Assembly (NCBI RefSeq): GCF_026210795.1
Contig: NC_089434.1
Coordinates: forward strand, 620,001-684,000
Direction of reading: 5' to 3'
Length of the DNA stretch: 64,000 nucleotides
Origin: Rhizophagus irregularis
Taxonomy: Eukaryota > Glomeromycota > Glomeromycetes > Glomerales > Glomeraceae
The position numbers were made by a program, and so were the translations under genes. Under the pieces are notes generated by a model. It searched no databases. It saw only the letters and a list, made by a program, of their open reading frames with translations, and had not been told where the DNA came from. Position 1 is the stretch's first letter. Every line of letters starts with the position of its first letter. Of this stretch, positions 1 to 64,000 are shown piece by piece.

Positions 1-560
1 TGAAAGTTAATATAAATATTCATCAAAAAATATTTATACTCTTAATAATGTATAAAAATCTATGTTCATATTTATTTTTTTTTTATACTTGACGACAAAA
101 CGAACATTTTCCATTTTTACTCATAATTAGTGAATTAAGTAAATGTTCATCGACTAATCAGTAGAAATGATGTAAAAGAACATATATGTTGGATATTAGT
201 TGGATATTGGAAATGAAAATTTAATAACGATAATTGCCGGAACGAAGCGAAGGAATTATTTCTATACTTTCTTGTGATAAAACATGCATTTTCATTTCAT
301 CAATCCACTTTCCACTTATATTTTCTAATTTCTTTTTGAATGATACTAGCGCGACATTTTTCCATTTTCCTGGTAAATAATGGTTTATTTTAAATAATAT
401 ATTATAACAAGCAGAAAATAATTCTAGGAGGTAGAAGACTTCATTTAATTTATTTGGTTCTAATACTAAAATTATTAAAGAATATTTCGTAAAGTGCAAT
501 TAAAAAGGGCAAGGAGATGGTTGTGACTTGTGAGAAATATTTAAGGAACCTATATTTTTT
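1..560. repeat. Dispersed repeat family R, copy a
   Basis: This copy is cut by the window edge. It shares with copies near 16.6-17.5 kb and 39.2-42.2 kb a block at about 150-290 containing a sea of ATGATGTAAAAG, a TTTAATAACG motif, a GAACGAAGCGAAGGAA block and TCTATACT. It also shares a terminal block with GAGAAATATTTAAGGAAC at about 530-550. About 150 bp at 345-505 are absent from the other copies and look like an insertion. No protein or terminal structure is visible, so the class is unknown. An open frame on the minus strand inside it is not considered a gene. Confidence 0.55.
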
Positions 561-1300
561 TGATTGTTGCGCTGTTATAGTAGTTGATCACGCGCCTACT
601 ACAGTATATACTATAAATAAAATTCTTTGTATACAATATACTTTAAATGACGTAAGAAAATAAAAATCTAGTGTAGTTGAATAGAAAGTTTCCCCGTTAA
701 CGATGAATATCTTTTTATTTTTTAGGAGTACTATGAGGATAGTACTCAGTTTTCTTTATTTAATGTTACATTTTCTTTTGCATAATTGGTTTTTATTTCC
801 CTTCCCCTTCCTCTTATCCTTGAATAATAGTAGGTTGTCTGAGGTGTAGTTGGAGGTTATATTTGATAGTTCACTTATATTTATTTTTTTAGGTAAAATG
901 TGCGTCCAAAGGTTGGCGTGGTAGGAAAATGGTACCTGTTAGGCAGTGTTACCAGGGCTTATGTTGGGTTTATGAATAATTACAGTTATACTAAAGATTT
1001 AGGATTCTATATGTTTTGTAACCACATTTTGTTTTCCAATAGTATAAATAAATAAATGATATAAATACTTTTAAATGAAGTTAATTGAGCAAATTAATTT
1101 TATCAACTTTTACCTCACAATAATTGTCACATTGCAAGTTATTTATATCAATTCTATCTACTTCAAGAAAATTCTATATGTTACGAGATTTCACTTGTTT
1201 TAATATAGGATTGTAGCGTTGCCGGTTGGTCAAATAGAAGCAATTTTAAGCAGAATAATTTTTACAAAAAACCTAATAATTTATATTTGTAATTTATTAT
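561..1300. other. Intergenic, no feature seen
   Basis: AT-rich DNA downstream of kinase gene A. No open frame, RNA gene or bounded repeat could be supported here. Confidence 0.5.
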
Positions 1301-1440
1301 ATGAATGAACTATTTAAGTTACAAACTAAGAAATTGTAAGACAGAATCTTACTACTCTAGACTTAGTGTTTAAATAGTAATTCAATAAAAAAAAATAAAA
1401 ATAAAAATAAAATCAAAAAGAAAGAGAAAGAGAAAAGAAT
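1300..1440. repeat. Duplicated 3' flank of kinase A
   Basis: A stretch with GAACTATTTAAGTTACAAAC, an AATCTTACTA block and an AGTGTTTAAA block, followed by A-rich DNA, recurs with small changes at about 46240-46350 downstream of kinase gene B. The similarity lies about 200-330 bp past the stop codons. The two genes therefore appear to come from duplication of a DNA segment including flank, not from a retrocopy. The shared introns point the same way. Confidence 0.65.
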
Positions 1441-1631
1441 AAAAATAGCTAATTTTCATTGAAATTTAATTTAATATGTGAAAAAAATTAAATATCACTG
1501 GAGATTAAAATCTAGGTTAGATTTCACAGGATACATCAACGTGACAAAATTCTTAAAAATAGTAAAATTACAATTTATCGATATCTAATTATTTAAAGTA
1601 AATTTAATAAATTAGTAATTCTAAAATATTA

Positions 1632-3876
1632 TTATTTTAGGAGAAAATATTTACCATCAGGAATTTCCAACTCATCTTGTTCTTCTGAGTGAAGATTCGG
1701 ATTATTGTGTATTTCAACTTCATCTATGAAACAAAAAATAATATATAATTACTTATTATCTAAAAATTTTTAATAAATAAATAATAGTTTGCCTACCATC
1801 AATATCACCAGTTTGTGGCTGTTGTATTGTATCTCTATAATATTTATTTTGTATATCTACTATTGTTAAATAAAATATCATTTAATAAACACTTATTTTA
1901 TAAATAATCTCTAATTTGAGTATTTATTTTTTTAACGTTAATATTTTACTCACCACTTTTTGAATTTACTCGTAATTTTTTAAACCCTTTGGTCAATCTT
2001 GTACTACCAGCTAAAATTAAGAGATTAATAATAGTAAGTATTAAACATAAATTGAATATTTATTCTTATTTAAAATTACCTTCAATAACATTACTATTTC
2101 TTTTGTTATTCTGGTTACTTGATTGGCCAAAATCATCAACTAAAAATAAAATAATTATTTAATATTATACCATTATATAAAATTCAACATAAACTTAAAA
2201 ACACTTCACTTACTATTTTTTGGAATACTAAAGTCATATAATTTGCTATGAAATGCTATTAAATAAACAGATTATTTTCAATTATTAATGATTATTAATT
2301 ATTTTTTAATAAGAATAAGTATTTAATTATGTTACCTTCTTGTTCTTCTGTTATTATTTAAATAAATTAAAAAAGTTTGTATTATTAGTAACTAATAAGG
2401 ATTAAATAGTTAACAAATATTGATAAATTATACCTTCTGTTGTATTTTTTGGTTCAGGTAAATTTTCAAAATGAATTTTACTTGTAAATAATTTACTACT
2501 TGTGTTTGAATTTATTTCTTCGTCTATTTTTGCTTTTAGTTGAGGCAATTCATTTGGGTTATTTTGATAATGTATCTTAATTTCTCTTATTTCCCCTAAA
2601 AGCATATTAATATCAGGTCTTTTTAATGGATCAGCATCCCAGCATTGTTCCATTAAATTTTTATATTTCAAAGGAATTTCTGATATAATTTTTGGTCTTA
2701 TACCATTAATTATATTAAGTGCAAGATCATAATCATGTTCATGATTTATAAATGGTGGTTTTCCATATGAAATTTCCCACATAAGCATAGCAATACTATA
2801 AATATCAGATTTGAAAGTATATTCTTTTCCATTAAGTACTTCGGGTGCTATGTAAGGGAGATTTCCATATATACTTGTTGATGGTTTATCTGCAGGACCA
2901 CAAAATCCAAGATCACTAATCTGCCAATTATCATCAAATTGTGAATATAATATATTTCCAGAATGCAAATCTCTATGAATTGAATTTTCTTTATGAATAT
3001 AATCAAGTGCACCAATTATTATAGAAGTAATATTAATTTTTTCTTTCCATGTAAGTTTGTTATGATTTTGTAGTAAATATTCTCTTAAGTTAATATCCAT
3101 TATATCTAGTACTAGCATATAATTTCCATTTGATGGATTTTGTGTTAAACCATAACATCGAACAATTTCTGTAGTTTTGTTACTTATAGTTAAATGTGAT
3201 TTAGCCTATAAGAAAATAATTTAGTAAGTAACCTTCAATAATAAAGAATTTAAATATAAGCTTTTAAATATTTTTTATTACGAACCTCTTCAAACCAACT
3301 TTGATTCGCACTTTCAACATTTTCTAATCTTTTGAGTACTGCATCATGCTCTCCAAATCTTTTTAATTGTTGCTTTCTAGAATCCCAATCTTCATATCTT
3401 CCATCAACCCAAGTTGCTGTGTAAATTTCAGAAAATCCACCTTTTGTTAGGTATTCAATACTTTGTAAATTATTATATGGAATCCATTCAATTATATTAT
3501 TTGGCGTGAGTGCTTCTGATTGACATTTTTGTATTAAATTATCTATATCATTATTTCCAGATGTCCAACTTGAAAATTTTGCCTTTAAATAATTTTGGAC
3601 ACAATATTCACAGTATAATGTAGCCAAGCATTTTTGGTTACAATTTTCACAAATTCTTCTTGTCCCTGAATTATTAGTAATTTTTTCTCTGTCATATAAT
3701 TTACTATTTATTCTTATTGCTTCAGTTTTTTCATCATTTGTAAGAGAACTATCAGCAAGAATCGTTTGTTTAATAAATTCACGCCATTTGTGGATATCAT
3801 TATAAATATTATAATCAATTGAATCAATTGCTCTATTGATTGTCGCATAGACTAAATCTCTTCGAATAGCAGACAT
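1632..3876 (-). CDS. Protein kinase-like gene A (TKL/Sel1-type fungal expansion)
   Basis: Eight exons can be read: 3286-3876, 2434-3205, 2336-2347, 2214-2255, 2080-2139, 1954-2010, 1797-1859 and 1632-1723. They give 562 residues with every junction in phase. The N terminus has a CxxC...CxxC zinc ribbon (C76, C79, C89, C92), then WTSGNNDID, as is usual in the Rhizophagus kinase expansion. Kinase motifs: glycine loop TKGGFSEIY (145-152), K182, alpha-C E196/197, HRD 274-276, N281, then DLG 295-297 where DFG is usual, and APE 317-319. The catalytic residues are kept, so it is probably an active cytoplasmic serine/threonine or tyrosine-like kinase; the substrate is unknown. The C-terminal tail is built from six small exons, one of 12 nt. 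The last exon could use a donor at its GGTAAA, but the frame stops 8 codons later anyway. Confidence 0.88.
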
Positions 3877-4545
3877 AGTTTATTAAGCTTTTAGTTTATT
3901 AAAAAAAATTATTTAGAGTGTAAAATACATAGAGCACAAAGAAAAAATTCGGTAACAAAGTTAAACAGGGAAATATGTGTAACTATCAAATTAGTATTGT
4001 CTACTGATCTACCTCGCACATGTGGTTGCAGCATAATTTTTGGTTTGTGTAAACTTAAGGCACAATGCCAAGAAATGAATATTCTGTATTAGAAAAAAAT
4101 GAATTAAACACACAAATAACAAAAATTGTTAAATGAAGACTATTTACAAACATATAATACTTATTTAATTTTAGACCTTTCTAAATTGAGAAAATCTGCC
4201 AGGTGATCTTGCTTCAATCCTACATTAAACGCAATTTCTTAAAATCCCATAACTCAATAAGTTTTAAACTTTACAATGAATGTATTACTGTATTCTGTTT
4301 CTGAAAAAATTTTAATACTCGCTGTACAATACAAAAAAATGTGTATATCAAAATTGTTGTCTTTTTTTGTATACTTGATATGGTAATAGTTTAATTATTT
4401 AATTACTTTATATGTAAGAAAATTATAAATTTTGTTTTATTAAAACAAATGTAAAAGTTATATGTATGTAATATATTTATGATAATGTCTATGAATCAAA
4501 CGTAGACCTATTTAAACAATTATATTCTGTGACCACGCTTTATAA
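3877..4545. other. Intergenic, probable kinase A promoter
   Basis: AT-rich spacer between kinase A and transposon T1. No gene was seen. The kinase promoter must lie in its left part, but no specific element stands out. Confidence 0.4.
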
Positions 4546-7500
4546 GGCCACGCAAATTCGATTTTTCGGTTCACGTCACCCGGCCGGGTCACTTTTTCAA
4601 ATTTCAATAAAAAAAATTTTATATATAAAAATTTTATCACGTGACTACGATATGCAATTTTATTGATGCGTTAAGCTTTATTGAATTATTACAACTAATT
4701 AGTCTCAACATTTTTTTGTTTACTTGATTTTACAAATTTCTTTTCTTTTCTTTTTCTCTTTTTATTTTCGTCTGACATACTATCACAGTCTTCACAATAT
4801 GGAAAATATTCACCATGATTAGTAGTATTGTGTTCTTCACATTCTACACCACAATTAAAGCAAAGGACTTCTTTAAATAATCTACTTGAATAATATGGAA
4901 TTTCAATAGGACTATTACATGTTAAAGTGTTATTAACTTTAACAATAGAGAATAATTTCTTCATAGAATCATTTGTGTCATTAGAAGCTATGTCATAAAA
5001 ACTATCACCACATGTATATTGAATTTCGTCTAAAAATCTTGCCAGTTCTTCACTTTCTTGTAAAGCTAACTTTGATTTTGAATAAATTACACGCCATTTA
5101 TCACATTCCCCACATTGAATAAGAGTGCCTACATTTTTACAACATTGTGCACTAGGTTTAAACCCCATCTCATTATTTGAATTTTTTTTATCTTTTAATG
5201 AGGGCCTATATTCTTCTGATGTTTCCTGACCATACAATTCTTCAAAGCTTTTATATTTTTTACCATCCAAAGATGGAATTGGATCAGGAAAGTTATGAAC
5301 TTTGAGCCAAGTTTCAGAATCACATCTTACGGGTTTACATATATGGCAATCTAACGATCCACACTTTTTAATTTCAAAAAAATAATGTCGTGATCTACAA
5401 CAATGGTTGTAAAATTCCAAAAATTTAATTTTATTTTGAATACTTCTTTTTGAATTATCTTCCATTGTTAAAAGATTATCAATTGAAAGAAGCGAATTCC
5501 ATAATGTAGTCATTTCTTCATCAAAGGCTGCTTTAAAAGTACCAAATGGTTCTCCCTTCAATTCAAGTCTCTTAATTAAATTTTCCATTAATTCAAGAGT
5601 AGGTTGTAAACTATTTAATAGTTGTTCTTTTAATTGTGGTTCTTCTTCAGCTTTATTTCGGATATCATCCATTGAATTACAATATTTCATAATCTCTTCA
5701 AACTCTTCATCCATTTCTGCTCTCATTAATCCTATACACTGTAATCCTAGATTTAAAATAGACATTATACGTTCTACAGGATTTTTCCAGGAATGTCCTG
5801 GTGGTGTACGCACTGCTATCAATAAATCTAAATCTAGTGTAATAAATAAAGCAATTAAAGAAAGTTGGACTCTTAAATAATTAACACGATGATCAGGGCC
5901 ACCATCTGTGTAAATTAATAAAAATGGATTTTGCTGTTTATCATTTGCAAGTAAATTATACAATTCTGAATTATGTCGCATTGGACTAGATGGTTGAAAA
6001 ATTGGATCTTTTAACCCTGCATAAACTTTACCTTGATAGAAAGAATCTTCTATATTCATTGGTATATCACAAAACATTGTAACACTAGGAATAATTCCAC
6101 ATTTCGTAAAATCATGATCACTAACAACAAAAGACTTATTGCATGAAACTATTACTTGTTTTCCTCTTTCAACGGCAGCAACTGGATAGCCAGGTTCTCC
6201 AACCTTACATCTGTGTTTGTCATCCATAAAAACCAACCATGAATAATCCTTAAAAGTAATAGCTAATTCTTTCAGATATCAAAATAATGCTGAAGCATAA
6301 TGACTGTCAATATGATTACATCGTAATTGTCTACTTTGTACCATAAATTTAGCATCTAATTTCCCAGTATATTTCAAACTTGATAGGTAAGTTGGATTAC
6401 GTGGCCAAAATTGTAATCTTACCCATTGTTCTGATGGTATCTCTGTATCTGGTGGACATAAATTTGTTACTTGTTGGCGCAAATCACGTATTGAAATGGC
6501 TTGTGCTAAATGTTGAATTGTATCATGTCTTCTTTCATCCACCGCCAATATAGTTTCATTTACAGTATTTTCAAAATATTTTTGTGCATAACTCCAAAAA
6601 GTGTCAAATTTATTTGTCAAACCTCCATTAAGATGCCTAAGATCTGAAATAAATTCTGGATCACCTAATTCAATCATTATATCAACCCTTTCATCTACTT
6701 TTTGAGAAGCTGAATTCTCAGATGCAGAAAAATCACCAAGTAGATCAGAAATAATATGACGAAGTCTTGATTTTTCGCATTTTCCTACGTGTAGTTCAAA
6801 ATTTTCAATTAATTCTTTTTTCATTGCTCGGGTATGAAATATTTTCAATTGGGCTTTTAATTTTGTTCGGATCTTATAGTTCTTGTTAACTATTTCTGTC
6901 TCATTAGCATTTGGATTAATCTTCCATATATATACTGCATTTTGTGCTGAACCATGATGGTACTTATACAACCCAACTTTAAATAAAAAAGCCATATTCA
7001 ATCCTTCAATAAACCTATGCCTTCTCATTCTTTCATTAGGACAAAACTCATTCACATTAACAGGCTCCCAAAATTCTACTTCTTCTAATTTATTAGTTAA
7101 AGAACAATATTTATTTATATTTGCTGGATTACGCCAAATATTTGCTGAATAAATTTCCATAGATCCTGCTTCCATTTCGTCAACTATAGGAATTAATGAA
7201 TTTTTTATTTCCTTACTTCGAATTTGTTGATGTTCTAAATATTCTGAATATTTAGCCAGGATTTCACCAAATTTAGCTAAAGATTCTTTTAGCCAGTTAA
7301 ACCTACTTTGTTGCATCCAATTTAATTCAACATAATTAAGTATTTTTTTGCTTTGTTGAGTTAATTCTTCAGAACTAAATTTTGGTCTTGAGCTTTTATA
7401 GTTTTCTGGAAATGATCTTCCAAAAAATTCATAAAAAGTTACAGGAATCTTAAACTTTTGATCCAATGTTTCTGCAGAACGACTATCGACGTACCATAGC

Positions 7501-8200
7501 GCACTTGCCAAATCTGTTACGAATTTTTTTCCAATACTATCTGCAGCATCCTTTCCTTTCCATCCGCCACCATTATTTTTAACCCAATTAGATAAATCTA
7601 ATCGCAACTTTTCCAATGCATTCCTTGGAGAGTCGTTAAATTCTGGAACAAACAGATCATTTGAACTAGCTTTTAAAATATCAAAAGCATTAATAGGATT
7701 AGAAATCCTATGAGATATCATTTCCTGTGATATGAGATAAAAATGTGCATAAATTCCATATTGAAGTGAAGCTTCCCAAGCAATGCATTGTGCTGAAATT
7801 TTTTCTCCAACTGATGTTTTTGATGGACTAAACTTCACTTCAAACTCTGCATCCCACCAATCGGGTGATAAATATAAGATCGATATATCTCCAAAAAAAT
7901 CTTTTATTTTTGTTTCTTTTTCAACAGGTAATCCTTCCCAATCTTTCAAAATTATAGATTTGTAACTTACTCGCACATGTATAATAGGCATCTTGGCTTT
8001 AAAAAAAAACTTAAGAGTGAAAAAAAAAATTGATTATCTTTAAAGGGGCAATTAATTACGATAATCACATTAAAATTGGCCAATCAGAAGTCACGGTTTT
8101 ACATATAAAATTTTTTTAATAGTAAAATATAAACCCCGGGTCCCCGGGTCGATTTTAAATTTCAATGTTACGTGAACCGAAAAATCGAATTTGTGTGGCC
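4546..8200 (-). mobile_element. DNA transposon T1 with 31-bp TIRs and TAA flanks
   Basis: Inverted repeats at 4546-4576 and 8170-8200 begin GGCCACGCAAATTCGATTTT on one side and differ at one position (GGCCACACAAA on the other). The element is flanked on both sides by TAA (4543-4545 and 8201-8203), which fits a 3-bp target duplication like that of PIF/Harbinger elements. Just inside the repeats lie GC-rich palindromes (ACCCGGCCGGGT at 4578-4589; CCCCGGGTCCCCGGG at 8134-8148). A single long minus-strand frame fills the inside. Near-identical ends suggest a fairly recent insertion. The superfamily is not certain, because the protein is not a textbook Harbinger transposase and no Myb-like second gene is present. 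Confidence 0.85.
4695..7991 (-). pseudogene. T1 DDE-type transposase, one in-frame stop
   Basis: One continuous minus-strand frame of 1098 codons from ATG at 7991 to the stop at 4695, interrupted only by TGA at 6279-6281 (…YASALF-stop-YLKELAIT…). A CGA to TGA change would explain it. Candidate catalytic residues lie in the second part: MDDKH followed by VGEPGYPVAAVERGK, then YTDGGPDHR, then NPVERIMSILNLG. They resemble a D-D-E triad. The C terminus is cysteine-rich (CHIC, CGEC, CGVEC, CEDC), probably zinc-binding, and ends in a lysine/arginine-rich tail that may be a nuclear signal. The first 570 residues are unrecognised and presumably bind DNA. It could also be two proteins, but frame continuity argues against this. 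Probably inactive unless the stop is read through or is a sequence error. Confidence 0.8.
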
Positions 8201-10943
8201 TAAATGATGTATTACTATAGTTTAGAACATTTATTATTTTTTCATTCATAAATTGTAAAACATATAGATAGATTCAGGAAATGATATTCGCGTTCTTGAT
8301 AGTTGAAGTACAGTAATAAATTTGTTACGAGTATTTATTTATTTATTTCCATATTGTATTGTGACAACAATAAATCACAATTCAATCACGTTATAATTAC
8401 CCATTCAGAGTTGTCACGACGTCGCGTAATTAGAAATTATTTGCAGATCATTTATCACAATATCACATTTGTCGATTAATGAAAATTTGAAATCGCATCA
8501 TCTTCACAAATTCAATTCCAAAAAAAAAAATAATTCTAATGGATAAAGATAAATCGACAACGCTATTTTGGGTATTTCATAGGATGTTGCATGTTTTATG
8601 ATTATTCAACAGATATCAGAAATTTCAAAAAGAAATATGTAAATGTTGTTTAATATTGGTTATTTTTTAACCAATATATTCATTATATTGTACTTAAATA
8701 GTCGTATTATATTCTTTATATTAAAGCCAAATATCTTTATTAGAATAATATTAGAATAACTGAAATATATAAGGCCAAATTGTAATTAACAAAAAAAAAG
8801 ATTTTTTATTTTAATTAAATAATTTGATCAAAAAGATCATTTATAAATTCAAGATGCTTGAGTTAATATTGTTAATATTTTAACTAATAATTTTTTCTTC
8901 ATTTTGAACTATGTGAATAAATAGTAAAAAATCACTGATGTGTTTGATTCATTTTCTTGATATCAATTAGTAAACTATATATATGTAAAATATGATGTAT
9001 AATAAATAACAGTAAAAGAATAATGTATAGATAAATCTTAAATATAGAAAAAGGGTTCTTGATATTTAAAAAAATCTTGGGTATTAAATAGTAATAATAT
9101 ATTTCATTATTATAATTATAAAACAATATTATTTATAACTTGTGATATAAATAAAATTAAGTTTAGCTATTAGAGCGAATATTTTATTTTTAACTTGATT
9201 TATATAATTTCAAACATTTACTTAGTAGTTACTCAAGAACAAATTGTTTGTACATTATTTTGAATAATACGTAATTATTTTTCTAAATACTTTTGAGAAA
9301 TTATGTTATAAATCAAATGTTACTTGTGAAACCAAATCAAGCCTCAGAATTTCCTTTGGAACAATTAAACAAAAAATTAAGTAATTGAAAGCATTAGTTT
9401 GTTTCTAAAGGGGTACAATTTATTATTCAATTTTTAAACAACGGAAAATGTATTAAGCATGACTAAATGATGATCAGCACCCAAAAAATGAAACCAGATG
9501 AGAACAAATTTATTGTTAACGTTATGTTAAAGACTTAACGTTAACGTTAACGAATCATAGAATCGATTTTAGAATCATTAATCGTGATTAATCGTTTCTC
9601 AAATTTCGACTTTAAATTCGATTCTTGATTCCGATTAATCATTTCTATCGATTGCGCCCATTAAATCTGCGGAAAAAGCAATTCCAATGGCAGCGGTAAC
9701 TCTGGCCAAGTTTATAATTCCGGCCAGAATTAAAGCTTTTGTGTACCTCTATTCAAATACAAAGATCCGTATATGTAACAGTGCTTTACCGGCTAGGATA
9801 AATTTATATTTCGAAAATATTATCATGAACAATCATAAATATAAAGTTTTAAAGATCATCAAGTTAATACTTTATTTAATTTTTTATAAATTATTCAAAT
9901 ATTATGATAAAATTTTAACGTGTTCGATTCAATATATAAAAATTACACATATATATCATATGATTGCTGATCTTGTGTGTTGTGTATTATAAGGTATACC
10001 TCAAATCCTCAATTACAATAATTTTAAAACCACATAATAAAAATAAAATTTGAATGTATATAAAATTACAATTTATATTACGCGAAACATTCAAAAATTT
10101 TTATTAATCAACTTAAGTAAATGCTTTATATTAAATTTAATTCAAAAAATAAGAGATCCCTCTTGAACGTTTACTGTTAACTTGTTAGTTTATTAAACAA
10201 ATAAATTTATAAAAATTAAAAAAATTCGTTTCTTTTATCATTTTATTTTTTAATATAAATCTACTACTACATAAATTATTTAATTCTTATATTTATTCTT
10301 AATATTTATTATTAATTTATCTTTGATAAATATTAAGCTCAAATATTGGATAAATTGTAAAGGAAGAACCGCGAAAAGATAAACAGTATAAAATTGTAGA
10401 CATTTAATCACGGAAAACGAAATGTAACAATGATATTTTTTGTTACAATGAGGTCTCCCATAAAAAATTTGTTATGATATTTCAAAATCTATTATGTGCC
10501 GCAGTTATTTTTGTGATTAATAATATCATATGTTTAAGTTATGCTAATATATATTCTACATTTAACTGCCGATTTAATTTTGTCGCACAAAGTTTTTTTT
10601 TTATTTATTTCTTAACTATAGTAGAATAAAATGATAAATAAATAAATAATAACACTTTTATTCTCAAAGTTGCCAGCATGAAAGTATCATCTGGTGAAAT
10701 TTTTACTTGTGAGAAAATTAACAAGAATTATTATTAAGTAGTCAATTGAATATTTAATGACAAATACGATCAACATAAATTGTTGCTATAATAGTGATAT
10801 TCTAATTTTGGAATTTTAATTCCTTTTTTATCCTTATTGACAAGCACTGCACAATATAAAGTAACGCAAATAACGCCAACAAATTCACAATATAAAAAAA
10901 AATTAAACTTGGACAAAAGAAATGAAGTTTTAGTTACAATGCA
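8201..10943. other. Long AT-rich intergenic region
   Basis: No credible gene. At about 9525-9660 there is a cluster of GTTAACGTTAACG and AATCGATT-type motifs like those inside the hAT-like MITEs at 19811 and 41314, but no ends could be fixed. At 9690-9760 the pair CTCTGGCC / CCGGCCAGAATT recalls an AATTCTGGCC motif scattered through the window. The right end must contain the promoter of kinase C; an ACAATATAAAG TATA-like box lies roughly 90 bp before its ATG. Confidence 0.4.
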
Positions 10944-12559
10944 ATGGAAACTGAATTTAATAAATTAAATATCTCTGATGAAGATTCTAATAAAGATTCT
11001 AATTTGGAAAGCATCAGCCATAAAAATTGTTCTTATTGCAATAAATCATTTACCAAAGAATTATGGTGTAAAGAATGTGATCCATTTAGAATGATTGAAG
11101 GTTGGACTAGTGGAAATAATGATATTGATAAATTTATAAAAGACACAATTTATGATGCAAGAAATAGTGGCAGTGAATTTATTGAATGGGTACCATTTGA
11201 TAGATTTGAAGACGTAAAACAAATTGGTGAAGGTGGATTTGCAAAAGTATATTCTGCAACATGGATTGATGGTAAAACAGAATATGACAAACAAGATGAT
11301 GGAAGTTGGAAAAAGGAAGAACCTGAACCTATGAAAGTTGCTTTGAAAAGGTTAAATGGATCACAAAATATGTCAGCTGAGTACTATTTAAATGAGGTAT
11401 GTTTAATTAATAAGATAAACATATATGTATTGTTAATGACATGCTAATTTACTTAATTTTACTTAAATGAAAGCTTAAAATACATCGGAAACATTGTACA
11501 AACACTATAAGAACATTACAATTTTATGGAATAACTAAAGATCCTGAAACTGAAGAATTTATCATGATTTTAGATTTTGCAAATCAAGGAAATTTGAGAA
11601 GTTTTCTTTCAAGTAATTTCAATAAAATTTTATGGAAGGATAAAATTAAGTATTTGTTTTGGATAATAAGTAACCTTGATGATTTACATGATTTAGGGTA
11701 TTTTCATAAAGATTTTCATAGTGGAAATATATTACAAGTTAATAACGAATCCCACATATCAGATTTTGGATTATCAGGATCATCAAATAAACAGAAATCA
11801 GATAATAATAAAATATGTGGAGTACTACCATATATTGCCCCAGAAGTTTTGAATAAAGAACCATATACATTATCTTCAGATATTTATAGTTTTGGCGTAA
11901 TTATGGCTGAATTATCTTCTGGAAAACCACCTTTTTATGAAAGAAAACATGATATTAGCTTAGCATTAGAAATATGTAATGGATTCAGACCAGAATTTGG
12001 AAAAGGAACTCCTGAAATTTATAAAAAACTAGCATATAAATGTATGAATGCTAATTCAAATCAAAGACCAACAGCTGTAGAATTATATGATATAATAAGT
12101 TTTTGGAATAATTCTTTTGATGAATATTACCAAGAAAAAGAAAATTTTGGTTATAAAGAAAAAGAGATTAAGGCTATATTTGAAGAAGCTGATAAAGAAA
12201 TACCAAATATTTCTACTTCATATAAAAAAAATTCTGATGCAATATATACTAGTAGAGTATTCACATTTAACAATTTACCAAAACCTGTTAATTCATCTAT
12301 TATTACTTCATATCTTGATGATAATGAAGGTAGTATATTTAAAAAATTTATTATTTATTTTATTCCATAATTGCTCATTTTGTTTCTTTAATAGATTGTC
12401 AAGATTCACAATTATTTGACTTAGAAATATCAGGTAATATACATTATATGTTTTGTATTATATAATGAAATTTTTTGGTTAATTTTTACTTATTTATTTG
12501 AACCAGTTGATATTCCTCATCAAGCTAATGTTAATAGTGGAAGTATAAATTCTAGTTGA
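10944..12559 (+). CDS. Protein kinase-like gene C with HKD loop
   Basis: Four exons (10944-11396, 11474-12329, 12395-12433, 12507-12559) give 466 residues, all in phase. A short N-terminal zinc ribbon (C29, C32, C42, C45) precedes WTSGNNDID. Kinase motifs: glycine loop GEGGFAKVY (95-103), VALK lysine 135, alpha-C E151, then HKD at 229-231 in place of HRD, N236, DFG 248-250 and APE 273-275. HRD arginine loss is known in kinases that do not need activation-loop phosphorylation, so activity is possible. The tail is a serine/asparagine-rich segment without domains. It is shorter than kinases A and D and lacks their long N-terminal extensions. The start is the first ATG that opens the long frame; an ATG 5 nt upstream is out of frame and short. 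Confidence 0.87.
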
Positions 12560-13038
12560 AAAAATTATTGCAGCCCTAGATCTGTAATGCAAATAGTTAA
12601 ATAATACCTGTAAGAACACATTCATATATGACTCTGAGGCTTGAAAAGAAAAAATTTAGATATTTTTGTTTTTAAATGTTTTCTTGTTATTTCTGTATAA
12701 TTAATCATTCATTATTTCTAGATTATTTTAAGATATTGGTACTTTTACAATTTCAAGGTCATTTTCATTTTTCATTATCTTTAATCGTTTGGTGGTTCAA
12801 ATGATCATATTATAATTTTACGATTTTCCAATAATTTTACGATATTTGTTTTCATTTTTTCAAAATTTACGCCTTTACATTTTTATTGTTGACTTATCTA
12901 TATATATCTTGGTTTATTTATAAGCTTTATACCAATTAATATAATTAATAGTATACTCAAATATATAGAATTTAGTTTAGCCACAAGTGAAGGCGTTGTT
13001 GATCGACATGTAAGCTAAAAATGGAGAGGTCTAGATAG
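12560..13038. other. Intergenic spacer
   Basis: T-rich 3' flank of kinase C leading to the fold-back element. Nothing else seen. Confidence 0.4.
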
Positions 13039-13214
13039 TATGGAAAGCCGCCATGGTCAAAAGTGCGTAGCAAAACATAGCGTGTATACGCTATGTTTTG
13101 TAGCGCATATACGTTATATTTCACGGTGGGTTACCCCTGTTCTGTCTGTTTCAGGGGTAACCTGTTGCAAAAAATAGCGTTTAATACGCTATATTTCATA
13201 GCGTTATATACGTT

Positions 13215-13410
13215 ATATGTTATGACGGGTACCCGTTATAAGAAACGGCGGGTACCTGTTATATGGAATGGCAGGTACCCGCTATAAGAAACGGCGGGTA
13301 CCTGTTATAAGGAACGGCGGGTACCCACTATAAGAAACGGTGGGTACCCGTTATAAGAAACAGCAGGTACCCGCTATAAGAAACGGCGGGTACCCGTTAT
13401 AAGAACTGGC
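13215..13410. repeat. 23-bp satellite array, left
   Basis: About eight tandem copies of GGCGGGTACCCGTTATAAG plus four bases. Most carry GGTACC, with variation between CCCG, CCTG and CCCA after it. Each unit holds the short palindrome GGGTACCC. Confidence 0.85.
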
Positions 13411-13559
13411 AGTCAGCATATTAACTTTTGATATCAATAATGATAATTATTTATTTAATGAAATTTTATTTGCAAATATTAAAATTTAAGTCACCCATTT
13501 ACAATTTTAAAGAAAAAAATCACCATATATTTATTTTTATTTAAGTGTAAAAATAAAAG

Positions 13560-13950
13560 AAACAATAACAATAAATAAAAAGGATAAGTAAATTACAATG
13601 ATCAAGGAGAAAGATGCTAATCAAAAAATGAAATAACAGTGGGAGTAATGGAAAGTAATAGAAGATGAAAGGTAGTAAAAAAGAGTAATGAGAAGTGATA
13701 GGAAACAAAAAGGAGAAATAGGACATAATGAGAGATGAAAAGGAGTGATGGGAGACGAAAAGAAGTGATGGGAGACAAAGAGGAGTGATAAGAAATAAAA
13801 AGGAGTTATGGGAGACAAAAAGAAGGTGAAGAGGAACGAAAAGAAGTGATGGGAAACGAAAAGAACGAAAAGGAGTGATGGTAGACGAAGAGGAGTGATG
13901 GAAGACGAAAATGAGCGATGGGAGATGAAAAGAAGTGATGGGAAGATGAA
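13560..13950. repeat. Purine-rich degenerate tandem array
   Basis: Imperfect repeats of about 20 bp around GGAGTGATGGGAGACGAAAA. Nearly all bases on the plus strand are A or G apart from a T in each GATG. Such purine-pyrimidine asymmetry can favour triplex formation; that is inference only. Open frames on its minus strand are products of the skewed composition. Confidence 0.75.
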
Positions 13951-13959
13951 GTAAAAATT

Positions 13960-15010
13960 TATTAAAATTGTAAATTTAATAAAAAATTTTCCAATAAATT
14001 TTCAATCAATTTTTATAAAAAAAATTAAAAAAAAATTTCAAGCCAAAATTCTCGATACACTTATTAAAAAAAAACTATTATCAATAAAATTTTCTATTAA
14101 GATTTCTAAACAAAATTCTCCATCAAAAAAATAAAAAAAATTTTCAACAAACAATTCTCTAATGAAATTCTCAATCAAAAAAAATATCCCGATTAAAAAG
14201 ATTCTTACCACCTATTAAAAAAAATTCTCAAAGAATTTCTATATCAAAAAAAAAACTCTCCTATTAAAAAAAAATCTTTACCGAAATTCTCTATCAAAAA
14301 AAAGTCTCCCCTGTTAAAAAAATTTACACTAACGAAATTATCTATCAAAAAGAAATTCTATGATGAAATTTCTATCAAAAAAAAAAAAAATTCTCTGCGA
14401 AATTCTTTAATGAAATTCTCTATCAAAAACAATCCCCCTATTAAAAAAAAATTCTCTAATAAAATTCTCCGTCAAAAAATACTTTCACCTATTAAAAAAA
14501 TTCTCAAAAGAAATTCTTTATCAAGGAAAACTCCCTCAATTAAAAAAAAATTCGTAACGAAATTCTCTATCAAAAAAAATTTCACTTGTTAAAAAATTTT
14601 CTAACGAAATTATCTATCAAAAAAAAATCTTCTCTATTAAAAAAATTCTTCAAATAATTTTCTACAAAAAAAAAAAAATCTCAAATAATTCTCTATCAAA
14701 AAAATCTCTCCTGTTAAAAAAAATTGCTCCAACAAATTAAGTATACGTCAAAAAAAAAAATCTTATTCAAAAAAATTCTCCAATGAAATTTCTATCAAAT
14801 AAAAGTTAACGAAATTATCCATCAAAAAAAAAAACTCAGAAATGTCCCTATCAATGAAAAAAATTTTCTAACCAAATTTTTTATCAAAAAAAATCTTCTT
14901 ATTAAAAAAATTCCCAATGAAATTCTATCAAACAAAGCCTTTGCCTATATTAAAAATAAAAATTCTCTACAAAATTTGTTTATAAAAAAAAGCCAATAAA
15001 AAAAAAAAAT
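13960..15010. repeat. AT-rich degenerate tandem array
   Basis: More than twenty degenerate repeats of about 45-60 bp containing AAATTCTCTATCAAAAAAAA and CTCCTATTAAAAAAA. No coding potential; a short plus-strand frame here only mirrors the repeat. Confidence 0.75.
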
Positions 15011-15034
15011 TTTTTTTTAAAAAAAATTAAATGG

Positions 15035-15175
15035 CAGGTATAAAATGGCGGGTACCCGATATGTGAAACGGCGGGTACCCGATATGTGAAGCGGCAGGTA
15101 CCTGATATGTGAAGCGGCGGGTACCTGATATGTAGAATGGCGGGTACCTGATATTTGAAACGGCAGGTATTCGAT
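15035..15175. repeat. 23-bp satellite array, right
   Basis: About six copies of GGCGGGTACCCGATATGTGA plus three bases. The first half of the unit equals that of the left array, while the second half differs (GATATGTGAA against GTTATAAGAA). The two arrays therefore diverged or were homogenised separately. Confidence 0.85.
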
Positions 15176-15408
15176 CCCTTAATAATTTAAAATTTGGTCC
15201 AAAATAAATTAATAAACCGTTATAATATAAAGCTTAAATTATGTAGCGTATACACGTTGCTTTTTATGGCGGGTTACCCCTGAAATTGACAGGTTAACCC
15301 AACAGAACAGGGGTAACCCGCCGTGAAATATAACGTGTATACGCTATGTTTTGTAGCGTGTACACGCTATGTTTTGCTACGCACTTTTGACCACTACCGC
15401 TTGCCATA

Positions 15409-16600
15409 AGATAGTCTTCACTTACGCTATTTATCACGAAAATGTCATCATAAAAAAATCTTTTTTAATTAGATAGATCTTTTTAAGAAAAAGATGAAAC
15501 AATTGAAACATGAGAGTGTCATAAAAAATCACGTGTAAAATCCCTTAAAATCGAGTAAATTACGAGTGAAAAAAAAATAATTGATCACATGGTATAAATC
15601 GGCTCCACTTTTTTTCTTATTTTATGTATTTATCAAGAAACGTTAGAATCTTTTCAAGAGAGCATATTTATTAATAATTGTAAAATTTTTTATTCATTTT
15701 TGTATCATACTAATTATAATTACTGTATATGAGAAACAACTTTTTAGAACATAATGGTTAAGTCACATATTTTAAATGCTTGATTTTAAAGACACTGGTA
15801 TGATAGGATAACTTGAGATTTGGAGAATATTAGTTATAACATTAAATGATTATTTTTATAAGGACCAAAGATTTAAATGTCTAAAACGTTAGACAAAATT
15901 GGTTCAAAAATTTTAATTGGCATTTTTAAAAAATGGGAATATTTACAATTTACAGTAATACATATAAACATATATTTCTTAATTCATATTTGATTGATGA
16001 AATACCTCGAGTAATAATAAAATATGTTTTCCAATTAAGATCGGACAAAAAAAATTTTTAAATTCTCGTAAAATAAAATTTTAAAAATGATACGGGGGCG
16101 GCTTTTTTTTAATGTATTTTTTTTATTGTATATACAATTGGTATCACGAAATAAATTGATACAAATCATCAGATCGTTTAAATACATAGCGAAAACCTTT
16201 TTCTAAGCATGGTAACAATTTATTGTAAATGTAGAATATCATTCCAAATCAGTTTTTGGCTGGGAAGGACTTGAAAATATGAATATTGATGAATTTTATC
16301 AAGATGTGGTTAGGACGAGAGTTATGGGATAAGATCATAAGAATATCACTGAATTTTTAGTCATACAAGACTAAGTGAAAAGGAAAACATGGGAGACTGT
16401 AATGCAATATGGAAAATATGTTAATGTAATAATGTAATAAATATAGTAGTTGTTATCAAATAAAGCAAAAATTATAAATTACTTATGTGAATCACGTGTA
16501 AAATTCACGTGAAAAAAATCGAGTCAAAAATTTAAATATACGAAAATTTTTCTTCGACTCTAACTAACCTAATAAACTAAAGCGATTTATTTTACTTATT
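15409..16600. other. Intergenic, no feature seen
   Basis: AT-rich DNA with short A runs. No open frame, repeat boundary or RNA gene could be supported. Confidence 0.4.
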
Positions 16601-17460
16601 TTTTGAATACACAATATGCATAATATATTTATGTATTTAATACAATTAATAATTCTATGAAAAAAAAAAATAAATCATTAGCATGTGATATTGTGATACG
16701 TTAAGCAATGAAAAAATACTTGGTAAAAATTAAGGCGCGACACAAGTTCGTTAACGCAGTACCGCATAGTTCATAAATAGGTGCATTCTAATTTGTTATT
16801 TTAATTTTTACACACTTTTTCATTGTTTTGGCTTTATTTTATTTAAAAGAAAATTATTAATAACCTTTTTAAAATATTCAATATTCGTTTACTAATATAA
16901 CTAATAATCAATAAACATTATACAATATTTAATTTTTCATGGCTTCAGGCTAATAAATTTTTTTGCTAAACTATTTATTTCTGACTTTTAAAAATAATTT
17001 TTTAAGCAAAATTTCCATTAAAATTTAAAAAGGATTATAATAAAGTTTAGTATGCACATAATTGAAAAGATCTTTTCATTTTATGTCTGAAGTGAGTACA
17101 TTAAATTGATTCAATTCTTAGTAAATAAAGTAGATGTATGTCATGTCAGTCAATCCATAGGAATGATGCAAAAGTATACGTTGGACATTTGGATATTTGG
17201 AAAAAATTTAATAACGGTAATTTTCTTGAGCGAAGCGAAGGAAATATTTCTATACTATCTCGTGTTAACTCATTCATTTTCTTCCATTGATACACTAACG
17301 TCATCTCAATTTCTTTTTGGGATGATCCTAACCCTGCTTCCTTTCTTTCTGATTATGCGTAATTCTTTAATTTATGAATATATATATTTTGCGTTTTTAA
17401 GTACACTTAATTACACATTTAATACAATTTAATAATTTTTGAGAAAGACATGAAATTTGA
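16600..17460. repeat. Dispersed repeat family R, copy b
   Basis: Probably the most complete copy. It shares with copy c a block around 16690-16760 (TTAAGCAATGAAAA, GCGCGACACAAGTTCGTT). With copies a and c it shares the block at 17145-17345 (CCATAGGAATGATGCAAAAG, GAGCGAAGCGAAGGAAA, CTAACGTCATCT, GGGATGATCCTA). An open frame at 17106-17432 lies entirely within the repeat and is not accepted as a gene. No terminal repeats were recognised. Confidence 0.6.
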
Positions 17461-18029
17461 TTTTTATCAAAAATTACAAAAAATTTTGGTCATATCGGCG
17501 GATTTGATTACTTTGCGTTAAGAAAAAAGTCTTATAATTTTCATTGCGCAAAATTACCAGAAAATCATCTGATAAACGGACTTGTGATTATATAACATGT
17601 TATGTTAAATCAATAAATCTACGTTCGTAAAACTTATAAGTTTTAAATGAAATAGACGAAAAAAACCGTTTCACTAATAAAAAAATTTATTTCTCATTCA
17701 TATAATGATTTATGATTAAAAAGGGAGTATACTTCAATAAAACAAAATGTAGAATATAATCTTAATAATCATAAACATTTATACAGTTTTTTGTACACCT
17801 AACATAACAATGCCACCCTATTATGTAATTTTAAACTCATTAATGTATTTATTATAATTTATTCAATTTAAATAAAAACTTTAAAATCTTTATAAAGAAC
17901 TATAAAATTACAAAAATATCAAAGAAAATAAATTCAGCAAATTATGAGAGAAAGGTCACCTCTAATTGTTAATCATAAAACTTACTAACGTTCCCAAACC
18001 ATAAAGCCTACTCACATGAGAGTCTAAAG
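17461..18029. other. Intergenic, no feature seen
   Basis: AT-rich with no supportable gene or bounded repeat. Confidence 0.4.
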
Positions 18030-18300
18030 TTCATATTCTAGTCCAGAAAGTTACCCACGAGAAAAAGAAAGGATCGTCTTACTAAATCATAATTCCCACT
18101 CACACCTTTTCATACCGACTGAAGTCCAAAGTCCAGAAAGATATTAGTACCTATAAGAAAAAAAAAGAAAGAAATGTTAATATAGATCTAACGTTCTCAA
18201 ATCACAATTCCCACCTACACCTTTCCATACTGGAGTTCAAAGTCAAAATCCGCGTCTAGAAAGATATCTACAAGAAAAAAAAAGAAAAGAACGTTAGTAA
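18030..18300 (-). repeat. Two tandem exon-like units
   Basis: Two diverged copies of about 118 bp. On the minus strand each begins after a pyrimidine tract ending in TTGTAG or TTATAG, then reads ATATCTTTCTAGACG or GTACTAATATCTTTCTGGAC, GACTT, GAAAGGTGTA and GTGGGAATT. They resemble the exon-like segments at 30.8-33.0 and 51.2-52.1 kb. No reading frame is kept. Confidence 0.55.
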
Positions 18301-18539
18301 ATTAACATACTCTAATCCCCTAACCACTACTCTAACTCACAAACTACTTACCTTATTCCTTTATTCATCCTTCAGTTAGTCAGGCCGTAATCTATTTTTT
18401 TTTAAAAAAAGAAAAATAATAAAAAAATGGAAAGTTATTAATGTTTATTTGTTTATCAGAAATTCTTTTTTTAGACGTGAATTATTTTTCACAGATAATA
18501 TATATATATTTTTTATTAATTAACGTTAACTAACCTTTT

Positions 18540-19023
18540 ATTTCTTTGTAGGTAGTTCCTTTCAGCTTAAGAACTTCCAGTAAGTCTTTTTAACGTCATA
18601 TATGTTTTTTTGTTAATTGACGTTAAGTGAAAATACAGTATCTTTTTTCTTGGCCCTGAAGTTTCCTGTAATGCTATTTCTAAAGTTCTTAAGGTAGTTG
18701 TCAATTTATTGTTATTTACCTATTTTTCACGTTCTTTTGTCTTGCTAACTTCACTTCCTTCTTCAGATATGAAATTAATAAAAGTTTCGTATTGAGAATA
18801 AGGTGAGTCTTCCTTCCGTCTTATTATGTTATATTCTTTTTATTTTTAAAACAATATTAACAAGTTTAACAAGTTTCTTTTCTTTCTTTATAGATAGTGA
18901 CTTTCTTTTATTCCCTCTATTTTTTTTTCGTTCCTCTATTATTCCCTATCTTTTTTTTGTCCCTTTTCTTTTATTTATTCCTTTGTTCCTTTTTATTCCG
19001 TTTTATCTCCTTTCACTTTTAAT
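18540..19023 (+). other. Exon-like segments leading into a frame remnant
   Basis: Plus-strand segments bounded by pyrimidine-AG and GTAAG/GTGAG: 18552-18579 (TTTGTAG before, GTAAGTC after), 18767-18802 (CTTCAG before, GTGAGTC after), and one opening near 18893 after TTTATAG. The last part, 18890-19020, is a pyrimidine-rich low-complexity tract that ends in an acceptor-like TTTAATTTAG before the next feature. They may be 5' exons of that remnant. Confidence 0.35.
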
Positions 19024-19416
19024 TTAGAAGGTTTTCATAAATTTATTAATGATTGTACTTATATACCTGTTACAATTATGTTCACTTCACAACCATATGA
19101 TGGGGTACCAAGAGAAGGTGTTATAATCATTTCGAAAGAAAATTTTAAAAACATTTTGAATCCGTTTTCCCCACGGGCAAAATTTGCCATTATCAAGGAG
19201 ACCAATCCCAACTTTTGATATAGAAATAGGTTGTTGAACACTCATGATGGTGTTGGTGCTACTTCTATTGATAAAGCTTTAGAAAAACGGCCATATTTTG
19301 ACGATGAGGGGTATCTAAAGATAAATCCAAATACAAAAAAATTGGATTATCACCCATTTAACATATCAAAAAAATTGTCCATTGAAAACCGAGATACTCC
19401 TTCCGTCTATTATTAA
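19024..19416 (+). pseudogene. Unrecognised protein-coding remnant
   Basis: A plus-strand frame of about 130 codons with ordinary protein composition (EGFHKFINDC…PYDGVPREGVIIISKENF…; then THDGVGATSIDKALEKRPYF…NPNTKKLDYHPFNIS). It is interrupted once, or holds an unrecognised intron. The right half opens with ATG at 19231. I do not recognise the family. The exon-like segments just upstream suggest it was the last exon of a spliced gene. The stretch to 19798 has no further coding signal. Confidence 0.45.
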
Positions 19417-19803
19417 ATATTCACAATTTAAATGTGATTCGTCTTAAGTTACCGTTCTTTGCAAAATGAAAAAAAATACATACCTTTTTTCAGTTTAAGA
19501 TTTGAAATTCATGATTATCAATTTAATGTTCTTGTCATGCCATGTCACCAAAAAAGATACGGGCACGAAATTTAATTAAAGCTATAAATTCCATTTTTAA
19601 GGACAACATTGCGGCGGATTTATGAATAAGCAAAAATCCCCTGTTGCACCCTCGGGAATTAAATTGATTATGATATTGATTAAGTTTTTTCCATATTGAG
19701 GCAATATACGAATTTGCATAAAAAAAATGTCAAATAATGACGCATCCTCAATACATAGAAAGATTTGGTATACAAAAAAACTTTCCGGGTTTATTTTGAC
19801 TGT

Positions 19804-20625
19804 TGTAATGTAGGGATTGGAATCGAAAATCGAATCTTTTCAAGATTTTTCTTATAGACGACCAATCTGACTTTGAATCAGTTTCTAATTTCAGCAAAAA
19901 TAATCAGCACTTGGCCGGCATGAAAAATTACTTTAGAGTCAGGTTAACTTATATGTAAAAAAATGCTGAGAATCGATTCTCGAGAATCGATTTTACTATG
20001 TTTTGTCGATTTGCGATTAATCGATTCCAATCCCTATTGTAATGCCGTAATTTACCTAAGGAATTTATTAATTGTGGGATGCAGTATTATAGTTAGTTTG
20101 TGTATTTTTATCAACTGCGGTCCGGAAAGACCATATTAAAAGGATTAACTGCGGTCCAAAATAACGTTACTATCAAGTTGAATTTAATAGGATATATATT
20201 TTTAGAAATGGGAATTATTATGTTTATCGACATAAGAAATGAGGAAAAAGGTCAGAGGTTAAAAATCTTGAAAAACTAATTTTTACGAAAAACGAAAAAT
20301 GAAATTTTTGAAATTCTAATGATGATGAGAAAAAGATCTATTAACTAATTAAGGGTAAATGTGAGAAAGTCCTAATTGAAAAACATCAAAAAGGAAAAAG
20401 GGAAAAATCTTAGGAAATATTTTGGGAATTTATTTTATTATATAAATAGGGGATAAATTCGATTAAGGAAAAAGCACTTCCAGAATTCTATTTTTATTTT
20501 TTTTATTACATTATATTAAACCAATCATTATATCATATTTGTGTAATTTATCATATTATTAATAAAACATCGTTTTTTGTTAAGACTGCGGTGGCAACGT
20601 AGTTTACTACGGGCGCAGGTCTTAC
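19804..20625 (+). mobile_element. Solo LTR fossil, probably Gypsy-like
   Basis: The element runs from TGTAATG to TCTTAC(A) and is flanked by ACTGT on both sides (19799-19803 and 20626-20630), giving a 5-bp target duplication (4 bp if the TG…CA rule is kept). Inside are promoter-like TATATAAATAGGGG (about 20439-20452), AATAAA near 20560, and a downstream segment with GACTGCGGTGG and GGGCGCAGGTCTTAC, as in an R-U5 region. No internal genes are present, so it is a solo LTR left by recombination. A hAT-like MITE sits in its first bases, so the LTR is older than that MITE. Confidence 0.65.
19811..20036. mobile_element. hAT-like MITE, 226 bp
   Basis: Inverted ends TAGGGATTGGAATCGA are exact for about 16 bp, flanked by the perfect 8-bp duplication TTGTAATG (19803-19810 and 20037-20044). 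Eight-base duplications fit the hAT superfamily. The interior carries several AATCGATT and CGATTAATCG motifs. It belongs with the 382-bp MITE at 41314, whose ends begin TAGAGTTTGGAATCGA. No gene; it has inserted at the first bases of the solo LTR. Confidence 0.88.
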
Positions 20626-20883
20626 ACTGTTCATTAGTAAATTCGCCAAAATTTGGTGATCAATATTTAAATTTGGTGACATGACGGACATGACGGACAA
20701 ATTTTGGGTATTTCATAAATCTGCCGTGATGAAACACTGTCAAATATTATATTTGTTAGGAAAAATAACCAATTAAACTTTTCATAGTAATTACTTAATT
20801 TCTTTTTATAATTTTAATATACAAAAATAATTCAATGCATATATATATTATAATAAATTATACATTATATTAAGTATACGAAA

Positions 20884-23247
20884 TCATTCTGTGCTACAGA
20901 ATGTTGTGCGATAAACTTTACGATTAGTTTCATTCGTCGCTTTTAAAAAAATTTCCATGGATCCGAAACGTAGAGTCAGCATCACGGGACGATTTGTTCC
21001 CAAGTGAACGTCGGGTAGATCAACATTGAACTTACCCAAGAAATTCATCTCGGGCTCATCACAATATGTTGCACTATATTTGGAAGTGTAATAAATGCAG
21101 AAGTCTATGGAGGTTTGATTTGGATAAGACGGATATAAACGCTCAGAAAATTCTTTGTCTACATCCACCTGTACTTCTTTCTCGGCCATTAAAAAAAATT
21201 TGTCGATTCTACCATTGCTATCTTTACGAGATGGTGGATCACCAGGTTGCTAGTATTAAAAATAAAAATTAATGCTGTACTCTTGCTAGACTCTTTGCTT
21301 TTTTATTTTATTGACGCTTACCCATTTAGGCGAAATTAGAACTCCATATGTCCATTTCAATACTCTAGTGCTCACTGCTTTTGTATCAAGTCCATATTCA
21401 CACGCACCACTTACAACCGCAATAACCGGACGAGGTGGGACTGTAATGAAGAACGTTTAAGCATAAATTGAATGTACTCGCTCTCCTTTTTATCAACTAC
21501 CAACAGACAACGAACATACCTGCTATTTTGATTTTGTGTTCGAATGCTTGTTTAACTCTAGTTTGAAGATATTTCGATTCGCTAAAACCTCCGACCAAAT
21601 ACATCATTGAACAATCCGGACATTTCTTCAACTGGTCCTTAATCAATTTCAAAATCTTATCGATCACTGGATCAAAAAACCCTTTTACTGTCTTAAAATC
21701 GAGATCAATAATCCAATCATCCTCACGCAGTTTATTTTTTTCAGATCCGGTAACATATTTCTTAAGAGCCGGACACTTTCTCTCAATGTCCCACTCAAAA
21801 GTTCCGAAGTCGGACTCTTCGCCAGTGAATGGAATTTTAACATGAAAACAGAATTGCTGTACCATATAATTGACCTGGCCGTAGTTTTTCTCTTTTAGCT
21901 CGTTCATCGCAGATTTACTTACTTTCTTTTCAAGAAATTCTAGAAATTTATCATCTACATAGGATCCACCGCAAAAATCTTCTGATCTCATAGTCGTTTC
22001 TCCTAACTTATTATCTGGTAATAATTTCCTAACGGTTAAATCCACGGTCCCTCCACCACAATCAACAATTAAGTATTTGGCTAAATATAAAATAATATAA
22101 TTATTTGTAAGGTTATAAAAATGAACTAAAAAAGGCTTAATAATATATACCTCCAGTTGATAACCCGTGTTCCTTTAATATACTCATACAATGAATCGCT
22201 GCTGCTTCCGCTATAAAATCAAACCGAGTATTATCAAAATATCACATGAAAATGAATTACACAGTATTTATTCTTACGTTCGGTGGTAAACTGAAGACCT
22301 AGTGTACCAATCCTTTTGATCAATCCGGCATCAAATAAGCATTTTCTCATTATTGACTTTGTTTTCTCAGAGAATCCTAAAATAATAATTTTTAATATTT
22401 GCATATATACAGTACGTTTTTATAAACTTACCAGAAGGCACGGTAACAATAATTCGCACGTGATGGTAAAAATCAACATTAGACCAACAACGTTTGATTT
22501 CATCTTTTATAACCTACGAAATCACAAAACCAACTGGTAACTTGTTCTATATAACTGGATGAGAAGTACAATGTATTTTATCGTTATACCTTTCCTAAAT
22601 AATAATAATAATAATAATAATTTTCGCCACGCAATTAATTTTTGGACCCAAAAAATCAGTGAGCATAAAAGCCGAAGGATACACAGTTAATTACCCATTT
22701 CACGAAGATAATCAGTTATTGCTCTCTCAGGAGTAATTCCATCCGGTAATTTAGGCTTTTTGCTTTCCGGGACGTCACCTAAATGAAGTTTAAACAACTC
22801 AACCGGTCTTGGTTGATTATTCTTAGCTTTTTTGGAAGGTTCGCCAGCTAGTGCCTTAGCTCCCCATGCAATAACGTCTTCATAGTCTTCGTCATATTGC
22901 AATACGGTATTTGTTTTCATAGGACCTTTAATTCCCAGCCAATTATCGTTCACTACAATTTCTATTTTCTCCTTTTCGGGTTTAATATAGGCGAAAGAAA
23001 AACCCTAGTAAAAGAATGTGACGATTGTGACGTTATCATTACTAGTTATTCGGATATTGACAAACGATAGCTTAAAAAAATTACCGAAAATGTTGTGCCA
23101 AAATCTAAGAATGAAAAAGACGATTTATTAATAAAAATAATAAATTTTGCTAATAATAATAAATAACTAAGATATTGCTTGGATTTTACCTATCCCAATA
23201 ACTACACGTGCATCCTCTACCGGAGGTTCATACTCAATTGGAATCAT
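20884..23247 (-). CDS. Hsp70-like ATPase gene E (HSPA12-type), tandem copy 1
   Basis: Ten exons: 23190-23247, 23085-23104, 22695-23004, 22590-22594, 22432-22513, 22278-22376, 22151-22210, 21520-22080, 21322-21440 and 20884-21249. They give 559 residues in frame. Hsp70/actin-fold motifs: GIDFGTTFSGF (phosphate 1), VTVPSGFSE, TTEPEAAAI, LIVDCGGGTVDL (phosphate 2) and YLVGGFSESKYLQ (adenosine). The canonical substrate-binding and lid domains are not evident; the last 120 residues form another region, as in HSPA12-like proteins. It is likely a cytosolic ATP-binding chaperone-like protein; its client is unknown. Exon 4 is only five nucleotides (GAAAG). The N terminus is ten residues shorter than in the neighbour because the upstream coding part was lost; the start is the first ATG in frame. 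Confidence 0.88.
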
Positions 23248-24183
23248 TTTTTTGTGGGAGAAAATTTTATGTACTAATAATAAATGTATCGAACGTACTG
23301 CACGTATATAAACCAAAAGAAATTTCGGAGTTTTTAAACGTAAATAAGGTTGAAATAATTCCTTTTATAGGTGACCATTTCACTCAATCACTCAATCACC
23401 GGGAATTATTAAAAAAGAAAAGATTTACATCTGGTTTTGTTTAGGTCACTCATATGAAAACATGCTTTTATCAAGCTTAGATAATATTTTGTGTTACATG
23501 ATTCCGATGTTTTGCATTTAAAATGTATAATTGCATATCAAATGAAAAATCATACATCTAACCCAAGATTATCGAATGAAATGTTGAAATGTATGATTCC
23601 GCGAACTGATGAAGGAGGGAGTAATGCGGGTCTCAGCATCACGCCCAGTTACTTCTTTGCTTCTGTAAATTTTTACATCTAATTATTTAATTTCTATCAC
23701 TAAATATAAAAGATTTTAAGTTTCGCATGCAAAAAAATTTCAAATTTCAAACCTATAACGTAAGTTACTGACATTAGCATTGAAGAAAAAAAAATAAAGC
23801 AATATCGATGGCGTAGTATTTCCGATTTACTTCCATAGTTATACTTCATTTTAATAAAATTAAGAATATACGAAAAATGATTGAAAGTTCGTTAAAATAA
23901 CAGGTAATTTATATAATGAATTTAGCAGTATAGTCGTTTATCGAGATATTTCACATTTGGCACATTTTATATAAATAAATAGCACGTAACTTTAACGAAG
24001 TTTGAGATTCATTCAATAGAATGTTCAGAAAAATGAAATCGTAAATTTATTATACTAACGTGCGTGAACTGAAGATGAAGTTCTTTTTTTTAAAAAAATA
24101 ATTTAATTATACATTGTTATTATTATATTTATAAATAACATTTTTATTCGCTATATATAACATAGTTGATATTGATAAATTAT
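23248..24183. other. Spacer between tandem Hsp70 genes
   Basis: About 0.94 kb holding the promoter of gene E and the 3' region of gene F. Two short plus-strand frames (23208-23444, 23491-23682) have no supporting features. No repeats recognised. Confidence 0.4.
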
Positions 24184-26673
24184 CTAAATTTCCGCACTAG
24201 AAAACGTCGTACGATAATCTTCGTCAGTCGTTTGATTTTTTGCTGTTGCAACAATTTCCATAGAACCGAAACATAGTGTCAATAAAACAGGGCGATTCAT
24301 TCCTAAGTGAGGATCAGGCAGTTCAATATTGAAACTACCCAATGAATTCATTTCAGGTTCATCACAATATGTTGCATCATCTTTGGAAGTATAATAGATG
24401 GTGAATTTTAGTGTAGTAGCATCTGGTTCTGGTGGACTAAAACTCTGCGAATATTCATCGGTTGCATTCACTTCTGTCCCTTTCTTAACTATTAAACTAA
24501 ATTTTTTGATTCGACCATTCGACATTTTACGATCAGGTGGATCACTGGCTTGCTGAAATTCCAAAAAAAAAAAATTAACATATTATTTTGATTTTTTTTT
24601 TTACGTTATTGCTGCTCACCCATTTAGGTGCAATTTCGACTCCATATGTCCATTTTAATACTCTCGTGCTTATGGACTTCATATTAAGCCCATATTCGCA
24701 TGCACCATTTACAACTGCAATAACTGGACGAGGTGGGACTGTGACAAATTTAAAACAAATTGAATGTTTCGTCTCTTTTTTTTATTAACCAACAAACAAT
24801 AAACATACCTGCTATTTTAATTTGGTTTTCGAAATTTTGTTTAACTCTGGATTGAAAATATTTAGACTCACTAAATCCTCCAACCAAAAACATTACTGAA
24901 CAACTCGTACATTTTTTCAACTGTTGCTCAATTAAAGTCAAGATCGACTCGATCACCTTATCAAAAAACGATTTTACAGTTTCAAAATCAAGATCAATAA
25001 TCCAATCATTTACAACTAATTCATCTCTTTGCGTTCCGTCGACGTATTTCTTGACAGCCGGGCATTTTCTATCAATATCTAATTCGTAAGTTTTGAATTC
25101 GGCTTTATCTCCAGTGAATGGTATTTTAACTTGAAAGCAAAATTGTTGCACCAAATAATTGACCTGACTGTAGTGGTTTTTCTTTAACATGTCCATAGCA
25201 GATTTACCTACTTTACTCTCAAAAAATTCTAGAAAATTTTTATCTACGTAGGATCCACCGTGATATCCACATGTACTCATTGTCATCTCTCTTAATCGGC
25301 TTTCTGATAATAACTTTCTAACGGTTAAATCTACTGTTCCCCCTCCACAATCGACAATCAAATATTTTGCTAATTAAGCCGTATTATTTAGAAAATTAAT
25401 AACAAAATAAGGTAACAATAAAAGAAGCTTAATGGCAGGGTTGCGAAAACGACGAAACATTCGTACAGTTCTGTTTCTCTTCTCCTGGATTGCACATCTG
25501 ATTAAGGAGGAACTGTACGAAAACATTTTCTAAACCCTGCTTAATGGTATATACCTCCAGTTGTTAATCCATGTTCTTCTAATGTACTCATACAATAAAT
25601 CGCTGCGGCTTCCGCTATAAAATAAAATCAAATGTCATAAGGCGATGAATTGCATGGTTTTCGGAGTTTAATTTTATTTCTTACGTTCAGTGGTAAATTG
25701 GAGACATAATGTACCAATCCTCTTAATTAAATCGGCGCCATATAAACATCGTCTCATAGTTGTTTTAGCCTCCTCAGTGAATCCTAAACATAATATTTAG
25801 TATTTCGCATATGTGTAGTACATTTTAAGAATTAACCAGATTACCGGCGGGTACAGTGACAACTATCCGTACGTGACGATAAAAATCAATATCAGGCCAA
25901 CAACGTTTAATTTCTTGTTGGATCACCTATCAAATCCAAATTACAAAAATTTATTCATGACGTATTTGAATGAAAAGAGGATATCTATTTTTATCATCAT
26001 ACCTTTCCTAGAAAAAAAAAATAATTTGTCATAAAATTAATTTTCGAACCAATTTTATACCATAAGCGTAAGAAAACACTGTTAATTACCCATTTCACGA
26101 AGGTAGTCGGTTATCGCTTTCTCAGGAGTCATTCCATCCGGTAATGTGGGTTTCTCTTCTTCTGGTACGTCTCCTAAATGAAATTTAAACAATTCGATCG
26201 GTTTTGGTGGTTGTTTATTATTTTTGTCTCTTCTGGAAGGCTCAATGGCTAACGCATTAGCTCCCCATGTGATAACATCTTCATAGTCATCGTCGTATTG
26301 TAATACAGTATTAATTTTCGCAGGACCTTTGATTCCAGGCCAATTATCATTTACTACAATATCTACTTTCCTATTTTCAGGTTTAACGAAAGCATAAGAA
26401 AAACCCTAGCGGGAAAAGTAACGTGATGTTAGTCGATTGGAGGCGAAAAAAAAAATCAAAAAACAGTAATTTCTCAATTTACCGAAAATGTTGTACCAAA
26501 ATCTAAGGTTTGGTTAATAAAAAAAATATGAAAGATTATTTTATTTATTAAGCATTGATAAAATTTTGTTAGTGTCGCTTTTTACCTATTCCAACAACTA
26601 CACGTATATCCTCTACAGGAGGTTCAAACTCAATCGGAATGCTTAGTAATGGAGTTTTTCTTGAATGAGACAT
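24184..26673 (-). CDS. Hsp70-like ATPase gene F (HSPA12-type), tandem copy 2
   Basis: Ten exons: 26586-26673, 26483-26502, 26090-26405, 26003-26007, 25845-25926, 25685-25783, 25555-25614, 24809-25369, 24620-24738 and 24184-24552. They give 572 residues. Exon lengths 2, 4, 5, 6, 7, 8 and 9 (20, 5, 82, 99, 60, 561, 119 nt) equal those of gene E, proving recent tandem duplication in the same orientation. Motifs: GIDFGTTFSGF near residue 29, VTVPAGFTE, TTEPEAAAI, VDCGGGTVDL at 229-239 and LVGGFSESKYF around 386-396. The first ATG gives MSHSRKTPLLSIPIEFEPP, with the upstream part missing from gene E. A 104-bp MITE sits in intron 7. Function as for gene E: probable ATP-dependent chaperone-like factor. 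Confidence 0.9.
25436..25539. mobile_element. hAT-type MITE in an Hsp70 intron, 104 bp
   Basis: Ends CAGGGTT…AACCCTG, with a second inverted block TCGTACAGTTC inside, flanked by the perfect 8-bp duplication CTTAATGG (25428-25435 and 25540-25547). It lies in intron 7 of gene F. Gene E lacks it at the same intron, so insertion followed the duplication (or it was lost from E). Confidence 0.9.
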
Positions 26674-27303
26674 TTTATCTATTGAAATAAGTAAATGTGC
26701 TGAAAGTATTGTATATATATTTATTTATTCATTTATTTATAAATGATATCTAGCGAATAACATACGTGACACAAATGAAGCCACAATGCTTATTTCAAAT
26801 GAAACCCCAAAAAACTTTATTTATGAGGAATAATAATTCCGAATACATACAGTGTACAATACTAATTGCTTTCTTTAATCATCCTTATATGGTTAGTTAC
26901 TTATGCTGACAAACCTGGCCGAAAAATTCGGAAAAAATTCCGATTTTATTCCGATAAAAATTACCAATTATAGTAAAAAATGTTTGATAATTCTGGCCTG
27001 GCCACGTCTTAATGCGGGCTGATCTAGGTCTACAATAATATCAGCCAAAATAATCGGAATGCATATCACGTGTGACAAAAAAAATATCAAAACAAAATTC
27101 CATTTTTATTATTTCCGTTGATGATTATCTATTATAATCTATAAGGCTGTAATGCACGTATTATTTGTACTTCCTGTGTTATTAAACAAAGTGCTAGAAC
27201 GATGAACTTTATTAATAATCAAAATCACACGCATTGATTGATGGAATTACATATATATATAGATGCGTCAGATTTTCGTTTTTAAGTTGTTTCTTCCATA
27301 AAG
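26674..27303. promoter_or_regulatory. Divergent intergenic region between Hsp70 F and the repeat-protein gene
   Basis: Both neighbouring genes start from this 630-bp gap and point away from each other. A TATA-like run ATATATATATAG lies at about 27250-27261, roughly 45 bp before the ATG at 27304. At 26910-27000 are repeated TTCGGAA/TTCCGAT blocks and the scattered motif AATTCTGGCC. A shared promoter is possible but unproved. Confidence 0.35.
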
Positions 27304-30300
27304 ATGGGCAATACAAGCACACACTTTGACGAAACCATGCAAAAGCAGGTCTTAGGGCCAATAAAATATTTAGATAAAAAGTGTTACATAATTAGTCAAG
27401 AAAATTATAAACATTCTTCCGATAAAATTTTAGGAAAGTTAAATTGCGTAAGAAGATATTATCTAATAAGCAATGAAACTTTCAAACTATATATAAACGA
27501 TCAGCAACAAAGCACCTCAGACTTACAGTGTATGCAAACGCAAGTCTTTGGTCCAATAAATTACCAAAATAAAGAGATTTATGCTTTATCTAGTTCAATT
27601 AAAGTTAAAGATAGGGTTATGGGATATGTATATATTGATGATGTTTATTACGCAATAAGTGAAGAAGCTTACGGAGAGTATCTTTTGAAAAATGATCAAA
27701 AAATAAAGCAGCAACTTCAACAATTCATGCAACAACTTGTGCGACCAATAAATTATAATAACACAGAGTTTTACGGAATTAGTAAAGAAAATTATGAATA
27801 TATTTTAGAAATAATTCCTGCAATTAAAAAAACAAAGCTGGTGGTTAATGAAGTTTATTATATAATAAGCAAAAAAAGATATGATAAGTATCTTAATATG
27901 CAAAATGAACAAATACGAAAACTCCTGCAAAAAATTGTATCAGAAAAACTTTATAAGGGTATGGAGAGTTACTTAGTTAGTGAAGATAATTATAATCACT
28001 TTGTAACGAAAATTCAAGATCTTAATAAAGGAAAGGAAGTGCGCCATGAAAAGTATTATAAAATGAATGAGGAAACTTATAATCTTTTGCAAAACATGAT
28101 AAACGGTCAACAAATTCCAGAACAGCAAGATGAATTATCATTCATGCAGCAAGAAGTCATAGGGCATTTAAATTATTTTAACAAGGATTGCTATATAATT
28201 GATAAGGAAAATTACGAGTATTTTTTCAAACTTTCAAACCAACAACCTGAAGGTCAAGTAAAGATTAAAGAAGAATATAATGTAATAAGTAAAGAAATTT
28301 ACGATGACATTCTGCAACAAATCACTTCTGGGAAGTTACAACACATGCAACGACAAATCTTGGGTCCAGTAAATTGTCTTAATGGGGAAACTTATATAAT
28401 TGGCGAAGCCTATGGGAAGGGTTTAAGTGACGAACAAATTATAAGAAAAATCAAGATAAATAAGGAATATTATATAATAGACAAAAAAGCCTACGACAAA
28501 ATTTATAATCACTTACGATTCCAACAATTCGTAGAACGACTTAATGCAAAATTAATCAATCATAATAACACAGAGGTTTATGGAATTAATAAAGAAAGTT
28601 ACAAATATATTATTTCGGAAAGAATTCCCAAGGAACTCAAGGAACAAGTCATAAGCAATAATATATCTGTTCAAGAAGATTATTACGCAATAAAAAAAGA
28701 TGTATATACTAGCTATTTTCAAAACGATCAGCAAATCCAAAATTTTATGGGACTCGTAAATGAACTTGATAAGTCTAAAGGGTATTATTTAATTTGTAAA
28801 GAAAATTATAATAAATTTTTTAGGAATATTATTATTAATAATAAAGAATTTAGACCAACAAGAATTAAAGAAGAATATATTGGAATAAATAAAGAAGTTT
28901 ACGATAAATATATTTTAAAAATCGATCGACAAAAAGACCCAACTCCAGAACAACAAGTTGAATTAATACTTCAAAATTTCACACAACGTCAAGTCTTAGG
29001 ACGGTTAAATTTTTTAGGCGAGGAGTGTTATGTAATTGATAAGGAAAATTATACTAATTTTTTAAACCAAGCTCAAGCCAACAAACAAGTAGTCATTGAG
29101 CAAGTTGTCAGACCAATAAGAATAAACGTTGATTATTATATAATAATTAAAAAAGCTTATGAATCTCGTTTAGGACCCGTCGACACTAATTCTTGCAATA
29201 GCACAAGGAGAAATGAATCAGAAGAATTAATGAACGATATTCTATCGCGAAATCAAGCGCTTGAGGAAGAGTGTAAAAAGTTAAGAATACAAAATCAAGT
29301 GTTTGAAAACGAATGTGGAAACTTGAAATCGCAAAATCAAGCGTTTGAAAATGAGTGTGGAAACTTGAAATCGCAAAATCAAGCGTTTGAAAATGAGTAT
29401 GAAAACTTGAAATCGCAAAATCAAGTGTTGAAATTGCAAAATGGAGAGTATAAAAAAAGGTGTGAAGATTTAGGAGACAAAATTACTGAATTAAGGGAAG
29501 AAGTCACCAAATATCAATCGGAATTAGGTGATGCAACATCATTTCATCTAGGAAATCAAGATTCTAATAGCACCAGCCAGCTATCAGATGATATTCGTAA
29601 GTTACATGAAAAATTAGTAAGTTTTTGTAATGTAAAGAGAGAAGTTAAAATTAATAATCGGGAGCTAAAAGAACTCATGAAAAAATATGATTGTTTACCC
29701 ACTAATGAAATAAGCAAAAACTTGATTTCTGGAGTGTTAGAACGTGCTGTGATTGAGACCATCATCGAAAAAACAGAAGCATATTTCAACTTAACAAAAA
29801 ATTCAAATGCAACAGATAAACAACAGTTGGACTTAGAAGCAGAGAATAACGAGAATCAACAGCCGTATTTAGAAGCAGAAATTTTCAATACAACTGATAA
29901 ACTGTTGACGATGACAGAATTATTTACAAAGATTCGCGTCGGAACTGATAGAGTTAGCGAAGCTATTCCAACTAAATTACGTCAGCAAGTTTATGCTATT
30001 CTTGGAAATCGTGGATTTTCCCAAACTTTTAAAGACGTAAATGACAGTAAAGAACATCAATTTATTGTGAAATTACGAGATTATATTTCGAATTTAATGA
30101 ATCGTTATCGAGAATTTAAAAATCCAGAAAGATTGAAAAAAAGTACAGAAGAGATAAATAAGATTATTAGGGAAGTTATCAATATATTTTTTTTCAGATT
30201 AAACGTACAACAACCTATCGCAACTTGGGATTGGCTTCCAAAAGGTACAATGATCAATACATTAAGAATGGAAGCATCTTGGGACGAAAATGAAACTGAT

Positions 30301-30411
30301 GATTTACGATTCGACATTTGCGCATTTCCCCTAATTGGATCCAATATTAATCAATCTAACGAGAAAGTGATAGTTCCAGCGCAAGTTGTCATGAACACTC
30401 TAGATGAATAA
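27304..30411 (+). CDS. Large tyrosine-rich repeat and coiled-coil protein, unknown function
   Basis: A single exon of 1035 codons. Residues about 10-630 hold nine tandem two-part repeats of roughly 65-70 residues. The first half resembles VLGPINYxNKExYxISKENYxxF, the second IKINxxYYIISKKxYDKYL. The halves resemble each other, so there are about 18 units of the form Y-x-I-S/D-K-E-x-Y. Residues 664-705 are three near-identical 14-residue repeats (NQAFENECGNLKSQ), within a predicted coiled coil of about 640-730. The last 170 residues form a separate domain (TELFTKIRV…RLNVQQPIATWDWLP…DLRFDICAFPLIG). No signal peptide, membrane segment or enzyme motif is visible. It may be a scaffold or adaptor. 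The lack of introns is unusual beside its neighbours. The start is the first ATG of the frame. Confidence 0.85.
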   Translation: MGNTSTHFDETMQKQVLGPIKYLDKKCYIISQENYKHSSDKILGKLNCVRRYYLISNETFKLYINDQQQSTSDLQCMQTQVFGPINYQNKEIYALSSSIKVKDRVMGYVYIDDVYYAISEEAYGEYLLKNDQKIKQQLQQFMQQLVRPINYNNTEFYGISKENYEYILEIIPAIKKTKLVVNEVYYIISKKRYDKYLNMQNEQIRKLLQKIVSEKLYKGMESYLVSEDNYNHFVTKIQDLNKGKEVRHEKYYKMNEETYNLLQNMINGQQIPEQQDELSFMQQEVIGHLNYFNKDCYIIDKENYEYFFKLSNQQPEGQVKIKEEYNVISKEIYDDILQQITSGKLQHMQRQILGPVNCLNGETYIIGEAYGKGLSDEQIIRKIKINKEYYIIDKKAYDKIYNHLRFQQFVERLNAKLINHNNTEVYGINKESYKYIISERIPKELKEQVISNNISVQEDYYAIKKDVYTSYFQNDQQIQNFMGLVNELDKSKGYYLICKENYNKFFRNIIINNKEFRPTRIKEEYIGINKEVYDKYILKIDRQKDPTPEQQVELILQNFTQRQVLGRLNFLGEECYVIDKENYTNFLNQAQANKQVVIEQVVRPIRINVDYYIIIKKAYESRLGPVDTNSCNSTRRNESEELMNDILSRNQALEEECKKLRIQNQVFENECGNLKSQNQAFENECGNLKSQNQAFENEYENLKSQNQVLKLQNGEYKKRCEDLGDKITELREEVTKYQSELGDATSFHLGNQDSNSTSQLSDDIRKLHEKLVSFCNVKREVKINNRELKELMKKYDCLPTNEISKNLISGVLERAVIETIIEKTEAYFNLTKNSNATDKQQLDLEAENNENQQPYLEAEIFNTTDKLLTMTELFTKIRVGTDRVSEAIPTKLRQQVYAILGNRGFSQTFKDVNDSKEHQFIVKLRDYISNLMNRYREFKNPERLKKSTEEINKIIREVINIFFFRLNVQQPIATWDWLPKGTMINTLRMEASWDENETDDLRFDICAFPLIGSNINQSNEKVIVPAQVVMNTLDE
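29293..29418 (+). repeat. Three 42-bp tandem repeats inside the coiled coil
   Basis: Units begin at 29293, 29335 and 29377 and are nearly identical; a truncated fourth starts at 29419. Each encodes 14 residues (two heptads) with N-Q at the start and K-S-Q at the end, so copy number can change without breaking heptad phase. Confidence 0.9.
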
Positions 30412-30829
30412 TTACTATATAATAACCCTCTTTGTCATTATCGTTATTGATAATTGTTATTACTGTATTATTATCCTTATTATTTGTTTTATCGGAAAAT
30501 ATCAATAAAATTTTAACATAGTTCTATGAGTCTGACAATTCTTCAAAGTTATCGCACTAGTACAAAGTTAATAAAAATGTATGACTTTGTTAATTGTCCA
30601 AAGCGTAAGCGTAGAACACTTCATGTTAATTCATAAGCTTTATGCAATGTCTATCCGCAGCGTCTTTACTAGTCATTTTGTTATACACATTTTCTTTGAT
30701 TTTCGTTGCGTGCTGATATTTTTGATAACCCGGTATACAATATGATGTTATACAATTGTTACATTTTTAATTTATCCATAAATATATTGATATAAACTTA
30801 TAAACTTAATTTATTAACGACGCTTGTAA
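30412..30829. other. 3' flank of the repeat-protein gene
   Basis: AT-rich. AATAAAATTT near 30505 may serve as its polyadenylation signal. Nothing else seen. Confidence 0.4.
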
Positions 30830-33004
30830 ATACATCAGTACATCGGGAAGTTACGGGAAAAATGTTCATCCAACCAAAATTGTATCTACAAAAAAAATCC
30901 TAAGTCAAATCAAATCGAAATACTGCACGCAAAATTGAGTAATCTAAAAGAAAAGTAAGTTCAAAGTTAAAGTTGATCAATTATTAATAAAAAAAAAGCA
31001 ATGAAAAAAATAAAAATATTAATCTTACGCTTCGTATTCTTAGAAGCCTACTGAAATTACCGTTTACTAAAAGAAGAAAACATTTTAAAATCTAAAATAA
31101 AGAAATGGTTAGTTTAAAGCCTAACCAAAGATAAAAATTCAAGACTTACCTCTATAATAGTATAATCTCACGCAAGAAACAAAATTCTAAAAGAAATAGC
31201 ATATTTAATGAATTTTGGATATAATAAATAAAAAAGAAAAAAATGAGAATTGATAAAAGCATTAAATTTTCTTATTATGTTGAGAAAGTAAAAAATCTTT
31301 TCGTAAATTAATCAAAAAATTGTTGTTTTTGCAAGACGCGTTACTTTATTATTTTTTGTACTACAAAAAAAGAACGAAATATTAATATGATAATGTTTCG
31401 ATAAAAAAATCAATGAAAAATTGAAACTCACCCATAGACACAAGGAGATCCAAGCAGCTGAAAAATCTACAAAAAAAAGAACAAAATGTTATTAAACGTT
31501 TCGTTAAAAGAAAAAAATAAAAAAAATAGTTACATTTCGAAACTCACTCAGATAATTGGAAGCAAAAACAAAACTGCCAGATTCTATAAAAAAAAAGGAA
31601 CAAGAAACGTTAGTTAACATTTCTTAAAAAAATAAAAAAAATTTAATTAAGTTTCGAATATTACCCAAGAAGCTGACCAAAATTGATTAAACAGTTACTT
31701 TACAGAAACTACAAGATCGTAGCGATGGCTTAATGCGCAGTAACTACGTTATAAATACATAGTGACCACATTATGTAATCGTAAATAAATTACATATATG
31801 CAGTTACTGCGCATTAAGCCATTGCTACGATCTCTGTAAAAGTAGTTTCTTTAAAACAAAATTACAAAAAGAATTTAAAAAAGTTTTGAAACGAAATGAA
31901 ACATTTTGAAACTTACCGATCATATCCGTTCAGGATTCGGAAAGCTCAATCTACCGGTGCCTGCAAAAAAAAGAAGAAAAAAAGGAAAGCTCAATTTACC
32001 GGTACCTGAAAAAAAAAGAAAAAAAATCAATAAATTTACTTTCAAAACTTACCAATTATATTATCAAGAATTTAGACAACTCGATTCCTGCAAAAAAAGA
32101 AGAAAAAAAAATTAAAAAAAATCAAAATAATAGAAAAAAACAAAAATAAATTTAAAAAGTTTCGAATTGAAGCAAATGCTTCAAAACTTACCAATCTATT
32201 CCAAGAGCTGACATACGAAAGAAGAAAGTCTAAGTAACGTCCATCCAGCTGAAAGTCCAAAATGTTAGCGTCTAAAGTCCAAGCCGAAGGATCAATATCT
32301 ACAGCCACCCAATTCCAACCCAGATCTTGGAACATGAACCGATATCTATAAAAAAAAGAGAAAAAAATTAAATAAGAAAATAAAAAGAAAAAAATTTATA
32401 AACATCTGTAAGTTTCTCCCGAAACCCTTACCAGATCTAAGATCCACAGCCGAACCAACGATATCTACAAAAGAGAGAAAAAATTAAATAAAAAAAAGTA
32501 AAATTTAAAAATCTTTAAGTTTCGCCTCGAAACTTACCAGATCTAAGATCCACAGTCGAACCAACCGATACCTACAAAAAAAAGGGAAAAAATTTTTTAA
32601 AAAAAAATAAAAAAAAATAATTAAAAAAAAAAACGTAAGTTTCGCCTTGAAACTTACGAAAAAGAGAATCTTTTAAATTAAAAAAAAAACAAAAAAAAAA
32701 TAAAAGAAACGTCAAAGACATTTCCTTAAAAAAAACACACACACGCCATAGTAATTATATACCTGTCTATAAAGTCCAATTCATCAATAAAAAAAGAAAA
32801 GAACATTTTGTTAGAAATTTTTTTTTAATGCATTTAAAAGAAATAAAACAAAACTTACCTTTCAAAAGTCCAGTTCGTCTAAGTTCAAAAAGCTAGTGTT
32901 CCTATAATAGAAGCGTTTACTTAGAAACGTTCTTAATACAATTAGAAAAAATAAAAATAAAAAATTTACCCTTTCAAAAGTCTAATTTCAGAAAGCCGGT
33001 GTTC
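30830..33004 (-). other. Array of about twelve exon-like segments without a frame
   Basis: On the minus strand, segments of 30-155 nt alternate with A/T-rich spacers. Each is preceded by a long T tract ending in TAG or CAG and followed by GTAAGTTT, GTAAAT or GTGAGTTT. Clear members: 32970-33004, 32859-32901, 32538-32571, 32432-32464, 32192-32345, 32053-32087, a pair at about 31910-32010, 31549-31585 and 31433-31468. Two neighbours (32538 and 32432) are near copies (TGGTTCG, CTGTGGATCTTAGATCTG), as are the pair near 31910-32010 (CACCGGTAGATTGAGCTTTCC against TACCGGTAAATTGAGC) and the first two. No reading frame runs through them. Candidate multi-exon non-coding transcript or a decayed repeat. 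Confidence 0.5.
31714..31833. mobile_element. Long-hairpin MITE, 120 bp
   Basis: Inverted ends AGATCGTAGCGATGGCTTAA and onward for 32 bp, with one mismatch, separated by a loop of about 56 bp. Adjacent DNA also shows inverted CAGAAACTAC/GTAGTTTC pieces, so the true ends may be a little wider. No target duplication was fixed. It sits between exon-like segments of the array. Confidence 0.7.
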
Positions 33005-34537
33005 CTATAATATATTAGAATGTTTTTTTAAAACTCTTTTTAAAAAATATTACATTTGATTTTTTATTTATTTAAACCATGTATTTAAGTAAAGTCACCA
33101 AAATCTCTCTTTCTCTCTCTCTATATATATTTATTTAATGAATATGAAGTAGTGGATATAGTTAAGCAATTTAGAAAGGATAAGTTAAAGGAATGAATGA
33201 ATCAAAAATACAAGAGGAAATATCGAAAAGAAATGAAAATTCACATAAAATAGTTTCAGATAATACGGTCCCCTCGTTTTTTTAAGTAAAAAAGAGATCG
33301 ATCGGCAAACTGATCATGTGATGCTGATTATTCAAGTTTTTTAATTGATGGTACAATTGGTATAATAATCTTTTTGTATAGTGCCACCACTGAAATTCTT
33401 AGGTACCCAAATAAAACATGAAAACGAACGTAAAAATTTTTTTTGCAGAAAGTGAATAAACTTATATAGTAGTACAGTACATTTCCAAGAACAATATTGA
33501 TGATTTTAGCGCAATTGGATAATTTTATGATATTTTTTATATACGATTAAACATTAAACTAGTTTCCAGGTTGCAACCTATTTGTGTCTTAATATCATAG
33601 TTCAGCCAAAGGAGAGTAAAGAGGTTAGAAAAAAAGGGGAGGTAAGAATGAAAGGAAAGAGGAGAATGAAAGGGAAGTGAAAATGGAAAGGGAATTAATA
33701 GAGTGTGAAAAGGGAGTAAACTTTCTAATTCTGTAGTGAATGATATTATTCACTTATTTAATAACTTTATACGGATCCAACTGCAACTTTACCATTAAAT
33801 GTGAAAGCAGCACGAGTACAATATAAATTCCTCATTAACATTGCTCGCATTGAATATTCATCATAAATGCTGCACATTATGATAAAAATCTCATGGATTT
33901 CATTAGCGTTAAATATTGCATTTACATTTAAAATAATGATGTATATGTTCTGCAAATTACAAATATGTGATGAACATTTTTTTCCGTGAGTAGAATACAC
34001 TATATGAATCTGAACGAGGTGTAAATTTTTGACGAATACATCCAAGGTATACGGGGACTAGTTCATGCTATACTTTGTCGATAGCCTAGAATCTTTCGTA
34101 GGTACTATTTTGGTAATATTATGGAATTTATCAAATTATTTATATTTTCCGTGAATGTATCTGTGAAAAGCTTATTTTTACAGAGTTTTTACAGAAATAA
34201 TACTGGATAAAACTTTTTATAGAGATGAAGAGAACGAAAAGGTTATGGGAAAACTAACTATTGCCCAGTAAAAAGTATTTGTCAAATTTTCGTATAAAAA
34301 ATGTAATATATTTTAACATAACAAGTTTAATACAATTATGAGCATCCATTTATACAAAATTTGTAAATGATTTGTAGCAAACTCGTAATACTTTTATTTA
34401 GCATTCGAAATACATTTGTATATATTTTGTTTTACATATGTATAAAATATATAGAATGTAATATATTAAAGTATAATATATTAAATATGTACTAATTTAT
34501 AAAATATCAAATACATAGATAAATATATTAAATAATG
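33005..34537. other. Intergenic, low-complexity tracts only
   Basis: Includes a CTCTCTTTCTCTCTCTC tract near 33110 and a purine-rich run at about 33610-33720. A minus-strand frame at 33767-34045 has no recognisable features. No gene supported. Confidence 0.4.
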
Positions 34538-35236
34538 TTATACCGCTTTACATTTACGACCAGGACGTTTTGCTGGAGGAATTCTGATAGTTTCAGCATC
34601 TTCAACACCTTTCTCATCATTAGGTGGTTGTGCTGCTTTAGTTTTACGACCAGGACGTTTTGCTGGAGGAATTCTGATAGTTTCAACGTCCTCAACACCT
34701 TTTTCATCATTAGATAGTTGTGTTATCTTACGTTTACGACCAGGACATTTTGCTGGAGGAATTCTTACAACTTCAACGTCTTCAACACCTTTTTCATCAT
34801 CAGGTGGCTGTGCTGCTTTAGTTTTACGACCAGGACATTTTGCTGGAGGAATTCTGATAGTTTCGACGTCCTCAACACCTTTTTCATCATCAGATAGCTG
34901 TGTTATCTTACGTTTACGACCAGGACGTTTTGCTGGAGGAATTCTTACAACTTCAACGTCTTCAATGGCTTCTTCTTTATCAGATGATTGTGTTATTCTA
35001 TGTTTATGGCCAGGACGTTTAGAATAAGCTGGGGAGACATCAACGGCTTCTAATAATTCTATTGTAATATATTTTATATATTTAGTTGATTACATATGTA
35101 TTAAAGAATCTATGAGCTTACTCTTACTCGGTAAAGATTTATTATTATCAAGCCTTTCCAAACTTTCTATATTCGGGCTGTTGGATACCAATAATGGTTC
35201 TGTTTGATTGGTAGTAATGTTATTAATTTGATTCAT
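34538..35236 (-). CDS. 30-residue PGRK (AT-hook-like) repeat protein or 3' exons
   Basis: Two exons: 35122-35236 (or ending at 35128 with an alternative donor) and 34538-35058, in frame, giving about 211 residues from ATG at 35236. The second exon is six tandem 30-residue units. Each has a basic KRPGRK or KCPGRK core, then an acidic DDEKGVEDVE stretch and RIPPA. Units alternate between two types (RKITQLS and TKAAQPP after the core), a 180-bp higher-order repeat. The PGRK core resembles an AT-hook, though not the canonical GRP. DNA binding in the nucleus is inferred. It may be the 3' part of the gene just upstream: no splice junction joining both frames was found, so it is listed separately. 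Confidence 0.6.
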
Positions 35237-35267
35237 TTTAAAATATTTCATCAAAATTAAAAATTAC

Positions 35268-36160
35268 CATGATTCGATTTTTTGTTAATAGTTCATTTCC
35301 TTTTTTGGCTCTTTTACTATTACCATTTGGTTTTCGGATCTTAGCTTTATTAACAGAAATATTTATCTTATGCATTTCGCTAAGATTAAGAATTGACCCT
35401 ATAAAATGTTGAAAATTTTAGTAAAATAGCAGAATAATGACAAAACAATATTAAATTAAGATAAACTTACGTCTATAATTTATATGTCGACAAATCATCT
35501 CACGTTCCGCCCAATCACTAACAGTTTCTAGAAAGGATGGATTTTTCTTATGAAACTAATACAATAAAAAATTGGTTAAAAAGTGTTAAATAAATGGAAT
35601 TCAGGATTACAGTTAGTATTTACCTTATCAATGCATTTATTAATTTCATTAATAGGCATATCACGATATTCGATGGTAGGGCATAGAGGATAAAGTTTTT
35701 CAGCTACTAAAAGTCTCATTGATTCCTGCAGTAGTATATTAAAGTTAAACATTTATCTCAAATATTAATAATAATATTATATACTGACCACATAGCCACG
35801 CCAAATACTCTTTGGGATATGAAGAAAAGAAAGAATCTTTTGATAGTTTATATTTTTCTTCTTGAATATTGGCTATTATATATTTTAAAATAATAAATAA
35901 AAATAACAATAAAATGTTATATTTAAAATAATTGCCACCTGTTTAGGTTCATCACTAGAAAATTCAGTATCATCTTCTTCAGAGAGGGTTGGCTGACTTT
36001 TATTATTTGATTTATTATTAAAAGATTTATCCTTTAAACGACTTTGATTTGATGATCCTTTTGTTTTATTTGTTATGGCAAAAGATTCTTTATCTACAAG
36101 TTTTTGGTTCAATTTTCTCTTTGTCTTTTCCTTTTTCATAGAAGTATTTTCAAGTTTCAT
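35268..36160 (-). CDS. Unknown fungal multi-exon protein, 5' part
   Basis: Five exons in phase: 35939-36160, 35789-35872, 35624-35725, 35471-35555 and 35268-35398. They encode an N-terminal K/N/S-rich basic-acidic segment, then a compact conserved-looking region (KILSFLHIPKSIWRGYV, MRLLVAEKLYPLCPTIEYRDM, FLETVSDWAEREMICRHINYR, SILNLSEMHKINISVNKAKIRKPNGNSKRAK). I do not recognise a named domain. The frame then meets a GT at 35267 or reads 9 more codons to a stop. A 34-codon frame from ATG at 36276 (MEYNNSEMSDC…) abuts exon 1 and would join it if a run of nine A had ten, so the true start may be there. Confidence 0.6.
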
Positions 36161-36276
36161 AATTTTTTTTTAAGTTCTGCAATTTTTTTCAATGTAGATT
36201 CCTTTTCACAATTAATAAAAGAACCACCATCGGAATTGGAAGAACAATCAGACATTTCACTATTATTATATTCCAT

Positions 36277-36600
36277 TATAGAGAAAATCTTTATTTTTCG
36301 AAAAATAAAAGTAATGAATCCTGGGAAAAAAAACTTCTAAAATAAAAAAGATCATATGAATTATATAAACTTATAATACGTCATAATTATTTAAGTTAAA
36401 TTCTTATTGCATAACTATTTTTAATTGATCTATTGTCTACTATAATAAGTAAAATTTAAAAGTTTTTTGTTATACAAATAAGGAATGTGTGTAACTATTA
36501 GATTTTATACCATATTTTAACCAGCAGCAATTTTTCTTAATATCCCGATTAATAATTATTCAAATGTCTATTAAAAACTGTCAAAAGTAAAAAAAGAAAA
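36277..36600. other. Intergenic
   Basis: AT-rich upstream region of the minus-strand gene. Nothing else seen. Confidence 0.35.
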
Positions 36601-36609
36601 GTAACAAAG

Positions 36610-36940
36610 GACTAAAAGTTTTTTGTAATTGTTTGAAATGCAAAGGCCAAAATTTAGTTTCATACTCTCAAAGTGGAAATATTCAAAAATCAAGTACTGA
36701 TGAGCAAGAATCTGATAAAGATGATAAAGATATTGAGATTTTAAAACGAGAATCAAGCAAAGATGAAGAAAATGACAAAAATACTGAAATTTTAGACTTA
36801 GAATCTCCTAATTACGAACCAATTTTTCAAGAAAATATTGACAAATCTGATAATAGTACATCAATAGAACTAAACTAACAAATATTGAACCTACAACTAT
36901 TTGCTCTTTAGATGGATCTAGACACGTAAAATTTGGTTAA
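36610..36940 (+). pseudogene. Acidic coding remnant with a CxCxxC start
   Basis: The frame reads CNCLKCKGQ, then a D/E/K-rich segment (DEQESDKDDKDIEILKRESSK…), ending near 36878. A short TTICSLDGSRHVKFG-like piece follows in another frame. Cysteine-start plus acidic linker is seen in N termini of some large fungal transposon proteins, but this one cannot be assigned. Broken remnant. Confidence 0.35.
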
Positions 36941-38547
36941 TATATTGATTATATCTCTTAGTATATTCGGCTGTAATTTATTTTAATTTTGATGAATGTT
37001 TACTAATTGCTCATTTATTTATTTTTTTCTTTTTAGGGATTCTTTGAAGTGCCTTAACTATACTTTTTATTAGCGATGCAAATATTCTGGATTTATTAGT
37101 ATAAACAGACTTGAGGTTAGAGGTCATAAGCTATCCCACCAGCTGGCAAAGTGTATGAAATTTCTTTTAATTCACAAAGAAAGCCTTGCTAAAGTCATCT
37201 TTAGTGTAGGTCTAGTAATACATTGCCTTAATTGAGCGTGGCTACGAAGTTTATGATTCCTAAACTATATATATATATCATATATTGATATTATATTTTA
37301 GCATATTTCTCTAATTTTATATTTGCATATTTTTTACATATAGAATATGATATTCCATTAATTAATTTTCACCATATAACAAAGATATTGCAAAAATACG
37401 CTAGTTGAGCAATTTATTGATATGAGAGTGATTGATCAATGTATAGATTCTTAAAATCATGTGAAAATAGTTTTATGATCCTAATGATAATTATATAGAT
37501 TCAAATGGTGAAAGTAATTAGTAATTGCACGAATCATTAAATAGTACAAATTTCAAACAAATTTCAAAAATCCATATTAAAATAATTGTACAATTTCCAT
37601 TTAATAAATGTTAGAATTTAATAACTTTATAAAAAATCTACAATAATCATACATTTAAGTTTACGAAATAAAATTTAAATATCAGAATATTAATAATGTT
37701 ATGAAAAGCCTACAATAATCATATGATTAAATTTTATGAAAAAATGCGATTTTATTCAATTATACAAATACTAAACAAAAACTAGATGATTATTACAAAA
37801 ATAAAACAAAAACTGCACGATTTATATACAATGACTTTTTACTGGGTTGGGATAGTTTTTCGATATCCAAGGAAAGCGTATTTAGAGTTAGATGACCAAC
37901 TGGCAAGTAGGGCACCATAGACTCTTAAAGAAGAAATAGCCATAATCTTTATAGACGGACATAATCGTCTGTACATAATTTTATTCCACTAGATACTTTA
38001 GCACCATCATTCATCACCCACATAGCCAACTCGCCTTTCATAGATTATATGCAACTGCCTATCGAGCTCAACTTATGAGAAAAAATTTACACCTGAAGGA
38101 ATGCAATAAATTTCCGAATTATTATGTCCCATTTTTTTATATAAACTGTATAAACTGGTAAAAAGATTGTGGCATTTTAAAAACATAAGTTTACGAAAAA
38201 AATCCGCAAGACTTATTGCTAAGGAAATAACTGATAACTTTAGCTTGAATTAACTATAAAGACATTTTGTAATAATATATTTGATTCATAATTACAATTT
38301 TGTTTATCAAGTAATAAAAATTAGTGACTTATTGTCTTATTTGTACCATTATCAAATAGAAATTATAGACATAATAATTGAAATATTGCAAATGCTATTG
38401 GCAATAAAATCTTTGTATATATATATATATGAATAATTTGGAAAAAATAATCTATTGTATATTTTTATAATTAATTGAGACTTCTTAATGCTTTAAAATC
38501 AAAAATTAAAAAACTTTCATCAAAGGAAACTTTTTTTTGTATTTATA
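36941..38547. other. Decayed DNA, no supportable gene
   Basis: Scattered protein-like pieces (at about 37030-37200 and 37850-38060) are too broken to assign. The rest is AT-rich. Confidence 0.35.
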
Positions 38548-38672
38548 TTGGCTGATCAGAAAAGCCCCCCATAATTTTATATGCTAATGACAATAAGTAA
38601 ACCCATCAGTTATATAATAAACCCATCAACTGAACTTAAATATTAATTGGCTTTATTTTTCCAATCAGCCCA
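38548..38672. mobile_element. 125-bp MITE, family M1, copy 1
   Basis: Ends TTGGCTGATCAG…CCAATCAGCCCA with TA on both sides (38546-38547, 38673-38674). A second 125-bp copy in the opposite orientation lies at 44208-44332. Shared inner blocks include ATGCTAATGACAAT and CATCAGTTATATAATAAAC. Confidence 0.85.
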
Positions 38673-38717
38673 TATGTAATATAAAGTTTACCATAAAGAA
38701 ATCGAATATTCGTTATA

Positions 38718-38903
38718 CAGTTCACCCTCGCTATAGTGAATTTTTATATAGTGAATAATTTGCTATAGTAAAGAAAAGCTCAGGTACGGATTTTCTATAT
38801 AAATAATAATTCTTAATACAGTTCACCTTCGCTATAGCGAATCCCTTACTATAGTGAATCTTAACCTTCAGCCCATGAGCTTCACTATAGCAAGGGTGAG
38901 CTG
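38718..38903. mobile_element. Tc1/mariner (pogo)-like MITE, 186 bp
   Basis: Ends CAG(T/C)TCACCCT(C/T)GCTATAGTGAA, with TA on both sides (38716-38717, 38904-38905). A further copy of the end motif at about 38819 suggests an internal duplication or a nested partial copy. TA targets and CTATAGTGAA-type ends are typical of pogo-like elements. No gene. Confidence 0.85.
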
Positions 38904-39229
38904 TACTACTCGATTATCGCACTGGTCAAGGGTCAAGGGACCCTACAAGAAATAAACAAACGTAAGCAATGATCCAAGAAGTGCAATCAGATCCTCACAT
39001 CCAAAATTAAAATAGAGTTATTAATGAATATTTTTTATAATATTTTACTTGTATTTCAGGATATATTTACAATTTTCGCAATTCTTTTCATTTTTTTTTT
39101 ATTTTTCATTTCAGTTAATTACGAATACCAATGATATTTACTGATTTTATTGACTTATTTTTGTCATAATTTACCGTTTTATCTTTATATATCTTAGATT
39201 ATAATTTTTATAAATAATGGCTATTGGCC
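38904..39229. other. Intergenic
   Basis: AT-rich; nothing seen. Confidence 0.35.
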
Positions 39230-40048
39230 GCAGGATTAATCTAAAGCGAATTATTATGCTTATTTTTATATCCATAATGATAATTTTTATAATAATATTA
39301 ATTGAAATTCATTATAAATTAGCGTGTGAAGGTGTGATAAGTTTATAATCTTTTAAGCAATGAAAAGCATAAGGTAAAAAATATGGTGCGACACAAGTTC
39401 GTTTTAAAAGAAAATTATTATTAAATGTATTATATAAATATGTAATAACCATTTTAAAAAATATTCCTATGAAGATTACAGTCCTTGAGATCGACATTCG
39501 CTAATTCAAGATTTTTAGATATAGCTTCTTCAGGAGTCAGGACAATCTACTTTATTACTAAACTATTTATTTCAGATTTTTTTTAAAAAATAATCTTTTA
39601 GCAAATTTCTATGCGAAATTCAAAAAGGATTATAATAAGTTTAATATGCACATAAATCGAAACATCATTCACTATAGTTTCATGTTTGAAGCAAGTAGTT
39701 AAACGTAAATAAAAATAATAATTAAATTGACTCAATTTTTAGAGGTTGAATATTGAAAGTTGCAATTTTTTTTTTTATGCTCATCAAAAACTATTTATAT
39801 TCCTAACATCTGAATCCTTTGTATAAAACTTTCAGCCCATATTTATTATTATCTTTTTTTAAAAAAAATGATTTAATGTTAAAAAACAATCAATTATGTC
39901 TATATCTGACGACTGAACATTTTAATAAAGTAATTGTTTGTCAGTAAATCCATAGGAATGATGCAAAAGGATGGGAATGAAATTTAATAATGGCAATTGT
40001 CCGGAGCGGAGAAAGGAAACCATTTTTATATTATCTTGTGTTAACCGT
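39230..40048. repeat. Dispersed repeat family R, copy c, left part
   Basis: Shares with copy b TTTTAAGCAATGAAAA, GCGACACAAGTTCGTT, the CAAAAAGGATTATAATAA block, CCATAGGAATGATGCAAAAG and TTGTGTTAAC. It is interrupted at 40048 by a 1975-bp element and resumes at 42024. Confidence 0.65.
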
Positions 40049-42023
40049 CAGTCGTGGCCAAACCAATTTGTTTTGCCGTTGGCTGATTTGGCTGATCGAC
40101 CAAAGCCAACGGCCAAAATTGATGACTAAAGTTGATTGGGAATTGAGAACTAAATAGGCCAAATCGGCCAAACATAATATTAATCAAATGGCCAAGAATC
40201 TAATTCATTTTCATACATGATTCATTAGTACAGTAAAAAATTGTTTTATAAAATTATTTTATTAGATGTCTCAATTTGGTGGTTTTATTGAAGTATTAAT
40301 AGAGAAAACAATTTTACTGAGGATATTTTAGATTAATTGTAATTTTATAATTTTCAAAATAAATAAATAAACATAAAATTGAATAAATTTGATAATGAAA
40401 GATAAATCATTATCATTATATGGTCAGAATTTATTAGAGACTTTGCCATTTTGGCTGGCTAAAACTTATTAAAAAGTTTGGCCGCCATTTTGGTGGCCGG
40501 TGTAGTGCCAGAATTCATCATAAAACACAACCGAACACAAAGTAGTAGGTAAATCAAAACCAACAAGAAGAAAATCAATTGTAGAATGACGTAATTAATG
40601 ATTAGCAATCACGTGATCTTAAATAGCAATGATTACATAATCAAGAAGATCATTTAACAGGACGATCATTTAACCTGATGATCAGCAAGAAGTACCCGAA
40701 TTGACGATCAGTCAAGGACTTAATGATCAGCATGAGAACCATCTGACCTGATGATCAACCAAACAGGTTATGTGGCACAGCCAAGGAATAGGAACATTTA
40801 AACAATTGTAACTTAGAAATACCAATAATATTTTAATATCACCTAGAAATTAGTGAAACCCCAATTTGTATAAAATAACTCAATTTTCCTCTTGTTTTAC
40901 CAGAGACTTTTTTCAACAGAATTCCCAGAAAATTTCCTGAAAAGAAATTTAGTCTCGAAGTACTGAACCAAGTCCTTTATGTATTTTTTTTCAAGAAAAA
41001 TAATAAAGTTAAAAATTTAACATCGAAATATTTTAAGTGCGTAAGGAAACTATGTACGAAACTTTGTAACCATACTTATGCATGTATTTAACATGTCCAA
41101 CAAATAACATGACCGAACTTATAAAATCGAAACATGACTATAACATAAATCAAATGAACTTATATTAACATCAAACAATAACGCTATCAAAAGATGTATA
41201 GTCATAAAATAATAAAACCAAACTCATATAATATCAAACCTAAATGTCTAATTATAAGACCCAAACTCAAACGATAAATCTATAACGTTAATATTTCCAT
41301 ATTAAAACCAAACTAGAGTTTGGAATCGATTAAGGTTAATCAATTAATTAATCGACTAAGACGGTTAATCGATTAAGGTATCTCAAAAATCGGTTAATCG
41401 ATTAAAATTATCAACCCATAATTCTGGTCAAATTATCTAATGCGGCCCAAAGCTGTGAATTTTTGGTCACGTGTTCTCTGAACTTGGAAGAATTTGTATT
41501 AATTTTTTAATGATAATAATAATAAATAAGACTTTCCTTATAACTAAATGTATGATCAAAAACAATTTGGTGCAATCTGCGGTCAAAAAAAAAAAATTTT
41601 TAATATTTTAATATTAATCGATTATTAATCGATTAGGGCCCTTGGTTAATCGATTATTAATCGATTAAGGTTTTTTTGATCGGTTCCAACCTCTAAACCA
41701 AACTCATACAATATCAAACCTAAATGTCTAATTATAAGACCCGAACTCTAACGTTAACCCTATAACGTTAATGTCTCTATCGAACTATAACCAAACCAAA
41801 ATGAATATTGAGTCACAACCGATAGGAAAACTATGCCCAAACCTTTACAGCTATAGTTTACCATAACCAAACCCACTAAACCAAGCACTTATTTAATCCT
41901 TTTGTTATCATGTTTGCTAACCCTACTAACCTTTACTCCTTGTGACCAAGATGGTGGCAGCATCTTGTAGATAGTGGTGAACTGCCCGTCACACCAGCCA
42001 AAACGGCCAAATGCCAACACTGA
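40049..42023. mobile_element. hAT-like non-autonomous element nested in repeat R
   Basis: Begins CAGTCGTGGCCAAAC and ends with the reverse of CAGTGTTGGCATTTGGCC, so both ends start CAGTG/C and are rich in GGCC and TTGGC blocks. The flanks TAACCGT and TAACGT look like a decayed target duplication; about 30 bp of the repeat is missing on the left by comparison with copy b. It has no gene. It contains a duplicated block (41213-41314 and 41695-41790) split by the MITE at 41314. Confidence 0.55.
41314..41695. mobile_element. hAT-like MITE, 382 bp
   Basis: Ends TAGAGTTTGGAATCGA and, reversed, TAGAGGTTGGAACCGA. The perfect 8-bp duplication AACCAAAC lies on both sides (41306-41313 and 41696-41703). 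The interior is full of TTAATCGATTA motifs. It is related to the 226-bp MITE at 19811. This is the third layer of nesting. Confidence 0.85.
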
Positions 42024-42160
42024 CTAACGTCATCTTAATTTTCTATTTTGGAATGATCCTACTCTACCTTATACGCCTTTTTTCGTTAGCATGATAACGG
42101 GTTGTAAGAAATATTTATGGAACTTGTTTCTTTAATTTATGAATATATACAATGTATATT
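42024..42160. repeat. Dispersed repeat family R, copy c, right part
   Basis: Resumes with CTAACGTCATCTTAATTT, GGAATGATCCTA and GTAAGAAATATTTATGGAAC, matching copies a and b in order. Confidence 0.65.
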
Positions 42161-42324
42161 GAAATAGAAAAATTGTTGGTTGATCTTGCATTAGCCGCTT
42201 ATCTATGTGCCATATTGATTAAATAGTTAAATATTATTTTATCTATTAGATCTTTTTTTACTGCTTTCCTTTTTCTTTCAACATTTTTAATATAAACGAA
42301 CTATTTTCACCACCATCCTTCAAT

Positions 42325-42990
42325 ATTAGTAATATTAATATTCCTGAAGAATTTGGTCTATCAAGAGAACTTTTTTTCTTTGATAACCTGGTAAGAATGA
42401 CCAAACTTAACATTAAACTTATTCCTATTCGTTGATTTAAAGATAATTATATGCAGATGGACCAAAACATGGTTGCAGCTAATGGTCCTTTTATAACAAC
42501 TCAAGGAGATCATGTAGTTGAAACTAACTATATGACAAATGGTATTGTGTTTCAAATTCGTGGTGATTTAAATAATGATGAAGAAAAAGTAAAGGCAAAG
42601 GCAAGGCGAATTAGAGATCTATATGGAAAAATTCCCAGTGTTTAAAGAAGTACTCAAGAAGGCCGTTGAGGATGAAGACTTTAGTCTTTATAATACTACC
42701 AATCAATGGATTATTAAAAAGGAACAGACAAGAAGGTAAGACTTCAATTCAACTACATAGTTTTGATGATTTAGATAGTACTGAAGATATTCCTCCACCA
42801 GAATATAAAAGACATAAGGGTCGGGTAGGATTAAAGTCTTCCATCGAGGGTAATAAGCTTTATCAGACAAATTAATACAATAGCAGGTGCGCCATTGGAG
42901 AATTCTCATGAAAATCGTGAAAGTAAAACTTTAAGGCGATGTAAGAATTGTTCATGTAATAGGACATTATGCAAAAAACATATACTGCTG
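42325..42990 (+). pseudogene. Transposase-like C-terminal remnant (possibly MULE type)
   Basis: Fragments in changing frames: an EEFGLSREL piece at about 42340; HVVETNYMTNGIVFQIRGDL…KARRIRDLYGKI (42451-42645); HSFDDLDSTEDIPPPEYKRHKGRVGLKSSIEG (42666-42875); and RRCKNCSCNRTLCKKH near 42940. A basic KGR..LKSSIEG segment followed by a zinc-knuckle-like CxxC…C is the usual order at the C terminus of MULE/FAR1-type transposases. Several breaks; assignment tentative. Confidence 0.4.
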
Positions 42991-44009
42991 ATTAATTGTA
43001 ATGGTTAATTTATTTGTTTATTTGTACATTAATCATTGTAATGAATAATATTTGTAACTATATTGCTTTCAATTTTCAATTTTAATTAACAAGGGTCTCT
43101 CTAATTTTAAATTTGCAAACTTTGAATTATATTTATTAAATCTTTAAAATAATGACTCGAATTACTAGATTCCGGCTCTCTTCGGTTGCCGGAGTATTCA
43201 ATCACCTGATGATCATATTCATGCTATCATTTCATCAGCCACATTTGCCGAAATTCATGTGGGCATATGATCTACTCTGATTGGTCAAAATTTAGCGGTT
43301 GACAAATAAAAATTTATCCCCGGTTAGCAAGCAAAATTTTTCATTTAAATAAATAGGTATGCTTAATTAAATACAATTAATAAATTTGTTAAGTTCAAAA
43401 AGGTCATGTTACGGATAATTGTTGAAAAACACATGAAAATTTGATTTTTATTAAAAATTACATTTATCCTTTAATTCTAGCCATAATCTCAAAATTTTTG
43501 ATGCAACTTATACAACTTATTTTGTGTTAGGTTATCAAATTATTTATACAACCAAAATAATCTTCGCACTTCCTTTAATTTTTTTTAAATTCGCAAATAG
43601 GCTTAATTTTATTTTTTTTATACATATTCTTTTTTGTAATTCTGTTGATTAAATCGCTGTTATATGAACGACCCTAGCATTATCAATAAAAAAAAAGTGG
43701 TAGCCGGATTTGTTTCCAGGTTACACATAATCTGCGCACATGATTTGGATAATTATTATTCGGTATTTTAAACCTTGAACGCCACACATTGAGATATTTT
43801 TCTAAAAATTGTTGTCATATCAAACAAAATAAGGTTTTTAATGTCATTGTACAGTACTAGAGAAAGTTGGTATTTTTAAACGAATAAGGAATTATTTTGA
43901 AAAAAATGTTTCAAATGCCGAAATAATATTAAAGGATCACGTTAAATAAAAAATAAAATTTGAAAATCTGGCACGATAATTAGTTATGCAGTTATAACAG
44001 GAATCATAT
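42991..44009. other. Intergenic
   Basis: AT-rich. A small inverted block CCGGCTCTC…TTGCCGGAG lies near 43168. No gene supported. Confidence 0.35.
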
Positions 44010-44024
44010 CCAATTTTTTAATCT

Positions 44025-44207
44025 CTTTAAGTAATAATAATGAACTCTATGAAGGAGGAAATACTAAATTAAGTATTAGTTTTGATATTGACCTATCAAC
44101 ATTAATTGATGTAGTTTTAGAAAATAATGATAGTGAAAATATTAATTGTGAAATTTGGCGTTATATTGTATTTCTTATATCAGAAAGTGATGTTTACATA
44201 CTTACAA
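44025..44207 (+). pseudogene. Coding fragment cut by a MITE
   Basis: About 60 codons of clean frame (NNNELYEGGNTKLSISF, then DIDLSTLIDVVLENN, then CEIWRYIVFLISESDVYIL) with ordinary amino acid use. It ends exactly where the M1 MITE begins. No start codon or domain is recognised. The likely source is a host family gene whose rest is gone. Confidence 0.4.
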
Positions 44208-44332
44208 TCGGCTGATTGGAAAAATCAAGCCAATTAATATTTAAGCTCAGTTAATGAGTTCATTATATAACTGATGGGTTACTTAATTGTCATTAGCATA
44301 TAAAATTATGGGAGGCTTTTCTGATCAGCCGA
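44208..44332. mobile_element. 125-bp MITE, family M1, copy 2
   Basis: Ends TCGGCTGATTGG…CTGATCAGCCGA, reverse orientation to copy 1, same length. TA follows the right end; the left has AA, so the TA duplication is decayed. Confidence 0.8.
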
Positions 44333-46239
44333 TATGCTTAGTATATTTGCTTTACATATTTTTTATTTTAGATAACGTAAATTAGTTAATACGAACCTGT
44401 ATATATTTATACTGATCTATACTATACAATCTATACATGTAGCCGAATCCGAAAGATTCGAAATCTGAAGCGAAACTCTGGCCGAAATTTAAGAACATGA
44501 CCGAAATTATTTTGTAATTCTGGCCAGCCAGAATTATAAATCGCGTGACTTCGGATAAAAGTTTGGCCACCAGGTGAGATTGTTAAACAAGAAATTTTAT
44601 ATGACTGGCCGAAACCAAAACCTTGAAATTATACCATACTTCATAGGCTTTCGTAACTTCACAGACTCACAGGTCGAGAGATATGGTTTACATGAAGTTT
44701 ATACTATTAAAATTTGGTGGAAATCTGTCCAATTTCCATGGTGTACGCCAGATTTCAATGAAGTTTCCAGTTTTTGTGGAAATGTAGTTTCAATCACGTA
44801 CATCAAGGTTTCCATAGTGTATCACTTCGAACAGTGACTTTACCATTCAGTTTTTTTTTCTAATTTAATGGAGTAATATGTAAAAAATAAATTGCAAAAT
44901 CTAAATTAGGCGTGTAATTTTGTATTATGTATTTACTTAACTCAAGTGTGCGCATCTTTATTAGCTAGATTTTATATAATGCTACACAAAACTTAAATTC
45001 GTGATATCTTTAGTTCTTTACTATTTAATTTAATAGCGCCACAAAAAATATAATAGCGAAATTAAAATACATATTTTAAACACTTTTTAGACTCCTTGCA
45101 AAATAATTCGAGGTAATTCGGAATTTACATTTTCTCATAAAATAGTAATATTATACTTTATGATTATTTTTATTCACTCTGTATTTATTCTTATTTATTA
45201 CAACTACTTTTATTATTTTTTAGAAGTTTACTTCTGTAACAGCCTATTGAAATAAATAAAGCAAAAAGATATATATTTTTACAGAATAAAAGGATAAATT
45301 TTCGGTAAATGATTTGGGTTTTTTTTCATTTTATAATAAACATTTTGGAGTTTTTTTTTCTTTTTATAATAAACTAATTATATATATTTTTCCTATTTCT
45401 TTTAGAAGTTATTTGTAAAAGTCATTAATTTTATTCTATTAAAGACTTATAAGAAATATACAGTAATTTAAATTTTGCTGATTGAAGTAATTTATTCATT
45501 AATTTTTTATCGCTCATGCACATATACTAAATAATTATTTTATATTCATTTGGAAGAAGAAAATCTACCCTAATTTTAGAATCAAAGACTATTAATATTG
45601 AATCACTACATGTTATATCATTTATATTCTATTTTGTATTAAAGAATATTATAAAAAAAATAGCGAATTATTTTTAAGGAAAAGTTGTGAAAATATTTAT
45701 AGATATTTATAGAATCTTACTTAAGATTATACTGTATATGAATATATACTTTGCATATCCGAATAAATTTTATAGTTTATTGTGTTAAAAAGATTGTTGT
45801 TCGAATAATTTCAAGATAAAAAGACGAAACTTTGGCTTTTTGTTAAATTACATTTTTTTTTTACTTTTTTCCTCAGATTATGATGCAAACTATAGGACTA
45901 AATTATCGACATTATATGACCAATGATAATAATCATCGGTCTTTTTAATTTTTAATAGTAATAATAGTAATTAATTTTGACAAATGTATTGCACTAGGAT
46001 TACACCGTTATATTGTTTTGATTACGTGTCTATATATAAATTATATTTCTTTGTAATACAACATACTATTAAATAAAGCTAATTGGCATTTTCCAGCACA
46101 ATTTTAATTTTATTTCTAATTGTCATGTTTTTGCCGGTTATCAATAACTGTATTCTGCAATATTTCACTTGTTGTTTAGCGAATATAATATTATAATTTT
46201 TTTTAACTAAGAGCGGCTTTAAACTCAAAATATAATATT
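44333..46239. other. Intergenic
   Basis: 44440-44580 carries several TCTGGCC/GGCCAGAATT motifs like those near 9700, 26990 and 60240. The short frame 44574-44837 has no features. The rest is AT-rich. Confidence 0.35.
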
Positions 46240-46350
46240 ACGAAATGAACTATTTAAATTACAAACTAAAAATTGTAAGAAATCTTACTATTCTAGTTTT
46301 AGTGTTTAAAATAATTCAAGATAAATAAAAATAGAAATAAAAATGAAAGA
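46240..46350. repeat. Duplicated 3' flank of kinase B
   Basis: Counterpart of 1300-1440: GAACTATTTAAATTACAAAC, AATCTTACTATTCTAG and AGTGTTTAAA in the same order relative to the gene. Confidence 0.65.
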
Positions 46351-46449
46351 AAAAATAATTCGATTGTATTTTAGTTCTAACATGTAATAGTAGTTTATGT
46401 TAGGTATTAAGTAACTTCACAGAATATCGAAATGGTACAAAAATTTTAA

Positions 46450-48471
46450 TTATTTTACTAAGTATTCATTAATTTCATTACCATCGGGAATTCTCAAATC
46501 ATCTAGCTCTTTTGAATTATCACGTATTTCGATTTTATCTGTAAAATAAAAAATGAATTAACGCTAACTATCATAGTAATCTGTTATAAAAAGACAATTA
46601 AATTTTTAATTTATTGTTGTTCTGATAAATACTCGATTTATCAAATAATTAAAATAATTAATTAATTGTTTTTTATGTAAAATTATGAATACTTACCGCA
46701 ACTATTATAAGAATTATTAGAGTCATATGGTTTACCGTAAAATTCTATTATAAACAAATATATTTTAATTATACTTGATTTTAATGATTAAAAAATCGTT
46801 AAATTTATATTATTTATTATATTACCTTCTTGTTCTTTAAATTGAAAAAAAAATTATATTAACGTTAATAACAACAATAGAAATTAAATGATTAATAAAC
46901 ATTGATGCAATTGAATAATTATACCTTCTGTCGTACTCCTTAATTCATGAATTTTACTTGTACGTAATTTACTACTTGTGAAAGTTGTTTCTTCGTCCAT
47001 TTTTATTTTTAATTTTTTCGGTTTAATAGGATAATATTTTATTTCTTTCAAAAGTTCATTAATATCAGGTCTTTTTGATGGATCAGCATCCCAACATTGT
47101 TCCATTAATTTTTTATATTTTGGGGGAGTTCCTGATACTATTTCTGGTCTAATACCATGAATTACTATATCCAACGTAAGACCTAAATCATTCCGATATT
47201 TATTATCATTGAATGGTGGTTGTCCAGATGAAATTTCCCACATAAGCATTGCAATACTATAAATATCAGATTTATAAGAATATTTTTCTCTTCTTAACAC
47301 CTCGGGTGCTATGTAAGGAAGATTTCCATATATACTTGTTGGTGACTTGTCTGCAGGACCACAAAATCCAAAATCACTAATGTACCAACCATTATTAAAC
47401 TGGGAGTATAATATATTTCCAGAATGCAAATCTCTATGAATTAAATTCTCTTTATGAATACAATTAAGTGTATTCACTATTAAATAAATAAGATTAATTC
47501 TTTCTTTCCATGTAAGTTGGTTATGATTTAGTTTTAAATAATCTCTTAAATTTATATCCATCTTATTCATTACAATTATGTAATTTCCATTTGATGGATT
47601 TTGGGTTAATCCATAACAAGGAATAACCTCCGAATACTTATTACTTATCGTAATAAGTGACCTAACCTAAAATAAATAATTTTAAAAATTTTTAATAATT
47701 TTAAAGAATATTATATTTTTTAAAAATTTTAGATTAGTACAAACCTCTTCAAACCAACTTTGACTTGTACTATTAACATTTTCTAATTCTTTAAGTACTA
47801 CTTTACCAGGTCCAGATTTTATTAATCGTTGTTTTTTAGAGTTCCAATTTTGATATTTTCCATCAATCCAAATGGCTGTATAAATATTGGAGAAACCACC
47901 TTTTGCTAAATACTTAATATCTTTTAAATTTTTATATGGAATCCATTCAGTTATATTATCTGGTCCAAATGTTTCTAATTGACATTTCTGTATTAAATTA
48001 TCGATATCATTATTTCCAGATGTCCAATATTTAAAATTTTTCTTTAAAAAATTTCGAACACAATATTCACAGTATAATGTAGCCAAGGATTTTTGATTAC
48101 AATTTTTACATTTTCTTTCTAAATAAAAATTATAAAAATTTGACAAATAAAGGTTATTTGATACGAAATTATACGAAATTAAAAATTTATTTGAATATTC
48201 AAAACGAAAAACTATTAAGAAGATCTAGTGAAAATACAATACCTATTCCTGAATTATAAAACATTTTTTCTCTGTCATAATCTTTATTACGTAATCTTAT
48301 TGCTTCCATTTTCTCACTTTTTGTAAGAGATTTATCAGAAAGAATTATTTCTTCAATTAATTCGTGCTGATGGTGAAAGTCTATATGAGTATTATAACTA
48401 ATGAAATCAATTATTAGTGCTGTTGCTCTATTAATTGTCATGTTTATTAATACCTTTCGAAGTTTAGGCAT
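46450..48471 (-). CDS. Protein kinase-like gene B, paralogue of A
   Basis: Six exons: 48243-48471, 47745-48118, 46925-47666, 46826-46834, 46697-46744 and 46450-46538. They give 496 residues in phase. Zinc ribbon C80, C83, C93, C96; WTSGNNDID; glycine loop AKGGFSNIY; VVLKEL lysine; HRD 278-280; DFG 299-301; YIAPEVL. All catalytic residues are present. It aligns with kinase A along its length, including a mini-exon (9 nt against 12 nt in A) and the ending IPDG. Differences: an extra 124-nt intron in the zinc-ribbon region, and three tail exons of A are missing. Probably active; substrate unknown. Confidence 0.88.
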
Positions 48472-49382
48472 GATTATCGAAAAAAAAGTGGAATGTATTT
48501 TTCAAAATTATTAAAAGTCAGAAATAAAAAGAAAATAAAATCATCCCATATACTAATGACGTGTAACCTACTAATGTAATATATCTTATGTCATGTGCCA
48601 TCAACTCCTATTTCTTTTATTTTCGTTACCTGATAGAATTGGGTGTTACTTCTGTTACGATAACATGTACTAGTGTATGGGTTTATATCTTGTAGACTTG
48701 TAGTGTATGGTCAAATATCACTTACAGATCTACATTGTTTGTCACCAAATGCTAGACGGTACCACATATGGAACCATACACTACATGTTTGTTATATACT
48801 CCTTACTCCTATTTGTTACAAAAAAAAAAAGTATAATCCGATGCTGGTGTATCGCTTTTTTATTTTATATAGGGTAATTTAAACAAGACGATGTCACAGA
48901 ATTTTTGTTTTTTTAATTAACTGAGTTTAATATTCAAATTATTGCGGATGGAAGTTATTACAATGTTTTATACGTCATAAGCTTTAAACTTCACAACAAA
49001 TCATTCTCGTTAACCAACGTACTTATAAAATTTTGTATAAAATTTTTTTTTTTTAACGAAGTATATCAAACTAGTGATCTTTTATTTTTTTTTCGATATT
49101 GATAATAGCTTTTAATTATCTAAATATATGTAAAATAATTTTAATTTTAGGTAATAAAATTTAATTTAAATATTGTTAAGCAAAGAAATTAAAGTTAAGG
49201 AGAATTTTAAAATCAAAAAAGGGAAACTGCATTATTTTATGATTAACTTTTTTTTAATTATTTTTAAGGTTTATAATTTATCATCTTTTTTTCATTCACA
49301 AGTTGTGAAATATACACAAATTGTGAAATATAGACAAATTATCGTCTGATATGTATCATATGACCGGAGGCTGAGGCAGTAG
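48472..49382. other. Intergenic upstream of kinase B
   Basis: No gene. TGTAGTGTATGG-like pieces recur near 48670-48790. Otherwise AT-rich. Confidence 0.35.
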
Positions 49383-49493
49383 TCAACACCGCTCAAAATA
49401 TTTTCGAAATATACACAAACAATCGTCGGCTTCTCCAATAGGATATTCTATAACACAAGTTACTTCTCTGTCCTCTCCACTCAAACTTAGCGT
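49383..49493 (-). pseudogene. Single exon-like coding fragment
   Basis: On the minus strand, after a TTGTTGCAG acceptor-like site, 36 codons read TLSLSGEDREVTCVIEYPIG, then EADDCLCIFRKYFERC and a stop. Base composition is clearly less AT-rich than its surroundings (about 49360-49640). No upstream exon or protein family was identified; it may be a stray last exon. Confidence 0.35.
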
Positions 49494-49663
49494 CTGCAAC
49501 AAATATTTTATTGCCGTTTTTCAAAACAAAGCACACATATGTAATGTGTGTAATGTGCAATGCAACACAGACACATTCTTTTAACCTTGTTGACACTGTA
49601 ACGCTCAATCCCGTGATATGGGTCCTTACCACGTTGAGACGTTAACAATTATTTTATTATAAA

Positions 49664-49696
49664 ACTAGCCGTAATCCGTCGCGCTGCGCCGGGATA
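49664..49696 (-). mobile_element. Helitron-like 3' end 1
   Basis: Read on the minus strand: a GC-rich hairpin-like CCGGCGCAGCGCGACGG, then ATTACGG, then CTAG followed by T. Helitron 3' ends carry a hairpin about ten bases before CTRR-T. The 5' end (TC) was not found. Confidence 0.45.
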
Positions 49697-50583
49697 TACA
49701 GTATATTAATTGCATATTATAGTGTATGTATTGAAAAGAAAATTCTGATTTATGTTTAGAAATTTTGTTACTTATATAATACTAAATTTCGTTTGTAATT
49801 AGAAATTTGAAGAATTGAAAGTAAATAAATAATTCAAAATAAAATAAATAATAAAAATTAAATAAAATAAAGATTTAAAAGGTAAAAAAAAAAAGCCTAG
49901 TACCCTCAGAAAAAATTTTTTTATATAGAAAAATTCTTTCACACATTAAAAAATTTTTTATATGTTAAAAAAAACTTTTTGCATGTTAAGAAAAAACTGA
50001 AGTAGTTATGTAGATTTGTATTTAATATTAGACTAAGAATTTAATTTTAAGAAGACATTGTATAATACTGAACATACAGTAATATATATTATATATTTAT
50101 TAGTATAATAATACAATTGAATGATATAAATATATATATTTACAATATTTAGAATACAATAATGTGAAGTGTATTTACAATATGATTAAATTAGAATGAT
50201 TTAGTATTACAATAACTTGATACAAATATTATAATATTAAACAAATGTTGCAGTATTATAGAATTTATGGTTTGTACGTTTACAGACTCATCACAAAATC
50301 AATTCTGAATAATTAATTGTTACAAAAAAAAAAATAAATAAATTTCTCAGAATACCATCATGCGAATGTATTATTACAGAAGATTATATCATAGTAATTA
50401 ATCTATTGTTTAAAATAAAAATTTATATTAAAAAAAAATTTCCATTATCAAATCTATTGTTACAAAAAAAAAAAAATTCTTATCATCAAAGCCTATTGTT
50501 ATTACTAAAAAATTGATAGAACTATTACTTAGTAGTATTAGAATGACGGGAAACAAAAACAAAGTAAATTTTTTATAATAATA
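49697..50583. other. AT-rich DNA between Helitron-like ends
   Basis: Very AT-rich, no frames; repeated ACTATTGTTACAAAAAAAA-like lines. Probably the body of the first Helitron-like element. Confidence 0.35.
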
Positions 50584-50612
50584 CTAGCTGGATGCCCGCG
50601 TTTTACGCGGGC
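50584..50612 (-). mobile_element. Helitron-like 3' end 2
   Basis: Minus strand: perfect 7-bp-stem hairpin GCCCGCG-TAAAA-CGCGGGC, then ATCCAG, then CTAG followed by T. This is a classic Helitron-type terminus in the same direction as the one 0.9 kb to the left. The element body would extend to higher coordinates. Confidence 0.6.
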
Positions 50613-51149
50613 CTGGCTATTAAAATTATGAAAATCAGATACCTTTCTGCTAAGCTGTTATATAAAGTCTAGAATGGTTATTAGCATTAATTTAGAATTT
50701 TGTGGTAAATAGGGAATCATAGGCTGTGTATGGCAAGGGATTTTTATAAACGCCGTCGGAATTGCCGAATTGAATTTATGGCGTTACGAAATATGGATTT
50801 TACCATTTAAATATCTAACAAATCATCAAGATCAGCATTATAGATTTACGGATTACAAATTATCTTCGGCATAATAAAAAAAAAATATTTACTTTCTCTG
50901 TGTAATTTTTGTATATTTAGCATTAAATAATTACGGCATTACGACGATTTAATATATTACGGTATAAACTTCATATGCCGTAGTGATTTTACAGCACTCA
51001 CAATCCTTGCGAAATATTTTAAAAATTATTACATATTAATAGGAATATTAATCATTACAAAGTATAACAGATAATGAGTGTCAGTATAAATAATATGCAA
51101 TACATTTTTTATTATAATAGTTATTATAATAGTCATAGTGGTTCATTAG

Positions 51150-52060
51150 GAAGCCGGGCAAACCTAAAAAACATCCAAAGAATCATTAGACCTAAAAAAA
51201 GGTACCAAAATTTAAAAAAAGAAAAGAAAAAATGATTAGTAATTATGAAAAAGAATTTTTTAAAAAAAATTAAAAATATAATTCAAACTAACCTTCACTC
51301 TGAAGGGTACCACCAAAACCTAAAAAAGAGAAAAGGGTGTTCCCTACAAAAAAAAAGTTAAATTAGTGACATTTTTTAAAGTTTAAAATTCATTTTCAGA
51401 ACTTACCCAAAGTTCTCAAAAATTGATCATCTACTAAAAAAAGAAAAGAATGAATCATCAATAATGTTTCGTTAAAGAAATAATGTTAGGAAAATATTAT
51501 TTACCAAAATTTACATATGTCCAAGGTGTTGCAGTACTGTCTAAACTACAAAATATAGAACACAAAATGTTAGTTTTAATGTTTCATTTCATTAAGAAAT
51601 AAAAAAAATTAATGAAAAACACTTACAAATTCCATGTCTGGAAAGAGCCAAAGAACCACCCTACAGAATGCAAAAATAAACATTAGTAAACATTTTGTTA
51701 ACTAACATTATGTTAAAAGAAGCATTTTAAAAGAACCTACTAAAATTTCACACGTCCAGAATCATGAACAAACCATATAAAAAAGGAAGAAACATGATGT
51801 TAGTAAATGTTTTGTTAAAAAATTTTTCAAAGAAAAAATACTCACCACAATTCTGTTCGTGTATAAATTATTCCTTATTCAGTTATCTAAAAAAATGAAA
51901 AATCAAACTGTTAGAAATGTTTGATTAAAAGAAATGTATTAAATCCTTCCTTACCAAATTTCCACGCGTCTGAAGACAAACCAAGAAAACCACTGATACC
52001 TAAAAAAAGAAAGCTTTATTTTTTGGGTTTTTTTTTGGTTTTTTGCATAGTTATTAAATA
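51150..52060 (-). other. Second array of exon-like segments
   Basis: Minus strand: about eight segments between T-rich tracts ending in TAG and donors GTAAGGAAG, GTGAGTAT, GTAAATAA, GTAAGTTC or GTTAGT. Examples start near 52000 (GTATCAGTGGTTTTCTTGG), 51545 (TTTAGACAGTACTGC) and 51435 (TAGATGATCAATTTTTGAG). As at 30.8-33.0 kb, no frame is shared. Spacing is 80-120 bp. Confidence 0.45.
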
Positions 52061-52552
52061 CCTGTAATTGCTGTTATTAGAAATGTTCAATCCCCCTGGT
52101 AAAATCCTACTTTGAGAGCTGTGCAGGCATTAGAAATTAAAAATTAAATGTAAAAGAAAAGGTTTATTTTTTTTTAAAAGAAAGGGATTTTTTTTTCGTC
52201 ATATGGGAAAATTCAGAAACTGAAAAATATTTTTTTTTAAAAAAAAAAAGAAAATGTGTCGTATGGGAAAATCCAAAAAACTTTTTTTTTAAAAAAAACA
52301 ATGATGATTGCTCAATAAATTTTTTATATTTTATATTACAATTAGTACTAATTGGATTAGTTGCTATAATTTGTTTTTACGCCAATCATTTATGCAGCCT
52401 AAATTCAAAATTGTATTGGGATTAGAGCTGCTAATCAATGTCAAATGATGCGCCACTCCGAATCCCTATATAAAAATCTGTAGCACAGGGCGCAGACACA
52501 TGATGATGGACGATCCAATTTAAATCCACCTTTTTATGCAGGGTAGTCTTAA
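52061..52552. other. Spacer left of transposon T2
   Basis: Repeated TCGTATGGGAAAATC lines with T and A runs at 52190-52300. Nothing coding. Confidence 0.35.
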
Positions 52553-55500
52553 CGTAGCATAGGGAAAGTTTGTTTTTATTGGTTATGATCAACGTGTGTC
52601 ACGTTATTATGATTGGCTAAATAAAATAACACGTGATAATACTACGCGTATTACAGATCATTCCATGAGCCATTTTCAGCCCATCTGTAGGGGTTTTAAC
52701 TATTCAATATGGTCCAAAAAAATCATGGCCCATGTTCAGTACGAAATTGTAATAATCAAGTAACCCGTTTTCATCAATTCACTTCATTAGCATATGAGAA
52801 AGCCCAAAAAAAAGGAACATATGAAGCACATACGTACCTAAGAATCGGACAACAATTGTGTCATAGTCATTATATGAGTATTGTTGAACCTTACCATACT
52901 CAAAAGTCAGAAGTTCCCTTTTTTTTAGAACCAGATAAAGAAAATTCAAATCGTAAATATTAAAATGATTGAAAATTAAATTTTTTTTTTTTTATAACTA
53001 ATTTTTTATTTGTTACATACAGAATCAAAAAGCTATTCATTTGCCGAGCAGGTTACTATGCTTACAAAGGTTCTATATGAGCGGCGTGGTAATTTAGAGC
53101 TTAATCCTACCCATTTTAAACAAATGATAGAAAAAGCAGATCCACGTTTACAAGGTCTTTTTGATAAATTAGTAAAGGCATTGGTTCCTGATAACAGATC
53201 TGCATATAATAAAGTTGAAGCAAGAAAAACAATTGTAAGTCTATGTTATATCATGGCTGGAATGCGAAATAAGTTTGTTAACGATTTCAAGTTGGAAGTT
53301 GGATTATATTTGTCAGCATCGGGTGCAACACGTGCTGCAATTGATACAATGAATAGTATTGGATTTTCTGCTTGTTATACAACAGTTAATAATTTTAAAC
53401 GTAAAATTGCCAATGAACATCCGTTAAATATCAGAAAATTTCTCTCTGAACATGTAAGTAAAAAAATATTTTTTTTTCATTTGAAGAACTACTATTAACC
53501 AAAATTTAATTACAATCAGAGTGACCATTTGTACGTTTATAATCTAGATGATTACCATGACATACATGAGAAAAGAAGACCAGATACCGTAACTTTATCT
53601 ACTGCCAAACATATGGCCACTTGTATCTGTAAGCAGGTTTCAGGTTGTGCACCAATACCTATTATTTTTAACAACGTGTCAGTTCATAATCCAGTAAATA
53701 TTGATGCCAGCAATATTTGTTTTCGATTAATTCGGGAATATCATGGAATATTTGATATTGCATACACTAATCGTAAAAAGCAATGGCTTACCAATGGACA
53801 ATTAGCTACTGACACTTTTGATCAAATTGAACTACTCACAGTGCATTGTTATGATGATGCCATTGCTGAAAGAAAAGAAGAACGTTCAATGAAAGGAGTA
53901 CGATTAATTGGGTTTCAAGAAAAGAATTTGCATTCTCTGAACGATTATATAACAGCATTACAAATGATTTTGGATATTGATAAAGATACTGGATACTTAC
54001 AAAATCATATCACACCATTAGTAGCAGATTGGCCTGGACAGTTATTTGTTCGTAAAGCAATAACAAATTTGCATAAGGTGGATTCACAATATTCAATACC
54101 TGGGATTAACTCGTTTATTCCAATTTTAGGCCCTCTTCACGTATCTCTAAATAGCAGAGAACATGTATTAATTGTATATTATACCTTCTTTCAAAAACTA
54201 TTCCATTTTGTATTTGGTAAAAGAAAAGTATTAGCAAAGAAACCCAAACCTTGGAGAATTAATTTGCTTCTTGACTTAGCATATAATGGATGGTGTAAAA
54301 TTAGAGATACTATTTTAACAAAATTTGGAAGTACCTGTAAAGACATAGAATACCGTATGGTTATTGACTTGTTGGATAATATAATTCCTGCAACTTTGGA
54401 TGTGTATTCTATTCTTTTTCGATCTGGTTCATTCAATGAATATATAGAAACAATTTTTCGAATTTGGACATTTGCACTTAGATGGAAACGGCATAATTAT
54501 AATAAAGCACCATTAGCCTTCTTATCAGATATTTTTTATTGGCAAGATACGAACCATCCATTTGCTGAAGCTGTAAAATTATTTTTAGTAAACTTTAATG
54601 ATTATTATGTTGAGAATATGCATAGTAAAATAAGATCTCAAACACCTGTGAATAGCAATGTTGACAATATAATAAAACAAGCTTACGTGATTGGTATCTT
54701 GTTTTGCCAACTATTTTCTATTTCTATTTGTTGTTTTATGTAATATACACTTTGTAACATCATTTGATCTTCATGTGAATGCATTAGATGAACGAAACCA
54801 TTGTGAACTTAAAGATACTTTTCAAAAAACAAAGGCGTATCCTTACAAGCCATCATTGTTAAACATTCTGGCAGAAAAAACATCATTGTTTTTATTAGAC
54901 TATTTTCAGAGAATTTATAAGAATTGTGGGAAAAGTAAATTATGTAAATCAAAGAAAAAGATACAATGTCAATTAGCTACCTTGGGAGAGACTGTTGATA
55001 CGAAATGTCTTCCAACAGGATACAGTACAAATATGCCTCCATTGCCAGATTCTTGTGATCATTGCCGTAAAAAACTTGATGATGGCGAAGTATTAATTTG
55101 TGGGCATGGTTATCATTTTGAGTGTTATCAAATGATGGAATATGGTTGTCGTCATTGTGAGGAATACTACAAACGCGGAATTTATAGCAACGTGAACTCT
55201 TTCTTAGATCGATTAGAAAAGGGACCAAATGTTCTTACTTCTGATGAACAAGACGAAACTCCAACAGAAGAAAATGAGACAGTGGAAGAAGTGGAAGCAA
55301 ATGGAAGCCAGGAAGTGCATGCAGAACTTTTAATTGCACTTATTCATGTTAATACCTGGTGATATTGTCTGTAATTTAGTTAAAATGTATTAACTATTGT
55401 AATGTGTTATTTTTTTTCATGTATAAAAGACAAATTAAATAAATTACTTACTCTTATAATGTTTTAAAACGAATATTCTGTTTAGAATAACATTTTGTAA

Positions 55501-55787
55501 GTTCAGTTTGAAATTTACTAAGAATAACTTCAATTTCGGTCCTATTGCCATAATTATAGAAAATACTTCATATAAAACTCTCTGAAACATTGGATGTCAT
55601 TGGATGTTATTAGTTCTAGAGAAGGAAATAGATTTAGAGAACATATTTGTAAAGTTTCGTTATGTGTCTTTTAGTAGTATTTGTGGCTTATCATATGGTC
55701 GATTATAATTTAATTGAATCCTATTGTAAAATACATATAAATAATTGTGTAACAATTATTACCAAATTTAAACTTTCCCTATGCTTC
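52553..55787 (+). mobile_element. DNA transposon T2 with TTAA target sites
   Basis: Ends CGTAGCATAGGGAAAGTTTG and, reversed, GAAGCATAGGGAAAGTTTA: 16 identical bases with a small difference at the tip. TTAA lies on each side (52549-52552 and 55788-55791). TTAA targets are known for piggyBac and Kolobok elements. It carries one spliced gene without stops, so the element looks whole. Short inverted ends and intact coding sequence suggest a recent or active copy. Confidence 0.8.
52709..55362 (+). CDS. T2 transposase-like protein, apparently intact
   Basis: Four exons (52709-52952, 53023-53453, 53520-54693, 54788-55362) give 807 residues, all in phase. The N terminus has C9, C14, C51 and H54, a candidate C2CH-type DNA-binding finger. 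The central region holds acidic motifs suggestive of a DDE fold (VADWPGQLFVRKAI; GPLHVSLNSREHV; NDYYVENMHSKIR), but the triad is not certain. The C terminus has a RING-like pattern CDHC…CGHGYHFEC…CRHC, followed by an acidic tail. Its place inside TTAA-flanked inverted ends supports a transposase role. The superfamily is unassigned; Kolobok-like is one possibility. A second start at 53010 is ruled out by splicing and frame. Confidence 0.8.
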
Positions 55788-55832
55788 TTAACGTCACGGT
55801 CGCACAATGCTTTTTTTTATAGATAGAGATTA

Positions 55833-56066
55833 GGACCCAGAAATATATATATAGAGGTCAGGTGATGAAAAAAATTTTTTACTATGAGCTGTACGCATTT
55901 TTTCAGGGCCGGAATTATGATAATGTCAGTCTGTTACTATATTAGGAAATAAAATTCTGACCGGCATTATCAAAAATTATCTAAAAAAGTAAAGATTTTC
56001 ATGATTTTTTATTAGTTCAAAATACGCAAACTCAAACCTGACCCTTATATATATATTTCTGGGTCC
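55833..56066. mobile_element. MITE with 30-bp ends and TA targets, 234 bp
   Basis: Ends GGACCCAGAAATATATATAT, continuing with GGTCAGGT on both sides, flanked by TA (55831-55832 and 56067-56068). It starts only 45 bp from the end of T2. Tc1/mariner-type by target; no gene. Confidence 0.8.
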
Positions 56067-56099
56067 TATAATATTAGTAAACGTCAGTTACCGAACTTA

Positions 56100-56390
56100 A
56101 AGAAAGGGCAAAATCCGATCTATTGTTGGAAAATTTTTTTTTTAAAAATAAAAACAAATTTCTAATAAAAAAAAAAATCCGATCTGTTGTTAAAAAAATT
56201 TCTAATATTATATTAAAAAAAAAATAATAAAAAAAATTACTAAATGAAAACAAATTCCGATCTATTGTAAAAAAAAAATAAAAAATAAATGAAAGGCCTA
56301 TTGTTATGGGAGATACAATATGATAAAAAATAAAAGAGATACAATATGATCAAAAAAAATTATCATCAAAAAAAAAAATTTACCGAAGCC
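56100..56390. repeat. Low-complexity lines with CCGATCTATTGT
   Basis: Four imperfect copies of (T)CCGATCT(A/G)TTGTTAAAAA between A/T runs. No function seen. Confidence 0.5.
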
Positions 56391-56439
56391 AATTGCCTTT
56401 TTAAACTTAAACTGATGATGATTACTTAACCACATAATA

Positions 56440-56721
56440 CAAAATCTCGAAAATCATTTGAGCGACTGACACAAGACCGACATCAAAATCTCGACAATCC
56501 AATATCTTGACAAGTCAAAATCCTGACAAGTCAAAATCCCAACAAAATTATAACATATTTAAACTAAATATTACATATTGCAACAATTTTTTTTATTAGA
56601 ACACACATCACAAAATTGTCGATATAATGACTTGTAGGGATTTTGGATTGCCGAGATTTTGGATTGTCGAGATTTTGTTGTCGATCTTGTGTTAGTCGTG
56701 CAAGTGACTGTCGAGATTTTG
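56440..56721. mobile_element. MITE with about 75-bp inverted ends, 282 bp
   Basis: Both ends read CAAAATCTCGA, then GTCA(C/T)TTG, CGACT, ACACAAGA and CGACA, then CAAAATCTCGACAATCC. Tandem AAGTCAAAATCC pieces lie inside. Target duplication not fixed. No gene. Confidence 0.75.
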
Positions 56722-57096
56722 ATCGGATACCATTTTAATTTGTGATTTTATATTTTTTGATTATTAATTATTAACCAGAAGTTCCCCATTATGTTAAATG
56801 TTTACTTGTTTATTAGAAAAAATGTTCCAGAGTTTAAATTAATTCTAAATTCCCGGTGAACAGGGATGAATAGTTTACCAAATAAAACTCCGATTGGCAA
56901 AGAATTCATCTACGCAATGAATTTCTAAATAAGTAAAAAATCTTAGAAATTCATTACACAATGACGGATTGTCAACATGCATAATTGTTTTTTTTTCTAT
57001 AAACGTTCGCCAATGAATTGTATTTCAGAATTATAAATACTCTTGTATTATTTTTATTTTCAATTTTTATAATCTATTTTCTTAAAATACAACATT
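56722..57096. other. Upstream region of kinase D
   Basis: AT-rich; probably contains the kinase D promoter. No clear element. Confidence 0.35.
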
Positions 57097-60090
57097 ATGA
57101 ATACAGATGACAATCTATTTGATCCTACACGAAAATTTAAATCTAATACTGTACCTGTTTCATTTATTCCTTTTAAAAATAATGAAAAAAATTGTAATTA
57201 TTGTGGAGTTGAATACTCCAAGACACTTAAATTTGAACAAAAATATTGTGAAAATTGTTTACTTCGTTATACTAAAGATATAGGCAATAGTGAACACTTG
57301 GATACATACATTAAAAATCATAATACTCAATGTATTAAACATAAAGCAACTAGGAATAATGCTTGTGCAACAGACATTCAAGAATGGTGTGAACATTGCT
57401 CTGAGATTTTATACTTTACACATTTAATCCCAAATACATCATCATTAAATAATTGCTCTATTCCACACACTGATACTTTCGTAGCAAATTATTATGAAAC
57501 AGGAACTGAATATTTGATATTTAAATTAATTGAATATGGTAAAGAACATCATTATCAAATTTCTTCTGAATGGGTAAAATCAATTTTAACTAAAAAGTCC
57601 ATTCAAATTTTATATTTACCATGGTGGGATAACTTTGATAAGTGCGTAGTCTGTTTACAAGAACTAAAATATATTCACCTAGAGTCAGTACCTTATTACC
57701 AAAAATGGTGCCAAAAATGGTGTTCAAATTGCTTTATAATTTATACTGGATGTAGATATTGTTTAACCACAAATATTATTTTTGGGATTACAAGTCAATC
57801 TCAATGTAAAAATTGTGAAAGAATATCACTTATTAATGTTGATATTACAAATATTAGCAGTGAAAACTGTGACGTAGATTATTTTACTATTACAAAAAAT
57901 AATACAGATTCAGATTCATTAAAGCTTATTAGAAATTTATATAGTAATCTGGTAAAATGGTTAATAGAATGGATTCCATATTCTCAACTCAAAGATTTAA
58001 GAAAAATAGGAGAAGGAGGATTTAGTACTATTTATAAAGCAACTTGGTCGGATGGTATAAGGAATACTGATGTTGCTTTAAAAAAATTATTTAGTTCACA
58101 GAAAATTGATAAAAATTTTCTTAATGAGGTAATGATATTTAATGTTAATATATTTTTTAATGTGCTTTATTTGATATTTATTAATATATTTATATTATAG
58201 TTAAAATTACTTTCTTACTTTGGTCCTTTCGAAATTTTCAAAGCTGATATAATTGGTTTTCATGGTATTACACAAGATCTTGCAACAAAAGAATATATAT
58301 TGATAATGGAATATGCAAATGGCGGAAATTTACATGATTATTTGCAAAATAATTTTATAAATATTACGTGGAAAGAAAAATCACATATTTTAGCGAAAAT
58401 AATAACCGGGTATTTATATTTTTTAATGCATTAACTTACTATTATCTGTATTTATATTATTAATTACTAAAATGTTTATATTTTAGACTTTATAATATCC
58501 ATTTGAATAATTTTATACATCGGGATTTTCATAGCGGGAATATATTGTTATCAGATCAATCTTGGCTAGTTGGAGACTTTGGATTATCACAACCTGCAAA
58601 TAGCACCTCACCAAATAATGAAATATATGGAGTAATACCTTATATTGCACCAGAAATATTTAAAGGTGCTGCATTTTCTCAAAAATCTGATATATATAGT
58701 TTTGGTATGATTATGTGGGAGCTTACCACAGGTTGTAAACCTTTTGCTAATGTTGAACATGATCATAATCTCATCTTTAAAATTCTCGATGGAGAACGAC
58801 CTGAAATTACAAATGACACCCCTGAATGGTTCGCTAATTTAATGAAAAAATGTTGGGATTCTGATCCTTCAAAAAGACCAACTGCTGTTGAAATAAATAG
58901 AGAATGGGGGATTGTAAGTAAAATTGGATTTAAAGAAGCATTTGAACAAGCTGAAAAAAAAAGATTAGAATTAATACAAGAACAAGCTAGAAACAAAAGA
59001 TTAGAATTAATAGGAGCACTTGAACAAGAACTTGAACAAGAACTTGAACAAACTAAAGAAAAAAGATTAAAATTAAAAGAAGAACAAGCTAAAGAAAGAA
59101 GATTAGAATTAATACAAGAACAAGCTAAAGAAAAAAGAATAGAATTATTACGACAAGCTAGAAAAAAAAGATCACAATTAATACAAGCACTTGAACAAGC
59201 TAGGAAAAAAAGATTAGACTTAATACAAGAACAAGCTAGAAACAAAAGATTAGAATTAGTAATAGGGGCACTTGAACAAGAACTTGAACAAACTAAAGAA
59301 AAAAGATTAGAATTAAAAGAAGAACAAGCTAAAGAAAGAAGATTAGAATTAATACAAGAACAAGCTAAAGAAAAAAGAATAGAATTATTACGACAAGCCA
59401 GAAAAAAAAGATCAGAATTAATACAAGAACTTGAACAAGCCAGAAAAAAAAAATTAGAATTAATACAAGAAGTACTTGAACAAGCTGAAAAAAAAAGACT
59501 AGAATTAATACAATTAAAGAAACTTGGACCCGAATTTAGTGAAAAACCTCATCCAAAAGCAATTTATACAAGTAGAGTATTAAGTTCATTGATTTCTAAA
59601 TCTTCAATAGATTTTTCTTCAATTAATTCAGTTAGTGTTAAACAAGGTATTATATTAATGATTACTAACTTGCAGTTAAATAATGATCTATTTATTTCAT
59701 TTTTATATTAACTTAAATACTTTTTAGAGTATATTACAAAAGAATATGAACTTGATATAAATAAAGTTCAAAGGTAACTGTTACAATGAATAAAATATTA
59801 ATAATATAATAGAAAATTAAAATTTTTCATTATGCATTCTTTAGTTCATCCACTCAATATATAAATTCCTCCGTTCAAGTCTCTAATCTCCAGCATCAAA
59901 ATGTTAGTGGTCCATTAAATAATTTAACTACAAATTCTTTAAGAAAGCGAAATATTGAAGAATTAGATATTGAAACACAAAAAAGTAAAAAAAATAGTGA
60001 GTGAACTTTATGATAAATTATATTTGTTGTGATGTTATCATGTTAATTTATATTAATATTTTTTTTATTGAAATAGGAGAAAGATATTAA
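57097..60090 (+). CDS. Kinase-like gene D with zinc ribbons and repeat coiled-coil tail
   Basis: Six exons (57097-58128, 58201-58409, 58487-59646, 59728-59773, 59845-59996, 60077-60090) give 870 residues, all junctions in phase. The N-terminal 290 residues carry several CxxC pairs (CNYC, CENC, CEHC, CVVC, CSNC, CRYC, CKNC), which suggest zinc ribbons. Kinase: GEGGFSTIY at 305-313, VALKK lysine 329, HRD 425-427, N432, DFG 444-446, APE 468-470: catalytically complete. Residues about 565-760 form a highly charged KKRLELIQEQA-type coiled coil built from an 83-residue tandem duplication. The tail ends in the KKN-type basic segment of this kinase family. The long N terminus and coiled coil suggest oligomerisation or scaffold binding. 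Confidence 0.87.
58980..59468 (+). repeat. 249-bp tandem duplication inside kinase D
   Basis: Unit 1 starts at 58980 and unit 2 at 59229; they differ by a few substitutions, a 12-bp loss (one ELEQ) and a 3-bp gain. Frame and heptad-like phase are kept. Inside each unit are shorter EQAxxKRLELI repeats. Confidence 0.9.
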
Positions 60091-61569
60091 AGCTTATAAT
60101 TAGATAAAGAACTTTGTTGAAGTAGTATAATTGAATATGATAAGTTTCGAATGTATTTATATTTAGAATTTTTCTAATGGTAACCGACATTATGATGATC
60201 GACCAGCATTAAAAAAATATAGTGCCAGTAAAAATTGATAATTCTGGCCAACGGTGATGATTACCCCAGTGATTTGAAGTAAAAATCTTATATTTATATG
60301 TATTATTTTTAAATTTTAAATAAAGTATAAAATTAAACATAACACATAATTGATGATTATCGTTAATCATCGTATTATTATTACATATGCAAAACACACG
60401 TTTTCAACTATACATGATTATATAATTCAAAAACATTCATTTCGTGTGTGATTGTTATGTATTATTAAAAGTAGGGTACTAGTAGGGTACTGTAAACTTG
60501 TCAATTTTTCGTACAAAAAGACATACTTTATTGATCTGTATAATAATACTTTATCTTATACTATATACAAAATTCATTACTTTTTTCATGATTTTTTCAT
60601 CGACCCATGATTTATTTTGTTGTATTACAATCATAAACGTATTACCGGCAAAATTTTAGAATATATTAAGTATTAGCAATAGTATTATGGTTATAGAAAA
60701 TTATTATTATATTTAAATAAACTCACACAAGCTGAGCAATATAGTCAAGTTTCCTTATTTGTAACGTTAACACAAATATTTAGCACAAATATGCGCACTA
60801 GTACTTAATAAATTTACTAGATGATTCTGATCAGGTGATCTTAATTTTAATAGTGATATTCCTTGTAATTGGTTGTTATGCTAATTGTGCTACTTGTCAA
60901 AATTGGGAACCTGTAAATTTACTGGTTAAAAATTATTTAGAAATAATGTGAAGCATCGATTATTAATCAACTTAAAACAAAGTTTTTTTTTGCAATATTG
61001 ATATTTGTTATTTTACAAAAGAAATTAAAATCTAAAATTATACAACAATTAATGGGACAGATTTCCTCGTAATACTAAATTCACATTATCATTAAAAGTA
61101 ATCATACATTTTTTATACAAGTTTTATATAATTTTGTGCAATTTTGTACAGAATTTGTATATAATTTGTAGTGGTGTATTATTTATTGTATAGAATATAA
61201 CTGAAATTTGTATGTAACTACACATGATATTTGACCAATAAAAACTGTGTTACACAATTCAAAGTTTATTTATACGATGTTATCAATGATTTTTAATATA
61301 TAGATTTGATAGATTTGATATGTAATGACATGTCCTTTGTTCACTCAAAAAGTGATGGTATAGCCTTTGTATAGAAATTCTCATAATTATTAATTATTAA
61401 TTGTTAATATTGAACTGTGCACAAAATGTATATATATATATATATATATAACTAATCCGGTTAAATAATTCTCACCTTAAGAATAATCAAATTATTCCTA
61501 TAAAAATTATTTTACTCTGCGTTAGATCAATTCTGGATGTCAAAAGAAACAAAGAGAGAAAACATTAAT
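60091..61569. other. Intergenic
   Basis: No gene. AATTCTGGCCAACGG near 60238 belongs to the scattered GGCC motif. A (TA) tract lies at about 61430-61449. Confidence 0.35.
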
Positions 61570-61629
61570 GATAATCTTGAAAGTATGATAATATTTTATT
61601 TATTGTACTAATTATTTTATGTATTAAAT

Positions 61630-62390
61630 TACATTTTGAACTTTGTAGTGATTTTATCATGTGAACAAGTCCAAAAGTTACTCAGTAAACTTAGTTTTGA
61701 TCATTATGAAGTAAGATTGTGGAAAGATCAAATTGAGATTCCTATTGGGATTTCAATGGAACCCTTTGTTATATGTGAAGTTATTCTTTGTAGTTTGTAC
61801 TTTCAACATTTAAACCAGTACCCAGAGCTTAGATTTTAATGTAAAAAAGGACAAATACCTAGCTTGGTAAATGAAAGGGCTGCATTTGAACTTGAAAAAC
61901 TCATACCTGGAACTGCTCATGAGCATTATCCAGATCATATAATTATCTATAAAATCCAATAGTTGCCCAAACATAGGAATCAAACTATAATCCTTGAACT
62001 GCTAAAAATTAAACCCAACAGCATTTTCTATATCATGGAGTTTGTACCCCAAATATCATTCCTGTATTTATTTTAGATGCAAGACCACATTCCAGCGAAT
62101 ATTTCAGAAGGGATGGTGCCATTTTTGTATATACTTGGTCAGATTCTGAAGGTGATAGCATTACTATAAAGATCTAAGTGGTAGAGAATGGGCTGATACA
62201 GTTAAGGGTCATATCTGTATTGAAGACAATACAAAGGCAGGTCCACCATTACATGCAGAAGATATCATTCAAGGACCTATTACAAGTAATAACAATAGTG
62301 TTTATCATTGTTGTAATCCAATTCAATCAGAAAAATTGCAAGTTGTTGCAAGAACCTTTAATGGTATGGATGTATTGGCACCATGTTTTT
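61630..62390 (+). pseudogene. Decayed member of an unknown gene family
   Basis: Pieces in changing frames: EQVQKLLSKLSFDHYEVRLWK…IPIGISMEPFVICEVIL…YPELRF (61650-61838), CKKGQIPSLVNERAAFELEKLIPGTAHEHYPDHIIIYKIQ (61840-61960), DARPHSSEYFRRDGAIFVYTWSDSEGD (around 62077-62158), then DLSGREWADTVKGHICIEDNTKAGPP…PIQSEKLQVVARTFNGMDV. These are ordered as in one protein but with several breaks. Family not recognised; it may be a host multicopy family. Confidence 0.5.
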
Positions 62391-62648
62391 TATCTTTGTT
62401 AATTTACAAAATAGAGGTTTTAGTAGAAGCTTTTAGGAATTTAACATTACTATTGATTATGATGTATTTAGTTAAATAATAATTTTTATTACTATTTGAT
62501 TTCTTGAATAAAATCTTTTTCAAAAAAAAATTGCACAAAGCAAATAATTATATCATCATATATAAAATTCAAGTTTCAGATAATGATTTTATCTAAAGTC
62601 TAATTAATAATACATTCAAGGTTTCTCCTATGAAAATTAGAGCAATTG

Positions 62649-62913
62649 CCCTATAAAAAAAGAATGTCCGGAAATTGTAGCTGAAAACGTCCAGAAAATG
62701 TTTATTTGTCTGGAATATGTCCGGAATATTGCAATATTCCGGACGTTGGAAAATTTCCATTTTCCGGAAAATGTCCAGAAAATGTCCAGGAGGGTTCAGT
62801 CCCAGCGTCCAGAAAGTGTCCGGAATATTGCAATTTTCTGGACGTTTTCCGGACACACGGACATTTTCCGGATGTTTTTAGCTACAATTTCCGGACATTT
62901 TTTTTTTACAGGG
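62649..62913. mobile_element. Palindrome-rich MITE, 265 bp
   Basis: Ends CCCT(A/G)TAAAAAAA, then AATGTCCGGAAATTGTAGCT, about 45 bp inverted, with TTG on both sides (62646-62648, 62914-62916). Inside, a perfect 26-bp palindrome at 62719-62744 (half: GTCCGGAATATTG), and many GTCCGGAA/GTCCAGAA repeats. Four overlapping frames here are shadows of the repeats. Confidence 0.75.
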
Positions 62914-63430
62914 TTGAATAACTTTTTTACATAGATCAGACTTTGAGATTTTTGAAATATGTCTGATATCTGCAGATATTTGTGAATCACAAATTAAGAA
63001 TGTCTTTTCTGAGAATTTTTTTACACCATAAAAATAGTTACTTGTTGTTGCTCAGCTTCACCAAGTCAATTTAAGATTTATATATTTATCTGTACGATAA
63101 AGCTTTTAGAGAAAGAACACATTTTTATTGGTGTGATGTTTGAATCATTTGTAGAGTACATATAATATGGAAGACAAATTTCAGACTCTTGTTATAACAT
63201 CATTTAAGGAAAAAAAATCATGGTTACTATTCGCTAGTTGTCATAAGCAATAAAATTTGTCACTATTTAATAAGGTGACTAAATAATAAATTTGAAATTA
63301 TGTTACTCATTATTATATTATTTTTTCTTTTATGAGTCAATTCTTATATAAATATCTGGAATCAAATTTTTATTTTCTTACATTTATTAATTGTTTTATA
63401 ATTCTTTCTTTTATTTTTTAGTATATCAAT
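62914..63430. other. Spacer before the last gene
   Basis: AT-rich. An acceptor-like TTTTTTAG at 63414-63421 precedes the next frame, so an upstream exon may exist but was not identified. Confidence 0.4.
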
Positions 63431-64000
63431 ATGATTAATAAGTCTTATATTCTTGCTACTAATGCTAATGATGTTCTATATGCTTTAAAGATTATTAACA
63501 ATGATGAAAAAGATAGCACTTCTCTTATAGATCATCCTGTACTTATTGGATCTCGTGCTGCTAAATGGCATATTCCATTTTTTCGTGATCCAAATGATTG
63601 GGATTTAATGGCAACCATCCCACAATCAATTTCATTTATTAATATAATTCAGTTTAATGCAATTTTTAAATATATAAAATTGATTTATTATCCAGGAAGT
63701 GGACTAAAAATTGTTGGAAAATGTATTGAATCATCTTCATTTACAGACAGAAATCATGGAAATCCTATCTTATTTAATATTGAACTTGTCTCTGATAAAG
63801 TTGATTTCAGAAAAATGAACCCAAATAAAAAAATAGATGATTTACATTATGATGTTGATGATGATGATGATGATTATGATATAGAAAAAGAAAATTATAA
63901 TGATGATTATGATAGTTATGAATATAGTTCAAAAGAAAGTGATGATGAGGATAATGATATTAATAGCGATAAGGAAGATAGTAGCAGTGATATGGAAGAT
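63431..64000 (+). CDS. Possible nucleotidyltransferase-like protein, partial
   Basis: An open frame of 190 codons from ATG at 63431 with no stop before the window edge. Residues about 40-65 read VLIGSRAAKWHIPFF, then RDPNDWDLMAT. The GSR…DWD spacing matches the GS-x(n)-DxD core of nucleotidyltransferase-fold proteins; this is inference from the motif alone. A beta-rich piece follows (FNAIFKYIKLIYYPGSGLKI, SFTDRNHGNPILFNIELVSDKVDFRKM), then a long D/E/S/Y acidic tail. A TTTTTTAG acceptor 9 nt before the ATG leaves open an upstream exon. Confidence 0.7.
   Translation, partial: MINKSYILATNANDVLYALKIINNDEKDSTSLIDHPVLIGSRAAKWHIPFFRDPNDWDLMATIPQSISFINIIQFNAIFKYIKLIYYPGSGLKIVGKCIESSSFTDRNHGNPILFNIELVSDKVDFRKMNPNKKIDDLHYDVDDDDDDYDIEKENYNDDYDSYEYSSKESDDEDNDINSDKEDSSSDMED

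Follow-up and report, generated by a model that had tools for sequence, protein, structure and literature searches.

A nine-unit tyrosine-rich repeat protein beside an Hsp70-like gene in Rhizophagus irregularis: a possible partner of Hsp70-like ATPases

Why does a gene for a long tyrosine-rich repeat protein lie head-to-head with an Hsp70-like gene in the arbuscular mycorrhizal fungus Rhizophagus irregularis, and could the two products act together? The window, which is the whole stretch of 64,000 nucleotides analysed here (positions 620,001 to 684,000 of the forward strand of contig NC_089434.1, assembly GCF_026210795.1), was described in an earlier note as containing an intron-free gene, divergent from a duplicated Hsp70 gene, for a protein with a new repeat fold that serves as scaffold. 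The features concerned are the following.

20884–23004, minus strand: Hsp70-like gene A, tandem copy of gene B (bounds approximate, from open frames, unspliced)
24184–26673, minus strand: Hsp70-like gene B, spliced from 10 exons to 572 aa, pointing away from the repeat gene
26674–27303: head-to-head intergenic region from gene B to the repeat gene, 630 bp
27304–30411, plus strand: repeat protein gene, single exon, 1035 aa, open frame without internal stop
27346–29211, plus strand: array of nine two-part units, residues 15–636 (U1 15–79, U2 80–143, U3 144–211, U4 212–283, U5 284–350, U6 351–413, U7 414–483, U8 484–561, U9 562–636)
27733–27936, plus strand: unit U3, predicted as strand-strand-helix, strand-strand-helix, helix
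29244–29433, plus strand: 4.5 tandem copies of a 42-nt (14-aa) repeat, within the presumed coiled coil
29524–30399, plus strand: C-terminal domain of 292 aa, belonging to a family of at least 64 loci in the genome

The repeat protein and its units

The gene is indeed intron-free, with its 1035 codons in one frame, which is open from 27286, an in-frame stop being close upstream of the ATG. The paired half-repeats reported over about 620 residues are borne out as nine two-part units, the boundaries of which were set by eye, and a C-terminal domain does follow the coiled coil, which was called from the sequence and from matches to coiled-coil families in the Pfam scan. The 14-residue repeat within the coiled coil is present as well, but in 4.5 copies, somewhat above the three that had been counted. 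The protein starts with MGNTST (27304–27321), which we take to resemble an N-myristoylation signal; the likely start of a sister gene on contig C30, MEYDF, presumably does not.

Each unit is 63–78 aa long and consists of two halves that, according to the secondary structure of the U3 model, are composed of a short strand, a turn, a strand ending in Y-x-I/V/L and a helix beginning with K/E-E-x-Y. A relaxed motif, Y-x-I...-E/K-x-Y, fits 16 of the 18 half-units, U2a and U8b being the exceptions, and a related motif starts at 22 positions within residues 1–640, a count in which YY doublets can figure twice; 2000 shuffles averaged 1.0 and never exceeded 6. A hand-composed 73-aa consensus retrieves all nine units with E values from 9.5e-15 to 0.02. 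In the nine-unit alignment the identity to U3 is 29–39% and two columns, Y14 and Y42, are invariant; across two unit alignments the identity to the first-listed unit is 24–39%.

Does the unit belong to a known repeat family? The view that it is no WG, MORN, ankyrin or Sel1 repeat was upheld, as no named repeat family was matched in the libraries searched. A Pfam scan of residues 15–636 to E 10, the filters of which remove most matches above E 0.1, gave no match to WG, MORN, ankyrin, Sel1, TPR, WD40 or Kelch repeats. Moreover, the array had no convincing match in Pfam, PHROGs and NCBIfam, where matches fell mostly in the coiled coil, and no catalytic family was found in the repeat protein in these three libraries. 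The Pfam entry called TPR (PF25785, E 0.003, below its cut-off) is a nucleoprotein domain and was matched at residues 699–789, inside the coiled coil. When ten units, the nine of the window and one of the C30 gene, were scanned singly, weak and unrelated matches were obtained (best E 0.007); a Cas9_PI2 signal in four of the ten (best E 0.09) was set aside as weak. Similarly, a profile search of the PDB yielded no convincing sequence match to the array (best E 1.1).

At the level of structure, the model of U3, predicted from an alignment that included the other eight units, has a mean pLDDT of 71.7 and a pTM of 0.55, and four companion models reached pLDDT values of 64–65; a model of the full-length protein from one sequence was unusable (pLDDT 32.5). 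With this model of one unit (pLDDT 72) as Foldseek query, none of 205 matches in the PDB (E ≤ 10) reaches E 0.001, the best being 0.88, and neither does any of 442 matches in a viral library, where the best is an unnamed 198-aa protein (probability 0.96, TM 0.62 by query, E 0.13). It should be noted that a 68-residue model of intermediate confidence is no proof of a new fold, which the tyrosine-rich unit may or may not have. C2H2 zinc fingers are strand-strand-helix modules too, and the half-units of the U3 model have the same order of secondary structure. Unlike zinc fingers, the units have no conserved set of Cys and His ligands, as two cysteines and two histidines per unit are not found in the nine-unit alignment, and their invariant columns are tyrosines.

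How widely is the unit distributed? In the fungus's own genome (146.7 Mb, 32 contigs), a search with residues 1–639 at E ≤ 10 returned the protein itself alone among the matches listed, and three extra matches of the consensus (E 0.4–3.9), to an acidic repeat protein, a reverse-transcriptase-like frame and a short frame, were on reading put down to chance. The C30 gene (L002) has a single unit ahead of its coiled coil, which was read by eye and aligned. Since this unit was missed by the searches with the nine-unit array and with the composed consensus, its kinship is judged from the shared motif, from its position ahead of the coiled coil and from the sister relation of the C-terminal domains, and further diverged units elsewhere could likewise have escaped the searches. 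A genome search with the C30 unit returned its own locus alone, and no units were found outside the two genes, among the matches listed in either case. Pattern-based scans of viral contigs and searches of phages and plasmids gave no relatives except for a plasmid match to the coiled coil (E 0.1). The nine-unit array and its one-unit C30 sister probably share a unit-bearing ancestor; a tree of the units settles neither growth nor loss of the array.

Two features of the C30 sister (L002:1123-2826) may be added: its coiled-coil segment is duplicated, and its unit is followed by a short QVAGPIHHDNN that by eye looks like the start of another unit. In the window, a 105-aa frame at 18901–19218 (plus strand) contains GVIIISKENFKNIL, which is half-unit-like and may be chance.

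The C-terminal domain family and its Hsp70-like neighbours

The protein had been said to lack recognised relatives, which agrees with the present searches as regards the repeat outside the C30 gene, but holds neither for the unit in the C30 sister nor for the C-terminal ~290 aa, which belong to an undescribed family of at least 64 merged loci, 48 of them on contig C18. These loci were merged by hand from 71 rows obtained with the window domain and 70 rows obtained with a C18 member as query, row C18:930624 being omitted as probably part of a neighbouring locus, and as the own-genome search scores the best candidates alone, family sizes are lower bounds. The window domain, which is alignable along its entire length, is 55% identical to that of the C30 gene (E 4.6e-89), the nearest relative among the matches listed, and 38% identical to that of a C9 member (E 2.9e-45). 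In a 43-row tree the window and C30 genes form one clade (support 100/97), which the C9 member joins next (100/98), and clusters of near-identical members are evident in this tree.

An alignment of 30 members has seven invariant columns. In a Pfam scan of 30 members at E ≤ 1, with cut-offs given for the member in the window alone, no family was matched by more than three of them, the best match (E 0.0003) being apolipoprotein, a helical family, and the single match of a PDB profile search (E 0.06) was likewise apolipoprotein. From these Pfam and PDB searches no homologue is known that would point to Hsp70 binding. The N-terminal parts vary among the members and are mostly coiled-coil-like, some with a separate stretch that looks helical by eye. 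Five members (L033, L035, L037, L047 and L049), all within one six-row clade of the tree, have a different N-terminal stretch, which resembles W.xFMWxASL...YLFIxVW in pattern and apparently represents a second type of exchangeable N-terminus.

What are the Hsp70-like neighbours? Gene B has nine GT-AG introns and a spliced frame without stop and is thus intact. It passes the cut-off of the Pfam HSP70 family (PF00012; 26.4 versus 20.6 bits, E 2.6e-6), and its best match in the PDB is a BiP/GRP78 chain (E 2e-4); it may belong to the HSPA12-like branch of the Hsp70 family. Gene A is 75% and 68% identical to gene B over two tested exons. The divergent, duplicated Hsp70 gene of the earlier note was therefore read correctly, with gene B head-to-head to the repeat gene and the second copy at about 20.9–23.0 kb. 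In contrast to gene B, the repeat protein itself convincingly matches neither Hsp70 nor any co-chaperone family in Pfam. A search for heat-shock elements in the 630-bp intergenic region gave none, which says little at a chance expectation of 0.2 at most. On the other side of the repeat gene, an inverted repeat at 31714–31833, with 32-nt arms that are 97% complementary and separated by 56 nt, could represent a small transposable element, and a 183-aa frame at 34538–35089 (minus strand) consists of repeated segments with R/C-PGRK motifs, which look, as we assume, like AT-hook-type basic repeats.

Does such a neighbourhood recur in the genome? With exon 2 of the Hsp70-like gene as marker (117 and 116 rows merged to 119 places, 76 of them on C18), 46 of the 64 listed family loci lie no more than 5 kb from an Hsp70-like exon. 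The independent marker exon 8 (146 rows minus 20 second-part rows, leaving 126) links 45 loci at the same distance and either marker 47, so that 17 are unlinked by both, some of which are fragments or bear stops. The 46 loci divide into 21 head-to-head, 15 tail-to-tail and 10 same-strand arrangements, terms that relate the domain match to the Hsp70-like exon, as gene starts were mapped for the window pair alone. Outside C18, exon 2 links nine of 16 loci as compared to 0.12 expected and a maximum of 3 in 5000 draws, for which contigs of unestablished length were set to 4.5 Mb, and exon 8 links ten.

Contig C18 contains a 1.5-Mb array of the two families (C18:150000-1670000), with 47 of the 64 family loci and many Hsp70-like genes (L010-L048 in part); the one C18 locus outside this cluster entered no shift test. 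Within the cluster, exon 2 links 37 of 47 loci at 5 kb, whereas 5000 shifts averaged 15.5 and none went beyond 30, and exon 8 links 35 of 47, a number reached by none of 3000 shifts. The significance of the C18 linkage depends on the chosen distance: 32 versus 27 in the best shift at 3 kb, 28 versus 27 at 2.5 kb and, at 2 kb, 25 versus 25 in the best of 3000 shifts. In addition, 31 pairs of the cluster are on opposite strands, which none of 5000 strand shuffles attained (18.6 in the shuffles), and head-to-head pairs alone number 18, which 15 of 5000 shuffles attained (mean 11.5).

The partners also diverge together. For 23 of the 46 linked pairs, namely those with both sequences in hand, free of stops and of minimum lengths, a Mantel test gave r 0.54 (0 of 5000), a value slightly raised by four Hsp70-like exons that were used in two pairs each. 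The correlation was 0.49 for head-to-head pairs alone (n = 16, 0 of 5000), 0.58 for the other pairs (n = 7, 121 of 5000), 0.44 when no more than one pair was kept in every 15 kb (n = 14, 5 of 5000) and 0.53 without the window and C30 pairs (n = 21, 0 of 5000). The Hsp70-like exon at C30 is 70% identical to that of the window (next best 58%) and is the closest listed after the tandem copy; for a second exon the identity is 65% (the runner-up having 53% at full length, with up to 56% in partial matches). The nearest relative of the window's Hsp70-like gene after its tandem copy thus adjoins the C30 sister, so that the repeat gene and its neighbour both lead to the C30 locus. The orientation differs between the two, the genes being in tandem at C30 and head-to-head in the window.

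Joint function or joint duplication

How could the two genes be connected? We tentatively favour, with somewhat less than even confidence, a lineage-specific family of partners of Hsp70-like ATPases with interchangeable N-termini, represented here by a nine-unit binding array. The coiled coil and the ~290-aa C-terminal domain would be the common part of this family and the N-terminal part would differ by member. Most members adjoin Hsp70-like ATPase genes, and the pairs seem to have duplicated together, judging from position, strand bias and co-divergence in the tested pairs. It could be imagined that the partner ATPase either provides a docking site for the C-terminal domain or acts on it, that the coiled coil mediates dimerisation or higher-order oligomerisation and that the N-terminal part binds the target, in which case nine small units of predicted strand-strand-helix, strand-strand-helix structure could create a long multivalent binding surface. 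We infer a physical pairing of the C-terminal-family proteins with Hsp70-like proteins, and as block co-duplication alone could yield both linkage and co-divergence, confidence in a functional pairing is tempered.

Such co-duplication without joint function, in which the two families were copied in the same amplified blocks and the role of the repeat protein is unrelated, is the main rival, which we consider only a little less likely. C18 alone holds 48 of the 64 family loci and 76 of the 119 Hsp70-like exon places, the tree shows groups of nearly identical members, pair orientations vary and the linkage at 2 kb is equalled by the best of 3000 shifts, all of which speaks for hitchhiking; against it are the linkage of ten of the 16 loci outside C18 and a 5-kb linkage and an opposite-strand bias in the C18 cluster that exceed shifts and strand shuffles. 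The earlier note's free-standing scaffold, with array and coiled coil assembling other proteins independently of Hsp70, seems unlikely to us. A long repeat array with a coiled coil is a common scaffold layout and the lack of a catalytic family in the repeat protein is consistent with it, but the genome-wide Hsp70-like neighbourhood of the family is left unexplained, and the recurrence of this linkage favours a role as Hsp70 partner or adaptor. That the product is a drifting orphan or weakly expressed, with no selected function, would be in line with a repeat found in two genes alone among the matches listed and with strongly divergent units (24–39% identity to the first-listed one). The gene has nevertheless retained 1035 codons without stop, the motif in 16 of 18 half-units and a C-terminal domain that can be aligned over its full length, and we judge such drift very improbable.

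Comparison with known systems

If the family consists of partners of Hsp70-like ATPases as we propose, it could bear on the reported abundance of Hsp70-type proteins in Glomeromycotina, for which the available part of the source offers no specific reason (PMC8778642). Should many of these proteins pair with a diversified partner, the expansion would become a testable system, in which the matching of partner to ATPase and the binding of the N-terminal parts could be addressed, the nine-unit array being one type of target-binding end. No paper describing the pairing of the family with Hsp70-like genes was found in a literature search covering few subscription journals, and a search on repeat folds gave no paper. 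Expanded orphan families of R. irregularis, including high-copy 'Class B' genes, are described in PMC8647823. As far as the consulted sections of that paper go, 'Class B' genes are, like the present family, lineage-expanded, without known domain and partly in arrays. In contrast to the present family, neither Hsp70 pairing nor such a repeat is named for them in these sections, and 'Hsp70' and 'heat shock' are absent from the main text.

A further comparison is with the NLR-type receptors of fungi, mycorrhizal fungi among others, which according to the portion of a review at hand belong to expanded families and combine a variable, repeat-based sensor part with an ATPase component (PMC10197012). 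The present genes differ in that the ATPase is a separate Hsp70-like protein, that the repeat matches no ANK, TPR or WD40 model and that neither the repeat protein nor spliced gene B has a Pfam match to NACHT or NB-ARC. It is conceivable, though quite unlikely, that the pairs serve arbuscular mycorrhizal fungi as a two-gene system for recognition, composed of an Hsp70-like ATPase switch and a diversified adaptor, the interchangeable N-terminus of which, here a new nine-unit tyrosine-rich repeat fold, would recognise non-self or symbiotic cues. Such a system would parallel NLR receptors, but with ATPase and sensor encoded by separate, co-inherited genes.
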